Below, piece by piece: positions 1 through 64,000 of a stretch of DNA of 64,000 nucleotides. This DNA is from Anaerobacillus alkalidiazotrophicus. Lineage in GTDB: Bacteria > Bacillota > Bacilli > Bacillales_H > Anaerobacillaceae. Under the pieces are notes generated by a model. It made no database searches and was not told the origin of the DNA. It saw only the letters and a program-made list of their open reading frames with translations. The DNA lies in contig NZ_MLQS01000030.1 of assembly GCF_001866055.1 (NCBI RefSeq), positions 63,500 to 127,499 on the forward strand, read 5' to 3'. Position 1 is the stretch's first letter. Each line of letters starts with the position of its first letter. The translations under genes and the position numbers were made by a program.

Positions 1-231
1 ATTGGAATTGATCCAATGCATTTTGCCATTGTTATGTTATGTGCGTTAGCTCTAGGTCTGTTTACACCACCGATCGGGTCAAATTTATTTATTTCATGTC
101 ACCTAGCTGATATCAGTATTGAAAAAGCAACGAAAGATGTTGTACCTTTCTTTCTAGTAGGTGCAGTGGTTGTTTTTCTTGTTGCATATATCCCATTTTT
201 GTCTTTGTGGTTACCTAGTTTATTTGGGTAA
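1..231 (+). CDS. TRAP transporter large permease (DctM-type), C-terminal end only
   Basis: The reading frame is open from the first base and ends at a TAA, so this is the 3' end of a gene that begins outside the window. The roughly 76 visible residues contain two hydrophobic segments, the motif LGLFTPPIGSNLF, and a later hydrophobic stretch ending in SLFG. The pattern LGxxTPPxGxNLF close to the C-terminus is typical of the large membrane subunit of TRAP carboxylate transporters, which imports organic acids with a separate periplasmic binding protein using the sodium gradient. The substrate cannot be told from this fragment. A terminator follows about 130 bases later, so the gene closes its operon. 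Confidence 0.75.
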   Translation: MGIDPMHFAIVMLCALALGLFTPPIGSNLFISCHLADISIEKATKDVVPFFLVGAVVVFLVAYIPFLSLWLPSLFG

Positions 232-356
232 AAAGATTATCAATAGTCTCATAGAAAGATATTTAGAGTTTGATAGTTAAGCTTTATTGTATTTAAGTGC
301 CTGTGAATTCATCATAAGTACTTAGTGTAGAGAAAATTGGAAAAATAACTTTTTTT

Positions 357-392
357 GGAGTGCCAAATCAGTATTGGTGCTCCATTTTTTAT
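357..392 (+). terminator. Rho-independent terminator after the TRAP gene
   Basis: A perfect 10-bp stem (GGAGTGCCAA at 357-366, TTGGTGCTCC at 374-383) with a 7-base loop is followed by a T-rich tract (385-390). Confidence 0.85.
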
Positions 393-452
393 TGATAAAT
401 TAACACTTTTATCAATTTAGGATACTGCTTTAACCTATCAATAATTTAGGGG

Positions 453-702
453 AACGCTTCGGACTTCGAAACAAAAGATCAATTGAAGGATGGAAATGAT
501 GCAGATCTGACAATTTTTAAGCTAGATGAAAAATATATAGTTATCAAATCTGACATTTTATTTCGACATGTATTCTCCTTATGAAAAAGTAGAAACAACA
601 GAAAAAATAGTTGCCACAATTGGCCGAAGAAAGGTTGTTTTTGACCAAAAAAGGGACCATAACACTACAAATATTAGTTTAGAAACTAATTACGTTAGAT
701 GA
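453..702 (+). pseudogene. Remnant of an amidohydrolase/deacetylase-family gene (C-terminal part)
   Basis: The frame starting at 453 reads LKDGNDADLTIFKLDEK before stopping at 580-582. A second frame from 565 reads DMYSPYEKVETTEKIVATIG and RRKVVFDQ before stopping at 700-702. Together they resemble the C-terminal end of dihydroorotase-like amidohydrolases, where LKVGxDADLTIFxL is followed by a phrase such as 'ATIxxGKVV'. A frameshift near 565 and the absence of any upstream catalytic domain indicate a dead remnant. It may once have belonged with the downstream ureide and amide genes, but that is inference. The remaining bases to 857 show nothing I recognise. Confidence 0.45.
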
Positions 703-857
703 AGTGATCAAATAGGAAACTTGTTTTTGTATATAGTGACCAATGACGATCTTCTCTAGTCGCTTTAAGATAGGACTATAAGTTGCACCGAAACAGATGG
801 ATTGAGGTCAGCAAAAAACTGAATACTTGAAATGAATTATTAAAGGGGGCAACTTGA

Positions 858-1610
858 ATGAGTTTACAAGTAAGTGGTGTTCGTAAGTTTTTTTATTCAA
901 AAGAGGTTTTAAAGCAAATTGACTTTAACATCAAAGAAGAGGAATTTGTATGCATCCTTGGTCATAGTGGTTGTGGGAAATCTACTTTACTTAATATGAT
1001 TGCTGGATTTTTAACTCCAGACGAAGGTGAAATCTATGTAAACGAAAATCGTGTGAAAGGTCCAGCAAAAGAACGGGGAGTTGTATTCCAAGAACACGCC
1101 TTATTTCCTTGGTTTACAGTAAGAGAAAATATTGCTTTTGGGCCCACCATTCAAAAAGAAAACAAAACAAAAGTAAATGAAAAAGTAGACTACTACTTAA
1201 AGTTAGTTGGTTTAGCGGAGTTTGCTGATCACTATCCATCTCAATTGTCAGGTGGCATGAAACAGCGTGTAGGAATTGCTCGGGCTTTAGCAAATGAACC
1301 TGAGGTGTTATTAATGGATGAGCCATTTGGAGCATTAGATATTTTAACAAGAGAGACGATGAGACGAGAATTGACAAGAATTTGGTCAGAGTTAAAACCA
1401 ATTGTTATTTTTGTTACCCATAGTATCTCAGAAGCGATACATCTTGGGGATCGAATACTTGTGATGAAAGAAGGTCAGGTTGCAGCTGATTATAAAGTGA
1501 ATATGGATCGGCCACGTGATCAACGTGATCCTGAGTTTACGAGATTAACAGAAGAGTTAGAAACTATTTTAATGGAGGAGAAGCAAAATGAGTACAGTCA
1601 AATCAGTTAA
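858..1610 (+). CDS. ABC transporter ATP-binding protein, nitrate/sulfonate/pyrimidine (SsuB/TauB-like) family
   Basis: This is the ATP-hydrolysing subunit of an importer and should sit on the cytoplasmic face bound to the permease encoded next. Visible motifs in order are Walker [10 protein letters not shown] (about residue 35), the Q-loop in [11 protein letters not shown], the ABC signature LSGGMKQR, Walker [13 protein letters not shown] and the switch histidine in FVTHS. Length (250 aa) and LFPW after the Q-loop fit the SsuB/TauB/ThiZ branch. The ATG has an AAAGGGGG ribosome site. The 3' end overlaps the permease gene by 23 bases, so the two are translationally coupled. The substrate class (alkyl sulfonate, pyrimidine precursor or other small organic) cannot be fixed from this subunit. 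Confidence 0.9.
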
Positions 1611-2463
1611 AGTAACGTCTGCTTATACAAAAGCAACTCCTACTAAGGAAAAAAAGAATTTATTTTTAGTATTAAAAAATGACTCGTTCCAAAGGGGAGT
1701 AACAATCGTTAGTTTCTTTGTCATCTGGCAAATTTTTGGGATGATGAATGCTCATTTTATCTGGTTTAATCCTGTCTATCTTCCAACTCCAACTGATATC
1801 TTGCAATCTGGTTTACGGATGATCGAGCAAGGAGTGCTTTGGAAACATATTTGGTCTAGTACTTCTCGTTTAGCAGTTGGTTTTTCTCTTGGAGTTATCT
1901 TAGCTGTTACTGCTGGATTTTTAATAGTACGCTACAAATGGATTGAAAATACTCTCGATCCGTTAGTGAATATGATTGGACCTATTCCGCCATTTGCGTT
2001 TCTTCCTATTTTTATCATTTGGCTAGGAGTTGGAGAAGTATCAAAATTAACGTTAATTACTTATTCTACAGCTTTACCTATGCTTGCTTATACGGTTGAT
2101 GGTATCCGGAATGTAAATCCTTTACTAATACGATCAGCATTATCACTAGGGGCATCACAAGCAATGGTATTTAAAAAAATAATATTACCTTCAACGTTAC
2201 CGGCTATTTTTGTTGGCATGCGTGTAAGTTTAGCTGTTGCATTTTCGGCAATGGTTGTATCCGAAATGATTGGAGCAGATGCTGGGTTAGGTTATATGAT
2301 TATTGACTCGCGTAACTTTTTCATGATGGCAAATATGTTTCTTGCATGTGCTTTAATTGGGTTACTTTATTCGATTTTTGCAGGAATTCTTACAATGACT
2401 GAACGACGTATCTTCCGCTGGAAACAAGGAACACAGTTTACAGATGCGGTTAATAAAAAATAA
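1588..2463 (+). CDS. ABC transporter permease (SsuC/ThiX-like)
   Basis: This is the membrane subunit of the same importer. It has about six hydrophobic segments and the cytoplasmic loop with the EAA-like motif ([20 protein letters not shown]) through which BPD-type permeases contact the ATPase. The length of 291 aa is slightly above the family norm because of an N-terminal polar extension of about 25 residues. The ATG follows GGAGGAG inside the end of the ATPase gene. The binding-protein gene starts 19 bases after the stop, giving the order ATPase, permease, binding protein. Confidence 0.88.
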
Positions 2464-2482
2464 CAAATTGGAGATGGTGAAC

Positions 2483-3571
2483 ATGAATTGGAGCAAATTG
2501 AATCGCAAGTGGTACACAGCATTACTAGTTGGTTTATTAAGTCTCTTTGTCCTAAGTGCATGTGGTCAAGAGGAAGTAGCAAAGAAAGAAGAAACGACGG
2601 ATCTTGCAGTTGCTTCAGAAACTATTGACCCACAAGCAAACGGAGAAATTGAGCAAACAGATGTAACATTATGGGGAGTAATTGGTCCCCAAGTTTCTGG
2701 ACAACAAATCATTGCTGATAAACTAGGGTACTTTGCCGAAGAAGGATTAAATGTTAATAGCAGGCTTGTTCAATCTGGACCAGATATTGGACCAATGATT
2801 GCTAGTGGTGATGCTCAGTTAAGCTTTGAAACTACGATTACGAACATTACAGTTTCTTCTAATAATATTCCAACAGTTATTGTTGCACCGATGGCTAACA
2901 TTGCAGGAACCCAAGCAGTGGTTGCGCGTCCAGGACTTGAGATTACTAGTGCCAAAGATATTGAGGGGAAAAAAGTTGGAATGGTTAACGGTGCTGGAAT
3001 CATGATTGCTTTTCAAAACATGGCAAAAGAAATGGGAGTAGACGTTTCAAAAGTACAGTTTGTTAATATTGCTCCTGCTGACCAAATTGCTGCACTTGAA
3101 CGCGGTGACATTGACATTATGGCTGCTTGGGAACCATGGATTACAAAAGCTATTGAAATTGGCGGAACTTTACTTTTTAGTGGAACAGAGGCTCACTTAC
3201 CAGAAAAAGACGGAAGCGTTGATTGGATGCGTTTTTACTCAACATTCCAAGTAAATCGTAATTACTTAGAGCAAAATCCAAATACAGTAAAAGCTCTTCT
3301 TCGTGCATTAAATCGTGCAACTGACTATATTAATGCCAACAGTGATGATGCTGCAGTGATATTACAAGAAGAAATGCCACATTTAACGCTTGAGGAAGTA
3401 AAGGAAATGATGGGACGAAATGTGTATTCAATGGAAGTTCCACAGGCGATGATTGATGGTTCAAACGAAATTGCTGAGTTTTTATTAGAAATGAACAACA
3501 TTACGAACCTACCAGATTTCGATAGTTATACAGACTTTAGTTTGTTAAACGAAGTCCTAAATGAGAATTAA
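2483..3571 (+). CDS. ABC transporter substrate-binding lipoprotein, NMT1/SsuA family
   Basis: This is the extracellular binding protein of the importer encoded just upstream. I place the start at ATG 2483 because GGAGATGGTGA lies just before it; the earlier in-frame ATG at 2444 has no ribosome site and overlaps the permease. The protein then begins with a charged n-region, a hydrophobic core and the lipobox LSAC, so it should be anchored as a lipoprotein. The mature part has the two-lobed NMT1/THI5 pattern: an early ADKLGYFAEEGLNV segment, a segment GDAQLSFE, and GDIDIMAAWEPW. The ligand is unknown. Sulfonates, thiamine precursors and nucleobase-like compounds are all known for this family, and the downstream nitrogen-salvage genes make a nitrogen compound plausible. 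Confidence 0.88.
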   Translation: MNWSKLNRKWYTALLVGLLSLFVLSACGQEEVAKKEETTDLAVASETIDPQANGEIEQTDVTLWGVIGPQVSGQQIIADKLGYFAEEGLNVNSRLVQSGPDIGPMIASGDAQLSFETTITNITVSSNNIPTVIVAPMANIAGTQAVVARPGLEITSAKDIEGKKVGMVNGAGIMIAFQNMAKEMGVDVSKVQFVNIAPADQIAALERGDIDIMAAWEPWITKAIEIGGTLLFSGTEAHLPEKDGSVDWMRFYSTFQVNRNYLEQNPNTVKALLRALNRATDYINANSDDAAVILQEEMPHLTLEEVKEMMGRNVYSMEVPQAMIDGSNEIAEFLLEMNNITNLPDFDSYTDFSLLNEVLNEN

Positions 3572-3576
3572 AATGC

Positions 3577-3612
3577 TTAAGTCCCCGAAAGATGGGGGAC
3601 TTATTTTTTTTA
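3577..3612 (+). terminator. Rho-independent terminator of the ABC importer operon
   Basis: The 8-bp stem AAGTCCCC/GGGGACTT (3579-3586 and 3595-3602) is followed by eight T residues. Confidence 0.9.
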
Positions 3613-3878
3613 TAGTAATTAATTGGAAAAGCCTTAAATCAACTTTTGGATGAATTATTGTTATTTAAGTGAATTTATTTCGAATTATATGTAAGGTTAC
3701 TTTACATATATGGTCCTTGTACAGCTAGTTACTATGAAGAATTTCAATTTCGCTCTACACTAATCTTTGTTTAGTTTGAATAAATTGCAGTATAGAATTT
3801 AGTTATCTTAAATAATGACTGTACGAAGGTCTGTTTATTATACTAGGAAAAAATAGAAAACTATTGGGAGGGATTGTC
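3613..3878 (+). promoter_or_regulatory. Leader region of the ureide cluster with an inverted repeat
   Basis: No gene is visible here. An inverted repeat ATATGTAA-N7-TTACATAT lies at 3687-3709 and could be an operator for the following operon. I cannot assign a regulator, and no convincing -35/-10 pair stands out. Confidence 0.3.
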
Positions 3879-5123
3879 TTGATTGCCACTTATCAAATTA
3901 ATCAACAGCGACTGTGGAGTTCACTACAGAAACTAGCTACATTCGGTGCGTCAGAAAACATTAGTGAAGAAGGAATAACTAGATTGTCTCTTCAAAAGGA
4001 AGATTTAGCTGCCAGAAAATATGTAATTGAACTCATGAAAGAAGCAGGGCTTAGCGTAAAGGTTGATGTAGTAGGAAACATCATTGGATCCTTAAAAGGT
4101 GTAGATCAAACGAAACCGATCGTTATGACTGGTTCTCATATTGATACGGTTTATCAAGGTGGAAGGTTTGATGGTGCTCTCGGTGTCTTAGGAGCCATTG
4201 AAGCAGTACGATCAATAAAAGAATCTGGAATAAAATTACAGAACACAATTGATGTAGTCTCGTTTACCGATGAGGAAGGAACGCGATTTGGTACAGGGTA
4301 TATCGGAAGTAAGGCGATGGCCGGAGAGTTAGATGAAACGATTCTTCAATTAAGAGATGATGAAGGAGTTTCATATGAAGAGGCATTTTGCCAAGCTGGA
4401 TTTCAACCTGAAAGATATAAAGAAGCAATCCGCAACAAAGAAGAAATCAAAGCTTTTATAGAAATGCATATCGAACAAGGGAAAGTGCTAGAAGGAAACA
4501 ACCTCCCCATTGGAATTGTAACAAGTATCCAAGGACCTGTATGGATGGAAGTAACCTTTGAAGGTCATGCAGATCATGCTGGTGCAACTCCGATGAACAT
4601 GAGATACGATTCAGGATTAGCGATGGCAGAAGTGATGTTAGATGTGGAAAAAATAGCGACTCAATATGGTGGAGTTGGAACGGTAGGTAAGTTAAGAATT
4701 GAGCCAGGTGGGGTGAATATTATTCCTGGGATTTCCAAATTTTCAATTGATCTTCGTCATATTGATAAAACAAAACGAATCGATATGGTTAACAAAGTAA
4801 GGGAAGCGATTCATCAAGTTTCGATTAAAAGAGGAGTTAGCGCTAAAGTCGATGTGAAAAAGTCTGTAGATCCGAAAGTGTGCTCACCCAAAGTGATGGA
4901 AGCTATTGAAGAGGCTTGTCATCAACTAGATCAACCAACAATGAAATTACAATGTGGGGCTGGACACGACTCGTTAATAATGGCTAATATAACGGAAATG
5001 GGAATGATCTTTGTTCGCTCAAAAGATGGGATTAGTCACCATCCGAAAGAATGGACGGACACAGAAGATTGTGCGATTGGAACACAAGTATTATTCAACA
5101 CTTTAGTTAACTTAGCTCAATAA
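3879..5123 (+). CDS. allC: Allantoate amidohydrolase / N-carbamoyl-L-amino-acid hydrolase (M20 family)
   Basis: It hydrolyses a carbamoyl or ureido group, most likely turning allantoate into ureidoglycine, CO2 and ammonia in the cytoplasm. M20 metal-site motifs are present in order: TGSHIDTV, GRFDGALG, FTDEEGTRFG (adjacent acidic ligands), MHIEQG, and SHHPKEW near the C-terminus. The dimerisation domain includes GHADHAGATPM. I choose TTG 3879 because GGGAGGG lies 6 bases upstream; the earlier TTG at 3864 overlaps that site. The length of 414 aa fits the family. The PucG-type gene starts 16 bases after the stop and its substrate is the product of allantoate hydrolysis, which favours AllC over a hydantoin-pathway carbamoylase. 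Specificity within the family is not certain. Confidence 0.82.
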   Translation: MIATYQINQQRLWSSLQKLATFGASENISEEGITRLSLQKEDLAARKYVIELMKEAGLSVKVDVVGNIIGSLKGVDQTKPIVMTGSHIDTVYQGGRFDGALGVLGAIEAVRSIKESGIKLQNTIDVVSFTDEEGTRFGTGYIGSKAMAGELDETILQLRDDEGVSYEEAFCQAGFQPERYKEAIRNKEEIKAFIEMHIEQGKVLEGNNLPIGIVTSIQGPVWMEVTFEGHADHAGATPMNMRYDSGLAMAEVMLDVEKIATQYGGVGTVGKLRIEPGGVNIIPGISKFSIDLRHIDKTKRIDMVNKVREAIHQVSIKRGVSAKVDVKKSVDPKVCSPKVMEAIEEACHQLDQPTMKLQCGAGHDSLIMANITEMGMIFVRSKDGISHHPKEWTDTEDCAIGTQVLFNTLVNLAQ

Positions 5124-5139
5124 AAAGGAGGCAAGGCTT

Positions 5140-6390
5140 ATGAACCATATAGGGCATTTACACATTCCAGCACGTACGATTATGACACCAGGACCAGTTG
5201 AAGTGGATCCGAGAGTTTTAAAAGCAATGTCTAGTTCGATTCTAGGACAATTTGATCCACAGTTTACAGCGATAATGAATGATACGATGGGATTATTACG
5301 TAAGGTTTTGCAAACAAACAATCATTGGGCGTTTCCGATAGATGGAACTTCACGAGCGGGAATTGAAGCAATGTTATGTAGTGTTATTGAAGAAGGAGAT
5401 GGTGTGCTTATCCCTTCTTTTGGTAGATTTGGTGGCTTACTCACTGAAATATCTGAACGGTGTGGTGCAAGAGTTCATTCACTTGTTTGTGAGTGGGGGG
5501 AAGTATTCGATCCTGAGATAATTATAAAAGAAATAAAAAAAGTGAAGCCGAAAGTTGTAGCAATGGTTCATGGTGATACATCAACTGGACGAATGCAGCC
5601 CTTAAAAGAAATTGGTTATGCGTGTCGTGAACTTGACGTTTTACTCATTGTTGATGCGGTTGCGACTGTTGCAGGGACTGATGTGAAAACGGATGAGTGG
5701 ATGATCGATGGTCTTATTACAGGAACACAAAAATGTCTTTCTGTACCTTCTGGAATGGCACCGATCACATATAATGACCGCATTGAAACAATTTTAATGC
5801 AAAGGAAGTCAATTGAAAAAGGACTCGCTACACAAACGCAGTTATCCATGAATAATTTTGATAGACGTATTCGTAGCAATTATTTTGATTTGAGCCAACT
5901 TCAAGATTATTGGAGCCCGGCACGACTCAATCATCATACAGAAGCTACTTCGATGTTATATGGATTATATGAAGGGTTGCGAATTATTTTAGAAGAAGGC
6001 CTACAACAAAGATTTGAAAGGCACCGCGTCAATGAACGAGCATTAGTTGTGGGAATAGAGGCTATGGGACTTAGTTTATTTGGTAATCCGAATTTTAAGC
6101 TACCTACCGTCACGTGTATTAACATTCCAGAAGGAGTAAACGGGGATGCTGTAAGAACGATGCTTCTTGAAGACTTTGGTATTGAGATAGCGAGCTCATT
6201 TGGACCGTTGCATGGGAAAATTTGGAGAGTAGGAACGATGGGGTATAGCTGCCAACAAAGAAATGTTTTATTAACATTAGGGGCACTTGAAGCGGTACTT
6301 CTTCATCACGGTGCAAACATTCATAAAGGTGAAGCTGTTCAAGCAGCATTAGACGTATATAAAAACGTTGGACGTGTTCATGTAAAGTAA
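5140..6390 (+). CDS. pucG: (S)-ureidoglycine--glyoxylate aminotransferase (PucG-like, PLP class V)
   Basis: It transfers the amino group of ureidoglycine to glyoxylate, giving glycine and oxalurate; alternatively it is a plain alanine/serine-glyoxylate aminotransferase. The fold-type I pattern is clear: MTPGPVEVDPRVL at the N-terminus, IDGTSRAGIEAML in the cofactor loop, MVHGDTSTGRMQPL, the aspartate in LLIVDAVATVAGTD, and the PLP lysine K198 in GTQKCLSVPSGMAP. The length of 416 aa matches PucG of Bacillus. The ATG follows AAAAGGAGG. Its position directly behind an allantoate amidohydrolase is the main reason for preferring the ureidoglycine role. Confidence 0.82.
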   Translation: MNHIGHLHIPARTIMTPGPVEVDPRVLKAMSSSILGQFDPQFTAIMNDTMGLLRKVLQTNNHWAFPIDGTSRAGIEAMLCSVIEEGDGVLIPSFGRFGGLLTEISERCGARVHSLVCEWGEVFDPEIIIKEIKKVKPKVVAMVHGDTSTGRMQPLKEIGYACRELDVLLIVDAVATVAGTDVKTDEWMIDGLITGTQKCLSVPSGMAPITYNDRIETILMQRKSIEKGLATQTQLSMNNFDRRIRSNYFDLSQLQDYWSPARLNHHTEATSMLYGLYEGLRIILEEGLQQRFERHRVNERALVVGIEAMGLSLFGNPNFKLPTVTCINIPEGVNGDAVRTMLLEDFGIEIASSFGPLHGKIWRVGTMGYSCQQRNVLLTLGALEAVLLHHGANIHKGEAVQAALDVYKNVGRVHVK

Positions 6391-6438
6391 TATCCGGTAA
6401 AGTTTCGTTATTATTTTAATGATACATGGAGGTGTGTG

Positions 6439-7626
6439 ATGAAGCATTATAATGCATTTATACGGGAAGACCTTATTGTTGGAGCTTATAAAGTAGGATT
6501 GTTAACTGGGCAAACTTTTGCTGTTAAAGACGTTTTTTGTGTGAAAGGGCATGTATGTAGCGCAGGGAATCCAGATTGGTTACGCACGCATGAAGCGGCA
6601 AGCCAAACGGCAACATCCATTCAAAGGTTATTAGAAAATGGCGCAAGTTTAACAGGAATGACGATTACGGATGAATTGATGTATAGCTTAAACGGCGAAA
6701 ACTATCATTATGGAACACCGGTAAATCCTAAAGTTCCAGAATGTATACCAGGTGGCTCTTCAAGTGGATCAGCGGTTGCAGTAGCGGGTAATCTTGTTGA
6801 CTTTGCATTAGGAACCGATACAGGTGGCTCAGTCCGAATTCCTGCAGCGTATTGTGGGATCTATGGAATTCGCCCTACACATGGAGTAGTTCCAATAGAT
6901 GGCGTAATCCCGTTAGCTTCTAGCTTTGATACAGTCGGTTGGATGACGAAGGACTCTGATGTACTTCTAGAAGTTGGTAGAATTTTATTACCAGAAAAAT
7001 TGTCTAACCAAAAATTTAATCGGTATATGTTTGTAAATGAAGCATGGGATTTAGCGGATGATGAAAGTAAAGATGCATTTTCCCCTCTTTTTGCACGATT
7101 TGAGAGTTTATTTGGGCAGAGTTCATGGATAGAAATTTCAGAAGGAGGTTTACAGGAATGGATGAATGTATTTCGTATTTTACAAGGAATAGAGATTTGG
7201 AACACACACGGTGAATGGATCCGAAAAGAAAATCCTATATTCGGTCCTGATATTGACAGTCGGTTTGAATGGGCAAGTACGCTAAGTGATATTAACCAAG
7301 AATTACTATTAAGAGAACGAATGAAAAACCATTTGATAGAGTTACTTGGGGAAGATGGTTTGTTCATTATACCGACGACTCCAGGGAAAGCACCATTATT
7401 AAATTTATCTGGTGAGCAAATAGAGTTACGTCGTCAACAAACATTGCAATTGTCTTGTATTGCGGGGTTAGCAGGGTTACCACAAGTGACAATTCCGATG
7501 CAAAATGTAGATGGAAGTCCAATTGGTTTGTCGATTATTGCAGGACCACATCAAGATTTACGATTACTTGAATGGATTGAGGAACATAAAGCGTTATTTC
7601 AACAGAAACAAATAAAAAATAGTTGA
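6439..7626 (+). CDS. Amidase, amidase-signature family (AMI1-like)
   Basis: This is a cytoplasmic amide hydrolase. The Ser-cisSer-Lys machinery is complete: K30 in FAVKD, cis-Ser S107 in GGSSSGSA and nucleophile S131 in DTGGSVRIPAA. The 77- and 24-residue spacings equal those I remember for plant indole-3-acetamide hydrolase AMI1. The flanking phrases GNPDWLRTHEAAS and YSLNGENYHYGTP are also AMI1-like. ATG 6439 is preferred over GTG 6436 because GGAGGTG lies 5 bases upstream. The stop overlaps the leader of the next gene. The natural substrate is not shown by sequence; with AllC and PucG alongside, a nitrogen-salvage role is reasonable. Confidence 0.85.
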   Translation: MKHYNAFIREDLIVGAYKVGLLTGQTFAVKDVFCVKGHVCSAGNPDWLRTHEAASQTATSIQRLLENGASLTGMTITDELMYSLNGENYHYGTPVNPKVPECIPGGSSSGSAVAVAGNLVDFALGTDTGGSVRIPAAYCGIYGIRPTHGVVPIDGVIPLASSFDTVGWMTKDSDVLLEVGRILLPEKLSNQKFNRYMFVNEAWDLADDESKDAFSPLFARFESLFGQSSWIEISEGGLQEWMNVFRILQGIEIWNTHGEWIRKENPIFGPDIDSRFEWASTLSDINQELLLRERMKNHLIELLGEDGLFIIPTTPGKAPLLNLSGEQIELRRQQTLQLSCIAGLAGLPQVTIPMQNVDGSPIGLSIIAGPHQDLRLLEWIEEHKALFQQKQIKNS

Positions 7627-7637
7627 GGAGATACGTG

Positions 7638-8504
7638 ATGAAACTAGCTACTATTAAACATAATGATCAAGAACTAGCCGCAGTTTTCTCGACAAAAGGA
7701 ATAGTTTTACTAGAAACGATAAATCAATTTGAGGGTCTTTCTTTTGATTTAAACCTATTCAATATCATTGAAAAAGGTCAATTAAACGAATTAATTGAAT
7801 GGTATCAAAATGGTGGCAAAGAAAGATTGGAAACATACCCTATGACTTTACAAACTGAAGTAGAGTACGCTCCTTTATATAGGAACCCAAGAAAAATCTG
7901 GGGAATTGGGATGAACTATGTAACAGATTTAATAGAAATAGAGAAAGTGAATGTAGATGATGATCCTGTTAGTTTTTTTAAACCAGATACAACACTAATT
8001 GGACCTAATGATCACATTATCCTACCAGAGCAGTCAGAACGTACAACAGCAGAGGGAGAGTTAGCTATCATTATCGGTAAGCGTTGCAAAAATATTTCAG
8101 AGGATGAAGTAGAAGATGTTATAGCTGGCTATACAACAGCATTGGATATGACAGCTAGTGATATTCACGCAATAAATCCACGCTTTTTAGCACGAGCCAA
8201 AAGTTTCGATACGTTTTTTAGCTTTGGCCCACAGTTTTTAACGAAGGATGAGGTACGAGATTTAGCTAACGTAAATGTAGCAACCGTATTAAATGGAGAA
8301 ACAATTCACGAAAAAAGTGTGTCATATATGAAGTTTCCACCAGCATTTCTTATTTCGTTTCATTCAAAAGTAATGACCTTATTGCCAGGAGACATTATTA
8401 TGACTGGAACTCCAGGTTCTACGGTGATTAGGGATGGTGACATAGTTGAGTGTCATATTGATGGGTTAGAGGCTTTGAAAAATCAGGTAGTAAGATATTC
8501 TTAA
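7638..8504 (+). CDS. Fumarylacetoacetate hydrolase (FAH) family protein
   Basis: Members are metal-dependent C-C hydrolases, decarboxylases or lyases acting on 2-keto acids. The catalytic FAH core begins near residue 85 (KIWGIGMNYV), with metal-binding acidic residues in TAEGELAIIIGK and ALDMTASDI and the C-terminal phrase GDIIMTGTPGST. The N-terminal 80 residues are the usual family cap. ATG 7638 sits behind GAGGAG; the longer frame from TTG 7623 has no site. Its place in a ureide operon raises a ureidoglycolate-lyase-type role, since some FAH proteins are annotated that way. I cannot prove this, so the family name is the safe call. Confidence 0.8.
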   Translation: MKLATIKHNDQELAAVFSTKGIVLLETINQFEGLSFDLNLFNIIEKGQLNELIEWYQNGGKERLETYPMTLQTEVEYAPLYRNPRKIWGIGMNYVTDLIEIEKVNVDDDPVSFFKPDTTLIGPNDHIILPEQSERTTAEGELAIIIGKRCKNISEDEVEDVIAGYTTALDMTASDIHAINPRFLARAKSFDTFFSFGPQFLTKDEVRDLANVNVATVLNGETIHEKSVSYMKFPPAFLISFHSKVMTLLPGDIIMTGTPGSTVIRDGDIVECHIDGLEALKNQVVRYS

Positions 8505-8568
8505 TGGAAAATCACTAATTTGTCAGGCTACTCTTCGTAAATATAAAAAAAGAACGGGGGAGATCAAA

Positions 8569-10221
8569 ATGAGAAACTATAAACATTTTTCCTATAGACC
8601 AACAACAATGGCTCCTAGTGGAATGGTCACAAGCCCCCATTATTTAGCGACTCAAGCAGGGATGAATATACTACAAAACGGTGGAAATGCAATAGAAGCG
8701 GCTATTGCAGCAGCTGCATCCATTTCTGTCGTTTATCCACATATGAATGGTATTGGTGGAGATAATTTCTGGCTCGTCTATAATGCTAAAAAGCAAGAGT
8801 TAAAAGGGTTAAATGGTAGTGGACGTGCTGGAGAGTTAGCTACAATTGATTTCTATCAAAAACAAAAGTACGAAACTATTCCAGCTAGAGGCTATCTTTC
8901 GGCAAACACCGTTCCAGGGTCTGTAGCAGGTTGGGATCAAGCGTATCAATATTCAAAAAGTTATTTGGATGGAGATATACCTTGGTTAGAGCTTCTGCAA
9001 CCAGCAATTAGCTATGCAAAGAATGGATTTCCAGTAACGCCTAGCCAAGCTTATTGGACCAAGATAAATGCTGAAAAAAGTGATGAATTTAGAAATTTAC
9101 AAAGATTTGATGAGTTTCAAAACATTTTCTTAAAAGAAAATGGCTTACTCTATCAAGCTGGAGAGTTAATGATGCAACACGACTTGGCGGTTACATTAGA
9201 GACAATTGCCAATGAAGGAAGTCGTGCATTTTACCAAGGTTCGATTGGAAAACAAATTGTAGATGATCTACGATTAAATGGAGGTTTACTGACTGAAGAA
9301 GACTTTAGAAAGCATAGTTCTGATTGGGTTGAACCAATATCTGTTAATTATCGTGGATATACAGCGTATAATCTTCCACCTAATACACAAGGGTTGGCAT
9401 CATTATCGATTTTAAACATTTTAAACCAATTTGATCTAACTTGTATTGAGGAAGGTTCACCAGAATACATTCATCTAATCGTTGAAGCAACAAAGCTTGC
9501 TTTTTGTGATCGCGACCAATGGTTAACAGATCCTGACTTTTCTCACATACCTGTTGACGAACTAATATCTGAAAAAAGAGGCAAACAATTAGCGGCTAAA
9601 ATTAACTTAGCTGAAACGCTAAGTATGGAAAAGCAGTTAGATCCAAAAGGAGATACAGTATGGCTCGGTGTAGTCGATCAATATGGAAATGCAGTCTCAT
9701 TAATTCAAAGTATCTATCATGATTTCGGCTCTGGTATAATCCCAAAGGGAACTGGAGTATTGCTACAAAACCGAGGTAGTTTCTTCTCACTTAATCCAAA
9801 TGATATTAATTGCTTGCAGCCAAATAAACGAACCTTCCATACTCTTAATCCAGCGATGTTATTTCGTGGGAAATCTCCTTATCTAGTATATGGAACGATG
9901 GGAGGGGAAGGGCAACCACAAACACAGGCAGCACTTGTTACGAGAATTATTGATTACAATTACAGTATTCAAGCAGCAATTGAAGCGCCAAGATGGTTAT
10001 ATGGACGAACTTGGGGGGCAAATTCTAATCGTTTAAAAATTGAATCTAGAATATCAAAGGAAGTTAGAAATGAACTACAAAAGAAAGGTCATTCCATAGA
10101 AGCTGTCGAAGAATTTACAGACATCATGGGTCACGCTGGTGTTATACTAATTGATGATGAAAACAATGTAAAATATGGTGGAGCGGATCCGCGTGGAGAT
10201 GGGATTGCAATCGGTCACTAA
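8569..10221 (+). CDS. ywrD: Gamma-glutamyltransferase family protein (YwrD-like)
   Basis: This is an Ntn-hydrolase that cleaves itself into two subunits, then hydrolyses or transfers gamma-glutamyl groups. Recognition rests on the N-terminal phrase GMVTSPHYLATQAGMNIL, NGIGGDNFWLVY, the autoprocessing site DTVWLGVVDQYGNAVS with nucleophile T363, and the late GTMGGEGQPQTQ. The length of 550 aa is normal. There is no signal peptide, so it should be cytoplasmic, as for YwrD of Bacillus subtilis rather than the secreted Ggt. Two short chromate-transport genes follow, as ywrA/ywrB lie near ywrD in B. subtilis. Substrate in this operon is unknown; gamma-glutamylated amines would fit a nitrogen-salvage theme. 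Confidence 0.85.
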   Translation: MRNYKHFSYRPTTMAPSGMVTSPHYLATQAGMNILQNGGNAIEAAIAAAASISVVYPHMNGIGGDNFWLVYNAKKQELKGLNGSGRAGELATIDFYQKQKYETIPARGYLSANTVPGSVAGWDQAYQYSKSYLDGDIPWLELLQPAISYAKNGFPVTPSQAYWTKINAEKSDEFRNLQRFDEFQNIFLKENGLLYQAGELMMQHDLAVTLETIANEGSRAFYQGSIGKQIVDDLRLNGGLLTEEDFRKHSSDWVEPISVNYRGYTAYNLPPNTQGLASLSILNILNQFDLTCIEEGSPEYIHLIVEATKLAFCDRDQWLTDPDFSHIPVDELISEKRGKQLAAKINLAETLSMEKQLDPKGDTVWLGVVDQYGNAVSLIQSIYHDFGSGIIPKGTGVLLQNRGSFFSLNPNDINCLQPNKRTFHTLNPAMLFRGKSPYLVYGTMGGEGQPQTQAALVTRIIDYNYSIQAAIEAPRWLYGRTWGANSNRLKIESRISKEVRNELQKKGHSIEAVEEFTDIMGHAGVILIDDENNVKYGGADPRGDGIAIGH

Positions 10222-10325
10222 TATAGTAATCTTGTTTTTAAAATTATCGTTGTTAATATAAGCTTATGAAGAAATAATTGTAATAAGGTTAGGTCAAAAT
10301 TACTCATGAAAGTGGGATTTTTTTC

Positions 10326-10904
10326 ATGAAAACTCTCGTAAATATTTTTATCGCATTTTTTAGATCAGGGATGTTAGGTTATGGTGGTGGTCCTTCTTCG
10401 ATCCCACTCGTCCATAAAGAAGTTGTAGAAACGTTTAAATGGATGAGTGATGACGAATTTAGTGATGTACTTGCTATCGGGAACACTCTTCCAGGTCCGA
10501 TAAACACAAAAATGGCAGGCTATATAGGGTATCGTGTTGCTGGTTTAACAGGAATGTTAACCGCTATTATTGCATCTATTGTTCCAACAATTATATTAAT
10601 GATCGTCTTATTAACGTCTTTATCGAAATTTAAAGATGAATCGTGGGTGGCGGGGATAACAAAAGGAGTCATTCCAGTTGTTGCCGTTATGCTAGCAGTT
10701 TTGGCGTGGCAATTTTTTCAAAAGTCAAAAGAAGGACTTGGATGGGGAATAAGTATTCTATTACTTGTTGCAAGTTTGTTGTTCATTGAATTTTTAAATA
10801 TCCATCCTGGAATCGTTATCGCACTTTTATTATCCTATGCACTACTTAAGCCTAACGCACCTACAAAAGACCATGGGCAAAAGGAAAGGAGTAACGTGCA
10901 ATGA
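10326..10904 (+). CDS. Chromate transporter short subunit, N-type (Chr3N/YwrB-like)
   Basis: One half of a paired short-chain CHR transporter. The signature GYGGGPSSIPLVHKEVV is followed by ALGNTLPGPI-like wording (AIGNTLPGPINTKMAGYIGYRV) and about five hydrophobic segments. In long-chain ChrA these motifs occur in both halves of one polypeptide; here each half is a separate gene, as for Chr3N/Chr3C in B. subtilis, where both are needed for chromate efflux. The ATG has only a weak purine-rich site upstream. The 3' end overlaps the next gene by four bases (ATGA), indicating coupled translation. The physiological anion may not be chromate. Confidence 0.85.
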   Translation: MKTLVNIFIAFFRSGMLGYGGGPSSIPLVHKEVVETFKWMSDDEFSDVLAIGNTLPGPINTKMAGYIGYRVAGLTGMLTAIIASIVPTIILMIVLLTSLSKFKDESWVAGITKGVIPVVAVMLAVLAWQFFQKSKEGLGWGISILLLVASLLFIEFLNIHPGIVIALLLSYALLKPNAPTKDHGQKERSNVQ

Positions 10905-11431
10905 TATATCTTCATATATTTTTAGCTTTCTTTATTCCAGGTATTGTAGGGTATGGTGGCGGCCCCTCCTCGATTCCGCTTATCCAATATGAAGTAGTGA
11001 ACCGCTATCAATGGATGACAGTTGAAGAATTTAGTGAGGTTCTAGCTTTAGGAAATGCATTGCCAGGTCCAATCGCTACGAAAATGTCAGGATATATCGG
11101 CTATGAAGTAGGTGGTGTGTTCGGGGCATTTGTTGGAGTGTTTGCAACAGTTGCACCATCGTTATTACTGATGATTGTCTTACTTGGAATATTATATAAG
11201 TTTAAAGAATCACCGAAAGTGAAACGAATGACAATGCTGATTCGGCCAACCATTGCGATTCTATTAGGAGTTCTTGCCTTTAGATTTATAGAAAGCTCAA
11301 ACGTTGGTGTAGGTATTTGGCAAACAATCATTCTATTGCTTGTCAGCTTTCTATTACTAGAGAAATGGAAGGTTCATCCAGCTCTCGTTATTTTATTAGG
11401 AATAGGATATGGAGCAATTTTTTTAAGTTGA
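10901..11431 (+). CDS. Chromate transporter short subunit, C-type (Chr3C/YwrA-like)
   Basis: The partner half of the CHR pair. It repeats the signature GYGGGPSSIPLIQYEVV and ALGNALPGPIATKMSGYIGYEVG and has five to six hydrophobic segments in 176 aa. The start overlaps the stop of the preceding gene by four bases and has AAAGGAG upstream. The two halves are predicted to insert in opposite orientations and form a functional dimer, which is known for the B. subtilis pair. A terminator follows directly, closing the operon that started at 3879 or later. Confidence 0.85.
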   Translation: MIYLHIFLAFFIPGIVGYGGGPSSIPLIQYEVVNRYQWMTVEEFSEVLALGNALPGPIATKMSGYIGYEVGGVFGAFVGVFATVAPSLLLMIVLLGILYKFKESPKVKRMTMLIRPTIAILLGVLAFRFIESSNVGVGIWQTIILLLVSFLLLEKWKVHPALVILLGIGYGAIFLS

Positions 11432-11438
11432 ATGAATG

Positions 11439-11473
11439 ACACACGAGGATTATAAATTCTTGTGTGTTTTTTC
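11439..11473 (+). terminator. Terminator after the chromate-transporter pair
   Basis: The 9-bp stem ACACACGAG/CTTGTGTGT (one G-U pair) at 11439-11447 and 11459-11467 is followed by a T-rich tract. Confidence 0.85.
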
Positions 11474-11610
11474 TTTTCTAAAATATTGTTGTAACGTTGC
11501 CTAAAAATAAGTTCAGTACCCCATACTAGTAATAGTTACAGTTTTTGGATTGTTAAAAATGACAACAACCCCCTTGCCAAAATGCACTTTTCTTTAAATG
11601 GAATAATGAT

Positions 11611-11624
11611 TGTAAACGCTTTAT
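11611..11624 (+). promoter_or_regulatory. cre-like catabolite-repression site upstream of mtlA
   Basis: TGTAAACGCTTTAT matches the Bacillus CcpA consensus TGWNANCGNTNWCA except for the last two bases. It lies 41 bases before the mtlA start, where CcpA-HPr binding would repress the mannitol genes when glucose is present. Confidence 0.6.
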
Positions 11625-11664
11625 TATAAAAAGTGTAAGAAACATATATTGAAAGGGGAACTAA

Positions 11665-13089
11665 ATGATGAATAATACAAGTTCAAATAAAGGTTTCAGA
11701 GTTAAAGTTCAGCGTTTTGGAAGTTACTTAAGTGGTATGATCATGCCGAATATCGGGGCATTTATTGCATGGGGTCTTATAACGGCATTATTTATTCCTA
11801 CTGGTTGGTTACCAAATGAAAGTTTAGCAGAACTAGTCGGACCAATGATCATTTATTTATTGCCATTATTGATAGGATACACTGGTGGTAAGATGATTTA
11901 TGATGTTCGTGGTGGTGTAGTTGGTGCAACAGCAACAATGGGTGTTATTGTTGGTGCGGATATCCCGATGTTTTTAGGGGCAATGGTTATGGGTCCTCTT
12001 GGTGGATATTTAATTAAGAAGTTCGACCAAAAGATTGATGGGAAAGTTAGACAAGGCTTTGAAATGTTAGTGAATAATTTTTCTGCGGGAATTCTAGCAG
12101 GGATATTAACGTTAGTAGCATTTAAAGCAGTAGGTCCAGTAGTATTAGGATTAAATACGTTTCTAGCATCTGGGGTAGAAGCAATTATTGGAGCAGGTTT
12201 ATTACCAATAGCAAGTATTTTTATTGAGCCAGCAAAGGTCTTATTCTTAAATAATGCAATTAATCATGGTATTTTAAGTCCGATTGGAATCGAACAAGCA
12301 GCACAAACGGGTAAATCTATTCTATTTTTACTTGAAACAAATCCAGGTCCTGGACTTGGAATCTTGTTAGCGTATATGGTATTTGGGAAAGGAATGGCAA
12401 AACAATCTTCATCTGGAGCAGCAATCATTCATTTCTTCGGTGGTATTCATGAAATTTACTTCCCATATATTTTAATGAAGCCTGCGTTAATTATTGCAGC
12501 AATTGCAGGTGGGGCAAGTGGTGTCTTTACATTTAACCTTTTTAGTGCTGGATTAGTAGCAGCTCCATCACCTGGTAGTATTTTCGCGTTAGTGGCAATG
12601 ACACCTAGAGGAGATTACTTTGCTGTATTATCAGGTGTTGTTGTTGCAACAGCAGTTTCATTTGTAATATCTTCATTAATCTTAAAGGCAAGCAAACAAA
12701 ATGAAGAGACAAACGATTTAGCTAATGCAGCTGAAAAGATGCAAGGAATGAAAGGGAAAAAAAGTGAAACAGCTGCTTCTTTAGTGAAAGAAGAGACAAA
12801 AGAAATTAATAAAGAGAATGTTCGTAAGGTTATCTTTGCATGTGATGCAGGAATGGGTTCAAGTGCAATGGGAGCTTCAGTTCTCAAAAATAAATTCAAA
12901 AAAGCCGGACTAGATATTACAGTTTCAAATACGTCAATTAATAATCTACCTGCAGATGCTGATCTTGTTGTTACTCATCAAGATTTAACAGATCGAGCTA
13001 AGGCGAAGTTACCAAACGCTCAACATATTTCTGTAGAAAATTTCTTAAATAGTCCAAAATATGATGAACTAGTTGAGAATCTTAAATAA
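11665..13089 (+). CDS. mtlA: PTS mannitol transporter, EIICB
   Basis: It imports and phosphorylates mannitol to mannitol-1-phosphate. The N-terminal EIIC domain (about residues 1-340, roughly eight membrane segments) contains GSYLSGMIMPNIGAFIAWG and the substrate-loop motif HFFGGIHEIYFPY. A linker precedes a C-terminal EIIB domain with the phosphorylated Cys393 in FACDAGMGSSAMG. There is no fused EIIA; that is supplied by mtlF downstream. The length of 474 aa matches the Geobacillus and Bacillus EIICB forms. ATG 11665 follows AAAGGGG; ATG 11668 is also possible. A terminator separates it from mtlR, so mtlA mRNA may be made in excess over the regulator. Confidence 0.95.
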   Translation: MMNNTSSNKGFRVKVQRFGSYLSGMIMPNIGAFIAWGLITALFIPTGWLPNESLAELVGPMIIYLLPLLIGYTGGKMIYDVRGGVVGATATMGVIVGADIPMFLGAMVMGPLGGYLIKKFDQKIDGKVRQGFEMLVNNFSAGILAGILTLVAFKAVGPVVLGLNTFLASGVEAIIGAGLLPIASIFIEPAKVLFLNNAINHGILSPIGIEQAAQTGKSILFLLETNPGPGLGILLAYMVFGKGMAKQSSSGAAIIHFFGGIHEIYFPYILMKPALIIAAIAGGASGVFTFNLFSAGLVAAPSPGSIFALVAMTPRGDYFAVLSGVVVATAVSFVISSLILKASKQNEETNDLANAAEKMQGMKGKKSETAASLVKEETKEINKENVRKVIFACDAGMGSSAMGASVLKNKFKKAGLDITVSNTSINNLPADADLVVTHQDLTDRAKAKLPNAQHISVENFLNSPKYDELVENLK

Positions 13090-13091
13090 AT

Positions 13092-13135
13092 GAAAAAATA
13101 GGAAAGAGTTTCTACAGCTCTTTTCTATTTTTTTC
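13092..13135 (+). terminator. Terminator between mtlA and mtlR
   Basis: A hairpin of 14-16 bp (AAAAAATAGGAAAGAG from 13093, complementary arm from 13118) has a T-rich 3' side. It sits inside the mannitol cluster and would reduce read-through into mtlR. Confidence 0.8.
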
Positions 13136-13228
13136 GTCCTCTTTTGTATAGTGAAAAATAAAAACTAATTAAAAAATGTCAACAATGCTTTAGACGAAAA
13201 CAGGTTTTCCTTTTGTTGTGGTAGTGGT

Positions 13229-13242
13229 TGTAAACGGTTTAT
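13229..13242 (+). promoter_or_regulatory. cre-like site upstream of mtlR
   Basis: TGTAAACGGTTTAT, almost the same as the box before mtlA, lies 80 bases upstream of the chosen mtlR start. It implies separate CcpA control of a second transcript mtlR-mtlF-mtlD. Confidence 0.55.
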
Positions 13243-13321
13243 TATTAACTTGTAAGAATAAAGTTTAATTTTGTCACAAAAAATAGTAGGGCATATGGTC
13301 GAAGAAAATGGAGTGATGGCA

Positions 13322-15439
13322 ATGTATATTTCTGCTAGAGAAAGACAAATACTTGAAACTTTACTTACGAGAGCTGAAGGTATTACTGTTAAGGAAATTG
13401 CTGACCGAATTGATGTAAGTGTTCGTACAATTCATAGAGATTTAAAGGGAGTCGAAGATATTTTAAAAGAATATGACTTAACATTATTAAAAAAATCTGG
13501 GTTAGGGATACAAGTGAATGGTAGCACGGAAAGTATTGAGGAGCTACAATTGTTTCTCTTTAATTTATCCCATAATGAATATACTCCAGAAGAACGCCAG
13601 ACGGTCATATTTTGTACCTTACTAGAAGCAACTGAACCAATCAAACTGATTTCCTTAGCAAATGATTTAAACGTAACCATTGCTACGGTAAGTAACGATT
13701 TGACAAAGTTAGAAGAGCGACTGAATAGATTTGACCTATCCTTGATCCGAAAAAGAGGCTATGGTGTTGAAATCTTTGGAAGTGAATCATCAAAGCGAAG
13801 AGCAATGAGTAGTATCATTTCGCAAAATGTTAATGAATTTGAATTATTATCACTTGTTAGAGAAAACATACAAAGAAAATCAACCCATCAAGTAACTTCT
13901 GCTTCAGAAAGGTTATTAGGATTAGTTGAAAAGAAAAAGTTATTAATTGTGGAAAAGGTGCTCGAAGAAATAAATAACGAATTACCCTATTCCATTGCTG
14001 ATAGTGCCTATATTGGATTGGTTGTTCACCTTTCATTAGCCATCGAGCGAATTATGCAAGGAGAAAACATTCAAATTGATCAAGGTTATTTAGGAAGATT
14101 GAAAGACACAGTTGAGTATAGTATCGCCGAAAAGATCATAGAAAAATTGCAAAAAGTATATGAAATAGATATTCCTGAAGCAGAAACTGGATATATTACT
14201 ATGCATTTAAGAGGAGCAAAACTTAGACACGATAAGGAATTCTTATTAGAAGATAGTAGTTTTAACATTGCAATAAAAGCAAAAAGCCTTATCGACTACG
14301 TTGAAAAATATCTAGATAAGGATTTATCAAATAATCATTCACTTTTTCAAGGTTTAATTGCTCACTTACGGCCTGCCCTTTATCGGATAAAACAACATAT
14401 GGGGATTAGTAATCCGCTATTAGAAAAAATAAAATCCGACTATTCAGATTTGTTTACTATTGTAAAAGAGGGGACAGAAAAGGTTTTTCCACATTTAACT
14501 ATTCCAGATGAAGAGGTTGGCTATTTAGTTCTTCACTTCGGATCAGTGTTAATAAGTAGAAAAACAAAAGAAAATGTAAAAGCACTAATCATTTGTTCTA
14601 GTGGAATTGGTACCTCTAAAATGTTAGCAAATAGAATTCAACAAGAAATACCAAATCTTAAGGATTTACAAAATATATCGTTGTTTGACATTAGAAACTA
14701 TGATTTACGTGAATATGATTTGGTTATTTCTACGATTGATTCACCAGATTTACCAAAAGATTATATTCTCGTCAGCCCCATATTAACAGAGTCTGAAATA
14801 GAATTGATTAAATCACGGATAACTGAGCAAGGTAGTCAACTAGTAGCAAAGGATCATACTAATGTTTTTAAAGATGTCTCCCTCTATGACACAAAAAAGA
14901 CGTTACAAAAACTACACAACATAAAAGTATACTCTGACGTAATTGTGACATTATTAGAGGGCTTTGAAATAGTAGAAATAAATCAAATTTTACCCATACA
15001 AGAAGTGTTAACTACTGTTTGTCAACACTTAAATAAACTAGATGTAATTAATGAAACTCCAATAGTTGTAAGCGCTTTACTCGAGAGAGAACGTGTAGGG
15101 GGGTTAGGGATACCTGATACGAACATGGCTTTATTTCATACGCGAAATGATCACGTCTTAATACCATCATTTAAAATCATTAATCTTAGTAGTCCTATGA
15201 GTTTAAAAGGGATGGATCAAAGTCAGATTGACGTAGACAATATATTGCTATTACTTTCACCGTTAAATTCCACGCAGCAAGTGCTAGAGGTGTTGAGTTA
15301 TATAAGTGCATTAATTATTGAAGATGAAAAGAGTGTGGAAATTTTTCAATCAAAGAATAAGAACTTACTTTCTGCACATTTAACATCAAAATTCGAACAA
15401 TTTATATATGAAAAAATTAACGAAAACAGGAGTGTTTAA
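13322..15439 (+). CDS. mtlR: Mannitol operon transcriptional activator (PTS-regulated)
   Basis: MtlR activates the mannitol genes and is switched by PTS phosphorylation. The order of domains is two N-terminal helix-turn-helix units (YISARERQILETLL and a second around residues 85-150), two PRD domains with phosphorylatable histidines (for example VVHLSLAIERI and GYITMHLRGA), an EIIB(Gat)-like domain with the cysteine in IICSSGIGTSKML, and a C-terminal EIIA(Mtl)-like domain with GGLGIPDTNMALFHTR. I choose ATG 13322 because TGGAGTG lies 7 bases upstream and because known MtlR proteins begin at the equivalent MY-S/T-AREQ; an ATG at 13295 and a TTG at 13271 would add residues without homology. At 705 aa it is full length. 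Confidence 0.92.
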   Translation: MYISARERQILETLLTRAEGITVKEIADRIDVSVRTIHRDLKGVEDILKEYDLTLLKKSGLGIQVNGSTESIEELQLFLFNLSHNEYTPEERQTVIFCTLLEATEPIKLISLANDLNVTIATVSNDLTKLEERLNRFDLSLIRKRGYGVEIFGSESSKRRAMSSIISQNVNEFELLSLVRENIQRKSTHQVTSASERLLGLVEKKKLLIVEKVLEEINNELPYSIADSAYIGLVVHLSLAIERIMQGENIQIDQGYLGRLKDTVEYSIAEKIIEKLQKVYEIDIPEAETGYITMHLRGAKLRHDKEFLLEDSSFNIAIKAKSLIDYVEKYLDKDLSNNHSLFQGLIAHLRPALYRIKQHMGISNPLLEKIKSDYSDLFTIVKEGTEKVFPHLTIPDEEVGYLVLHFGSVLISRKTKENVKALIICSSGIGTSKMLANRIQQEIPNLKDLQNISLFDIRNYDLREYDLVISTIDSPDLPKDYILVSPILTESEIELIKSRITEQGSQLVAKDHTNVFKDVSLYDTKKTLQKLHNIKVYSDVIVTLLEGFEIVEINQILPIQEVLTTVCQHLNKLDVINETPIVVSALLERERVGGLGIPDTNMALFHTRNDHVLIPSFKIINLSSPMSLKGMDQSQIDVDNILLLLSPLNSTQQVLEVLSYISALIIEDEKSVEIFQSKNKNLLSAHLTSKFEQFIYEKINENRSV

Positions 15440-15441
15440 CT

Positions 15442-15879
15442 ATGACATTATCAATTTTACCTAAAGAAAATATTTTATTAAACGCAGAAGTAGCTAATAA
15501 AAAAGAGGCAATTCAATTAGTTGGAAGCATTTTGGAGAAAAATGGTTATGTTAATTCAGATTATATCGATCAAATGTTTTTACGTGAGGAATTATCATCA
15601 ACCTATATGGGGAATTACGTGGCTATTCCTCATGGTACAGATGAAGCTAAGAAGTCAGTAAAAGAAACTGGTATTGCGATTGTACAAGTACCAAATGGTG
15701 TAGATTTCGGAAATGGAAATATCGTAAAGCTATTTATTGGCTTAGCCGGAAAAGACAATGAACATCTCGAGATCCTTTCACAAATCGCAATTGTATGTTC
15801 TGAAGAAGAAAATGTGATCAAAATTATTAATTCAGACTCAAAAGAAGAGATCTTATCAATTTTTGAAGAGGTGAACTAA
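15442..15879 (+). CDS. mtlF: PTS mannitol-specific EIIA
   Basis: This soluble phosphocarrier passes phosphate from HPr to the EIIB domain of MtlA. The phosphorylation site is His64 in YVAIPHGTDEAK, within the PTS EIIA type-2 fold of 145 aa. It begins two bases after mtlR and ends directly at the mtlD start, so the three genes are translated from one message. The order mtlA-mtlR-mtlF-mtlD is the one known in Geobacillus stearothermophilus. Confidence 0.95.
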   Translation: MTLSILPKENILLNAEVANKKEAIQLVGSILEKNGYVNSDYIDQMFLREELSSTYMGNYVAIPHGTDEAKKSVKETGIAIVQVPNGVDFGNGNIVKLFIGLAGKDNEHLEILSQIAIVCSEEENVIKIINSDSKEEILSIFEEVN

Positions 15880-17040
15880 ATGTTAGCATTACATTTTGGA
15901 GCGGGGAATATCGGTAGAGGGTTTATTGGGAGTTTATTATATCAATCTGGTTACAAAACATGCTTCGTTGATGTAAATAAAGAAATTGTTGATTTAATAA
16001 ATGATAGAAAAGAATATCGAATTGTTTTAGCTGAAAAGTCTCGGGAGGAACTTATCGTTAAGGATGTTGAAGCCATCAATAGCCAGTTGGATCCAGAGAA
16101 GGTCATTGAGGCAATTGTACATGCTGATTTAGTGACGACTGCTGTTGGTCCAAGCATACTTCCATTGATTTCAGGTCTTATTGCCGAAGGTCTAAAAAAA
16201 AGGTTAACGAAAAACCGTAAATCATTGAATATTATTGCTTGCGAAAATATGGTTGGTGGTAGTACGTTTCTAGAAGAAAAAGTGTATGAAAAGATTAGTG
16301 ACGATGAGAAAGAAGCATTTAAACAATATTTTGCATTTCCAAATGCTGCTGTCGACAGAATTGTACCGAACCAATCAAATGAGGATAAATTGATGGTGAT
16401 GGTTGAACCTTTCTTTGAGTGGGTTGTAGATGAAACACAGATGATAGGTGAAAGACCAGAAATAACTGGTATTACGTATGTTAAGGGATTAAACCCTTAT
16501 ATTGAACGAAAATTATTTACGATGAATACTGGCCATACGACTGCTGCTTATTTAGGCTATTATTCTGGTATAGATACAATCAATGAAACTATGAAAATAG
16601 CAGCTATTAGAGACCTTGTTGAAAATACAATCAATGAAACTGGTGAATTATTAATAAAAAAATATCAATTTGATCGTGAGGTTCATTCAAACTATATAAA
16701 AAAAATTATGGAGCGTTTTTCAAACCCGTTTATTATTGACGAAGTAACAAGAGTTGGACGTTCACCACTTAGAAAACTAGGACCAAATGATAGATTTTTA
16801 AGCCCTGCTAAGCAATTTGTTGAAATGGTAGGAGAAGAACCTATCTTTCTAGCTAAAGGTATAGCTGCAACCCTATTATACGATCATACAAATGATGAGG
16901 AAGCAATGGAATTACAAGCAACAATAAAACAAGAAGGAATAGAAGCAGCGATTGAAAAATATACAAAGTTATCAAAAGACAGTACATTGGTAAACCTTAT
17001 CGTCAAACAATATTATACGCTAAAAGATAATAAGTATTAA
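15880..17040 (+). CDS. mtlD: Mannitol-1-phosphate 5-dehydrogenase
   Basis: It oxidises mannitol-1-phosphate to fructose-6-phosphate with NAD+ in the cytoplasm. The N-terminal Rossmann motif is HFGAGNIGRGFIGSLL. The polyol-dehydrogenase lysine region lies in GLNPYIERKLFTMNTGH, with a conserved N-x4-H arrangement in the same stretch. The length of 386 aa is normal. It abuts mtlF with AAGAGGTGAAC as ribosome site. A very stable hairpin follows. Confidence 0.95.
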   Translation: MLALHFGAGNIGRGFIGSLLYQSGYKTCFVDVNKEIVDLINDRKEYRIVLAEKSREELIVKDVEAINSQLDPEKVIEAIVHADLVTTAVGPSILPLISGLIAEGLKKRLTKNRKSLNIIACENMVGGSTFLEEKVYEKISDDEKEAFKQYFAFPNAAVDRIVPNQSNEDKLMVMVEPFFEWVVDETQMIGERPEITGITYVKGLNPYIERKLFTMNTGHTTAAYLGYYSGIDTINETMKIAAIRDLVENTINETGELLIKKYQFDREVHSNYIKKIMERFSNPFIIDEVTRVGRSPLRKLGPNDRFLSPAKQFVEMVGEEPIFLAKGIAATLLYDHTNDEEAMELQATIKQEGIEAAIEKYTKLSKDSTLVNLIVKQYYTLKDNKY

Positions 17041-17043
17041 TTT

Positions 17044-17090
17044 AAATCAAACCAGCCTTCAACAAAATGTTGAAGGCTGGTTTGATTTTA
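17044..17090 (+). terminator. Strong terminator after mtlD
   Basis: A perfect hairpin of about 21 bp spans 17044-17088 with a 3-base loop. Its 3' arm ends GGTTTGATTTTA, so the T tract is short and partly in the stem. The near symmetry would let it act on both strands. Confidence 0.8.
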
Positions 17091-17160
17091 CTTCCTTATT
17101 ATGTTTATAAGTAAGGTGGCTAGTTATGAAAAGGGGGATTTTTTATTGTTCAAAGATAAG

Positions 17161-17196
17161 AAATTATAAATTTCTAACTTGAAAACTGTCTAGCGC
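17161..17196 (+). repeat. Partial copy of dispersed repeat family B
   Basis: The block reads ATAAATTTCTAACTTG then AAAACTGTCTAGC, the conserved left end of the larger repeats at 49816 and 62301. Only the first ~35 bases remain here. Confidence 0.6.
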
Positions 17197-17229
17197 AAAC
17201 AGCCTATGAGCTTTGAAAATTCCCTTTAT

Positions 17230-17243
17230 TGACAACGTTATCA
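17230..17243 (+). promoter_or_regulatory. cre site with perfect consensus upstream of the aldolase gene
   Basis: TGACAACGTTATCA matches TGWNANCGNTNWCA at every fixed position. It lies 154 bases before the start of the gene at 17398. Confidence 0.65.
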
Positions 17244-17307
17244 GTTTATATTATTGTTAATTTAACCCATTTCGAAATTTTCAAAATCTATTAGTATACC
17301 AAAAAGT

Positions 17308-17321
17308 TGGAAACGCTTAAA
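17308..17321 (+). promoter_or_regulatory. Second cre-like or LacI-type operator upstream of the aldolase gene
   Basis: TGGAAACGCTTAAA has the AAACG core of cre and LacI-family sites but deviates at the end. It is weaker than the box at 17230. Confidence 0.35.
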
Positions 17322-17397
17322 ATTATGTAAATGTATCTTTTTCTGGGTTGACGTCTAATCAAAGTATGAAATAAAAGAAGATATGGAGGATAATTTC

Positions 17398-18063
17398 ATG
17401 AAATTTTTTATCGATACTGCAAACCTTGAAGACATAATCAAAGCTAACAAAATCGGTGTTTTATCTGGGGTCACAACAAACCCGTCTCTAGTTGCAAAAG
17501 AAGGGATTAAATTCGAAGACCGTATCGAGGAGATTTGTCAATCTGTTCCTGAAGTTGAATCTGTATCTGCAGAAGTATCTCCTGATGCTGTGACTGCTGA
17601 AGAAATGATTGCAGAAGCAGAAGAACTTTTAAAAATTAACGGTGGCGATGAAAAAATTACGATTAAACTTCCTATGACAATTGAGGGATTAGCTGCATGT
17701 CGATATCTCTCAAAAAAAGGTGTTAAAACAAATGTTACACTTATTTTTACTGTAAACCAAGCGCTTTTAGCTGCGCGTGCAGGTGCTACATATGTTTCTC
17801 CGTTTTTAGGAAGACTTGATGACATATCTGAAGATGGAGTACAATTAGTAACAAAAATTGCTGAGTTATTCCGTATTCAGCAACTTGATTCTCAAATTAT
17901 TGCTGCTTCGGTACGACACCCAGACCATGTAACTCGTGTAGCTATGGCTGGTGCTCACATTGCAACTATTCCATACGCTGTTATTGAGCAATTATCGAAA
18001 CATCCGTTAACAGATCAAGGAATTGAGAAATTTGCAGCTGACTGGGAAAAAGCGAAAATTTAA
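17398..18063 (+). CDS. Transaldolase-like fructose-6-phosphate aldolase (TalC/FSA family), copy 1
   Basis: A small class I aldolase that either splits fructose-6-phosphate or transfers dihydroxyacetone units as a short transaldolase. The Schiff-base lysine is K90 in ITIKLPMT. Other landmarks are [27 protein letters not shown] and [13 protein letters not shown] 17398 is chosen because GGAGG lies 9 bases before it; the ATG at 17383 would overlap that site. At 221 aa it is full length. A terminator follows, so it is monocistronic. A second copy at 34325 is about 90% identical in protein. Sequence alone does not separate aldolase from transaldolase activity. Confidence 0.9.
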
Positions 18064-18084
18064 TTTGTATGTATCATTTATGAT

Positions 18085-18117
18085 GACACAGCTTTTAAAT
18101 AGCTGTGTCTAATTTTT
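18085..18117 (+). terminator. Terminator after aldolase copy 1
   Basis: The 9-bp stem GACACAGCT/AGCTGTGTC with a 7-base loop is followed by a short T-rich run. Confidence 0.8.
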
Positions 18118-18150
18118 AAAAGGGACAAATATTTTTTTCACAACATTCAG

Positions 18151-18164
18151 TGCAAACGGTTGCT
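18151..18164 (+). promoter_or_regulatory. LacI-family operator upstream of the alpha-glucosidase
   Basis: TGCAAACGGTTGCT contains GCAAACGGTTGC, nearly a palindrome and one base different from the perfect palindrome at 20288-20299 before the PTS gene. Both probably bind the regulator encoded at 22981. Confidence 0.6.
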
Positions 18165-18239
18165 CTTTGTGGCATACTGTGGTATTTTAGTGTAAGAAAG
18201 ATAGTAGATAGAGAGTTTAACAGTACTGGAGGAAAAAAG

Positions 18240-19901
18240 ATGAAGAAAACCTGGTGGAAAGAAGCGATTGCATATCAAATTTACCCACGAAGTTTTATGG
18301 ATTCTAACGGAGATGGAATTGGTGATATTCAAGGTGTAATTTCGAAACTTGATTATTTAAAAGAACTAGGAATTGATGTAATATGGATCTGTCCTATTTA
18401 TAGTTCGCCTAACGATGATAACGGTTACGATATTAGTGACTATAAAGGAATTATGTCTGATTTCGGAACAATGTCTGATTTTGATGAGCTACTTGCTGAA
18501 GTCCATAATCGAGATATGAAGTTGATTATGGACCTTGTTATTAATCATACATCAGATGAACATCCTTGGTTTATTGAGTCGCGTTCTTCAAAGGAAAACC
18601 CATATAGAGATTACTATATTTGGCACCCTGGTGAAAAAGATAATGAACCAAATAACTGGGAATCAATATTTGGCGGCTCTGCTTGGGAATATGACGAGAA
18701 TACTGAAGAATATTTCATGCATGTGTTTTCAAGAAAACAACCAGATCTAAATTGGGCAAATCCAACCGTTCGAAAAGACTTATATGAAATGATAAATTGG
18801 TGGTTAGATAAAGGGATTGATGGTTTCCGCGTCGATGCCATTTCTCACATTAAAAAAGTTGCTGGATTTCCAGATCTGCCAAACCCAAAGAAACTAAAGT
18901 ATGTTCCATCATTAGACGGTCATATGAATCAAGAAGGGATCGAGGTTTTTCTAAAAGAGTTGAAAAAAGAAACATTTGATAAATATGACATTATGACTGT
19001 TGGTGAAGCTAATGGAGTCAAAGCAGAACATGCAGAGGAATGGGTAAGTGAAGAAAATGGTTATTTTAATATGGTATTCCAATTTGAACATCTAGACTTG
19101 TGGGGGAAAGGTACGGATACAGGTATAGATCTAGCTGGTCTAAAAGAAACTCTTACAAAATGGCAAAAAGAACTTGATGGTAAAGGGTGGAATGCTTTAT
19201 TCTTGGAAAACCATGATCAGCCTCGTTCAGTTTCTACTTGGGGAAATAGTGATATGTATCGAGATAAATCAGCCAAAGCTCTGGCAACGATGTACTTTCT
19301 TATGCAAGGGACCCCGTTCATTTATCAAGGACAAGAAATTGGAATGACAAATGTAAAATTTTCTTCAATTGAAGATTACAATGATGTAGCTATTAAAAAT
19401 CTCTATAAGAATGAAAGAGAAGCTGGTAAATCACACCAAGAAATCATGGAAGTTATTTGGAAAAATGGTCGTGATAATTCTCGAACACCAATGCAATGGA
19501 GCGATAAAGAAAATGCAGGTTTTACAGAAGGTAAGCCTTGGTTAAAAATAAATCCTAATTATACAGAAATTAATGTTGAACAAGCGATAAAAGATAGTTA
19601 TTCAATTTATCATTTTTATAAAAACCTTATAAAACTAAGAAAACAGGAAAAAGCTTTGATTTATGGAAGTTATGATTTGATTTTAGAAGAACATGAACAA
19701 GTCTATGCTTATACTAGAACCCTAGAAAATGAACAATTTTTAATTATCACTAATTTATATGGTGAAGAAACAAGTATTACCTTACCTTCAGATTTAAATA
19801 AGAAATCAAAAGAATTATATATTAGCAATTATAAGGTACAAGTTGTATCCGATAAGATATTATTAAAACCATATGAAGCTAGAGTATACAAATTAATATA
19901 A
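18240..19901 (+). CDS. malL: Alpha-glucosidase, GH13 (MalL-like, predicted alpha-1,4 preference)
   Basis: An intracellular enzyme releasing glucose from short alpha-glucosides. The (beta/alpha)8 GH13 motifs are intact: DLVINHTSDEH, nucleophile D199 in GFRVDAIS, acid/base E256 in VGEAN and D326 in ENHDQPR. The residue after the nucleophile is Ala200; strict oligo-1,6-glucosidases of this subfamily carry Val there, and Ala is associated with alpha-1,4 activity, so a maltase-like role is likely. ATG 18240 has TGGAGGAAAA before it; the longer frame from 18150 runs over the operator. At 553 aa it is full length. It is placed with a maltose-type PTS and MapP and should act on the dephosphorylated sugar. 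Confidence 0.9.
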   Translation: MKKTWWKEAIAYQIYPRSFMDSNGDGIGDIQGVISKLDYLKELGIDVIWICPIYSSPNDDNGYDISDYKGIMSDFGTMSDFDELLAEVHNRDMKLIMDLVINHTSDEHPWFIESRSSKENPYRDYYIWHPGEKDNEPNNWESIFGGSAWEYDENTEEYFMHVFSRKQPDLNWANPTVRKDLYEMINWWLDKGIDGFRVDAISHIKKVAGFPDLPNPKKLKYVPSLDGHMNQEGIEVFLKELKKETFDKYDIMTVGEANGVKAEHAEEWVSEENGYFNMVFQFEHLDLWGKGTDTGIDLAGLKETLTKWQKELDGKGWNALFLENHDQPRSVSTWGNSDMYRDKSAKALATMYFLMQGTPFIYQGQEIGMTNVKFSSIEDYNDVAIKNLYKNEREAGKSHQEIMEVIWKNGRDNSRTPMQWSDKENAGFTEGKPWLKINPNYTEINVEQAIKDSYSIYHFYKNLIKLRKQEKALIYGSYDLILEEHEQVYAYTRTLENEQFLIITNLYGEETSITLPSDLNKKSKELYISNYKVQVVSDKILLKPYEARVYKLI

Positions 19902-19915
19902 TTATATTTACTAAT

Positions 19916-20130
19916 TTATCCCACTCTTAAGGGGCAAGTAAGACCCCCACCTCAAAACTTAAGAAAATCGAGAAGTTTAGGTGGGGGATAAACTGCCCCT
20001 AAAGGTCCGATATAGAATAACTTTCATCAGTGAAGCTGATGATTAGTTATTCTTATGCCCGTGGTATAAGTTGAACTAACAATCAGTGGGGGATGAAGGA
20101 AAACCCCCACTGATTGAAGTTCAGCTTTAT
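19916..20130 (+). mobile_element. Repeat A copy 1: 215-bp IS-derived element without transposase
   Basis: Nearly identical to 39512-39726 and 48340-48553. All copies begin TTATCCCACTCTTAAGGGG and end GAAGTTCAGCTTTAT. Inside are three GC-rich hairpins: CCCCCACCT paired with AGGTGGGGG around a 25-base loop, ATAACTTTCATCAG paired with CTGATGATTAGTTAT, and CAATCAGTGGGGG paired with CCCCCACTGATTG. There is no coding capacity. Subterminal hairpins and a TTAT-type boundary suggest a deletion derivative of an IS200/IS605-family element; this is inference. Here it separates the alpha-glucosidase from the PTS gene. Confidence 0.7.
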
Positions 20131-20200
20131 TTCCTACTTGGAAGCTATCTAGCTCCTACGCCCACGAGTTCGGTCACTTCAACTTATCAGTCCTTTTTGG
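20131..20200 (+). repeat. Degenerate copy of dispersed repeat family B next to repeat A copy 1
   Basis: TTCCTACTTGGAAGCTATC followed by TAGCTCC and, further on, GTTCGGTCACTTCA resembles the left half of family B (CTAACTTGGAAACTGTCTAG, then a CGGCTCGACCACTTCA phrase). It begins exactly where repeat A ends, suggesting A inserted into it. Confidence 0.45.
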
Positions 20201-20287
20201 AAGCGATATAACAGCTGATATAAATAAATTCCAGTGACATTTGACATTCCGTGAACTATGGAGCTAAGGTTTTTCTTGCCACTAAGC

Positions 20288-20299
20288 GCAAACGTTTGC
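20288..20299 (+). promoter_or_regulatory. LacI-family operator (perfect palindrome) upstream of the maltose PTS gene
   Basis: GCAAACGTTTGC is a perfect 12-bp palindrome 36 bases before the start codon, so a bound repressor would block transcription. It shares its arms with the site at 18152-18163. Confidence 0.7.
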
Positions 20300-20334
20300 T
20301 CAAGCTAAACAAAAAATAAAGGGAGATGAAAAAA

Positions 20335-21975
20335 ATGAAAATCACATCGTTTGATTTTTGGCAAAAATTTGGTAAAGCACTAATAGTGGTGGTGGCTGTT
20401 ATGCCGGCCGCTGGGATTATGATTTCTCTTGGTAAAATGATTGCTATGTTTGAAGTTGATTTAGGTCTCGTTCAAACCAGTGCTGCGGTAATTGAAGGGA
20501 TTGGTTGGGCCGTTATTAGTAACATGCATATTCTATTCGCTGTAGCGATTGGTGGATCTTGGGCAAAAGAGCGAGCTGGTGGAGCTTTTGCCGCACTAGT
20601 TGCTTTTATCGTCATCAACCGTGTTACTGGTACAATTTTTGGTGTTAATAATAGTATGTTAAGAGATTCTGAAGCCACTGCTACTTCGCTCTTTGGTAGT
20701 GAACTTATTGTACAAGATTTTTTCACGGATGTATTAGGGGCGCCAGCCTTAAATATGGGCGTATTTATTGGAATAATTTCCGGATTCTTGGGAGCGACTC
20801 TATTTAATAAATATTATAAATATGATAAACTACCACAAGCTCTAGCTTTCTTTAACGGTAAACGTTTTGTTCCATTCGTCGTAATCTTATGGTCAATTGT
20901 AACCGCTGTAGTATTGTCAATTATTTGGCCAGTCATTCAAGGGAACTTAAATGCATTTGGACGTTGGGTAGCAACGTCGAGAGAAACAGCTCCGTTTTTT
21001 GCACCATTCATTTTTGGTGCGGTAGAACGATTATTACTTCCGTTTGGTTTACATCATATGTTAACAATTCCGATGAACTTTACACCACTTGGAGGTACTT
21101 ATACGATATTATCTGGAGCTAATGCTGGGCAGACAGTTGCAGGTCAAGACCCTTTATGGTTCGCCTGGATTTCTGATTTGAATAATCTACGTTCAGTAGG
21201 AGATTTGGCGGGGTATAATCAACTGTTAAATGAAGTAACTCCTGCGCGTTTTAAAGTAGGACAAATGATTCTATCTACTGCAGCTTTAATTGGTGTTGCA
21301 TTTGCCATGTACCGCAATGTTGATCCTGACAAACGTACAAAATATAAATCAATGTTCTTTTCAGCAGGTTTAGCAGTATTTTTAACTGGTGTTACAGAAC
21401 CAATTGAATTTATGTTTATGTTTGTTGCGCCTGTTCTTTATGTTGTGTATGCAATTATGACTGGATTTGCTTTCGCTATTGTTGATCTTATTGATATTCG
21501 TCTTCACTCTATGGGGATGATTGAATTACTAACAAGAACACCGATGATTATGAAAGCAGGATTATGGTTAGATTACGCCTACTTTTTTGCTGCTTGTATA
21601 GTCTTTTTTGTATTAAACTACGTTGTTGCTAATTTTATGATAAATAAATTTAAGTATGCGACCCCGGGACGACTGGGCAATTATATTGATGATGGAAACG
21701 AACAAGGTGTAAATACTGCTTCAAATGAAAATGATCATTCTTTAGCTAATTCAATAATTGCTTTATTAGGAGGACGAGATAATATTGTTGACGTTGATGC
21801 GTGTATGACTCGACTTCGTGTAACGGTAAAAGATACGGCCCTCGTCGGATCAGAGCAAGAGTGGAAAAAGAATGGAGCTTTAGGATTAATCGTTAAAGAT
21901 AAGGGAGTTCAAGCTATTTATGGACCGAAAGCAGATGTTCTAAAATCAGATATTCAAGACCGAATAGGGGCTTAA
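20335..21975 (+). CDS. malP: PTS transporter EIIBC, glucose/maltose superfamily (MalP/MalT-like)
   Basis: It imports and phosphorylates a glucoside, most likely maltose. The EIIC domain comes first (ten or so membrane segments, opening with FDFWQKFGKALIVVVAVMP and containing GFTEPIEF-like GVTEPIEFMFMFVAP), followed by EIIB with phosphocysteine C490 in DACMTRLRV. There is no EIIA domain; a glucose-type EIIA must be supplied from elsewhere. ATG 20335 is chosen because AAAGGGAG ends about 10 bases upstream; ATG 20326 overlaps that site. At 546 aa it is full length. A MapP-like phosphatase follows five bases after the stop, which points to maltose. Confidence 0.85.
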   Translation: MKITSFDFWQKFGKALIVVVAVMPAAGIMISLGKMIAMFEVDLGLVQTSAAVIEGIGWAVISNMHILFAVAIGGSWAKERAGGAFAALVAFIVINRVTGTIFGVNNSMLRDSEATATSLFGSELIVQDFFTDVLGAPALNMGVFIGIISGFLGATLFNKYYKYDKLPQALAFFNGKRFVPFVVILWSIVTAVVLSIIWPVIQGNLNAFGRWVATSRETAPFFAPFIFGAVERLLLPFGLHHMLTIPMNFTPLGGTYTILSGANAGQTVAGQDPLWFAWISDLNNLRSVGDLAGYNQLLNEVTPARFKVGQMILSTAALIGVAFAMYRNVDPDKRTKYKSMFFSAGLAVFLTGVTEPIEFMFMFVAPVLYVVYAIMTGFAFAIVDLIDIRLHSMGMIELLTRTPMIMKAGLWLDYAYFFAACIVFFVLNYVVANFMINKFKYATPGRLGNYIDDGNEQGVNTASNENDHSLANSIIALLGGRDNIVDVDACMTRLRVTVKDTALVGSEQEWKKNGALGLIVKDKGVQAIYGPKADVLKSDIQDRIGA

Positions 21976-21980
21976 ATGAA

Positions 21981-22772
21981 ATGAAATTATTAACATTAAA
22001 TTGCCATGCATGGCAAGAGGAAGAACAGTTAGAAAAAATTAAGACTTTAGCGAAAACCATAAAAGAAAATTCCTATGATGTGATCGCATTACAAGAAGTC
22101 AGTCAGTCAGTCGACGAAGAGCAATTAGATCGCAATGTCAAAAAAGATAATTACATGATCGTATTATTAGATGAATTAAAAAAACTTGGTGTAGAGGAAT
22201 ATAATTATTTTTGGGACTTTTCTCATTTCGCATATGAAGTATATGAAGAAGGACTAGCAATTTTAACGAAACACAAAATTGAGAAGGAATATTCATTCTT
22301 TGTGTCCCAGTCGGAAAACACCAAATATCATAAAACAAGAAAAATTGTTGGGGCGAAAATTACCTACAATAATGAACCAATTTCTTTTTATTCATGTCAT
22401 CTTGGATGGTGGGGCGATGAAGAAGAACCGCTAAAAAAACAGTTAGATTTATTATGTTCACATGTAATAAAATCAGAAAAAGTTTTCTTATTGGGTGATT
22501 TTAATAGTGATGCTTCTGTTGAAGATGAAGGTTATGACTATATGTTAGCTAATGGATATTACGACACTTTTGACTTAGCTAAAGAAAAAGATAGTGGGAA
22601 AACAGTGATCGGGAAAATTGCTGGTTGGGATAAGAATAAACGTGATTTAAGGATTGACTATATTTTTTCAAATTTTCAATGTAATGTTGAAAAATCAAAT
22701 GTTATTTTTAACCATAAAAATAAGCCGATTATATCTGACCATTATGGAGTTGAGGTCGAGCTTTCTTTATAG
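21981..22772 (+). CDS. mapP: Endonuclease/exonuclease/phosphatase-fold protein, probable maltose-6'-phosphate phosphatase (MapP-like)
   Basis: The fold is clear: N7 in LLTLNCHAWQ, the metal-binding Glu in ALQEVSQ, the histidine in SCHLGWW, LGDFNSD, and the late catalytic ISDHYGVEVE. It lies five bases behind the maltose-type PTS gene with its own start at ATG 21981. In Enterococcus faecalis a protein of this fold, MapP, sits next to malP and removes the phosphate from maltose-6'-phosphate so that ordinary maltose enzymes can act. The same order here, with an alpha-glucosidase of alpha-1,4 type, supports that role over a nuclease. The activity is inferred from context and family. Confidence 0.75.
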   Translation: MKLLTLNCHAWQEEEQLEKIKTLAKTIKENSYDVIALQEVSQSVDEEQLDRNVKKDNYMIVLLDELKKLGVEEYNYFWDFSHFAYEVYEEGLAILTKHKIEKEYSFFVSQSENTKYHKTRKIVGAKITYNNEPISFYSCHLGWWGDEEEPLKKQLDLLCSHVIKSEKVFLLGDFNSDASVEDEGYDYMLANGYYDTFDLAKEKDSGKTVIGKIAGWDKNKRDLRIDYIFSNFQCNVEKSNVIFNHKNKPIISDHYGVEVELSL

Positions 22773-22809
22773 GTACCTAAATGAAAAAAGTGTACGAAAT
22801 CACTAATTA

Positions 22810-22854
22810 TACAAAACCCCCCTTGCTAAGTTGCTAAGTAAGGGGGGTTTTGTA
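22810..22854 (+). terminator. Terminator after mapP
   Basis: A perfect 15-bp stem (22810-22824 with 22840-22854) with a GGGGGG/CCCCCC core. Its 3' arm ends in TTTTGTA. The symmetry allows action on either strand. Confidence 0.85.
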
Positions 22855-22965
22855 TAGAGGACAAAGGTTGTTTACAACAGTGGTTTTTACTATCATAATA
22901 TATATATGAATTCGTTCTCGTTTAAAATTATTATATATTATTTCAATAGGCTTTTTTTACTATGA

Positions 22966-24015
<1,050 letters not shown>

Positions 24016-24042
24016 CTTTTGTATAAGTATTATCATGGGCAA

Positions 24043-24177
24043 AGAGAACTCGTTTTAGCTACGCTAGAACATCGAAAATTCAGATGGAGTCTCAACTCCA
24101 CTTGAATGGAAGTCCCCACCTACGCTACGCTTAGAGGTGGCGATCTCTGACCCTTAAGAACAAATCAGTTTGATTAA
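24043..24177 (-). repeat. Repeat C copy 1: ~136-bp multi-hairpin element
   Basis: In minus orientation it runs from TTAATCAAACTGATTT to GAACGAGTTCTC, matching 33582-33718 and 48630-48765. It contains the palindromic pieces CCACCTCTAAGCGTAGCG then TAGGTGG, ATTCAAGTGGAGTTGAG then a complementary ACTCCATCTGAAT, and TTCTAGC/GCTAGAA. It has no open frame. The chain of hairpins looks like an IS605/IS1341-type element end, but the parent element is not in the window. Confidence 0.65.
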
Positions 24178-24194
24178 AAATAAGCAAAATCTAC

Positions 24195-24229
24195 AAAAAA
24201 ACAGGCTATTATTATAGCTTGTTTTTTTT
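24195..24229 (+). terminator. Terminator downstream of the maltose regulator gene
   Basis: AAAAAACAGGCTA pairs with TAGCTTGTTTTTT around a short loop and is followed by a T run. It lies 180 bases after the stop, beyond repeat C. The stretch 24230-24511 is AT-rich and holds no other recognisable feature apart from the promoter of the next gene. Confidence 0.8.
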
Positions 24230-24466
24230 GTGTTTTTACTAACATTGGCTATATAAAACTTTTTACAAACAAAAATATCGGTAAAAATTTTACTTGTATT
24301 TTTGTTTGTGTATATTTGTACCCTTTCCTTTGAATGATTTGATACGTAGTGTTTTTCTAGTGTTGTTGGCGTTTTTGAAAACTTTATCTATTAGTAAAAA
24401 AAGTGTTGAAATAGAATTCTTATTCTGTTATCTTATAATTATCACGTAGAAACGAGTAAAATATAA

Positions 24467-25552
<1,086 letters not shown>

Positions 25553-25662
25553 CCAGAAAATTAATACTGAAAGGTGGTGGTGTAAGTTAATGTAAACGGC
25601 GTGAAGTAATCATATTTTATTTTTTAAAAATGAAAGCGATTAATTTTAAGGGGGAAAAACCT

Positions 25663-26910
25663 ATGAAAAAAATATTCACAACGATTATGTCATTTTCTAT
25701 TGCAGCAGCTTTATTAGTTGGATGTGGTGCCGGTGATACACAACAAGAAGGTGCAAGTGGTGCAGATGGAACGGTTAATTTAGAATTCTTTCAGTTTAAA
25801 CAAGAAGCGGTTGGTACATTTGATACTTTGATTAAAAAGTTTGAAGAGGAAAATCCGAATATTAAAATTACTCAAAATAATGTTCCTGAGTCAGATACGG
25901 TATTAATGTCTCGATTAACTCAAAACGATGTCCCGGAGATTATGAGTATTAATGGGAACGTGACTTATGGAGAGTTAGCTAGGGCAGGAGTACTGTATGA
26001 TTTTACTGAAAATGAAAATGTAGATAGAATCATTCCATCTTATTTTGAAATGATCGGTAGAATTACTGGTTCTGATCGAATTCATGGATTACCACATTCT
26101 GCAAATGCAAACACAGTTTTATACAATAAAACAAAATTTGAGGAGCTTGGTTTAGAAATCCCGACTACATGGGATGAATTGATGGAAATAGCTGAAGAAA
26201 TCGAAGCCGCTGGAGAAACACCATTCTTTTCAACATATGGTGAATCTTGGACGGTACTTCCACCATGGAATGCATTAGCATCAAATTTACATGGAGACGA
26301 TTTCTTTGACAAACTTGCTGCTGGTGAAACTACTTTTTCAGAGCGTTACCGTGAAGTTGCTGAAAAAATGTTAACGCTATTAGACTACACAGATAACGAT
26401 GTTTTTGGTTCGAATTATGGTTTAGGAAATGCCGCTTTTGCCAATGGTGAGTCTGTTATGTACATGCAAGGAATTTGGGCAATTGGTCAAATTAAAGATG
26501 CTAACCCAGATATTGAAGTTGGTGCATTTGCCCTTCCAGCAACAAATGATCCAGATGCAAATCGTCTAGTTTCAGGTGTAGATATCCTACTTACAATGTC
26601 AGCTGATGCAAAACACCCTGAAGAAGCAAAGAAGTTTATTGATTTCCTTTTAGAAGAAGAAAATATGCAATACTATATTGATCAACAAAAACTGTTTTCA
26701 GCTGTAGAAGGTGTTATTCAAGAAGATCCGACAGTAGTTGATTTACGTCCTAACTTTGAAGAAGGTAGAATTACTAGCTTCGCTGACCACTACTACTTTC
26801 CAGGTATGGGCTTTGATAACTTAATACAAGAGTTGTTAATTAATAAGGATGTCGATAGCTTCCTACAAACCTTAGATAACGAATACGACAAAGTAAAAGC
26901 ACGTCAATAG
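25663..26910 (+). CDS. msmE: Sugar ABC transporter substrate-binding lipoprotein (MsmE-like)
   Basis: It captures an oligosaccharide outside the cell. The signal peptide has the lipobox LLVGCGAG; the mature protein follows the family-1 pattern (NVPESDTVLMSRL, GLPHSANANTVLYNKTKFEELGL, PTTWDELMEIAEE, FANGESVMYMQGIWAIGQI). ATG 25663 follows AAGGGGG; the earlier ATG 25630 has no site. Just upstream, TGAAAGCGATTAAT at 25631 resembles a cre box with two mismatches. The predicted ligand is an alpha-galactoside because the operon ends with a GH36 enzyme. At 415 aa the length is normal. Confidence 0.88.
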   Translation: MKKIFTTIMSFSIAAALLVGCGAGDTQQEGASGADGTVNLEFFQFKQEAVGTFDTLIKKFEEENPNIKITQNNVPESDTVLMSRLTQNDVPEIMSINGNVTYGELARAGVLYDFTENENVDRIIPSYFEMIGRITGSDRIHGLPHSANANTVLYNKTKFEELGLEIPTTWDELMEIAEEIEAAGETPFFSTYGESWTVLPPWNALASNLHGDDFFDKLAAGETTFSERYREVAEKMLTLLDYTDNDVFGSNYGLGNAAFANGESVMYMQGIWAIGQIKDANPDIEVGAFALPATNDPDANRLVSGVDILLTMSADAKHPEEAKKFIDFLLEEENMQYYIDQQKLFSAVEGVIQEDPTVVDLRPNFEEGRITSFADHYYFPGMGFDNLIQELLINKDVDSFLQTLDNEYDKVKARQ

Positions 26911-26954
26911 TTTAAGCGTAGAGGGGGAAGAACCTTTCCCCTTCTTATAAAAAT

Positions 26955-27036
26955 GTTTTACTTCTACTTTAAGAATTCCTAACTTGTACATGAAAGAATG
27001 AACATGAATGTTATGGCCTTAAGGTAGAAGTAAAAC
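26955..27036 (+). repeat. Long inverted repeat between binding-protein and permease genes
   Basis: GTTTTACTTCTACTTTAAG (26955-26973) pairs with CTTAAGGTAGAAGTAAAAC (27018-27036) with one mismatch; the loop is 44 bases. A second small hairpin AGGGGGAAG/CTTTCCCCTT lies at about 26921-26943. Such intra-operon structures can protect the binding-protein mRNA end and lower permease expression. Confidence 0.55.
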
Positions 27037-27094
27037 TAAAGTCAATAAAATGAAAGTTTATAAGAATTTTTATTACTAAAGGAGAGGCTACAGT

Positions 27095-27964
27095 ATGAAT
27101 AATAAAAAATCCTCAACTGTTTACTTACTCATGGTTCTTCCAGCATTAATTCTCTTTTTTGCCTTTCATACGTTCCCTGTTTTACAAGGTGTATTTTACA
27201 GTTTTACAAACTGGAGAGGGTATGGGGACTGGGAGTTTGTTGGATTTAGAAACTATTTTCACGTATTTAAAGATGGAAGGGCGTTGGATGCTTATTTCTT
27301 TACAATTAAGTTTGCGATCGTTTCAACCGTTTTAGTTAATATTATTAGTCTTTTGATTGCATTAGGATTAAATGCAAAAATTAAGTTTAAAAGTGCTTTA
27401 CGTGCTGTATATTTCATGCCGAATATTTTAAGTATCTTAATTGTCGGATTTATCTTTAATTATATTTTATCTATTTTTGTACCAACAATTGCACAAAATT
27501 TAGGAATTACTTTTTTAGCATCTAGTATTCTAGGTAATCCAGATTTAGCTTGGGTTGGGGTAGTTATTGTAGCGGTATGGCAAGCGGCGGCATTTAATAC
27601 CATTTTATATTTAGCTGGACTTAGTACAATTTCAGATGATTTATATGAGGCTTCTAATTTAGATGGGGCAAACAAATGGCAGGAATTTTGGAAAATTACA
27701 TTCCCATTAATTGCGCCGTTCTTTACCATAAATATGGTTTTAGCGATGAAAAACTTCCTAATGGTATTTGATCACATTATGGGTCTTACTGGTGGTGGTC
27801 CTGGTAGAGCAACAGAATCGATTTCCATTTTAATTTATCGTAGTGGATTTACAGGTGGAGAATTTGCTTACCAGTCAGCAAATGCAGTCATCTACTTTAT
27901 CGTCATCGTAGGATTTTCAGTCTTTCAAATTCGTCAATTACAGAAAAGGGAGGTTGAGATGTAA
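27095..27964 (+). CDS. msmF: Sugar ABC transporter permease (MsmF-like)
   Basis: First of two membrane subunits of the alpha-galactoside importer. Six hydrophobic segments are visible, and the ATPase-contact loop reads EASNLDGANKWQEFWKITFP. The ATG at 27095 has AAAGGAGAGG upstream. It ends ATGTAATG, with the next ATG overlapping its stop codon region by one base, so translation of the pair is coupled. No ATP-binding subunit is encoded in the operon; Bacillaceae use the shared ATPase MsmX for this transporter class. Confidence 0.88.
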   Translation: MNNKKSSTVYLLMVLPALILFFAFHTFPVLQGVFYSFTNWRGYGDWEFVGFRNYFHVFKDGRALDAYFFTIKFAIVSTVLVNIISLLIALGLNAKIKFKSALRAVYFMPNILSILIVGFIFNYILSIFVPTIAQNLGITFLASSILGNPDLAWVGVVIVAVWQAAAFNTILYLAGLSTISDDLYEASNLDGANKWQEFWKITFPLIAPFFTINMVLAMKNFLMVFDHIMGLTGGGPGRATESISILIYRSGFTGGEFAYQSANAVIYFIVIVGFSVFQIRQLQKREVEM

Positions 27965-28785
27965 TGAATCGTAATGGCATCAATTGGAAAGTTACAACTC
28001 TCTTAATCATAGGAACCATTCTCATTCTTTTTCCAATATATATTACAGTCGTTAATGCTTTTAAAACACCACAAGAAACAGCTCAATCGATCTTAGCACT
28101 ACCGAGTCAGTTAAATTTTGCAAACTTTACAACTGCAATTGAAATGACTAATTTCTTTAATGCGTTTAAAAACAGTTTCTATATTACATTTTTTGCGGTC
28201 GTTTTTACGCTTCTAACCAATTCAATGGTTGCATATGCAATTGCGAGAAATCAACATAAAAAAACGTTTAAGTTTTTGTATTACTATTTTGTAAGTGCTT
28301 TGTTTGTACCGTTTCCAATCATCATGTTACCGATTGTAAAACAAATGAGTGCGATTAATTTAACAAATCCAACAGGTTTGATTTTTCTTTATATCGTATA
28401 CGGGTTGGCATTTAACGTCTTCTTATATGTAGGATACATCAAAGCTATCCCGAAAGAACTTGAGGAAGCAGCGATTGTAGATGGATGTAGTAGATGGGGA
28501 GTATTTTGGAGAATTATTTTCCCGCTACTCGCACCAATGAATGCCACAGTTGGAATATTTACAGCATTATGGGCTTGGAATGATTTCCTATTGCCATTAG
28601 TTATCTTAAGTGATAGAAGTCACCACACATTGCCGCTAGTTCAATACGTATTCCAATCACAATTTGGCACAAATTTCAACCTAGCGTTTGCGTCTTATTT
28701 ATTAGCGTTGTTACCGATGATTATCGTTTATCTATTTGCACAAAAATGGATCATTAGTGGAGTGACAAAAGGAGCAATTAAATAA
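27964..28785 (+). CDS. msmG: Sugar ABC transporter permease (MsmG-like)
   Basis: Second membrane subunit. It has six segments, the EAA motif EEAAIVDGCSRWGVFWRIIFP, and the C-terminal phrase SGVTKGAIK typical of MalG/MsmG-type permeases. At 273 aa it is of normal size. It begins one base inside the stop region of the previous gene, and the alpha-galactosidase starts 17 bases after its stop behind GAGGAGG. Confidence 0.88.
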   Translation: MNRNGINWKVTTLLIIGTILILFPIYITVVNAFKTPQETAQSILALPSQLNFANFTTAIEMTNFFNAFKNSFYITFFAVVFTLLTNSMVAYAIARNQHKKTFKFLYYYFVSALFVPFPIIMLPIVKQMSAINLTNPTGLIFLYIVYGLAFNVFLYVGYIKAIPKELEEAAIVDGCSRWGVFWRIIFPLLAPMNATVGIFTALWAWNDFLLPLVILSDRSHHTLPLVQYVFQSQFGTNFNLAFASYLLALLPMIIVYLFAQKWIISGVTKGAIK

Positions 28786-28802
28786 AAAAAGAGGAGGATA
28801 TT

Positions 28803-30992
28803 ATGGGTATAACTTTCGATACACAAACCAAAACATTTCATTTAACAGCAAAAAATACGAGCTATATCATGAAAGTATTAGGCGAAGGATATTTAGTTCA
28901 TCAATATTGGGGTAAAAAAATTAAACAATATAACCATGCAAATAAAGTAAGATTTCTAGATCGTGGTTTTTCAGCGAATCCGGCGCCCGCTACTGATAGA
29001 ACCTTTTCCTTGGATACTCTTCCTCAAGAGTATCCAGGCTATGGAAATACCGATTTTCGTTCGCCTGCCTATCAAATTCAATTAGAAAATGGTAGTACAG
29101 TAACAGATCTTCGTTACGTATCACACAATATCATAAAAGGAAAACCGAAATTAGAGGGCCTACCAGCAACTTATGTTGTTAGTGATGATGAGGCTGACAC
29201 GTTAGAATTAATTCTTGAAGATCAATTAATTGGTTTAAAAGTAATCTTATCTTATACAACGTTTCAAAATTATGATGTTATTACGCGCTCTGTACGTCTT
29301 GAAAATGGAGGAGATCAAGATCTAAAGCTATTAAAAGTAGCTAGTATGAATGTCGATTTTCAAGACTCCGAGTATGATTTAATCACTCTTTACGGAGCTC
29401 ATGTAAGAGAAAGACATATTGAAAGAACAAGACTTCGAAATGGGGTTCAATCGATTGAAAGTCGTCGGGGCACGAGTAGTCACCAACAAAATCCGTTTAT
29501 GGCATTAGTTCGAAAAGATACAAATGAAGATTATGGTGATGCATATGGCTTCAACTTCGTATATAGTGGAAATTTTCTAGCATCAGTAGAAGTAGATCAA
29601 ATCTTTACTTCTCGTGTAACTGTAGGAATTAACCCATTTGATTTTTCTTGGCTCCTACAACCTGGTCAAACGTTCCAAGCGCCAGAAGTGGTCATGGTTT
29701 ACTCATCAAATGGATTAGGGGACATGTCTAGAACCTTCCATAAGCTTTATCGTGAGCGTTTATGTCGTGGTGAATTTAAAGAAAAAGAACGTCCAATCTT
29801 AATTAATAACTGGGAAGCAACTTACTTTGATTTTAATGAAGAAAAAATCAAAGACCTCGCTAAAAAAGGGAAAGACCTTGGAATGGAACTATTTGTTTTA
29901 GATGATGGGTGGTTCGGTAAACGTGATGATGATCGTACGTCGCTAGGTGATTGGTTTGTCGATAAAAACAAACTTCCAAATGGACTAGATGCACTTGCAT
30001 CTGACATTACGGAAACAAATATGGAGTTCGGTCTATGGTTTGAACCAGAAATGATTTCTGAAAAAAGTGAACTGTTTAAAAAACATCCTGATTGGTGCAT
30101 CCATGTACCAAATCGAAAACTTTCAGAAGGAAGAAATCAGTTAATCTTAGATTTCTCAAGAAAAGGAGTTTGTGATGAAATTGTTGCGATGATGACAGAA
30201 ATTCTATCAAATTCGCCAATCACATACGTGAAGTGGGATATGAATCGTCATATGACTGAGGCAGGGTCAGCAGCTTTACCACCAGAAAGACAAAGAGAAG
30301 TAGCTCACCGTTTTATGCTAGGTGTGTATCAAGTAATGGAAGAGCTAACAATGAAATTTCCACATATATTATTTGAAAGTTGTTCAGGTGGTGGTGGTCG
30401 TTTTGATCCAGGAATGTTGTATTACATGCCACAAACATGGACGAGCGATAATACCGATGCCATTTCTCGTTTGAAAATTCAATATGGAACTAGTTTAGTG
30501 TATCCGATCAGTTCAATGGGATCACATGTATCTGATGTTCCTAATCATCAAGTACAGCGGATTACATCGTTAGATATTCGAGGTCATGTAGCGATGTCAG
30601 GAAACTTAGGCTATGAACTTGATCTAACAAAACTTTCTGAAGAAGAACAAGAAATCGTGAAAGAACAAGTGAATTTCTATAAAGAAATTCGTCCGGTTAT
30701 CCAATTTGGTGATTTTTATCGAATTTCTAGCCCGTTTGAAGGGAACGAAACAGCTTGGACATTTGTTTCCGAGGGTAAAAACAAAGCTGTATTTGCCCAT
30801 TTCAAAGTATTAGACGAAGCAAACATGCCATTTATAACGGTGAAGCTTAAAGGGTTAGATCCAAACAAAAAATATACAGTTGTTGAACTTGGAGAGTCTT
30901 ACTATGGTGAGGAATTAATGAATGTAGGTATAAACATTCCTTATAGACAAGGTGATTTCCAAAGTGTCATGTGGAGATTGTATGCTGAATAA
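28803..30992 (+). CDS. aga: Alpha-galactosidase, GH36
   Basis: It releases galactose from melibiose, raffinose or stachyose after import. The GH36 core shows the nucleophile D479 in YVKWDMNRHM and the acid/base D549 in TWTSDNTDAISR, spaced as in the Geobacillus enzymes. Other family phrases are LFVLDDGWFGKRDDD, GLWFEPEMISE and ESCSGGGGRFDPGM. At 729 aa it has the tetrameric Geobacillus-type length, with an N-terminal beta-supersandwich and C-terminal domain. There is no signal peptide, so it is cytoplasmic. It is the last gene of the operon and gives the operon its substrate assignment. Confidence 0.95.
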   Translation: MGITFDTQTKTFHLTAKNTSYIMKVLGEGYLVHQYWGKKIKQYNHANKVRFLDRGFSANPAPATDRTFSLDTLPQEYPGYGNTDFRSPAYQIQLENGSTVTDLRYVSHNIIKGKPKLEGLPATYVVSDDEADTLELILEDQLIGLKVILSYTTFQNYDVITRSVRLENGGDQDLKLLKVASMNVDFQDSEYDLITLYGAHVRERHIERTRLRNGVQSIESRRGTSSHQQNPFMALVRKDTNEDYGDAYGFNFVYSGNFLASVEVDQIFTSRVTVGINPFDFSWLLQPGQTFQAPEVVMVYSSNGLGDMSRTFHKLYRERLCRGEFKEKERPILINNWEATYFDFNEEKIKDLAKKGKDLGMELFVLDDGWFGKRDDDRTSLGDWFVDKNKLPNGLDALASDITETNMEFGLWFEPEMISEKSELFKKHPDWCIHVPNRKLSEGRNQLILDFSRKGVCDEIVAMMTEILSNSPITYVKWDMNRHMTEAGSAALPPERQREVAHRFMLGVYQVMEELTMKFPHILFESCSGGGGRFDPGMLYYMPQTWTSDNTDAISRLKIQYGTSLVYPISSMGSHVSDVPNHQVQRITSLDIRGHVAMSGNLGYELDLTKLSEEEQEIVKEQVNFYKEIRPVIQFGDFYRISSPFEGNETAWTFVSEGKNKAVFAHFKVLDEANMPFITVKLKGLDPNKKYTVVELGESYYGEELMNVGINIPYRQGDFQSVMWRLYAE

Positions 30993-31003
30993 CATTTAAT
31001 TAT

Positions 31004-31041
31004 AGAGCCAACATTGTAGAGAAGCGATGTTGGCTTTATTT
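31004..31041 (+). terminator. Terminator of the alpha-galactoside operon
   Basis: AGCCAACAT (31006-31014) pairs with ATGTTGGCT (31027-31035), followed by TTATTT. Confidence 0.8.
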
Positions 31042-31133
31042 CGGTATATTTTTACCATACTACCTAACTGTCAGGTATAGTACATCCTCTTTACTTAATA
31101 AAATGTAAAATAAAGTAGAAGGGAGATGGCCTC

Positions 31134-32033
31134 ATGAAAGTTGACGGTGTCTTTGAAGGTGGTGGGATTAAAGGCCTAGCTCATATAGGTGCAATTTCTG
31201 TATTTGAAGAAGAGGGTTACAAATGGGAACGGCTTGCAGGAACTTCAGCTGGCTCAATCGTAGCAGCTTTACTAGCAGTGGGGTATAGTTCTTCAGAAAT
31301 AAAAGACTTAATGATCAAATTTCCGTTCGAAGAGATTGAACAAAAAACATGGCTTAGTAAAATCCCACTAGTTGGTCCAATGGTAAGTTTAACATTCAAA
31401 AATGGGATATATAAGTTAACGGTTTTGGAAAAATGGATGGAACAAGCGTTAAAAAAGAAAGGGAAAACGACATTTGGTGATTTGCCAGAAGGGAAGCTGA
31501 AAATTGTCATTGCGGATATTTCTAGAAACAGAATGACGATCTTACCTGACGATCTCCCGTTTTATGGAATAGATCCAGACACTTTTCCGATTTCCAAAGC
31601 TGTAAAGATGAGTAGTTCAATCCCGTTCTTTTTTGTACCAGAGGAAATAAAGGGTTATACAATTGTTGATGGTGGGATTCTTAGTAATTATCCAATTTGG
31701 ATTTTTGATATTGAAGGAATACCACGTTGGCCAACGATTGGTTATCGATTGTCTGGGCCTAAATTATTGAATGAAAAGACCAAAATTAGAGGACCAGTGA
31801 CAAAAGCTTTAGCAATCATCCGTACGATGCTTGAGGCTCATGATAAACAGTATATTGAAAAGGATGGCGCGGTTCGAACCGTTTTTATTTCAAAAATTGA
31901 AGTTGGTGCTACAGATTTTCGAATTTCAAAAAAACAAAAACTTCACTTAGTAGAATTGGGAAGGAAGTCGGCGCAGGAGTTTTTAAAAGAATGGGACTTT
32001 CAACAGTATATTAAGGATTATCGTACTAAGTAA
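31134..32033 (+). CDS. Patatin-like phospholipase family protein
   Basis: A serine lipid acyl hydrolase with a Ser-Asp dyad: the oxyanion loop GGGIKG (residues 9-14), nucleophile S38 in AGTSAGS, and D179 in VDGGILSNYP. It has no signal peptide or clear membrane segment, so it likely acts on the inner face of the membrane. ATG 31134 follows AAGGGAG. At 299 aa it fits the bacterial single-domain class. It stands alone between the alpha-galactoside operon and a degraded region; its substrate is not predictable. Confidence 0.85.
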   Translation: MKVDGVFEGGGIKGLAHIGAISVFEEEGYKWERLAGTSAGSIVAALLAVGYSSSEIKDLMIKFPFEEIEQKTWLSKIPLVGPMVSLTFKNGIYKLTVLEKWMEQALKKKGKTTFGDLPEGKLKIVIADISRNRMTILPDDLPFYGIDPDTFPISKAVKMSSSIPFFFVPEEIKGYTIVDGGILSNYPIWIFDIEGIPRWPTIGYRLSGPKLLNEKTKIRGPVTKALAIIRTMLEAHDKQYIEKDGAVRTVFISKIEVGATDFRISKKQKLHLVELGRKSAQEFLKEWDFQQYIKDYRTK

Positions 32034-32507
32034 AGACGCTGTTTTGGTTGTATTACGTAGAAAAAGAGAAACGCGCATAAGAGAGGTGTTATCGCGCATA
32101 AATAGAAAGAAAACCGAGCAAAAGCGAATGGCAATTTGTTTTTGATCGGTTCAGTTGACCAAGTACTCTATTAATTTACAGAATGATCTCATTTTAGAAA
32201 TATCTGCTTGATGTCGATATCCGCTAAATCATCACAAAAACAATCTACTTCAGTATTTGCGAAGACTTGTCCGACAGAGCGATAATCATCACCATTGCTA
32301 AAAATAATGATGAAATTTATTCATGCATCATCATTCTCCCAATATTTATTTACATGTGCTACTACTATACTATATCTTATCAGCGTTTCCGGTGAATAAA
32401 CTGAAAATTATATCTTTTATGACTAATGTAATGGGTGAAACCATAGATATGCAACTTATTCAAGAAACGAAGAGCTTTAGTGTAATAAGCGATGTTGTTT
32501 TATATTA
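32034..32507 (+). other. Non-coding, degraded-looking region
   Basis: No gene with a ribosome site is visible. The minus strand holds a short open stretch (about 32190-32315) encoding NGDDYRSVGQVFANTEVD without a proper start; I do not recognise it. Two GCGCATAA repeats occur at about 32076 and 32095. This may be a decayed gene neighbourhood leading into the broken xylulokinase. Confidence 0.4.
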
Positions 32508-32511
32508 ACTC

Positions 32512-32697
32512 TATCGGACAAGAGAGCCGTTATTTGTGAACAAAGGGGTATTTTAGAATGGGTAACGGACACCAGGTTCGTTATCTACTAAATTTAGTAC
32601 CAAACATAGCAGATTTTCGTGAAATAACGTACCTCATGTCCGATAGCTCCAAAAATTTGCTCAAATCGGTAAAATAAGGTCTTCTGTGTCCGTTAGC
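32512..32697 (+). repeat. Composite inverted-repeat element upstream of the xylulokinase remnant
   Basis: Two interlocked inverted repeats are visible: TATCGGAC (32512-32519) with GTCCGATA (32638-32645), and TAACGGACAC (32563-32572) with GTGTCCGTTA (32686-32695). The arms are related to each other (xACGGAC/ATCGGAC). It resembles the short intergenic repeats common in Bacillaceae, but only this copy is in the window. Confidence 0.5.
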
Positions 32698-32723
32698 AGA
32701 GTAATAAATGAAGCATTAGTTAA

Positions 32724-33527
32724 CAAAAGTATTTGCTGGTGAAGCCGACAATGCTTGCGGTGCAATTGGGACTTCTATTTTATCAGAAGGGAAAACCTTT
32801 TGTAGTATCGGAACTTAGGTGTAGTTCTTATGAAGAAACAAAAGATCGTGATTTTGCTGGCAAAGTCCATTATTTTAACCATGGGCAAGAAAATGCATTT
32901 TACATGATGGGAGTAAGGTTAGCAGCAGGTTATAGTTTAAGTTGGTTTCAAGATACATTTGCCTCCAATGAGGCGTTTGATTCTCTGTTAGAGGGACTTG
33001 GTGAAGTGCCAATCGGGGCAAATGGGCTTCTTTTCACACCATATTTAGTGGGAGAGAGAACACCATACGCTGATGCCACGATTCGCGCAAGCTTTATTGG
33101 GATGGACGCTTCTCATAAACGTATTGATTTTGCAAGAGCAGTAATAGAAGGAATTACGTTCTCACTAAATGAATCGATCGAAATTTTTAGAGAGAGTGGT
33201 AAGACTATCGATACAATCATTTCTATCGGTGGTGGTGCAAAGAATGAGACTTGGCTACAAATACAAGCAGATGTCTTTAATGCTAAAATTGTGAAGCTAT
33301 CTAGCGAGCAAGGCCCAGCAGTAGGTGCTTCAATGTTAGCGGCTTACGGAGCTGGTTGGTTCGGTTCATTACAAGAATGTGCCAGTATCTTTACGGCAGA
33401 AGAAAATGTTTATGAGCCGATTTTAGAAAACGTTGAAAGGTATCAAGAACTTAATAAATGGTATAAAGAGGTTTATAAACAAACAAAAGAAATAAATGAG
33501 GGCTTAAAGAGCTTCCGTAAAAGATAA
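32724..33527 (+). pseudogene. xylB: Xylulokinase remnant (5'-truncated and frameshifted)
   Basis: The frame from about 32724 reads FAGEADNACGAIGTSILSEG and KTFCSIGT and then hits TAG at 32818. The homologous text continues in another frame: SYEETKDRDFAGKVHYFNHG, then GANGLLFTPYLVGERTPYAD and SIGGGAKNETWLQIQADVF. This is the C-terminal half of xylulokinase (FGGY family), which normally phosphorylates D-xylulose. The first ~230 residues, with half the active site, are missing, and at least one frameshift lies near 32815. The remaining frame from TTG 32733 cannot be functional. No other xylose genes are nearby. Confidence 0.85.
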
Positions 33528-33581
33528 TTTGCTTTTACAAATGAAAATATTGTTAGTAAGGATGAAACTAGTATGTGCGTG

Positions 33582-33718
33582 TTAATCAAAACTGATTTGT
33601 ATTTCAGGGTCATAGTCCCCTACCTTTAAGCGTAGCGTAGGTGGGAACTTCCATTCAAGTGGAGTTGAGACTCCATCTGAATTTCCGATGTTCTAGCGAA
33701 GCTAGAACGAGTTCACTC
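33582..33718 (+). repeat. Repeat C copy 2
   Basis: It starts TTAATCAAAACTGATTT and ends GAACGAGTTCACTC, with the same three hairpins as 24043-24177 (there in minus orientation) and 48630-48765. It lies just behind the xylulokinase remnant. Confidence 0.65.
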
Positions 33719-33733
33719 AGTTATTCTTAATCA

Positions 33734-33770
33734 ACGAAAAGCGCTCAATTGTGAGCTGAGCGCTTTTCGT
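33734..33770. terminator. Symmetrical 14-bp hairpin, likely bidirectional terminator
   Basis: ACGAAAAGCGCTCA (33734-33747) pairs perfectly with TGAGCGCTTTTCGT (33757-33770). It lies between a plus-strand remnant and a minus-strand gene, where a shared terminator is expected; T runs are short on both sides. Confidence 0.55.
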
Positions 33771-33846
33771 GTAAAAGATTAATTTTTGTATATAAAAGCC
33801 TTGAGTATTCTGCATATAAAGATAAGGTAAGATTTTTGGTAGTTTA

Positions 33847-34038
33847 TTAAACTAGCAATTTATTGCAGTGAGGACATAGTGATTTTGTGTAACCTTTTGG
33901 TATTACATGTTGACAGTTTTTACAAATTATTTCTGGACCTTCTTCAACATTAGAGCTAGACTTCTTAGTTCTTGTGTACAGTACAGAAAACACAAAAATT
34001 ATGGCTATGAGTAGAATAATTCCTATCCATGTTGACAC
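33847..34038 (-). CDS. Small membrane protein with a C-terminal zinc-ribbon
   Basis: A 63-residue protein. One N-terminal membrane segment (about residues 4-22) is followed by a polar linker and a four-cysteine knuckle, CKNCQHVIPKGYTKSLCPHC, which should bind zinc. It begins at GTG 34038 with a strong AAGGAGGCG site 7 bases upstream, which makes it a real gene despite its size. I do not recognise a named family. Function is unknown; similar small tail-anchored zinc ribbons occur widely in Bacillaceae. Confidence 0.75.
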   Translation of the reverse strand: MSTWIGIILLIAIIFVFSVLYTRTKKSSSNVEEGPEIICKNCQHVIPKGYTKSLCPHCNKLLV

Positions 34039-34324
34039 GAAATCGCCTCCTTAGAAGTAAGTGGTCTTACACTTTATCATACTCATTTGTAACCTGCTTT
34101 TAGAACTACAATATTTTAACAAAATAAGGATCTAAGATTTTTAATAAATTAATTAATGAATATAATTGAAATCCTAATCCCTTTAATCCATCGATCTTAA
34201 CTAAATCTAGTTGAGATTGTACCGAGTTAGTTCGATATAAAATCTTAGTTACGTAAAATCTGCATTTTGAAAATCATTTATGGAAACAAGACTTTTTAAC
34301 TATAAAAATTTTGGGGTAATTTTT

Positions 34325-34987
34325 ATGAAATTTTTCATTGATACAGCTAACCTTGAAGACATAATTAAAGCTAATAAAATTGGTGTTTTATCAGGCGTTA
34401 CAACTAATCCTTCCTTAGTAGCAAAAGAAGGAGTTAAATTCGAAGACCGTATTGAGGAAATTTGCCAATCAGTACCTGAAGTTGAATCTGTTTCTGCAGA
34501 AGTTACTCCAGATGCTGTAACGGCTAAAGAAATGATCGCACAAGCAGAAGAGCTTATAAAAATTAATGGTGGAGACGATAAAATAACGATAAAACTTCCT
34601 ATGACAATTGATGGGTTGGAAGCTTGTCGTTACCTTTCAAAAAAGGGTGTAAAAACAAACGTTACATTAATCTTCACTGTAAACCAAGCATTATTAGCTG
34701 CCCGAGCAGGAGCTACATATGTATCTCCATTTTCAGGGAGATTAGATGACATTTCTGAAGACGGAGTTCAATTAGTCTCCAAAATTGCGGAATTATTCCG
34801 AGTTCATCAACTAGATGCACAAATTATTGCCGCTTCCGTTCGTCACCCAGATCATGTAACTCGTGTGGCATTGGTAGGTGCTCATATTGCAAATATTCCT
34901 TATTCTGTAATAGACCAGTTATCAAAACATCCACTGACGGATGAAGGACTTGAGAAATTTGCGACTGATTGGAAAAAGAGTATTTAA
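34325..34987 (+). CDS. Transaldolase-like fructose-6-phosphate aldolase (TalC/FSA family), copy 2
   Basis: A close paralogue of the protein at 17398: about 20-odd differences in 220 residues, with K90 in ITIKLPMT retained and all other landmarks conserved. ATG 34325 corresponds to the paralogue's start; the upstream GGGG is a weaker ribosome site than that of copy 1. It is monocistronic, with a terminator after it. DNA differences are mostly at third positions, so the duplication is not recent. Unlike copy 1 it has no obvious cre box close upstream, which suggests different regulation. Confidence 0.88.
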
Positions 34988-35037
34988 GAAATTGTTTTTA
35001 TGATGTGTTAAATGTTTCTGATGCAATTATTTGGTGA

Positions 35038-35077
35038 GTAAGGTGTTTTAAAGCTTTGTAAAACACCTTACTTTTTT
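35038..35077 (+). terminator. Terminator after aldolase copy 2
   Basis: GTAAGGTGTTTTA pairs with TAAAACACCTTAC around 8 bases and is followed by TTTTTT. Confidence 0.9.
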
Positions 35078-35239
35078 CTAATACACACAAAAAGTATGAA
35101 AAGCTATCTGACTAAATACTGGAAAGTATAATTAATATTATATAAGATTAAGTTAAGAAAAAACATTTTCACAAGGTATAAGGATTATAGGATAAGAGAA
35201 TAATAATTAAAAACTTATTCATGAAGGAGGTATTTTATT

Positions 35240-35416
35240 ATGAAACAATATATCTTTTTCTACAATATAGCCCATAATACCAACCAACATAAAGAATATA
35301 AAATTGAGGCAAACGGGATGATGGATGCCCTATTTAAGGCAAAAAAGATCAAAGATCAAATTGAGGCAGAAACTTTAACTAACGTTAAGTTACAGTTTAA
35401 GGGTATTGTTTATTAG
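35240..35416 (+). CDS. Small hypothetical protein (58 aa)
   Basis: ATG 35240 lies 9 bases behind AAGGAGG, and the 58-codon frame ends at TAG 35414-35416 shortly before a hairpin terminator. The product starts MKQYIFFYNIAHNTN and contains KEYKIEANGMMDALFKAKKI. It looks like a compact alpha/beta protein with a charged C-terminal half and no membrane segment or cysteine. I do not recognise it. The well-formed site, the terminator and the isolated position argue that it is expressed. Confidence 0.65.
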   Translation: MKQYIFFYNIAHNTNQHKEYKIEANGMMDALFKAKKIKDQIEAETLTNVKLQFKGIVY

Positions 35417-35455
35417 ATCCAGAACTAAATCATTATTCTCGGTTTCTTTCAATGA

Positions 35456-35503
35456 ATAACCAGTGTGTTTCGTTTTTTAAAACTAACACACTGGCTATTT
35501 TTT
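35456..35503 (+). terminator. Terminator after the 58-aa gene
   Basis: CCAGTGTGTT (35460-35469) pairs with AACACACTGG (35485-35494), flanked by further weak pairing and a T run. Confidence 0.85.
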
Positions 35504-36203
35504 ATTACAAGATATCAAGGTTTGCATAAAGATAAAAATAATAGCCTCTCTGATTAAACGAAAAACTCATAGGGGAGTTTTATTGTGTCTTGAAAAAGAG
35601 GGCATAACCAATGATTGTAAGAGAGCTTTTCTTATCTGGACATTACTTTTTATTACAACAATGGAAACCTATGCATTGGAAATACTTAGTAAAGGTATTT
35701 TCTTGAACTTTACTAACTTTGAAAAAATGATTTAAGAATCTCAAAAAATAGTATAATATCTAATTGAGTATTTCCCATTTGGTAATTAATGAACGATTTT
35801 AACACCTGGGAAAGAAGCAATCGTGGCAACTGTTAAAAGTAAAATGAGAGAATTTCAATCAAGTAACAAAGCATAAGGATTATGGCGATGTCTTACTATA
35901 AGACATCCCTTTTCATTATCAAAATGATACTAGGTAAATGAGTTGAAATCCGTTTTTATATCATCATAAAGTATAATAATTTTAGGTAGAAACTAAAAAA
36001 ACTCTAAAATTATTTCATTTTCATGGTAATATATAATTAAAGAAACGATTTTTTGAAAAAACTAATGAAATCGTTTTCTTTAAAATATATAAAATAATAA
36101 TTATGAGCTAGGCTTATTTTCGATACAATAAAAGAAATAAATATATATTAAATAATCAGTTCATAATATTGCATCTTAGAACGAAAGTAGGTGAATAAAT
36201 TTT
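35504..36203 (+). promoter_or_regulatory. Long intergenic region with an operator-like inverted repeat before a LacI gene
   Basis: No intact gene is seen. A short frame near 35795-35874 (ILTPGKEAIVATVKSKMREF) without start or site may be debris of a lost gene. At 36041-36051 and 36068-36079 AGAAACGATTT faces AAATCGTTTTCT; these arms share the AATCG core of the palindromes at 37430 and 37529, suggesting autoregulation of the following regulator. Confidence 0.4.
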
Positions 36204-37214
36204 ATGAAAATGAGTGATGTGGCAAAATTAGCAAACGTATCTCCTTCTACTGTCTCACGAGTTCTTACACAGCCAGATATGGTTAGCAAAGAAACAAGAG
36301 AGCGAGTGTTAGAGGTTATCAAAAAAGTAAATTATCGACCTCATATTGTTGCAAGACAATTTAGAACAAAGGCAACTAAAATTTTACTTGTAGTAGTTCC
36401 AGATATTACAAGCCCGTTTTTTTCAGAAGTACTACGAGGGATAGAGCATGTTGCTATTAATAGTGGTTACCAAGTAATTCTAGGGGATACACAAAATAAT
36501 ATAAATAGGGAAGAAGAATATATTAATTTGCTTCATCAAAAACAAGTTGATGGTATGATTCTCTTGACCGCTCGTATTGATAAAGAAAAACTTGAAGCGA
36601 TTTCTAATGAATTTCCAATGGTACTTGCCTGTGAATACATGGATGGGCTAAATGTTCCTACTGTATCTATTGATAACGTTAGTAGTGCTAGAAAAGCAAC
36701 TGAACACTTATTAACGCTTGGTCACAAGAAGATTGGACATATCACAGGCCCAATTAATGTCGTGCTTAGCCGTGACCGACTAAGAGGTTATCAACAAGCG
36801 TTACTAAGTCATGATTTAGAGATTGATTCAGCTTATATTCAAGAAGGTGACTTCAGTATCGATTCCGGATATAATCAAATGCTAAAACTATTAGCATTGG
36901 AAAGTCCGCCTACTGCTGTTTTTACATTTAATGATGAAATGGCTATTGGGGCAATTAAAGCTGTAAAGGATAGTGGATTAGAGGTTCCGAAAGATATAGC
37001 CATCGTTGGCTTTGATAATATTAAAATGTCTTCTTTATATGAGCCGAATATTACTACAATAGACCAACCTAAATATGAAATTGGTATAAAAGCTATGGAA
37101 TTATTATTAAAGATAATTAATGGTGAAAGTATTCAAAAGAAAAAATTTGTTTTAAAAGATAATTTAATGATTAGAGAATCATGTGGTACAAATGTAAACA
37201 TTGAAATATCTTGA
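36204..37214 (+). CDS. LacI/GalR-family regulator, probably of the glycerate genes
   Basis: The helix-turn-helix is MKMSDVAKLANVSPSTVSRV, followed by a sugar-binding-protein-like sensor with VVVPDITSPFFSEVLRGIE, HKKIGHITGP and the C-terminal MIRESCGT. At 336 aa it is full length; AGGTGAA precedes the ATG. It lies directly upstream of a decayed GntP-type permease and an intact glycerate kinase, and palindromes with the core AATCGATT occur both before it and before the permease remnant. The inducer is probably glycerate or a related sugar acid, but this rests on context. Confidence 0.82.
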   Translation: MKMSDVAKLANVSPSTVSRVLTQPDMVSKETRERVLEVIKKVNYRPHIVARQFRTKATKILLVVVPDITSPFFSEVLRGIEHVAINSGYQVILGDTQNNINREEEYINLLHQKQVDGMILLTARIDKEKLEAISNEFPMVLACEYMDGLNVPTVSIDNVSSARKATEHLLTLGHKKIGHITGPINVVLSRDRLRGYQQALLSHDLEIDSAYIQEGDFSIDSGYNQMLKLLALESPPTAVFTFNDEMAIGAIKAVKDSGLEVPKDIAIVGFDNIKMSSLYEPNITTIDQPKYEIGIKAMELLLKIINGESIQKKKFVLKDNLMIRESCGTNVNIEIS

Positions 37215-37429
37215 AAAGGAATAAGTTTTTAGAAAATAGTTTTAAAAAACTGGGAGCTCTTCTTGTAATTTGGGTAGCTTTTAATTGAGTAAATATAATC
37301 CCTTTCCATTTTCTCTAAAAATACGGGTAGAAATAGTTGTTTTTTATGGATCAACTAGCTCCTAGTGTTTTCTGAATCTTATTATTCAAACAATCGTTAG
37401 AAATGAGAGTGATAAATGAAAAAATAAAA

Positions 37430-37442
37430 TGAAATCGATTCA
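37430..37442 (+). promoter_or_regulatory. Palindromic operator, site 1
   Basis: TGAAATCGATTCA is nearly a perfect palindrome around CG, the usual geometry for LacI-family operators. It lies between the regulator gene and the permease remnant. Confidence 0.5.
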
Positions 37443-37528
37443 AAATAACTTTTTAAAAAGCGTTTACAAAGAAACGCAAATGATGTAAAAATAAATCATG
37501 TTACAACGTTATATTTTTTCGATTCTTC

Positions 37529-37542
37529 TGCAATCGATTTCA
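37529..37542 (+). promoter_or_regulatory. Palindromic operator, site 2
   Basis: TGCAATCGATTTCA repeats the core of site 1 about 100 bases further on, close to the start of the permease remnant. Two spaced sites would allow looping. Confidence 0.5.
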
Positions 37543-37562
37543 GATTACTAGAACAGGACATT

Positions 37563-38307
37563 ATACAAATGTTAAATGGGTGCTTGTCTCAACTTTTTTA
37601 TCATTCTAATTTACTAGACTCAGATCCTGCCATTAGTACTAAAAGTAGTTTCTGGATTAACGCTTGGAAAATTAGGAATTAAAGCCTTACTATTCTCAAA
37701 TGTCCGTGATGACTTTAAAATTATTCACCTTTCAAAGAATGGTGTTAAGTTTCACGATGCATCCCCTATTATTGGTAAACTTAAGTGAAGCTTCTGATTG
37801 GTTACAAGATACTTATAGGAAGCATGTATCCCAGGGATTTCGGTTTAATCGTAACTTATATTATTGCGAAAAAATTAACAAACAAGGGTACTGTTATTAG
37901 GAACAGGGACTTTGGCTGGAATTATTTCAAACTCAGGGTTACGAAATGTGTTGATCGATGGAATTGACTTACTTGGTTTACCATCTTACGCACTGGCACC
38001 AGTATCAGGTATTTTTATGTCAGCAGCAACTGTTTCAACAACAGCTGGTGCTGCAGTTGCAAGTAGCGTATTTAGTACAACCTTGCTTGAATTAGGAGTT
38101 GCTGGACTTGCTGGTGCGGCAATGATTCATGCAGGTGCTACTGTACTAGATCATTTACCACTCGGAAGCTTCTTCCATGCAACAGCGGGTAGCGTTTTGA
38201 TGAGTTTTCAGGGACGTTTGAAGCTCATCCCTTATGAATCAGTGGTAGGGTTAACAATTGCTATTGTATCAACATTAATTTTCGGTGTCTTTAAGTTGTT
38301 TTTATAG
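37563..38307 (+). pseudogene. GntP-family permease remnant (gluconate/glycerate transporter)
   Basis: The C-terminal 140 residues are clean: LGTGTLAGIISNSGL, MSAATVSTTAGAAVASSVF, AAMIHAGATVLDHLPLGSFF and RLKLIPYESVVGL are classic GntP wording, with a normal stop 15 bases before glycerate kinase. Upstream the frame breaks near 37900 and again before 37790, and only about half of the expected ~450 codons remain, so the transporter is dead. It would have imported the substrate of the kinase. Confidence 0.8.
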
Positions 38308-38322
38308 AAGGGGGAGTTTTTA

Positions 38323-39462
38323 ATGAAGGTTGTTATTGCACCAGATTCATTTAAAGAGAGTTTAACAGCGTTAGAGGTTGCAAATGCAATTGAAGAAGGT
38401 TTAAGTGAATTATTACCAAATGCCAATTATGTTAAGATTCCAATGGCTGATGGTGGTGAGGGAACGGTTCAATCTTTGGTAGATGCTACAGGTGGGTTTA
38501 TTGAAAAAGTTTCTGTAATTGGTCCATTGGGAAATAAAGTTGAAGCTTTTTATGGTTTGTTAGGCGATGGAAAAACAGCAGCGATTGAAATGGCCTCTGC
38601 ATCTGGAATTCACTTAGTTCCCTTTGAAAAAAGAAACCCAATGAATACAACTACTTGGGGAACAGGTGAATTAATTATTGAAGCTCTAGACAAAGGTGTG
38701 GAAAAAATAATTATTGGTATTGGTGGTAGTGCTACAAATGATGGTGGTGCTGGAATGGTTCAAGCCCTAGGTGGGAAATTATTAGACAATGAAGGAAAGC
38801 AAATACCTTTAGGAGGTGCTGGTCTAGAGAAGCTCGCTCGTATTGATGTGTCAACTCTAGATCCTCGTTTGAAAGAGGTAACCATTGAAGTAGCTTGTGA
38901 TGTTGATAATCCATTAACTGGACCAAAGGGTGCTTCTGCTATTTACGGTCCACAAAAAGGGGCAACGCCAGAGCAAATCGAATTATTGGATGAAAATTTA
39001 GCTATTTATGCTAGAATTATTGAACGTGATTTAGGAAAAAGTATCGAACATGTCCCAGGTGCTGGTGCAGCTGGAGGACTGGGAGCAGGATTACTTGCTT
39101 TTCTCTCTTCAGAATTAAAAAGAGGTGGAGATTTAGTTATTGAAGCAACAAGGTTAGAAGAGGAAGTTCGTGATGCTGATTTAGTTATTACTGGTGAAGG
39201 TGGAATCAATCATCAAACTATTCACGGAAAAACTCCAACGTGTGTAGCTTTAACGGCAAAAAAACATGGTGTCCCGGTAATAGCAATCGCTGGAAGCTTA
39301 ACGAACGATTACAAAAATGTGTATGATTACGGAATCGACGCTTTGTTTAGTGTCGTACCAGGGATAGTTTCTCTAGAAGAAGCTCTTGAAAAAGGTTATG
39401 AAAATGTGAAAAATACGGCACGAAATATTGTAGCGGTCATTAAATTTTTCATAAAAGAATAA
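38323..39462 (+). CDS. glxK: Glycerate kinase (GarK/GlxK family)
   Basis: It phosphorylates D-glycerate with ATP, feeding glycolysis. Family I phrases are KVVIAPDSFKESLTA at the N-terminus, PMADGGEGT, GGSATNDGGAGM, GPKGASAIYGPQKGAT, GAGAAGGLGAGL and VITGEGGIN. At 379 aa it is full length. ATG 38323 follows GGGGGAG. Although the permease in front of it is broken, this gene is intact, so glycerate made inside the cell (for example from glyoxylate produced by purine breakdown) may be its present substrate; that link is inference. Confidence 0.93.
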   Translation: MKVVIAPDSFKESLTALEVANAIEEGLSELLPNANYVKIPMADGGEGTVQSLVDATGGFIEKVSVIGPLGNKVEAFYGLLGDGKTAAIEMASASGIHLVPFEKRNPMNTTTWGTGELIIEALDKGVEKIIIGIGGSATNDGGAGMVQALGGKLLDNEGKQIPLGGAGLEKLARIDVSTLDPRLKEVTIEVACDVDNPLTGPKGASAIYGPQKGATPEQIELLDENLAIYARIIERDLGKSIEHVPGAGAAGGLGAGLLAFLSSELKRGGDLVIEATRLEEEVRDADLVITGEGGINHQTIHGKTPTCVALTAKKHGVPVIAIAGSLTNDYKNVYDYGIDALFSVVPGIVSLEEALEKGYENVKNTARNIVAVIKFFIKE

Positions 39463-39472
39463 TAGATGTAAC

Positions 39473-39513
39473 AAAAGCTAATCAAGAGTATATTACTCCT
39501 GATTAGCTTTTTT
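39473..39513 (+). terminator. Terminator after glycerate kinase
   Basis: AAAAGCTAATCA pairs with TGATTAGCTTTT around about 14 bases, followed by further T. Repeat A copy 2 begins inside the T tract. Confidence 0.85.
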
Positions 39514-39726
39514 ATCCCACTCTTAAGGGGCAAGTAAGACCCCCACCTCAAAACGTAAGAAAATCGAGAAGTTTAGGTGGGGGATAAACTGCCCCTAAAG
39601 GTCCGATATAGAATAACTTTCATCAGTGAAGCTGATGATTAGTTATTCTTATGCCCGTGGTATAAGTTGAACTAACAATCAGTGGGGGATGAAGGAAAAA
39701 CCCCACTGATTGAAGTTCAGCTTTAT
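39512..39726 (+). mobile_element. Repeat A copy 2: 215-bp IS-derived element
   Basis: It has the same ends and hairpins as 19916-20130 with only a few base changes (for example AACGTAAG for AACTTAAG). The left boundary TTAT lies in the T-run of the glycerate kinase terminator. The rest of the region to 39927 holds no gene; a weak hairpin GGTATATG/CATATACC near 39867-39893 could terminate the minus-strand MATE gene. Confidence 0.7.
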
Positions 39727-39927
39727 AGAAATTATAAAATTATGAAGTTTGGAATGATGTCTAGGCACTTGCGCTTCCTCCGAAAATAAAAAAGGTTGAG
39801 CTAGAGTATTGTAGGAGGTATGCCGAGGGAGGTTGTGAAAAATTTGAGACCGTCCCCTAAGCATAAAGGTATATGTCAATAATGGCATATACCATCTTCA
39901 GCACGTCAACAGCCACCGTTGTGTTTC

Positions 39928-41328
39928 TTATTGTGATGTTGTTGAAACCTTTCCTTCAAAGGGGACTACTTCCTGTATTTCATCTTCATGAAGAATTAAC
40001 TTCCGGTTTCGATAAAGTAGGAAACCTGATAAGAAAAATGCTAGAGCGTCAGATATTGGGAATGCCATCCAAACACCATTTACACCGATAAAATGAGGTA
40101 ATATTAATACTAATGGTATTAAGAATAAAAATTGTCTAGACATTGATAAGATTAACGCTTCTTTTACTTTCCCGAGTGCTTGGAAGATACCCCCACAAAC
40201 AATAGGAACACCAATGAAGAAGGAAGCCGCAAATAAGATGCGTATTGCATCAGTACCAGAATCAATAACCGTAGGGTCGGATGAGAATATGGTTATAAAT
40301 AATTTTGGGAAACTCATCATAATGAGAAATATAGCTGTTGCTAAAAGAGTAGCAACCTTTAAACCGAGTAATACGGTTTGTTTTAAACGAGAAAAATTAT
40401 TTGCACCGAGGTTATAGCCAATAATTGGTTGCATTCCTTGCATAATCCCCAAAAGAGGCATTAACATAAGCATTGAGATCCGTTGAATAATTCCATATAA
40501 TCCTACGTGAAATTCAGTACCAAAACGAATTAACATTGCGTTAATAGAAATCATCATAATACTTCCAGCAGCTTGCTGCATAAAAGCAGGAAGACCAACA
40601 GAAAGTACTTCTTTCATTATTATGAACTTCGGTTTAAGAGTAGTGACCGTAATGGAAAGCGAGCTTTTTCCAGATAAAAAGTATTGAAGTGTAATAATGG
40701 CTATTACTGCTTGTGCAAGAAGTGTAGCGTATGCTGCACCACGAATCCCCATCCCAAAGCCTAAAATAAAAATAGCATCTAAAATAATATTTAGTACTGA
40801 TGAAATAATCATTAAATTCATTGCAAATTTTGCATTTCCTTCAGAACGTACAATACTATTCGTTGAAAAACCAAATGAAAAGAAAAATGTTCCAAGCATT
40901 AGTGGAAACATATATTCATATGCATAGTTAAGAATATCTGATGTAGCACCAAACAAAACTAGCGTTGGCTTTAATAAGGTAAAGCCACCAATAAAGCCGA
41001 TCAGACTAATAAAAAGGATCATTGTTATTATATTTCCAAAGACTTGATTAGCTTCTCCAATTTTTTTGGCGCCTAGCTTTCTAGATATAACGGATGCTCC
41101 CCCAACGCCAATTGCAGCTGAAATTGCCATAATAATCATTAGTACAGGAAATGATATAGTTAATCCGGCTACGGCAGAAATGCCTACTGCGTAAGAAATG
41201 AAGATGGTGTCTATGACATTATAAAGCGCCATAACAAACATGCCAATGACTGCAGGAACCGATAAATTCCTAAGCAGCTTTGGTATAGGTTCAGTTCCGA
41301 GGCGCTCACTTTGAAGTTTTTCTTGCAT
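39928..41328 (-). CDS. MATE-family multidrug efflux transporter
   Basis: A 12-segment membrane antiporter exporting cationic drugs with Na+ or H+. Recognisable pieces are IPKLLRNLSVPAVIGMFVMA, YNVIDTIFISYAVG, IGVGGASVISRKLG and NYGLGANNF-like IIGYNLGANNFSRL. The length of 466 aa is normal. The ATG at 41328 follows AAAGGAGAA on the minus strand. It lies 39 bases downstream of a MarR-type gene, almost certainly one operon under its control. Confidence 0.9.
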   Translation of the reverse strand: MQEKLQSERLGTEPIPKLLRNLSVPAVIGMFVMALYNVIDTIFISYAVGISAVAGLTISFPVLMIIMAISAAIGVGGASVISRKLGAKKIGEANQVFGNIITMILFISLIGFIGGFTLLKPTLVLFGATSDILNYAYEYMFPLMLGTFFFSFGFSTNSIVRSEGNAKFAMNLMIISSVLNIILDAIFILGFGMGIRGAAYATLLAQAVIAIITLQYFLSGKSSLSITVTTLKPKFIIMKEVLSVGLPAFMQQAAGSIMMISINAMLIRFGTEFHVGLYGIIQRISMLMLMPLLGIMQGMQPIIGYNLGANNFSRLKQTVLLGLKVATLLATAIFLIMMSFPKLFITIFSSDPTVIDSGTDAIRILFAASFFIGVPIVCGGIFQALGKVKEALILSMSRQFLFLIPLVLILPHFIGVNGVWMAFPISDALAFFLSGFLLYRNRKLILHEDEIQEVVPFEGKVSTTSQ

Positions 41329-41367
41329 TATATTATTCTCCTTTTATGAATCTTGTTGGTTCATTAC

Positions 41368-41796
41368 CTATTTTTTGAAATTTTCTGTAATTCTCTTTAA
41401 CCAAGCCAACAATAATTGCTTTTCTTCATTTGAAAAGCCTTTCATTAGTTCGATTTCCATAGCCTTGGTACTCAACCATAACTTTTCTTCAAGAATTTTT
41501 CCTTTTTCTGTTAAGGTAATAATTTTCGAACGTCGATCAGTTTTACTATCATTCTTTTCTATTAACTGCTTTTTCAGCATTGAGTCAATGATTCCATTCA
41601 TCGTCGACCCTTTAATAAAAAGGCGATTTTGTAATTCAGATTGTAGTTGTTCGCCATAGTTTACTAACATATAAAGTACTTTTGCTTGTGCAACCGTTAA
41701 ATCATATTCTGATAGCTTGTGATTATAAGTATTTTGGATAAGGTGTGCAGCAACACCGATTTGGTAGCCAACCCTCTCGTCTAAATTTCGAATCAT
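41368..41796 (-). CDS. MarR-family transcriptional regulator
   Basis: A 142-residue winged-helix repressor. The DNA-binding part runs from about residue 35 (LTVAQAKVLYMLVNYG) through the recognition helix (MNGIIDSMLKKQLIEK) to the wing NDSKTDRRSKIITLT. The start has AGGAGG 7 bases upstream on the minus strand. It precedes the MATE exporter and probably represses both genes until a toxic compound binds. Confidence 0.88.
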   Translation of the reverse strand: MIRNLDERVGYQIGVAAHLIQNTYNHKLSEYDLTVAQAKVLYMLVNYGEQLQSELQNRLFIKGSTMNGIIDSMLKKQLIEKNDSKTDRRSKIITLTEKGKILEEKLWLSTKAMEIELMKGFSNEEKQLLLAWLKRITENFKK

Positions 41797-42002
41797 AAAA
41801 TGTTAGCCTCCTAAGTATTCTATAGATAATAGTAGCAAATAAACAGGCAAGTAAGCAACAGAAGAGTTAGCCCCATAATTATTATTACACTGATAAAATA
41901 TCCATTATCAGAGCATTAAGTTGCTTGTCTATAAAAGTAGTTTAAAAAATTCTGTAAATAATTCTAGACAGACAAACTATCTATCTATTATAATAAAAAT
42001 AA

Positions 42003-42022
42003 GTTTTGCCCTAAGGAAACTT
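42003..42022 (+). promoter_or_regulatory. MntR-like metal-repressor box 1
   Basis: GTTTTGCCCTAAGGAAACTT resembles the Bacillus MntR operator as I remember it (TTTGCCTTAAGGAAACT). It is 370 bases before a metal-binding lipoprotein gene. Confidence 0.5.
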
Positions 42023-42206
42023 ATTTATCTATATACAAAAAATAGATACATGCACAATTTTGTGATAAACACTATAAATTAAGATAAGTGAGTGAATTTC
42101 ATAGTAGCGAAAATAAGCAATTATGAAATTCATTAAAGTAAAAAAACACTTAAATATTTTACAGTTTTTTGTATAAATACTTGAGTGTTATATATTTTGA
42201 TAAAAT

Positions 42207-42222
42207 GTTTCCTTGAGGAAAG
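42207..42222 (+). promoter_or_regulatory. MntR-like metal-repressor box 2
   Basis: GTTTCCTTGAGGAAAG is a near-perfect palindrome with the same TTTCCTT/AAGGAAA arms as box 1. It lies where a repressor would block the promoter of the downstream genes. Confidence 0.45.
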
Positions 42223-42259
42223 AAATTTCGTTTGGGGAAAAAGGAGGATTGTTGAACAA

Positions 42260-42349
42260 ATGAAAATTACAAAACGAATATCTTCAACACTAACTGTCTA
42301 TTATGCTTTGATTGGATTATTGTTGTTAACTTCGTTTTTTGTTATATAA
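42260..42349 (+). CDS. Small hydrophobic peptide (29 aa)
   Basis: An ATG preceded by AAAGGAGG (12 bases, rather far) opens a 29-codon frame starting MKITKRISSTLTVYYALIG and ending in a hydrophobic LLLLTSFFVI before TAA. It would be a single-segment membrane peptide. The metal-binding lipoprotein starts 21 bases later, so it may be a leader peptide or a small partner. I do not recognise it. Confidence 0.4.
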   Translation: MKITKRISSTLTVYYALIGLLLLTSFFVI

Positions 42350-42370
42350 AGATTTGTGAGGAGTGAAAAA

Positions 42371-43279
42371 ATGTTTAGGAAGAAATTTTTAATATTTGTA
42401 AGTTTTATTTTTGTGTGTGGTTTATTAATTGTTGGATGTAGTTCAGAAGAAACGGCTAAGTCAGAAGAAGATGGTTTGTTTATTACAACGAGCTTTTCTG
42501 TTTTAGGTGATATAATTTCGCAAGTTACTAAAGAGCGTGCTACAGTTAATTATATTGTTCCTGTTGGAGAAGAGCCACATGAATATGAGCCAACCCCAGG
42601 AGACTTTAGTAGAATAAGCGACTCGTCTGTTTTTTACGTAAATGGTCTTGATTTAGAAGAATGGTTAGAAAAAGTAATTTCAAATATTTCAGATACAGAT
42701 ATTGTTACTCTTTCTGATGGTGTAACAGAAATCCCGTTGGTTGGTAATAATGAAGCCGATCCACATGCTTGGTTAAGTCCAAAAAATGTAATTATTTATG
42801 TAGAAAATTTGGTTGAAGATTTAATTAAAAGAGATCCTGAAGGAGAACTTATTTACCGTGAAAATGCGGAAGCTTACATCGCTGAATTACTAGAACTTGA
42901 TAATTGGATTGTAGAGCAGTTTGAGCAAATTCCAGTTGAGCATCGTGTTATTATTGTAAGTGAAAATGCTTTTAAATATTTTGGTAAAGATTATGGGTTC
43001 CATACGGAAGGAATTTGGGATATTAATTCATTAGAAGAAGGTACACCACAACAATATGCTCGTTTAAGTGATTTTGTTAGAGAAAATAATGTTCCCGCTT
43101 TATTTGTAGAGTCTACAATTGACAAACGTTATATGGAAATGATCTCTAATGAAACAGGTGTTGCAATTGCTGGTGAAGTATATACTGATGCAGTTGGAGA
43201 AGAAGGTAGCGGTGCCGAAAACTACATCGGTATGATGAAAGAAAATGTAAAAGTGTTTGTTGAAGGATTAAAAAATTAA
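42371..43279 (+). CDS. Metal ABC transporter substrate-binding lipoprotein (ZnuA/MntA cluster A-I)
   Basis: It binds Zn2+ or Mn2+ outside the cell. The lipobox is LIVGCSSE. Metal ligands of cluster A-I proteins are visible: the histidine in GEEPHEYEPTPGD, the histidine in ADPHAWLSPKN, a glutamate in VSENAFKYFGKDYGF (usually His in ZnuA), and the aspartate in YTDAVGEEGSGAENY. ATG 42371 follows GTGAGGAGTG; the longer frame from GTG 42356 overlaps that site. No histidine-rich loop is present, which favours Mn2+ over Zn2+, and the MntR-like boxes agree. No ABC or permease gene adjoins it, so it is an orphan that must borrow a transporter. Confidence 0.85.
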   Translation: MFRKKFLIFVSFIFVCGLLIVGCSSEETAKSEEDGLFITTSFSVLGDIISQVTKERATVNYIVPVGEEPHEYEPTPGDFSRISDSSVFYVNGLDLEEWLEKVISNISDTDIVTLSDGVTEIPLVGNNEADPHAWLSPKNVIIYVENLVEDLIKRDPEGELIYRENAEAYIAELLELDNWIVEQFEQIPVEHRVIIVSENAFKYFGKDYGFHTEGIWDINSLEEGTPQQYARLSDFVRENNVPALFVESTIDKRYMEMISNETGVAIAGEVYTDAVGEEGSGAENYIGMMKENVKVFVEGLKN

Positions 43280-43321
43280 TATTAATTATAGAGGGCTGAC
43301 ACATTTTAGATTGTTGGTCCT

Positions 43322-43380
43322 TTATATATTTTTATCGAATAATATTTTTCCGAAAAATATTATTCGATAAAAATATATAA
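43322..43380. repeat. 59-bp perfect AT-rich palindrome
   Basis: Bases 43322-43349 are the exact reverse complement of 43353-43380, with CCG at the centre, giving 28 paired bases without a mismatch. It could form a hairpin or cruciform. It lies just after the metal-binding lipoprotein gene and before a separate terminator. Confidence 0.85.
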
Positions 43381-43382
43381 AT

Positions 43383-43417
43383 AAAAACCAATCAGGCAAG
43401 CATCTGATTGGTTTTTA
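43383..43417. terminator. Bidirectional terminator
   Basis: AAAAACCAATCAG pairs with CTGATTGGTTTTT around 8 bases. The A/T flanks serve both the plus-strand lipoprotein gene and the minus-strand NSS gene. Confidence 0.85.
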
Positions 43418-43427
43418 TTAGAATAAT

Positions 43428-43479
43428 CAGTATTTATAAATTTCTAACTTAGAAACTGTCTAGCTCCAGGCGCTTTTCT
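43428..43479 (+). repeat. Internally deleted copy of dispersed repeat family B
   Basis: The left end (CTAACTTAGAAACTGTCTAG then CTCCAGGCGC) is joined directly to the right-end phrase CGCTTTTCT, with the middle ~95 bases missing relative to 49816-49966. Confidence 0.6.
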
Positions 43480-43490
43480 AGAGAACTTAA

Positions 43491-44840
43491 TTAAAATACA
43501 CCGATTGAAGCTAAAAATACTATGAAGATTGCGATAGGTGCAAAATACCTTAATATAAAGATCCAAGAATTACCTAGCAATGTATCACCAAAATCAGAAG
43601 CTTCAAGAGCATCTGATTTTTTCCAACCCCAACCAACGAATAAAGCGATTAATAACCCGCCAAGTGGGAGGAGAATATTTGATGCAATAAAGTCCATACT
43701 ATCTAAAATACTAGCCCCAAAGAATGTAATATGTGACCAATTTCCTTGGCTTAGTGAAGAAGGTACTCCAATGATAAAGATAATTCCACCGATAATAATA
43801 GTAGTTTTTTGTCTTGTCCAGTTAAACTTACGAATGAAATATGCTACTGCAACTTCTAATAATGAGACGGACGACGAAAGAGCCGCTACTGCTAATAAGA
43901 AGAAGAAGACTCCGCCGAATAACGTACCATAAGCCATATTATCAAAAATACTAGGTAATGCGATAAAAACAAGACCTGGTCCTTCGTCAGGTTGAATCCC
44001 GAAAGCAAAGACTGCCGGGAAAATCATTAACCCTGCAATTAAAGCAAATACTGTATCTAAGGCTGCAACGCTAGCTGCGGCACCTGGTAACTTTTCTTTT
44101 TTAGATAAGTAACTCCCGTACGTAATTAAAGCTCCCATTCCTAAGCTTAAGGAGAAGAATGCTTGTCCAAGTGCTGCCAAGTAAACATTTGGGTCAGAAA
44201 GCTTGCTCCAGTCAGGTGTGAATAGAAATGAAAGAGCATCAGACGCACCACCTAATGTTAAACTATACCCAGCAAGTATAATAACAAGAATTGCTAATAG
44301 TGGCATTAAAATCTTATTAGTTTTCTCGATTCCTTTTTTTACTCCTACGTACACAATTCCGATAGTTAAAGCCATGAAAAGAAATTGCCATAATAGAGGT
44401 TGTAATGGATTTGTAATAAAATTAAGAAACACATCAACGTACTGAGCATCATTTTCAACTGTTATACCTCCAGTTAAATAATGAATGAAGTATCTAACTG
44501 TCCAACCTGCTATTACTCCATAGAAAGATAAAATGATAAATGCAGATGCAACACCCATAAAACCAGCAATTACCCAAGGTTTACCAGGCGCTATTTCTTC
44601 AAAAGAACCTACTACATCACTTTGAGCTCGTTTACCGATTGTAAACTCTGCCATAACAATTGGAATACCAATGAAAATAATGAAAAAGAAATATATAAGC
44701 AAAAATGCAGCTCCGCCATTTTCTCCTGTAACGTATGAAAACCTCCAAATATTTCCTAATCCAACTGCTGACCCCATTGCTGCCAAGATAAAACCTAACC
44801 TTGATCCCCACTGTTCACGGTTTGTGTCAATTTGACCCAT
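43491..44840 (-). CDS. Sodium-dependent transporter, neurotransmitter:sodium symporter (NSS/SNF) family
   Basis: It imports an amino acid or related amine with Na+. The N-terminal signature REQWGSRLGFILAAMGSAVG followed by LGNIWRFSYVTGENGGAAFL is the LeuT-like Na+ and substrate site in the first unwound helix. Eleven to twelve membrane segments follow. The start at 44840 has AAAGGAGG upstream; the longer frame to 44885 overlaps this site and lacks its own. At 449 aa the length is normal. It stands alone between a repeat and the Rieske oxidoreductase gene. The substrate is not predictable from sequence. Confidence 0.88.
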   Translation of the reverse strand: MGQIDTNREQWGSRLGFILAAMGSAVGLGNIWRFSYVTGENGGAAFLLIYFFFIIFIGIPIVMAEFTIGKRAQSDVVGSFEEIAPGKPWVIAGFMGVASAFIILSFYGVIAGWTVRYFIHYLTGGITVENDAQYVDVFLNFITNPLQPLLWQFLFMALTIGIVYVGVKKGIEKTNKILMPLLAILVIILAGYSLTLGGASDALSFLFTPDWSKLSDPNVYLAALGQAFFSLSLGMGALITYGSYLSKKEKLPGAAASVAALDTVFALIAGLMIFPAVFAFGIQPDEGPGLVFIALPSIFDNMAYGTLFGGVFFFLLAVAALSSSVSLLEVAVAYFIRKFNWTRQKTTIIIGGIIFIIGVPSSLSQGNWSHITFFGASILDSMDFIASNILLPLGGLLIALFVGWGWKKSDALEASDFGDTLLGNSWIFILRYFAPIAIFIVFLASIGVF

Positions 44841-45022
44841 GTTGTAAATTTCCTCCTTTAAACCGCTAAAATGTTTTTTTGCCATGTAATACTATATCAT
44901 ATTTATCTGATATTTCTATATTTTTTTATAATAAAATTATTTTTTTGAAATAACAAATTATGGACGTGTTCATACTATTGTTTAACAATGTAAAATATAG
45001 AAATAAACTCCAAATTGAAAAT

Positions 45023-46549
45023 TTATAAAGTAGTACTGTTTTCGTTTACCTTTTTTAACGGTTGATCCGCTGGTCCTTCTATGACATTGCCATTGATAGA
45101 GAAACGCGAGCCGTGACAAGGACAATCCCAAGATTTTTCTCCTTCGTTCCATTCCACTTCACAACCTAAATGAGTACATGATGAATCTACAATGTGTAAA
45201 TGTCCACTATCATCACGGTAAGCACCACACTTTTTACCATTTATAGTTACATGAGCTCCTTCCCCTTTTTTAACCTCTTTAGGATGCTTGTTTTTAATAT
45301 CAATTTTGCCTTTGATAAATTGTAGAGTCACATCAGTATTATGTTGAACAAATGTCTTAATCGAAGGGTCACCCTTAAATCTTGATGGAGTAAAAAGAGC
45401 TTCGTACGGATGTCCTCCTTTGGTAATTAGATCACATAAAATCATTGCCGCGGCTGTTCCGTTTGTCATACCCCATTTGCGGTAGCCAGTAGCTATAAAT
45501 ATATTTTTATTATTTGATGTTATGGTTCCGATATAAGGAACTTTATCTAACGTATACAAATCTTGTGTAGACCAACGATATTCAATGTCGGTAACTCCAA
45601 GAATATTTTCGCCAAATGTAGCTAACGCTTCATAATGTCTCATAGTATTAACCCCATGACCCGTCTTATGACTTTCCCCACCAAGGAGAAGAAGGTTGTT
45701 CATACTTCGGACTGATCGTTTTGGAGTATCTAAACTTAAGTACATTCCACCTGGATAAGGTTGTTTATTTTTAAAAGCAACAACATAGGACCGTTCTGCG
45801 TACATTCTTGTAAAATAATACCCCCCAGCGTCATAAAAAGGATAGTGGGAACAAGAGATAATCTGTTTACTCGTAATTTTTCTACCATTACGAGTGATTA
45901 CTTTTGGAGACACTCCTGTTTCTACATCGACAGCTGTTGTATGTTCAAAAATATTGCCACCTTTGTCGATAATCGATTGAACAAGAGGAAGTAAATATTT
46001 TAATGGGTGAAACTGCGCTTGTCCTTCCATTAAGATGGCTTTAATCATTGGTAAAGGAAGTGGTGTAGTTTCAACTAGCTTTCCTGTTATATTTAACTTT
46101 TCATATGCTTTTGCTTCTTTTTCTAACTTTTTAAGTTCACTTTTTGTATTCGTGTATATGTAGGCATTGTGTTCTTCGAGATTACAGTTTATATTTAGCG
46201 TTTGAATTGTATTTTTAATAAATGCCCGAGCTGCATCATTAGATTGGTAATACATTAACGCTTGTTCTACTCCGAAATGTTGGATTATTTCGTCATATAT
46301 CAGTCCATGTTGTGCTGTTATTTTCGCAGTTGTATGTCCGGTTGTCCCAGATAAAATTCTGCCCGCATCAATTATTGTAACTTTTACCCCATTAAGACTA
46401 AGTAAATAGCCTGCTGTAATCCCTGTAATTCCTCCACCTACAATGGTAACATCTGTACTTATGTCCGTTTGTAAGCTTTGAAAATGTGGGATCTCTAAAT
46501 CATTTTGCCAATATGGTTCTGGTACTTGAGGCCATTTGCAATTCGTCAT
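45023..46549 (-). CDS. FAD-dependent oxidoreductase with C-terminal Rieske [2Fe-2S] domain
   Basis: Residues 1-380 are a DAO-type flavoprotein: the dinucleotide motif VTIVGGGITGITAGYLLSLN near residue 35, then TGHTTAKITAQHG and FIATGYRKWGMTNGTAAA. The last ~90 residues form a Rieske domain with ligands in CTHLGCEV and CPCHGSRFS. The fused layout matches the YhfW-type oxidoreductases of Bacillus. The start at 46549 has GGAGAGTG upstream; the codon at 46564 does not. The electron donor and acceptor are unknown. It is monocistronic. Confidence 0.88.
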   Translation of the reverse strand: MTNCKWPQVPEPYWQNDLEIPHFQSLQTDISTDVTIVGGGITGITAGYLLSLNGVKVTIIDAGRILSGTTGHTTAKITAQHGLIYDEIIQHFGVEQALMYYQSNDAARAFIKNTIQTLNINCNLEEHNAYIYTNTKSELKKLEKEAKAYEKLNITGKLVETTPLPLPMIKAILMEGQAQFHPLKYLLPLVQSIIDKGGNIFEHTTAVDVETGVSPKVITRNGRKITSKQIISCSHYPFYDAGGYYFTRMYAERSYVVAFKNKQPYPGGMYLSLDTPKRSVRSMNNLLLLGGESHKTGHGVNTMRHYEALATFGENILGVTDIEYRWSTQDLYTLDKVPYIGTITSNNKNIFIATGYRKWGMTNGTAAAMILCDLITKGGHPYEALFTPSRFKGDPSIKTFVQHNTDVTLQFIKGKIDIKNKHPKEVKKGEGAHVTINGKKCGAYRDDSGHLHIVDSSCTHLGCEVEWNEGEKSWDCPCHGSRFSINGNVIEGPADQPLKKVNENSTTL

Positions 46550-47030
46550 GTTGTCACTCTCCAAAAATTAATCAATACGTCTATTTTTTCCAAAATAAAT
46601 AAAATAATGTTATAAAATTCGAATCGATTTTATAGGGAATTTAAAATTAGGGGGGAATGACTTATAGTTTGTAAAAATTAATCTAGGCTTTCTTATTAGT
46701 TAATTGGAGGAAATCCAAAATTTACAAAACAGTATCAGTTGGAATGATGGATTTCAAATGATCTCCTGTTCTAAAGCATATTAAATCAATAAAAGTGGGA
46801 GAAAAACTAAAAATAATTTTAAGACAATAGTCCTTGCTAATTTAATAGATAAATAATGAATTAGTCATAGTTTTATGAAATAAGATAATCTCTAGTATTA
46901 GAGATTAAGGTGTATTTTATTGTTTTGTAAGTCCCATTTTGACAAAAACAAAAGAAATGGTAAGTGAAATATGAAATAATTGTTAAGATTTTGAAAAGTT
47001 TAAAAAGAGAAGGGAGAAGCCTAGGAGCCA
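46550..47030. other. Divergent intergenic region without recognisable features
   Basis: An AT-rich stretch of about 480 bases between the Rieske oxidoreductase (minus) and the L,D-transpeptidase (plus). I see no gene, clear operator or repeat from the families in this window; it should hold the two divergent promoters. Confidence 0.4.
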
Positions 47031-48269
47031 ATGCAAGATCAATTTAACCGAGGATATACTTCACGGAAAAAAAGAAAAAGACAAAAAAATAATTCATCCA
47101 TTTTTCCTACTATTACTATAATTATTTCCGTTTACTTTTTAGGTGTGTATACAAGTGATTTAATCGCTTCAATAAAAGCAAACTATGAACCTTTAATTAA
47201 GCCAGTATTAATTCAAGAGAAAGATGAGAAAGGTGAAGACGTTTCTATAAGTCAAGATGACCATGTTCATACATATACTATTGAAGAAGCAACTCTTGAT
47301 GAGTTAAATGAAATGAGTCTTGAAGCTTCCGTATTTCTAGAAAGTGTAAAAGATACACCACCTAAACAGAGTGTTGAAAATCAAAAAAATATTAATCACA
47401 GTGAAGAAAAAGAAACTGTCAATGCTACAGTTATTAAAACAGAAACAATACTAGAAACGAATAATAGGGAACCAAATTGTAATATCCAACCAGAAGAAGA
47501 AACACCTATAGTTAAACCAGTTGCTCAAAAGATAGTCAGTCACGTCGTCCAACCAAAAGAAACATTGTATAGTATTACGATGAAGTATTATTTAGATAGT
47601 AGTTATAAAACAAAGGTGGCAAGTTTTAATGGGATTACTAACCCTTCTACTGATATTCATGTTGGGATGAAGCTAGAGCTTCCTGACCCACTGATCTTCG
47701 CCTTTCATGAAGTGAAACAAGGAGAAACACTCTTTAGCATTACAATGCAGTATTACCAAGCATCTATATATCTTGATAGACTTGCTACGTATAATAGTAT
47801 TATAGATCCAACAAAAGATGTAAAACATGGGTTAGTGTTATCAATTCCAAACTTTTCAGTTATAAAGGAGCCTTCCAAACCATCATACAGCATTTTAATT
47901 AATAAAGGTGAAAATACACTTATCGTTTACCAAGACAACAAACAAGTGAAGAGGTTTCAGGTTGCTACTGGAAAAAGTCCTTCTCTAACACCTGAAGGAA
48001 CATTTAAAATTGTAAATAAAATTGAAAAACCTTGGTATATCACTAGTGACATTCCTGGTGGTGACCCAAATAACCCGTTAGGTAGCCACTGGCTTGGTTT
48101 AGATGTACCAGGTACGAATGGGTCTACATACGGTATTCATGGTACAAATAACCCAAATTCAGTAGGTAGTTATGTAAGTAAAGGCTGTATTCGTATGCAT
48201 AATACCGATATTCAATGGCTTTATGATCATATACCAACTAATACAATCGTAATTATTGAAGGAAGTTAA
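47031..48269 (+). CDS. L,D-transpeptidase with two LysM domains
   Basis: It cross-links or modifies peptidoglycan outside the membrane. A basic N-terminus (RKKRKRQKNN) and one membrane segment (about residues 25-45) anchor it. A low-complexity linker leads to LysM 1 (HVVQPKETLYSITMKYY) and LysM 2 (HEVKQGETLFSITMQYY), then the YkuD catalytic domain with H370 in YGIHGTNN and C386 in SKGCIRMHN. At 412 aa it is longer than YkuD because of the anchor, linker and second LysM. ATG 47031 follows AGGAG. This architecture is common in spore-forming Bacillaceae and may serve spore or cell-wall maturation. Confidence 0.9.
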   Translation: MQDQFNRGYTSRKKRKRQKNNSSIFPTITIIISVYFLGVYTSDLIASIKANYEPLIKPVLIQEKDEKGEDVSISQDDHVHTYTIEEATLDELNEMSLEASVFLESVKDTPPKQSVENQKNINHSEEKETVNATVIKTETILETNNREPNCNIQPEEETPIVKPVAQKIVSHVVQPKETLYSITMKYYLDSSYKTKVASFNGITNPSTDIHVGMKLELPDPLIFAFHEVKQGETLFSITMQYYQASIYLDRLATYNSIIDPTKDVKHGLVLSIPNFSVIKEPSKPSYSILINKGENTLIVYQDNKQVKRFQVATGKSPSLTPEGTFKIVNKIEKPWYITSDIPGGDPNNPLGSHWLGLDVPGTNGSTYGIHGTNNPNSVGSYVSKGCIRMHNTDIQWLYDHIPTNTIVIIEGS

Positions 48270-48271
48270 TT

Positions 48272-48343
48272 AGAAAAGCCCAAGCGCCTTGGTCACGAGC
48301 GATAGGCGCTGAAGCTAGACAGTTTCCAAGTTTAGAAATTTAT
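48272..48343 (-). repeat. Dispersed repeat family B copy interrupted by repeat A copy 3
   Basis: Read on the minus strand it gives AATTTCTAAACTTGGAAACT then GTCTAGCTTCAGCGCC. The family text resumes beyond the inserted element at 48554-48561 (AAATTCTG), so the insertion can be read precisely. Confidence 0.65.
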
Positions 48344-48553
48344 CCCACTCTTAAGGGGCAAGTAAGACCCCCAGCACAAAACTTAAGAAAATCGAGAAGT
48401 TTAGGTGGGGGATAAACTGCCCTAAAGGTCCGATATAGAATAACTTTCATCAGTGAAGCTGATGATTAGTTATTCTTATGCCCGTGGTATAAGTTGAACT
48501 AACAATCAGTGGGGGATGAAGGAAAACCCCCACTGATTGAAGTTCAGCTTTAT
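48340..48553 (+). mobile_element. Repeat A copy 3: 214-bp IS-derived element, nested in family B
   Basis: It has the same ends and hairpins as the copies at 19916 and 39512, with small changes (AGCACAAAAC instead of ACCTCAAAAC). The flanks AGAAATTTAT and AAATTCTG are contiguous in the uninterrupted family B copy at 49816, showing the exact pre-insertion site. Confidence 0.75.
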
Positions 48554-48568
48554 AAATTCTGGTTATAT

Positions 48569-48608
48569 AAAAAAATCAATCTCTTAAACTTTAGAGATTG
48601 ATTTTTTT
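48569..48608. terminator. Terminator between the L,D-transpeptidase and the LacI regulator
   Basis: AAAAAATCAATCTCT pairs with AGAGATTGATTTTTT around 8 bases; it is usable from both sides. Confidence 0.85.
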
Positions 48609-48629
48609 AACATTTTAAATGCCAGTTTG

Positions 48630-48765
48630 TTAATCAAACTGATTTGAAACTTAAGGGGCATAGCCCCCCACCTCTAAGCGTAGCGTAGGTGGGAACTTCC
48701 ATTCAGGTGGAGTTGAGATCCATCTGAATTTCCGATTTTCTAGTGAAGCTAGAACGAGTTCTCTC
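48630..48765 (+). repeat. Repeat C copy 3
   Basis: It starts TTAATCAAACTGATTT, ends GAACGAGTTCTCTC, and carries the same hairpins as the other two copies. Its right end touches the stop codon of the minus-strand LacI gene (48764-48766). Confidence 0.65.
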
Positions 48766-49753
48766 AAGTAGTATGTCCTTTAATAAGTTCGACATCAATA
48801 ACAGTATTGTTGATCGTTTCTTCATCTTTGTTTTCGATCATATTCATAATAGTCGAACTTAATACTTTACCCAGTCGATTTGTTGGTTGGGAAATGGTTG
48901 TAAGCTTTGGTGTTTGCAACATTCTTGTGAAGCTATGATAGTCGTATCCAACTATTTTCAGTTGTTCAGGAACTTTTATGCCATTTTCAGTTGCGTAAAG
49001 ATAAAGTGCATAAGCTACAATATCATTACTACAAAAAACACCATCGAATTTAGACAAGTCTTCAGAAATTTTATCAATAATTAAGTCAGTAAAATATTCA
49101 AAAGTCAAATTATCATTTGAGCCCTCAATAACCTCATAATGTACATTGTGCTTCATGCAACTAAGTTTAAAAGCGTCTGCACGGCGATTGGCTAGTAAAT
49201 CTAGCTTTAATGGTCCAGAGATGTGTAACAGGTTTTTACAACCTAATTCAATTAAGTGTTCTGTAGCCAATTCTCCTCCTCGAAAGTTATCGCAAGCAAC
49301 ATAAGGAAATTGATTTGAAATTATGCGATCAAAAGTTACGATTGGAAAACTTACTTGCTTATAAGCATCCACATCTAACGTATGGCTGCACATAATAATT
49401 CCATCAACCCTGTTTTCACTTAGCATATTTAAGTAACGAGCTTCTTTTTTAGGTTGGTCTAGTGAATTACAAATGAGGATTTTATAATTTTTTTCATTTG
49501 CATACATCTCTACATATTTAATTAATTCTGAGAAAAACGGGTGATTCGAGTCAGGAACAATCATTCCTAATATATAGGACTGGCTTTTCTGAAGAGCTCT
49601 AGCAATTTGATTTGGAGAATAATTCATCTCCGCCATAGCTTCTTCAACTTTTTTTCTCGTTTCTTTACCGATATAACCACGATTATTTAATACACGTGAA
49701 ACAGTAGTAACTGAAACGCCTGCTCGCTCTGCAACATCTTTTATATTAGCCAC
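48764..49753 (-). CDS. LacI/GalR-family regulator divergent from a sugar ABC operon
   Basis: Helix-turn-helix ANIKDVAERAGVSVTTVSRV, hinge MNYSPNQIARALQ, sensor domain with GMIVPDSNHPFFSELIKYVE and VACDNFRGGELATEHLIELG. GTG 49753 is the start: AAAGGAA lies 9 bases upstream and the family starts here; the ATG 36 bases earlier has no site. At 329 aa it is full length, ending IDVELIKGHTT. It faces the sugar importer at 50337 across 580 bases containing palindromic sites, so it probably controls that operon and itself. Confidence 0.85.
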   Translation of the reverse strand: MANIKDVAERAGVSVTTVSRVLNNRGYIGKETRKKVEEAMAEMNYSPNQIARALQKSQSYILGMIVPDSNHPFFSELIKYVEMYANEKNYKILICNSLDQPKKEARYLNMLSENRVDGIIMCSHTLDVDAYKQVSFPIVTFDRIISNQFPYVACDNFRGGELATEHLIELGCKNLLHISGPLKLDLLANRRADAFKLSCMKHNVHYEVIEGSNDNLTFEYFTDLIIDKISEDLSKFDGVFCSNDIVAYALYLYATENGIKVPEQLKIVGYDYHSFTRMLQTPKLTTISQPTNRLGKVLSSTIMNMIENKDEETINNTVIDVELIKGHTT

Positions 49754-49815
49754 TAGTAAAATTCCTTTCTTTAAGTACATATTTCTCAATAAATTCGTAT
49801 ATTTTTTTATATAAT

Positions 49816-49966
49816 CAGAATTTATAAATTTCTAACTTGGAAACTGTCTAGCTTCAGGCGCCATCGGCTCGACCACTTCAGCCCTTCTCTTTCGGTCAAA
49901 AACCGACCGAAACGAGTAGGTCTTCCAGTGTTTGTCGCCGATAGGCGGGCGCCTTGCGCTTTTCTT
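49816..49966 (+). repeat. Full-length dispersed repeat family B (151 bp)
   Basis: It begins CAGAATTTATAAATTTCTAA, continues with CTTGGAAACTGTCTAGC and CAGGCGCCATCGGCTCGACC, and ends GCGCCTTGCGCTTTTCTT. Internal pairings include CAGGCGCC with GGCGCCTTG and GGTCAAAAACCGACC. The longer relative at 62301 shares both ends. This type of repeat is scattered through many Bacillus genomes. Confidence 0.7.
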
Positions 49967-50005
49967 GTAAATAATGATGATAACTAATTAAAGTTATGTC
50001 AGTCT

Positions 50006-50019
50006 AACCGTTTACGGTT
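50006..50019. promoter_or_regulatory. Palindromic operator-like site
   Basis: AACCGTTTACGGTT is a 6-bp-arm palindrome (AACCGT/ACGGTT) between the divergent LacI and sugar ABC genes. Confidence 0.45.
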
Positions 50020-50251
50020 TTCGTGTAATTTAGAAATAAATGTAAGTATCTCTATTGTTACTATATTTAGTATAACAACCACATGAAAACCTTACTATAA
50101 ATGATGTTAAAAAATCATGTTTTATTTTTCGAAAAAATAACTATTATTTTCCAAAAAAATACTTATTCTGAGAAAACTGATGAAAGATAATAACCAAAAC
50201 TATGAAAACATGAAACTTTAACAAAAAAAATAAAAATATTTATGAAAACGT

Positions 50252-50301
50252 TTGACATATAAAACGCTTTCATAGTATTATAATAAATGAAACCGGTTCC
50301 A
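50252..50301 (+). promoter_or_regulatory. Promoter with overlapping operators for the sugar ABC operon
   Basis: TTGACA (50252-50257) and TATTAT (50276-50281) are 18 bases apart. ATAAAACGCTTTCA (50259-50272) lies between them and matches cre and LacI cores; TGAAACCGGTTCCA (50288-50301) follows just downstream and is nearly palindromic around CCGG. Both placements suit repression. Confidence 0.5.
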
Positions 50302-50336
50302 AAGTCCTAAAAAAAAATTCAAGGGGGATTACTTTA

Positions 50337-51653
50337 ATGAAAAAACTTTTATCACTTTTAGTCGTAGTTGCACTTTTGGCATTAGCTGCTTGTGGTGGAA
50401 ATGATGATGAACTATCAACACCAAACGATTCAGAAACTAAAGATAGTACAAGTAAAGCGGAAGAAATTTCAATCTTTTTGGGTAAACCAGAGATTGCACA
50501 AGAATTTGAAGCTGCTATTGCAGACTTTTCAAGTGAAACTGGTATAAAAGTAACCATTATTCCATTAGCTGGTGGAAACGCATACGAAAGAATGACATCG
50601 CTTTATTCTTCTGGTAATGCACCAACAATTATGATGTTAGCACAGGAATTTGATGTATTTAAAGATAGATTACTAGATTTATCTGATCAACCGTGGGTAG
50701 AAACAGTTCAAGAAGGTATGACGGACTTTGTAACTATTGATGGATCTGTATTCGGTCAACCGACTACAGTAGAAGCATTCGGTTTTATCTATAACAAAGC
50801 TATTCTTGATCAAGCTGTAAGTGGAGATTTTGATCCGACAACAGTTAGAACACATGATGACTTAAGAAGCTTATTAGAGCAATTAGATGCATTAGAAGGG
50901 GTTGATCCAATTCATGTATCACCAATGGATTGGTCATTAGGAGCTCATTTAACAAATCCTTTATTTGCATCACAATCAGCTGATCGTGATGAGCGCCATC
51001 AATTTATGCAAGATATGTTAGATGGTAACGTTTCTCTATCTGACAATGACGTATTTAATGGTTGGTTAACAACATTTGATTTAATAAAAGAATTTAATTC
51101 AAATAAAAATGCACCTTTAGCTGCTCAATATGATGATGGTGCATTAGCATTAGCAAACGGAAAAACAGGGTTATGGTTTATGGGTAACTGGGCTTATCCA
51201 CAATTACATGAAATTGATCCTGAAGGGGAATTTGGGTTCCTACCTGTACCAGTAAGTAATGACTTATCTGAGTTTGGAAATAACGAAATTTCAGTTGGAG
51301 TACCTTCATATTGGGTAATCGATGCGTCACAATCTACAGAAGACCAACAAGAAGCTGCAAAGGAGTTTCTTAACTGGTTAGTAAGTACTGAAAGTGGGCA
51401 AGAGCATTATGTAAACGAATTTAAATTTATACCTGTTTTTGATAATTTCACAGTAAAACCAGAGGATTCACTATCACAATCAGTTTTAAGTTATATGGAA
51501 GGAAATGACACATTAGAATGGATGAACTCATATTATCCTGCTGATGGTTGGCCTTCAATGGGTGCTACATTGCAAAAGTACCTTTCGGATAATACTGATA
51601 AAGAAGGTTTAATTCAAGAATTTGAAGATTACTGGAAAAACGCTGGAGAATAA
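50337..51653 (+). CDS. Sugar ABC transporter substrate-binding lipoprotein
   Basis: The signal peptide MKKLLSLLVVVALLALAACG contains the lipobox ALAAC. The mature protein is a family-1 extracellular solute-binding protein: PLAGGNAYERMTSLYSSGNA, a central FGFIYNKAIL, and GKTGLWFMGNWAYPQL. At 438 aa the length is normal. ATG 50337 is about 10 bases after AAGGGGG. The sugar is unknown, since no hydrolase is encoded with the importer. A terminator-like hairpin lies between it and the permease genes, so more binding protein than permease should be made. Confidence 0.88.
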   Translation: MKKLLSLLVVVALLALAACGGNDDELSTPNDSETKDSTSKAEEISIFLGKPEIAQEFEAAIADFSSETGIKVTIIPLAGGNAYERMTSLYSSGNAPTIMMLAQEFDVFKDRLLDLSDQPWVETVQEGMTDFVTIDGSVFGQPTTVEAFGFIYNKAILDQAVSGDFDPTTVRTHDDLRSLLEQLDALEGVDPIHVSPMDWSLGAHLTNPLFASQSADRDERHQFMQDMLDGNVSLSDNDVFNGWLTTFDLIKEFNSNKNAPLAAQYDDGALALANGKTGLWFMGNWAYPQLHEIDPEGEFGFLPVPVSNDLSEFGNNEISVGVPSYWVIDASQSTEDQQEAAKEFLNWLVSTESGQEHYVNEFKFIPVFDNFTVKPEDSLSQSVLSYMEGNDTLEWMNSYYPADGWPSMGATLQKYLSDNTDKEGLIQEFEDYWKNAGE

Positions 51654-51664
51654 ACGGTTTAATT

Positions 51665-51708
51665 GTGGGATGAGCAGAATACAGCTTATCCCACTACTAT
51701 ATTTTTTT
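51665..51708 (+). terminator. Internal terminator or attenuator after the binding-protein gene
   Basis: GTGGGATGAG (51665-51674) pairs with CTTATCCCAC (51685-51694), and TTTTTTT follows at 51702-51708. Its position inside an operon suggests partial termination. Confidence 0.75.
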
Positions 51709-51831
51709 GATCTGCTTGTCGTAAAGCATCTGGTAATCAGAGAACGGATGTTTTGCGATGAGCAAGTTGATCTCATCTTTTAGCTACAATTTAAATTTAG
51801 AAAACATATGAAGTAGATGGAGGTACCTAGA

Positions 51832-52719
51832 ATGTATAATGAAAAAAAATTAGTAGATAAGTTAAAGGTAGTCGGTACGTTTGCTTTTATTCCCCTTTTT
51901 GCGTTCCTAGTTGTTATGATTTTTCCTTTACTACTAGGAGTTGCGATGACTTTTACTACTTGGACTGGCTTTTCGGGTTCATTATTAGAATTCAGAGGTT
52001 TTGAAAATTATGCGATAGCTTTTTCAGACTCAGGATTTTGGGACTCGATGAAAATTACGTTTAAATACGTAGTCTATACGTTAGTCTTAACTAATGTGAT
52101 TGCTTTTGGGTTAGCGTTACTCGTAACAAGTGGAATGAAAGGGCAAAACTTTTTTAGAATGGGCTTTTTTACACCAAACTTAATTGGTGGTATTATTTTA
52201 GGTTTCATTTGGCAATTTATTTTTACAAGAGTTATCGTCCACTTCGGTGAAGCTACGGGGTTATCTATTTTTTCTTATTCATGGTTAGCTGTTCCAGAAA
52301 AAGCTTTTTGGACACTTGTAATTGTTGGAGTATGGCAAAGCTCAGGTTATATGATGTTGATTTACATTGCAGGATTAATGGGCATTAATAAATCGTTGCT
52401 TGAAGCTGCTGATTTAGATGGAGCTAATCCTTGGCAACAAATGTTGAAAATAAAAATTCCATTAATGATCCCAGCGTTCACGATAAGCTTATTCTTAACA
52501 TTGCAACGTAGTTTCTTAGTTTATGATACGAATCTTTCGTTAACTAGTGGTGGTCCGTTTCGATCGACAGAATTAATTGCGATGCACGTATACAATGACG
52601 CATTTCTTTATCAAAATTTCGGTTCTGGTCAAGCGAAAGCATTTATTCTTTTCATTATCGTCGCAGCAATTGCCATTACTCAAGTTAGAATTATGAAGAA
52701 AATGGAGGTTGAAGCATAA
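51832..52719 (+). CDS. Sugar ABC transporter permease, first subunit
   Basis: Six membrane segments with the ATPase-contact loop LEAADLDGANPWQQMLKIKIP. ATG 51832 is used because GGAGG ends 8 bases upstream; ATG 51817 overlaps that site. At 295 aa it is a normal MalF/UgpA-type permease. Its stop overlaps the next start by one base. Confidence 0.88.
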   Translation: MYNEKKLVDKLKVVGTFAFIPLFAFLVVMIFPLLLGVAMTFTTWTGFSGSLLEFRGFENYAIAFSDSGFWDSMKITFKYVVYTLVLTNVIAFGLALLVTSGMKGQNFFRMGFFTPNLIGGIILGFIWQFIFTRVIVHFGEATGLSIFSYSWLAVPEKAFWTLVIVGVWQSSGYMMLIYIAGLMGINKSLLEAADLDGANPWQQMLKIKIPLMIPAFTISLFLTLQRSFLVYDTNLSLTSGGPFRSTELIAMHVYNDAFLYQNFGSGQAKAFILFIIVAAIAITQVRIMKKMEVEA

Positions 52720-53546
52720 TGAAAAAGAGGAGAAAAATAAAATCAATCATTTTACTAACTCTTTCAGTTGTTCTATTTATCTTATATTTTTTCCCATTTG
52801 CCTTAGTTTTTATTAACTCATTTAAAGACCGTCTAGATATTGTTAGTAATCCGTTGGCACTACCGAAAGCACTATCATTTGAAAATTATATTTCTGCTTT
52901 TCAAACAATGAATTTTATGTCGGCATTATGGAATTCAATATTAATTACATTAATTTCGGTTTTATTAATCATTGTATTTGCTTCGATGCTTGCTTATTTT
53001 CTCGTGAGATGGAAATGGAAAATGAATGGTGTGATTTTGATGTTATTAGTAGCGTCGATGATAATTCCTTTCCAAGCTTTAATGATTCCTTTCGTATCGA
53101 TTTATGGAAATTTAGGTTTGCTAAACAGTAAATGGATGTTAATGTTCTTTTATTTAGGCTTTGGATTAAGTTTAGCAACATTTATGTATCATGGATTCAT
53201 GAAATCTATTCCAGTAGAGCTTGAAGAAGCTGCATTAATTGATGGTGCTTCAAGATTACAAGTTTTTTGGTTAGTTGTATTCCCAATGTTAAAGCCGATT
53301 ACGGTAACAATTGTTATATTAGATGTCCTATGGATATGGAATGACTTCTTATTACCATCATTAGTGTTAGTTTCAGAAGGAAATCGAACAATTCCATTAT
53401 CAACCTATTATTTCTTTGGACAATATACATCTAGTTTTGGGCCTGCCATGGCGGGACTTATCTTAGCAATGATACCGATCGTTATTTTCTTTATTATTCT
53501 GCAAAAACAAGTAATTAAAGGTGTTATCGATGGAGCAATAAAATAA
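52719..53546 (+). CDS. Sugar ABC transporter permease, second subunit
   Basis: Six segments, with the contact motif VELEEAALIDGASRLQVFWL and the C-terminal IKGVIDGAIK typical of MalG/UgpE permeases. It starts at the last base of the preceding stop codon, showing coupled translation. No ATPase gene follows; the MsmX-type shared ATPase is presumed. A hairpin follows at 53645. Confidence 0.88.
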   Translation: MKKRRKIKSIILLTLSVVLFILYFFPFALVFINSFKDRLDIVSNPLALPKALSFENYISAFQTMNFMSALWNSILITLISVLLIIVFASMLAYFLVRWKWKMNGVILMLLVASMIIPFQALMIPFVSIYGNLGLLNSKWMLMFFYLGFGLSLATFMYHGFMKSIPVELEEAALIDGASRLQVFWLVVFPMLKPITVTIVILDVLWIWNDFLLPSLVLVSEGNRTIPLSTYYFFGQYTSSFGPAMAGLILAMIPIVIFFIILQKQVIKGVIDGAIK

Positions 53547-53644
53547 TAGGACAAAGTGGCACAATAAATAAAAAGAATTAATGAGAAGTTAAAGTTAGAT
53601 TGTAATATTTTGTAGACCGAATTGAATAGAGGAAAAAAATGATG

Positions 53645-53684
53645 AGGGTACCTTTAGTTGTGTTTAAAGGTACCCTTAAAAATT
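53645..53684 (+). terminator. Terminator of the second sugar ABC operon
   Basis: GGGTACCTTTA (53646-53656) pairs with TAAAGGTACCC (53665-53675); the T tract behind it is weak. Nothing else is recognisable between 53547 and 53839. Confidence 0.65.
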
Positions 53685-53839
53685 TGTAATAATAAAGTTC
53701 TGTAGAAAAGTTCACGGGCTTTTCACGAAACGACTATTATATACTTGCAGGAATGGCTGTAGTATCTCTATAATAGTTTTAGAAAAAGTTATTTCAGTTT
53801 CATTATAATAAAAATATGATGTAATAAGGAGACAATTGA

Positions 53840-54376
53840 ATGAAGAAAAAAATCTTAGCAGCTTTTTTTCTATTGCTTGTTGTAGTAATTGCTGGCTGTA
53901 ATGGTGGCGAAGATACACAAGAAACAGAAACAGTAACGTTTAGTAAAGAAGCCTTCGATATTTCACTTTTAGATAATACGGAAAATTTTGTTAACATTAG
54001 CCCTGAAGGAAAAACAATTTATGCATACTTTACAGGAGTTGGCTGACAAATTTGCATCACTCAGCTAGTTGAGCTGAATAAATATAGTAATGATGAATTG
54101 CAAGGTGTAAAACTCTATGGGATCAGTTTATCGACGCCTGAAGAACATGCTTATTTACAGGAGGTATTTCCTCTTGACAATTTCGAGTTTTTGACGGATT
54201 ACCAAGGTGAATTTGGTCAAAAATTTGGTTTTCTTGATTTAGATGGAAATCAGGTTGTTAGGTACGAAAGAGGTTATGTAGGTGTTAATCCTGAAACAGA
54301 AAACATGGTCGTGGAAATAGACTATTTAATTGGAGAGAAGATCAACGAAGTTTTGAAAAAAATGGAAGAATTATAA
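53840..54376 (+). CDS. Thioredoxin-fold redoxin lipoprotein with an in-frame TGA, probable selenoprotein
   Basis: Read through TGA at 54044-54046 (codon 69), one frame runs 178 codons. It starts with a signal peptide and lipobox (VVVIAGCNGG), then IYAYFTGVG-U-QICITQLVEL, where U marks the TGA. The TGA occupies the first position of a U-x-x-C redox motif (UQIC), exactly where related AhpC/TSA and thioredoxin-like proteins have a catalytic Cys. The frame after it is undamaged and reads like a redoxin (LYGISLSTPEEHAYLQEVFP, GQKFGFLDLDGNQV). The part after TGA has no start codon with a ribosome site of its own. ATG 53840 follows AAGGAG. A SECIS-like hairpin lies just behind the TGA. Alternative: a single Cys-to-stop mutation in an otherwise intact gene. 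Confidence 0.65.
54044..54085 (+). promoter_or_regulatory. Candidate bacterial SECIS element
   Basis: TCAGCT (54061-54066) pairs with AGCTGA (54072-54077) around the loop AGTTG. The loop starts 20 bases after the TGA and has G in its second position, both within the range described for bacterial SECIS hairpins read by SelB. Confidence 0.5.
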
Positions 54377-54384
54377 AAGTTAGA

Positions 54385-54420
54385 AGAAGCGGTAACGGTT
54401 AATGTTATCGCTTCTTATTA
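54385..54420 (+). terminator. Terminator after the redoxin gene
   Basis: GAAGCGGTAAC pairs with GTTATCGCTTC (one G-U pair) around GGTTAAT; a T-rich but interrupted tract follows. Confidence 0.75.
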
Positions 54421-54529
54421 TTATAGAAAGTATAAAATTTTTTTAGTGAAAAGCTAACTATCTGCCTGCAGCTCATTTTAGGGATCGAGAGTAAGGAGTT
54501 TGAGGCTTTTCTTATTAGAAGGAGGAAAT

Positions 54530-55240
54530 ATGAAACCAATTATGGCTCATAGAGGTTGGTCCAGCAGGGCACCTGAGAATACTTTAGCTGCAATTAAGTT
54601 GGCTATTGATGAAAAGTGGATCCAATCGATTGAATTAGATGTACAGCTAACCAAGGATGGCGTACCAGTCATGATTCATGATTTTCGCTTGGAAAGAACG
54701 ACAAATGGAATTGGCTTTGTAAAAGATCTATCCTTAAAAGAACTTAAAAAGTTGGATGCTGGAACCTGGTATTCACCAAAGTATCAAGATGAAAAAATTC
54801 CTACTTTGGAAGAAGTACTTCAGCTTTGTAAAGGGAAGAAACGTTTAAATCTTGAATTAAAAACAGCAGGTAATATGTATAAAGGTTTGGCAAATAAAGT
54901 TGTTCAGTGCGTTCAAAATATGAACATGGATCTAGAAGTTGTGATAACGTCTTTTGATCATGAGGAAGTAAAAAGGGTAAGAGAGCTTACTTCATGTATT
55001 CAAACAGGTTTAATTATTGTAGGAAACCCTACCTTACTCAATGAACAGTTGGAGCATGTCGAAGCTAATACAATTTCTATCTCATTTCCCTTTTTAACGA
55101 AGCCTTTTGTAGATAGCCACCTAGCAAAAGGAAGGAAAATTGTTGCTTGGACGCCAAATTCAGCTCAAGAAATTGAATATGTTAAACGACTGTCAGGAAA
55201 AATAGAGGTTTGTACAGATTACCCGGAGAGAGCATTATGA
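54530..55240 (+). CDS. Glycerophosphodiester phosphodiesterase
   Basis: It splits glycerophosphodiesters such as glycerophosphocholine into glycerol-3-phosphate and an alcohol. The GDPD signature is IMAHRGWSSRAPENTLAAI with SIELDVQLTKDGVPVMIHDF, giving the catalytic histidines and metal-binding Glu/Asp. No signal peptide, so it acts inside the cell. ATG 54530 follows AAGGAGG; the earlier TTG has no site. At 236 aa it matches the YhdW/UgpQ type. It is monocistronic. Confidence 0.92.
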   Translation: MKPIMAHRGWSSRAPENTLAAIKLAIDEKWIQSIELDVQLTKDGVPVMIHDFRLERTTNGIGFVKDLSLKELKKLDAGTWYSPKYQDEKIPTLEEVLQLCKGKKRLNLELKTAGNMYKGLANKVVQCVQNMNMDLEVVITSFDHEEVKRVRELTSCIQTGLIIVGNPTLLNEQLEHVEANTISISFPFLTKPFVDSHLAKGRKIVAWTPNSAQEIEYVKRLSGKIEVCTDYPERAL

Positions 55241-55314
55241 AAAGACAGGGGATATATTTAGCTGGAAATTTGAAATGTTTGTGACTTTTACTCAATATCA
55301 ATAGGAATCAAAGA

Positions 55315-55372
55315 AAATCCTTACACTTGCAAATGTTGTTTTAACAACATTTATGAGTGTAGGGATTTTTTT
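55315..55372 (+). terminator. Terminator after the phosphodiesterase gene
   Basis: A long imperfect stem of about 22 bp (AAATCCTTACACTT with AGTGTAGGGATTT outside, AAATGTTG with CAACATTT inside) is followed by TTTTTTT. Confidence 0.85.
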
Positions 55373-55515
55373 ATTCACAATTACGTTTTTTCCCTACAAG
55401 GAGTATCTGTTTTTCTGATAGAGAAAAAAGTTCTAGATCATGCAAAATGAGATTATCAGAAAGGTGAGCACGACCTACCTAACCTTTTCCAAAGGATATA
55501 AAGTATAAGTTTATT

Positions 55516-55531
55516 TGTGCAATGTTTCACA
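55516..55531 (+). promoter_or_regulatory. FNR/CRP-like box upstream of tatA-arrA
   Basis: TGTGCAATGTTTCACA matches TGTGA-N6-TCACA with one mismatch. It lies 94 bases before the tatA start. FNR in Bacillus activates genes for anaerobic respiration, which fits the operon downstream. TAATAT at 55542 and GTTATT at 55553 are possible -10 elements; the exact promoter is unclear. Confidence 0.45.
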
Positions 55532-55609
55532 GGTGGTTACGTAATATTGTACGTTATTCGCGTAGAGGGGAAAAGAAGGTAAATAATTAATATTAAGGAG
55601 GCGTTTCAC

Positions 55610-55780
55610 ATTTTAACGAACATCGGAATTCCAGGGTTGATATTGGTCTTAGTTATCGCACTAATCATTTTCGGTCCTAAAAAACTTCCAGAAATGGGTA
55701 GGGCAGTTGGTGACACTTTAAAAGAATTTAAGAAATCTACAAGAGAGTTAACTGCAGATGATATAGAGGAAAAGAAGTAA
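55610..55780 (+). CDS. tatA: Twin-arginine translocase subunit TatA (ATT start)
   Basis: Pore-forming subunit of the Tat pathway, which exports folded cofactor-containing proteins. The 56-residue product has the N-terminal membrane helix ([20 protein letters not shown]), the [12 protein letters not shown] hinge and an amphipathic helix plus acidic tail, all typical. The only codon at the right distance (8 bases) from AAGGAGG is ATT at 55610, and upstream in-frame codons include no ATG, GTG or TTG; homology also begins here, so an AUU start is inferred. It precedes a Tat-signal-bearing molybdoenzyme gene by 200 bases, suggesting a dedicated exporter component. TatC is not in the window. Confidence 0.85.
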
Positions 55781-55980
55781 AGATAAAAATACAAAAAACT
55801 ACTTTGGTATGTAACTACGATTGGTAAAAGACTAATAAATGACTACATTTATTAAAGAGTCTACAGTCAAATCTACTAAAGATTTATTACGCGCGCGTAA
55901 ATCACTTATAAAAATAGATTTAAATAAAGCATAAGCTATGAAGTTAAAGACTTCTTTATGAATTAATGGAGGTGGTATTT

Positions 55981-58536
55981 GTGAAAGTTAATAGAAGGAA
56001 TTTTATTAAATTATCAGCTGTAAGTGGTCTTTTTGTAGCAGGAGCAAGTCAAACAAAGCCTGCGTTGAATGCATTTACCAAAAATACTGAAGCTGCAGCT
56101 AAAAACGAACCACAAGGTGAATGGATTGCAAGTACTTGTCAAGGCTGTACAGCTTGGTGTGCGGTTCAAGTGTATCGTATTAATGGGCGAGCCACAAAAG
56201 TAAGAGGAAACCCAAATGCAAAAGCAAATCATGGACATTCCTGTGTTCGTTCACACCTTGCTCTTCAACAAGTGTATGATCCAGATCGTGTAAAACAACC
56301 GATGAAGAGAACGAATCCCAAAAAAGGTAGAGATGAAGATCCTGGTTTCATACCTATCTCTTGGGAAGAAGCAATGGATATAATCGCAGATAAAATCATG
56401 GATCTTCGTAAAAGAAATGAAACTCATAAGTTTTCAGTATGGCGCGGACGTTATACCGCACTTAACGGTATTCTTTACGGTAATATGCCAAAGATTATTG
56501 GTACACCAAATAATGTTTCTCACTCATCGATCTGTGCGGAAACAGAAAAACACGGCCGTTACTATACAGAAGCGTATTGGGGATATGCCGATTATGACCA
56601 TGAAAATGCTTTTTACGAGTTAATGTGGGGAGCTGATCCAATTGCCTCAAACCGTCAAGTACCTCATACTGCAAGCTTATTTGGTAAATTAAAAGATCAA
56701 GCGAAAATAGCAGTAGTTGATCCAAGGTTATCAACTACTGCAGCCAAAGCAGATGAGTGGTTACCGGTTATCCCAGGTGAAGACGGAGCGTTAGCGATTG
56801 CGATTGCACACGTATTATTAACGGAAGAACTTTGGTATAAGCCATTTGTAGGAGATTTTAAAGATGGTGTAAATCGTTTCGAAGCGGGTCGAACTGTTGA
56901 TAAAGAAGATTTTGAAGAAATCCAAACACACGGATTAGTCAAATGGTGGAACATCGCTCTGAAAGATGCAACTCCAGAATGGGCTGCTGAGCGCAGTGGA
57001 ATTCCAGTAGAACAAATATATCGAGTGGCAAGAGACTTCGGTCGTGCCGCACCGAGAGCAATTTCTTTCATGTCACCCGGCTCGAATATGGTCGTTCGTG
57101 GTGGATATACTGCACAAGCAATGGCAGCTTTAAATGGATTAGTAGGATCAGCTGATAATGTTGGAGGAGTAATTTGTGGTGGCGAAAGCTGTCCAGTAAA
57201 TAGTTTCCCAGACTTTGAGAAATATATAGATCCTATTGCTGCGAATGGTAATAGCATGCCACGTGCTGATTTTGGCGGAAGAAAATTAGAAATGCCAGCG
57301 ATGAATGCAGGTAATTCTGGTGGGATCAAGCCAACAAATACAATAGCCGACTCAATATTAAACGAAGATCCATATAGTTTGGAAGTAGTGATGAGCTACT
57401 GGACGAATTTCAACTATAGTAATCAGGGGACAGAGCGTTGGGATGAGGCATTAGCTAAATTACCATTTATGGTACACATGACATTAAACCCAGCAGAGCA
57501 AACACACTTTGCCGATATTGTCTTGCCTGTACCACACCACATGTTTGAGCGTTTGAGTGCCGTTCGTGGAAGTAATGGTAATTTATACAGACATTGTCAT
57601 ATTCAAAATGAAATTATCGAGTCACCTTTTGACGTAAGAATTGATGAAACAGAGGTTCCGTGGATGCTAGGTGAAGCATTAGAAAGAAAAGGATTCTCTA
57701 ACCTTATTGATTATTTCCGCAACGAGTTTGTGGATCCAGAAACGGGTAAAAAACCTACAAATGGAAAAGAATTTAATGAAATTGCAACAAAAATATATAC
57801 TCAACCATTATGGGATCCAACAATTGAAAAACAAGGTGATGTCATTAACGGCTGGGAAGAGTATAAAAAGATTGGAACGTGGAACTCAATTCCTTATCGC
57901 TTCCGTCAAAAATGGAACGGTAACTGGGGAACTGAAACAGGACAGTTTGAATTCTATAGTGAGACATTAAAGAAAGCCTTAGAAGCCCATGCAGAAAGAC
58001 ATAATGTAAATGTAGATAAAGTGATGGAAGCAACAAATTATACCGCACGGGGAGAGTTAGCGTTTGTTCCTCACTACGAACCAGCCTACCGTGTTGGGGA
58101 TGAAAATGAGTATCCACTTATTTTCTCTGATCACCGTTCAAAATTAAATCGTGAAGCTCGTTCAGCTAATACCTCATGGTATCAAGAATTTAAAGATGCT
58201 GATCCAGGGGATGAAGCATGGGACGATGTAGCGAAAATTAATCCAATTGATGCGAAAAAGTTTGGAATTGAAAATGGTGACATGATTAAGATTACTTCAG
58301 CAACAGGCTCAATCACTGTCAAAGCAAAGCTATGGGAAGGTACTCGTCCAGGTGTTGTAACGAAGTGTTACGGTCAAGGCCACTGGGCTTACGGTCATAT
58401 CGCATCTCTAGATCGTAAAAAGCAAATTGCTCGTGGAGGAAACAATAACACAATTTTAGCACCTGTTCATGAAGCACTAAGCGGAAGTGGTGCAAGACAT
58501 GGTGGCCAATCAAGAATTAAGATAGAAAAAGTTTAA
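55981..58536 (+). CDS. arrA: Respiratory arsenate reductase, molybdopterin catalytic subunit (ArrA)
   Basis: It reduces arsenate to arsenite as terminal acceptor, on the outer face of the membrane. The twin-arginine signal NRRNFIKLSA is at the N-terminus. A [4Fe-4S] motif C-x2-C-x3-C-x27-C follows (C53, C56, C60, C88). The Mo ligand is C185 in SHSSICAETEK. Around it R157, Y158, H181, S182, K190 and Y202 keep the spacing of the substrate-pocket residues I remember for Shewanella ArrA. The stretches RYYTEAYWGY and VKWWNIALKD are conserved ArrA wording. GTG 55981 is chosen because GGAGGTGG is 8 bases upstream; ATG 55966 overlaps it. At 851 aa it is full length. The close relatives for selenite or polysulfide are alternatives. 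Confidence 0.85.
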   Translation: MKVNRRNFIKLSAVSGLFVAGASQTKPALNAFTKNTEAAAKNEPQGEWIASTCQGCTAWCAVQVYRINGRATKVRGNPNAKANHGHSCVRSHLALQQVYDPDRVKQPMKRTNPKKGRDEDPGFIPISWEEAMDIIADKIMDLRKRNETHKFSVWRGRYTALNGILYGNMPKIIGTPNNVSHSSICAETEKHGRYYTEAYWGYADYDHENAFYELMWGADPIASNRQVPHTASLFGKLKDQAKIAVVDPRLSTTAAKADEWLPVIPGEDGALAIAIAHVLLTEELWYKPFVGDFKDGVNRFEAGRTVDKEDFEEIQTHGLVKWWNIALKDATPEWAAERSGIPVEQIYRVARDFGRAAPRAISFMSPGSNMVVRGGYTAQAMAALNGLVGSADNVGGVICGGESCPVNSFPDFEKYIDPIAANGNSMPRADFGGRKLEMPAMNAGNSGGIKPTNTIADSILNEDPYSLEVVMSYWTNFNYSNQGTERWDEALAKLPFMVHMTLNPAEQTHFADIVLPVPHHMFERLSAVRGSNGNLYRHCHIQNEIIESPFDVRIDETEVPWMLGEALERKGFSNLIDYFRNEFVDPETGKKPTNGKEFNEIATKIYTQPLWDPTIEKQGDVINGWEEYKKIGTWNSIPYRFRQKWNGNWGTETGQFEFYSETLKKALEAHAERHNVNVDKVMEATNYTARGELAFVPHYEPAYRVGDENEYPLIFSDHRSKLNREARSANTSWYQEFKDADPGDEAWDDVAKINPIDAKKFGIENGDMIKITSATGSITVKAKLWEGTRPGVVTKCYGQGHWAYGHIASLDRKKQIARGGNNNTILAPVHEALSGSGARHGGQSRIKIEKV

Positions 58537-58568
58537 TAGATCGTTAAAAACGTACGGAGGTGACGGTT

Positions 58569-59252
58569 GTGGCTAAAAATTATGCAATGACAATTGACCT
58601 ACAATCATGTATTGGTTGTGCAGCATGTTCAGTTGTATGTAAAAATGAAAACAATACAGAACCAGGCATGAATTGGTCTCATCACATTCATAATACTACG
58701 GGTAAATTTCCAAATGTAAAATATGAATATATTCCAACATTATGTAATCACTGTGAAAATGCGCCATGTGTGAAAGCTTGTCCGGTAAAAGCGATGTATA
58801 AAGACGAAAATGGCTTAACTTTACACAACGCGGATAAATGTATCGGTTGTAAAAGCTGTATGGCGTCCTGTCCTTATGGAGTTATCTGTTTTAATAAGAA
58901 AGATCCACACCAATATTGGAATGAAAAAGAAGCGTGGAGTGAATTATCAGCGACACCTGCTGAAATTAAAGAGAAAATTGGTACACCAATCCCTTATTAT
59001 AATCCTGAGCGTGATTTTAATTATGAAGCCATTCGTTACCGTGGGATTGTTGAAAAATGTCAACTTTGTGATCATCGGCTAGATCGTGGTGAACAACCAT
59101 ATTGTGTTACTCGCTGTCCAGCAGAAGCGAGATATGTAGGAGATTTAAATGATCCAAACGATAAAATTCATGAACTATTAAGGCATGATCATAAAGGGTT
59201 ACGAGAAGATCTTGGAACAAAACCAAAAGTATTTTACTTAAGAAGCTTCTAA
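58569..59252 (+). CDS. arrB: Arsenate reductase electron-transfer subunit, four [4Fe-4S] clusters (ArrB)
   Basis: It wires ArrA to the membrane quinol-oxidising subunit. Four cysteine groups are visible: CIGCAACSVVCKNENN, CNHCENAPCVKACP, CIGCKSCMASCP and CQLCDHRLDRG followed by CVTRCP. It has no signal of its own and should be carried out through Tat bound to ArrA. GTG 58569 is chosen because CGGAGGTG lies 6 bases before it; GTG 58560 overlaps. At 227 aa it has the usual DmsB/PsrB/ArrB size. It follows arrA by 32 bases. Confidence 0.88.
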   Translation: MAKNYAMTIDLQSCIGCAACSVVCKNENNTEPGMNWSHHIHNTTGKFPNVKYEYIPTLCNHCENAPCVKACPVKAMYKDENGLTLHNADKCIGCKSCMASCPYGVICFNKKDPHQYWNEKEAWSELSATPAEIKEKIGTPIPYYNPERDFNYEAIRYRGIVEKCQLCDHRLDRGEQPYCVTRCPAEARYVGDLNDPNDKIHELLRHDHKGLREDLGTKPKVFYLRSF

Positions 59253-59293
59253 AATAAACAAACTAACTAGAATAGTAGGGGAAGTGACTAAGT

Positions 59294-59929
59294 ATGGGAG
59301 AGAAACTAGGAGTTTTTCAACATAAGGCAAACCTTTATAAAGTGTTGTCTGAATTATTTAACAAGCCGAATCAGGATTTGCAAGTGTTGTTCGAACCATT
59401 AAGAAATAGTCTACAAACTCTTTACCCTGACCTTGTCACAGACGGTAAAGAGCTAGAGAATGAGTTCAATAGAATATTTGAACAAGATGAAGAATTAACA
59501 ACATTAGCAGTAGAACATGCAAAGTTGTTTATTGGACCTTTTGATGTACTTGCACCACCCTATAGCTCTATTTATCTAGAAAATGGACGTCAGCTTCAAG
59601 GGGAATCCACTACGTACGCTGAACAAATGTATCAAGAAGCTGGCATTGTCATGTCAAAGGACTTCAAGGATGTTCCTGATCACATTAAAGTGGAGCTTGA
59701 GTTTATTTATTACCTTTACTTTCAATATGTTCAAACGAATGAACTGTCATATTTAAACTTACTTACGAAGTTTATTCATACTCATTTAAGTAGGTGGATA
59801 CTACCGTTTAAAGAACAAATAAACAAAAGAGGAAATCTAGATTTCTATAAAAAACTAGTAGATTTAACTGCTAAAGTAGTTATGTGTGAACGTGAAGAAT
59901 TACATCCACAAACATCAATAAATAATTAA
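59294..59929 (+). CDS. arrD: TorD/DmsD-family chaperone for the molybdoenzyme (ArrD)
   Basis: An all-helical cytoplasmic chaperone that holds the apoenzyme during cofactor insertion and before Tat export. The family pattern is visible: LYKVLSELFNKPNQDL, then EHAKLFIGPFDVLAPPYSSI with YLENGRQLQGEST, and DFKDVPDHIKVELEFIYYLY. At 211 aa the length is normal. It sits in the operon behind arrB, a usual place for ArrD. Confidence 0.85.
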   Translation: MGEKLGVFQHKANLYKVLSELFNKPNQDLQVLFEPLRNSLQTLYPDLVTDGKELENEFNRIFEQDEELTTLAVEHAKLFIGPFDVLAPPYSSIYLENGRQLQGESTTYAEQMYQEAGIVMSKDFKDVPDHIKVELEFIYYLYFQYVQTNELSYLNLLTKFIHTHLSRWILPFKEQINKRGNLDFYKKLVDLTAKVVMCEREELHPQTSINN

Positions 59930-59955
59930 TATTTTAGGAAAGGGGCGAACTACGA

Positions 59956-61053
59956 ATGTGGAGTAAGTTTCTATTAAAGCGAATGGTTGATAAAAGTTTT
60001 GTTCGTCTAAGTGAAAGTCGCTGCCTGAGAAACCGCAATAAACATTCACAATGTTCTTTATGTGAAGAAGTTTGCCCCCAACCAGCTATAAATATTACAG
60101 ATGGAAAGTTAACGCTTGATAGCTCTAAGTGTAGCAACTGTCGATTATGTATACATGTATGTCCGACAGAAGCGTTCAATTATGAATTTGAACAGCTCCA
60201 TAAATATGAACAAAAAATTCAAAGCTGTGAAAGTGTTTGTTTCTCATGTGAAGAACAAGGTGACCCTAGTACAGATGTAATCCTACCGTGTGTCTCTTCG
60301 CTTAGACCTGAAATGTTAATGATAGGAACATTGTATGAAAAAGAGATACAAATTTTATGGAATGAGAAACGGTGTCTTTCCTGTAAGTCTAACTGGACCC
60401 ACAAACGAGATTTAATTTGGATAAATGAATGGAATGGTAGTAATATTTCAGAATGTAATGTTGAGATCATCGATAATAAAGACGCAAGAATAGCTTCTAA
60501 ACGGAAAGTATCAAGAAGAGAATTATTCTCTTTATCAAAAAATAAAACGAAAGATCAAGTAGCACATCTTGTTTTTGACTCTTTTGATCAGTCTAGTAAT
60601 CTTAGAGATAAACTTTCGTTAACGGATCGAAGAAAATATTTATTATCTTGCCTAAAGGGAAAAAATAGTATAGGGAATATACCAGATAAGATTGCTAAAA
60701 AGCTGGGAATTGTAAAATTAGAAGTTACTAACAATTGCCAGTTGTGTCGGAAATGCTCTGCTACATGTCCAACTGGAGCGCTTAAATTAGAAGAAACAGA
60801 GGAAAAAACCTCGCTTATATTTCAAGCGCATTATTGCATCGATTGTGATATTTGTGAAAATGTCTGTTTAGAAATTCGTAAAAGCTCAATTAATTTTGAA
60901 GAAATCCGAAAAAGTACATTGCTTCACGAAACAAAATTAAATGAGTGTCCTGGATGTGGAGATAAAAAAATAGAAACAAAAACGTATTGTGAAGAGTGTA
61001 ATGTAAAACAAGTGCGGAAAAGCATTCTTTATCAAAACGGGGAATTTGATTAA
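59956..61053 (+). CDS. Multi-cluster 4Fe-4S ferredoxin-like protein of the Arr operon
   Basis: A 365-residue cytoplasmic protein (no signal peptide or membrane segment) rich in cysteine. An N-terminal two-cluster ferredoxin pair (CSLCEEVCPQPAI and CSNCRLCIHVCPTEAF) leads to a middle domain with CESVCFSCEEQG and CLSCKSNW, then a second ferredoxin pair (CQLCRKCSATCPTGAL and CIDCDICENVCLEIR), and ends with a zinc-ribbon-like CPGCGDKK with CEECN. It lies between the chaperone and the membrane subunit. I do not know a named function; proteins of this sort occur in some Gram-positive arsenate and selenite reductase operons. A role in electron supply or maturation inside the cell is a guess. Confidence 0.75.
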   Translation: MWSKFLLKRMVDKSFVRLSESRCLRNRNKHSQCSLCEEVCPQPAINITDGKLTLDSSKCSNCRLCIHVCPTEAFNYEFEQLHKYEQKIQSCESVCFSCEEQGDPSTDVILPCVSSLRPEMLMIGTLYEKEIQILWNEKRCLSCKSNWTHKRDLIWINEWNGSNISECNVEIIDNKDARIASKRKVSRRELFSLSKNKTKDQVAHLVFDSFDQSSNLRDKLSLTDRRKYLLSCLKGKNSIGNIPDKIAKKLGIVKLEVTNNCQLCRKCSATCPTGALKLEETEEKTSLIFQAHYCIDCDICENVCLEIRKSSINFEEIRKSTLLHETKLNECPGCGDKKIETKTYCEECNVKQVRKSILYQNGEFD

Positions 61054-61092
61054 TTGGCAATGTCCAATTAAATAATAAGGAGGGAACTAGCA

Positions 61093-62238
61093 ATGACAGC
61101 CAAGCAATTGACAAAGGGGTTACCTGTCGTAATCCTTGCTAGTATTGTTCTAGCTATTGGGATATTTAGTATGGGAAACACAATCGTACAAGGTCAAGTA
61201 GTGTTTGGATCTACTGATCAAGTACCTTGGAACATTTTAATCGTAGCCTATGTATTTTTAGCTTTAGCTGCTAGCGGAATGTGTTTAGTATCAACATTCG
61301 GCCATGCATTAGGATTTAAAAGATTTGAGATTATTAGTAAAAGATCTCTGTATTTAGCTATTTCAGTTTTACTACCTGCTTTACTAGTCCTTGCCATGGA
61401 TTTAGGAAGGTTGGACCGTGTGTTTTATTTTATTACTTCACCTAATCTACAAGCGCCAATGTGGTGGATGGGTGCAACTTATGGAATATATGTAGTTGTA
61501 TTACTATTTGAATTTTTCTCGGTACAAACAGGGAACGAAAAAGCAGTTAAAGTAGCATCGTATATTACTCTTTGTGGAGCAGTTGCAGCGACAAGTATTT
61601 TAGGTGGGATCTTTGCTGTTGTTATTCAACGCCCACTTTGGTTTGGAGGAGCAACATCAGTTTATTTCGTACTCTCAGCGTTAATAACTGGAATTGCAAC
61701 GTTATTAATTGCAACAGTATTAACATATAAAGTAGCTAAAGATGAGGTTAACTTTCAGTTACAAGAAGTATTAAGTTATTTAGGGAAAGCAATGGCTATT
61801 TTATTAGCTGTAGCTTTAGGTTTTCATGCATGGCGTTTAATCACATTGTTCTATGTAGGTTCAGAGAACTTTACTATGATCTTAAATGGAACCTATTCAG
61901 TTGCTTTTTGGGGTGTCGTCATTGCTTTAGGCTTAGTTATACCAATTTTTATGCTAATGAAGAATAGAACACCAGGAAAGTTAGTTTTAGCAGGACTTCT
62001 AGTTTTAGTAGGAATGTTTGTAGATAAATATATTATGGTTATCGGAGGGCAACTTGTGCAACCATACGGAGAAGTGGCTATCTACACTTCTACCTTTACA
62101 GAATGGGCAATCATTGCTGGTGGAATAGCAGCCGCAGTCCTCATTTACATGTTTGGAGTAAAGAAATTCTCCTTAGATGCTTACGGTCATGAAGATACGA
62201 AGGTTATCAGAAGTGCTAATCCATCTAAAATCGGATAA
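61093..62238 (+). CDS. arrC: NrfD/PsrC-family membrane anchor subunit (ArrC)
   Basis: It oxidises quinol and passes electrons to ArrB. About nine to ten membrane segments are visible in 381 aa. NrfD/PsrC wording includes FGSTDQVPWNILIVAYVFLA near the N-terminus, the LDLGRLDRV-like AMDLGRLDRVFYF, SPNLQAPMWWMGATYG and a late VGGQLVQPYG-like IGGQLVQPYGEV. ATG 61093 follows AAGGAGGG. It is the last gene before a terminator, so the operon reads tatA-arrA-arrB-arrD-ferredoxin-arrC. In many other arr loci the anchor gene comes first. Confidence 0.88.
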   Translation: MTAKQLTKGLPVVILASIVLAIGIFSMGNTIVQGQVVFGSTDQVPWNILIVAYVFLALAASGMCLVSTFGHALGFKRFEIISKRSLYLAISVLLPALLVLAMDLGRLDRVFYFITSPNLQAPMWWMGATYGIYVVVLLFEFFSVQTGNEKAVKVASYITLCGAVAATSILGGIFAVVIQRPLWFGGATSVYFVLSALITGIATLLIATVLTYKVAKDEVNFQLQEVLSYLGKAMAILLAVALGFHAWRLITLFYVGSENFTMILNGTYSVAFWGVVIALGLVIPIFMLMKNRTPGKLVLAGLLVLVGMFVDKYIMVIGGQLVQPYGEVAIYTSTFTEWAIIAGGIAAAVLIYMFGVKKFSLDAYGHEDTKVIRSANPSKIG

Positions 62239-62257
62239 CTTAGAAAGTAAAAATTTT

Positions 62258-62294
62258 CGAAAGGCTGTTGGTATTTGACCGACAGCTTTTTTTA
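62258..62294 (+). terminator. Terminator of the Arr operon
   Basis: AAGGCTGTTGGT pairs with ACCGACAGCTTT (G-U pairs allowed) around a short loop, followed by a T run. Confidence 0.8.
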
Positions 62295-62300
62295 TAGTAT

Positions 62301-62556
62301 CAGAATTTATAACTTTCTAACTTGGAAACTGTCTAGCTCCAGGCGCCATCGGCTCGATCACTTCAGACAAGCAACGGACTTCAATAACTACTTGAATAAC
62401 GTCTCTGAATAGCTTCATGCAGCTTTGCTTCGAGGAAGCCTACTTCGAAGCAAAGCTGTCAGACGCAGAAGCACATAGATTTCGGTCAAAAACCGACCGC
62501 TACGAGCAGGTCTTCCAGTGTTTGTCGCCGATAGGCGGGCGCCTTGCGCTTTTCTT
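62301..62556 (+). repeat. Long variant of dispersed repeat family B (256 bp)
   Basis: It has the same left (CTAACTTGGAAACTGTCTAG) and right (GCCGATAGGCGGGCGCCTTG) ends as 49816-49966 but an extra ~105 bases inserted after CGATCACTTCAG. The extra part contains a strong inverted repeat CAGCTTTGCTTCG...CGAAGCAAAGCTG near 62431-62469. An open frame across it (62417-62626) is accidental. Confidence 0.7.
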
Positions 62557-62752
62557 ATGTTTTTACCATATGGATCTCAATGTATACAGTTTGAATAAAA
62601 TGGTATTGCTTCCATTTGAAATCTAACCGTTTGGTGACAATTAAATAAAAAAAACTTTTTTAGTACATCAAAATGTATAATAGAATGATGAGATAAATAT
62701 TAATCTTTAAATAAATTTAATTTTAAAAATAAGAATTCTAGGGGGGATTGTC

Positions 62753-63667
62753 ATTAGACGGTTTTGGACGATGATCATTTTATCATTAATAATAGTAGTT
62801 GCTTGTAGTGAAAAACAAGAACTAACCTACGTTCCCCTTATCTCAACAGAAGAGGAGAATGACACTTCTCTTCTTGAAGAATCTGAGAATGTTATTCGTA
62901 CAGCATTTGCTTCGGTTGTTTCCCCTGAAGAAACAAGATATAAGTATGATTTATTAATTAAATATTTGGAAGACCACCTCGAGCGACCAATACTGATTAT
63001 TCAAAAACAAACGTACGATGAGGTTAATGAGCTATTAAAAAACGGAGAAGTTGATTTAGCGTTTATTTGTTCACTTTCCTACGTTATTGGCACTGAGGAA
63101 GGGTATATGGTTGATGTAGCAACTACTATTATTGACAATAGTGATACGTACAGATCCTATATTATTACTCATAAAAATAGTGGCTTAGAAACGTTGGCAG
63201 ATTTAAAAGGAAAGCGTTTTGCTTTTGCTGATCCGTATTCTTATACAGGAAGGTTAGCAGCTTTAGAAATGATAGACCAAATGGGTTATACAGCTAACGA
63301 TTTTTTTGAGGAGACATTTTATACGTACAGTCATGATTATTCAGTTAGTGCAGTAGCAAGGGGAGCTGTTGATGGTGCAGCGGTAGATAGTATTTTATTT
63401 GATATGTTACTAGATTTGGAGAATGAAGATGCAATGCAAATTCAAATTGTACAAAAAGGACCTTGGGCAGGGGCACCTCCAATTGTTGTGTCTCATAAAA
63501 CGGATGAAAACTTAAAAACAGAAATTAAGGAACTAATTTTATCGCTTAATGAAAATCCACGTGGGCAACATATATTACAAGAATTGAAAATTCAGGAGTA
63601 CGTTCCTATAAATCGAGAAAAGTATCAACCAATAAGAGATGCAATGAAGTTTATGGGTGAAGACTAA
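62753..63667 (+). CDS. PhnD-like periplasmic binding lipoprotein, probable arsenic-oxyanion sensor (ArrX-like; ATT start)
   Basis: A phosphate/phosphonate-type solute-binding protein without a transporter beside it; instead a sensor kinase gene overlaps its end. In Aio, Arx and Arr systems such proteins bind arsenic oxyanions and signal to the adjacent kinase. The start is inferred as ATT 62753, six bases after GGGGGG, because it gives a proper lipoprotein signal (RRFWTM, hydrophobic core, VVAC); ATG 62771 is 24 bases from that site and would drop the basic n-region. Later motifs are EVDLAFICSLSYVIG, with C106 in the binding region, DLKGKRFAFADPYSYTGRL and ARGAVDGAAVDS. The ligand is inferred. 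Confidence 0.78.
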   Translation: MRRFWTMIILSLIIVVACSEKQELTYVPLISTEEENDTSLLEESENVIRTAFASVVSPEETRYKYDLLIKYLEDHLERPILIIQKQTYDEVNELLKNGEVDLAFICSLSYVIGTEEGYMVDVATTIIDNSDTYRSYIITHKNSGLETLADLKGKRFAFADPYSYTGRLAALEMIDQMGYTANDFFEETFYTYSHDYSVSAVARGAVDGAAVDSILFDMLLDLENEDAMQIQIVQKGPWAGAPPIVVSHKTDENLKTEIKELILSLNENPRGQHILQELKIQEYVPINREKYQPIRDAMKFMGED

Positions 63668-64000
63668 TGTTGAGACATGTAAAGGTTCCGAGCTTTATGA
63701 CAAGTTGCTCTATTCATGTGAAAATTTATGGAATGGTTTTTGCGATCATTTTTTTAATAACAATTATAAGTTTAATAGGAGTAAGGATCTCCATTACAGA
63801 AACGTTAACACAACAATTGGATGAAAGGGTTAAATCAATTGGAAGTGATGTAGCATCTAAAAGTAGTGACTTATTGCTTACCAATAATATATACGCCTTG
63901 CAAAAGTTAGTGAATGATACGATACAAAATAATAGGGATATTGAGTACGTATTTATTTTAAATGAAAACGGAAGGACGGTTGTTCATTCGTATGAGGATG
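63667..64000 (+). CDS. Sensor histidine kinase, N-terminal part (cut by window end)
   Basis: The ATG overlaps the last base of the previous stop (TAATG). The visible 111 codons encode one membrane segment (IYGMVFAIIFLITIISLIG) and the beginning of an extracellular sensor domain (ETLTQQLDERVKSIGSD, IEYVFILNENGRTVVHSYED), as in CACHE-type sensors. The kinase domains would lie beyond the window, so this is inferred from topology and from coupling to the PhnD-like gene, matching the X-S pair of arsenic-responsive two-component systems. Confidence 0.7.
   Translation, partial: MLRHVKVPSFMTSCSIHVKIYGMVFAIIFLITIISLIGVRISITETLTQQLDERVKSIGSDVASKSSDLLLTNNIYALQKLVNDTIQNNRDIEYVFILNENGRTVVHSYED

Follow-up and report, generated by a model that had tools for sequence, protein, structure and literature searches.

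What is encoded by a gene that an in-frame stop appears to cut in two? The question is raised by a locus of Anaerobacillus alkalidiazotrophicus that lies in the 64,000-nucleotide stretch analysed here (the window: contig NZ_MLQS01000030.1, positions 63,500 to 127,499). The coding sequence at 53840-54376 (+) spans 178 residues and holds a lone TGA in frame (54044-54046, codon 69); the codons that follow spell Q-I-C, giving U-Q-I-C, a U-x-x-C motif with the TGA at its first position, and both halves of the gene are intact. The frame, the single TGA, the motif and the intact halves were all claimed in an initial annotation of this DNA and are borne out by re-reading 53840-54376. Despite its apparently disrupting stop, the gene most likely specifies a redox protein that is exported and contains selenocysteine (Sec), the rare 21st amino acid. 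Our best explanation as a whole, to which we give a probability of about 0.85, is a lipid-anchored selenoprotein working as a TlpA-like reductase at the outer face of the membrane, with copper-site clients in part of the family.

A ribosome-binding-site-like AAGGAGA, read from sequence only, stands at 53826-53832 (+), and the first 20 residues (53840-53899, +) form a lipoprotein-type signal peptide with IAGC at its end; the column of the lipobox Cys20 (53897-53899) is invariant in 55/55 aligned rows, pointing to lipidation. Terminator-like hairpins flank the gene on both sides within the window, one of them directly 3' (54384-54416, +), as judged by consensus match only. None of the ten other TGA-split frames of the window that passed a simple length filter contains UxxC, and the window has a single occurrence of TGA..TGY..CARCTNGTNSAGYTG, vs 0/100 shuffles.

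The same TGA recurs in relatives. The nearest genome among those compared, that of Anaerobacillus alkalilacustris DSM 18345 (G001; NZ_MLQR01000031.1), has 33% of sampled words in common with the window and carries a 90% identical homologue with the same TGA. The TGA was found in six of the seven Anaerobacillus genomes searched, the seventh being 62% complete, so that the genus does not display the pattern named by the initial annotation as speaking against a selenoprotein, namely plain Cys in sister strains and a damaged gene only here. A larger group of genomes supplied 397 from the order, and a search of these with the protein gave 54 single-TGA places; a profile of 37 of these proteins (A1, window protein included, identity to it 24-59%) then picked out, across 75 genomes, 79 places with E <= 2.8e-44, all of them holding a single TGA. 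In every one of these 79 close homologues (79/79 places read), the TGA stands at the aligned codon, is followed by x-x-Cys and has a hairpin after it. The 75 gene-bearing genomes carry 17 family labels (anonymised). A search beyond the order matched two of 398 genomes of the phylum, both of which belong to the same order.

One extra family copy (L081 in G307, E 1.6e-33) has a frameshift upstream of a kept TGA and hairpin and is either a decaying gene or an assembly error. After it, the E values of the A1 search leave a gap to 1.4e-18. The non-TGA matches begin there, and the 11 loci fetched among them are other peroxiredoxin-type proteins and not orthologues; from their motifs we take them to be CPVC Prx-like, AhpC or BCP-type. 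A non-TGA locus flagged as having one TGA and one TAA holds an intact AhpC-type frame instead, and a UxxC frame is absent from the nine non-TGA loci of the first search. Because the profile search scored only the nine best candidates per genome, and because only Sec members went into the profile, it may have passed over a divergent Cys form. Four genomes (G002, G119, G243 and G386) have two Sec copies, and the second copies of G243 and G386 form a separate tree branch with a TTYTU site. A plasmid-borne gene was rejected, since plasmid records gave no match; six viral contigs matched the DNA pattern, none with a related protein, and were set aside as chance.

The hairpin that follows the TGA is of the bacterial SECIS (bSECIS) type. 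The published model allows a loop of 3-9 nt with a G in its first two positions, a stem of 4-16 bp and a UGA-to-loop spacing of 16-37 nt, and applies an energy filter of <= -7.5 kcal/mol (PMC13188914). The element defined by folding and covariation at 54061-54077 (+; stem 54061-54066 / 54072-54077, loop AGTTG 54067-54071) fits this geometry, with a 5-nt loop, a 6-bp stem, G at loop position 2 and a spacing of 20 nt. The initial annotation had described the 6-bp stem and the AGTTG loop correctly and had the hairpin start 20 bases downstream; it is the loop that starts 20 nt past the TGA, the stem starting at 14 nt. The ensemble energy is -7.51 to -7.84 kcal/mol vs the published limit, which the minimum free energy (-7.4 kcal/mol) misses by 0.1; with a z-score of -0.9 to -2.55 depending on the stretch folded, the hairpin is ordinary when taken alone.

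Its conservation is more telling. Across the seven pairs of a 55-row set (50 distinct), 98% of cells have standard pairing. Four of the seven pairs never vary. Of the other three, the outer pair occurs as GC, UA or CG, the one between the Gln75 and Leu79 codons as GC, AU or GU, and the one that closes the GU apex as AU, GU, GC or CG. Both sides have changed in 41 cells, whereas shuffles average 11.2 and sliding the register gives nothing close to it; two of five covariation measures are no better than shuffles (3 vs 2.6 both-side-changed pairs, 7 vs 6.5 extra pair types). In a set of 78 rows, standard pairing holds for Gln75-Leu79 in all 78, for the apical pair in 77 and for the outer pair in 70, and the two last rows, read separately, keep all three varying pairs. 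Codon choice at these positions is biased: Leu79 is CTG or TTG in 55/55 rows, compared with 27% in the rest of these genes, the codon of Leu76 is CTN in 55/55 rows vs 59% elsewhere, and CAA at Gln75 is accompanied by TTG at Leu79 in all six cases (6/6, Fisher p 3e-6, the rows not being independent). In four rows (L108, L116, L157 and L158), Gly replaces Val77 and the loop has G-G rather than G-U, an apex that the published model also permits (PMC13188914), which points to selection on the RNA and not on residue 77. Because the covarying stem pairs fall mostly on synonymous positions, selection seems to act on the hairpin as RNA, in keeping with the SECIS element first proposed for it. Judged by sequence comparison, the joint signal of TGA and hairpin is far beyond chance.

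The machinery for selenocysteine is found in the relatives. A selB gene passes the cut-off in 179 of the 397 genomes, including 75/75 carriers of the gene (hypergeometric 2e-31, with kinship left out of account); among the sampled genomes that lack selB, the family appears to be absent, not Cys-bearing. The initial annotation had suggested looking for selA, selB, selD and tRNA-Sec, and all four are present in Anaerobacillus relatives: selB in 7/7 genomes, tRNA-Sec over the gathering score in 7/7 (best matches 58.6-62.1 bits, next ones <= 42.3), and selA with selD in the 5/5 genomes searched, the best selD of each also containing a TGA. Since 5/14 control genomes reach the tRNA-Sec score as well, this is the weakest of the four tests. 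A second selD with one in-frame TGA occurs in two of the five genomes (G001:C1:266126-267043 and G003:C1:3632932-3633849), and G005 has two equal-scoring tRNA-Sec matches (G005:C1:3587722-3587814 and 3725088-3725180). Comparative evidence and established Sec biology together suggest that SelB carrying Sec-tRNA would bind the hairpin at 54061-54077, Sec being inserted at the TGA, and that the product would be secreted and lipid-anchored. The initial proposal of a secreted, lipid-anchored selenoprotein is thus supported by the Sec machinery of the genus, the conserved and covarying hairpin, the lipobox Cys and a Cys orthologue (see below). That the window gene encodes a selenoprotein is in our view nearly certain, about as firm as comparative genomics permits.

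What would such a protein do? The mature domain is predicted to adopt a peroxiredoxin-like fold. The best fold matches are PrxQ/BCP proteins (Foldseek, VIA-align), and TlpA, ResA or PrxU chains are not among the best 50 matches listed by either program. The AhpC/TSA model (PF00578) and the redoxin model (PF08534) each match 37/37 representatives at E <= 0.01; for PF00578 the best value is 4.3e-21 and the window protein scores 24.7 bits vs a gathering score of 26. The ResA model gives weak matches in 20/37 representatives (best 8.8e-6), SCO1/SenC (PF02630) is found neither in the window protein nor among the eight families matched by the 37 representatives (E <= 0.01), and no NCBIfam model exceeds its cut-off for the window protein or the seven others tested, P0012 (see below) included. 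Fold and sequence are thus nearer to peroxiredoxins than to TlpA or ResA. In the alignments, Sec69 occupies the peroxiredoxin Thr/Ser position, Cys72 (54053-54055, +) the peroxidatic Cys position, and Arg144 (54269-54271, +; invariant in 55/55 rows) is the kept peroxiredoxin Arg. The only conserved redox pair is Sec69-Cys72.

We lean towards a thiol:disulfide reductase rather than a peroxidase. Sec69 would then be the nucleophile of an oxidoreductase that acts like TlpA, reducing disulfide bonds in other proteins on the outer side of the membrane. With TlpA and ResA the window protein has in common a membrane-anchored, outer-face redox pair spaced by x-x; it differs from them by Sec in place of the first Cys, a lipid anchor, a fold nearer to PrxQ and only weak matches to their family models. 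The main rival is an exported peroxidase selenoprotein, in which Cys72 or Sec69 would attack the peroxide and its partner resolve the product through an intramolecular U-C bridge. This is what the fold, the PrxQ/BCP matches and the alignment of Cys72 and Arg144 with the peroxiredoxin motif would lead one to expect, but the Pro and the Thr/Ser of that motif are replaced by invariant Thr65 and Sec69, and the conserved neighbours are genes of oxidase assembly, not of peroxide defence; we consider a peroxidase unlikely, with a chance of about one in four.

The neighbours suggest which proteins a reductase might serve. We compared 40 neighbourhoods reaching about 5 kb to either side: those of the window gene and of L011, and 38 from a hand-picked set of 40 loci, of which two had been left out by a strict motif filter and were later read as TGA forms. 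In nine of the 40 (L092-L098, L112 and L113; family labels f3, f35, f42 and f45), CtaG and SCO genes precede the Sec gene on the same strand and with close spacing, and in L098 and L113 a YtkA-domain gene separates SCO from the Sec gene; the Pfam assignments come from single examples (SCO and CtaG of L092, YtkA of L113, L109 and L098). The same nine loci also have in common a cluster further downstream, presumably argC-like, so that all of them may go back to a single ancestral arrangement. In the Fictibacillus-type loci L099 and L100, a lipoprotein gene lies 115 nt downstream, and the L099 copy has a cupredoxin domain with a C-x3-C...H..M pattern, which we take to resemble a CuA site. The CtaG-SCO arrangement was not detected in 31/40 neighbourhoods, those of Anaerobacillus included.

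In Bacillus subtilis, CtaG, Sco and CtaK (with a YtkA domain) serve the caa3 oxidase (PMC13344008), and TlpA, which serves SCO and the CuA subunit, reduces ScoI and COX II in B. japonicum (PMC6696091). Together with the CtaG-SCO(-YtkA) neighbours, this leads us to propose, tentatively, a copper-oxidase role in part of the family, where the likely clients, as cytochrome c oxidase is assembled, would be the Cys pairs in SCO and in the CuA subunit. Such a role need not be general: SCO1/SenC passes the cut-off in 7/7 Anaerobacillus genomes (102-111 bits in five others than G001), but the one SCO match of G001 (90% complete) is weak and partial (25.6 bits vs 22.8, E 2.9e-5). We reject a CuA role for every member because this genome lacks a convincing SCO.

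Public databases bear on the Sec reading and on the two readings of the TGA that compete with it. Among 5.8 billion proteins, A1 found 35 matches with E <= 1e-20, ten of full length and 25 shorter; those named come from Fictibacillus, Mesobacillus, Cytobacillus, Halalkalibacter, Alkalihalobacillus, Alkalihalophilus and Anaerobacillus. One full-length protein, P0012 of Fictibacillus gelatini, has Cys at the Sec site. The genome that we take as F. gelatini (G796, L141) carries a gene 99% identical to P0012, with the codon TGT and a hairpin region that no longer pairs, and in a tree of 56 rows the Cys form is nested with Fictibacillus-type Sec proteins (support 100/97). The family of G052 comprises 34 genomes, 15 with the TGA form, one with the Cys form and 18 without a match. 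No SelB named for F. gelatini appears among the best 120 of 1165 SelB-like proteins, a weak test. A homologue with Cys at codon 69, which the initial annotation had suggested searching for, thus exists in another lineage, the hairpin being gone. Prokaryotes rarely exchange Sec for Cys, and most documented instances concern FdhA and SelD (PMC13188914); the gene of F. gelatini seems to provide another, with codon and RNA element changing together.

The other nine full-length proteins (P0002-P0007, P0010, P0011 and P0013) have Trp at the Sec site, as they would if the TGA were read as Trp or by plain readthrough. All nine are on contigs of <= 3118 bases, however, and the Trp probably stems from a gene caller using a code in which TGA means Trp. 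Nearby in the window, TGA serves as an ordinary stop for the 54500-55240 gene, and the residue at stake partners Cys in UxxC, is Cys in one orthologue and is found with selB in 75/75 TGA genomes, so that decoding as Trp is very improbable. Least probable of all, to the point of being negligible, is a true stop in a decaying gene or between two short peptides: the shorter public proteins begin after the TGA (24/25 have 91-112 residues; eight of the 25 were read) and the window gene has an internal TTG start, but both halves are conserved over 79 homologues with the same TGA, selB co-occurs and the stem covaries largely at synonymous positions. Conservation and the co-occurrence with selB led us to reject the pseudogene and Trp readings alike, and to retain the selenoprotein.

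How new is this selenoprotein? The claim of novelty in the initial annotation has to be softened. Prx-like thiol:disulfide oxidoreductases with UxxC or UxxU and an AhpC/TSA domain (PF00578) are tabled in published surveys (PMC9312934, PMC13188914), with the Geobacter-type WP_010940744.1 as a UxxC representative, so the kind is already known. The window group has in common with them the AhpC/TSA-type domain and Sec as the first residue of UxxC; by description, it is set apart by a lipoprotein signal, by its restriction to one order in our samples and by the near absence of Cys forms. A Redoxin family selenoprotein (PF08534, UxxC; PMC13188914), compared by description only, likewise unites UxxC with a redoxin domain. 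PrxU (TxxU) has a peroxiredoxin-like fold with Sec at the active site too, but in the window protein the order of TxxU is reversed, with Sec at the Thr position and Cys72 at the peroxidatic one. The main text of PMC13188914, in the form available, has no word starting with "bacill", "lipoprotein" or "firmicutes", and in the available text of PMC9312934 "lipoprotein" is absent and a bacillus is mentioned in connection with selenite reduction only; the domain-keyed tables of these surveys may include such sequences all the same. Three selenoproteins were counted in Bacillales in 2006 (PMC1794560). In open-licence papers, supplements aside, we found no description of an exported, almost wholly Sec-bound subfamily or of its copper link, and it is this lipoprotein subfamily, almost locked to Sec, together with the proposed copper link, that we regard as new.

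The family adds an exported selenoprotein subfamily in 75/397 genomes of one order, in genes that public annotation often cuts short or provides with Trp at the Sec codon. It is tempting to speculate, though we hold it doubtful as a general statement, that in many bacilli a selenoprotein anchored outside the cell keeps the copper-binding thiols of SCO and CuA reduced, and that the family is almost locked to Sec, with one escape to Cys that erased the SECIS. If the copper link is true, selenium supply would be tied to oxidase assembly and the aerobic respiratory chain.

Downstream of the selenoprotein gene, the window holds at 55966-59929 genes like those of a respiratory arsenate reductase, with a TorD-like chaperone. 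The ArrA-like product scores 1084.8 bits (cut-off 1600; E 3.5e-289 against a solved ArrA) and the ArrB-like product 305.8 (cut-off 450). An ArrA-like gene also lies near the Sec gene in three of the six other Anaerobacillus loci compared (L011, L085 and L086).
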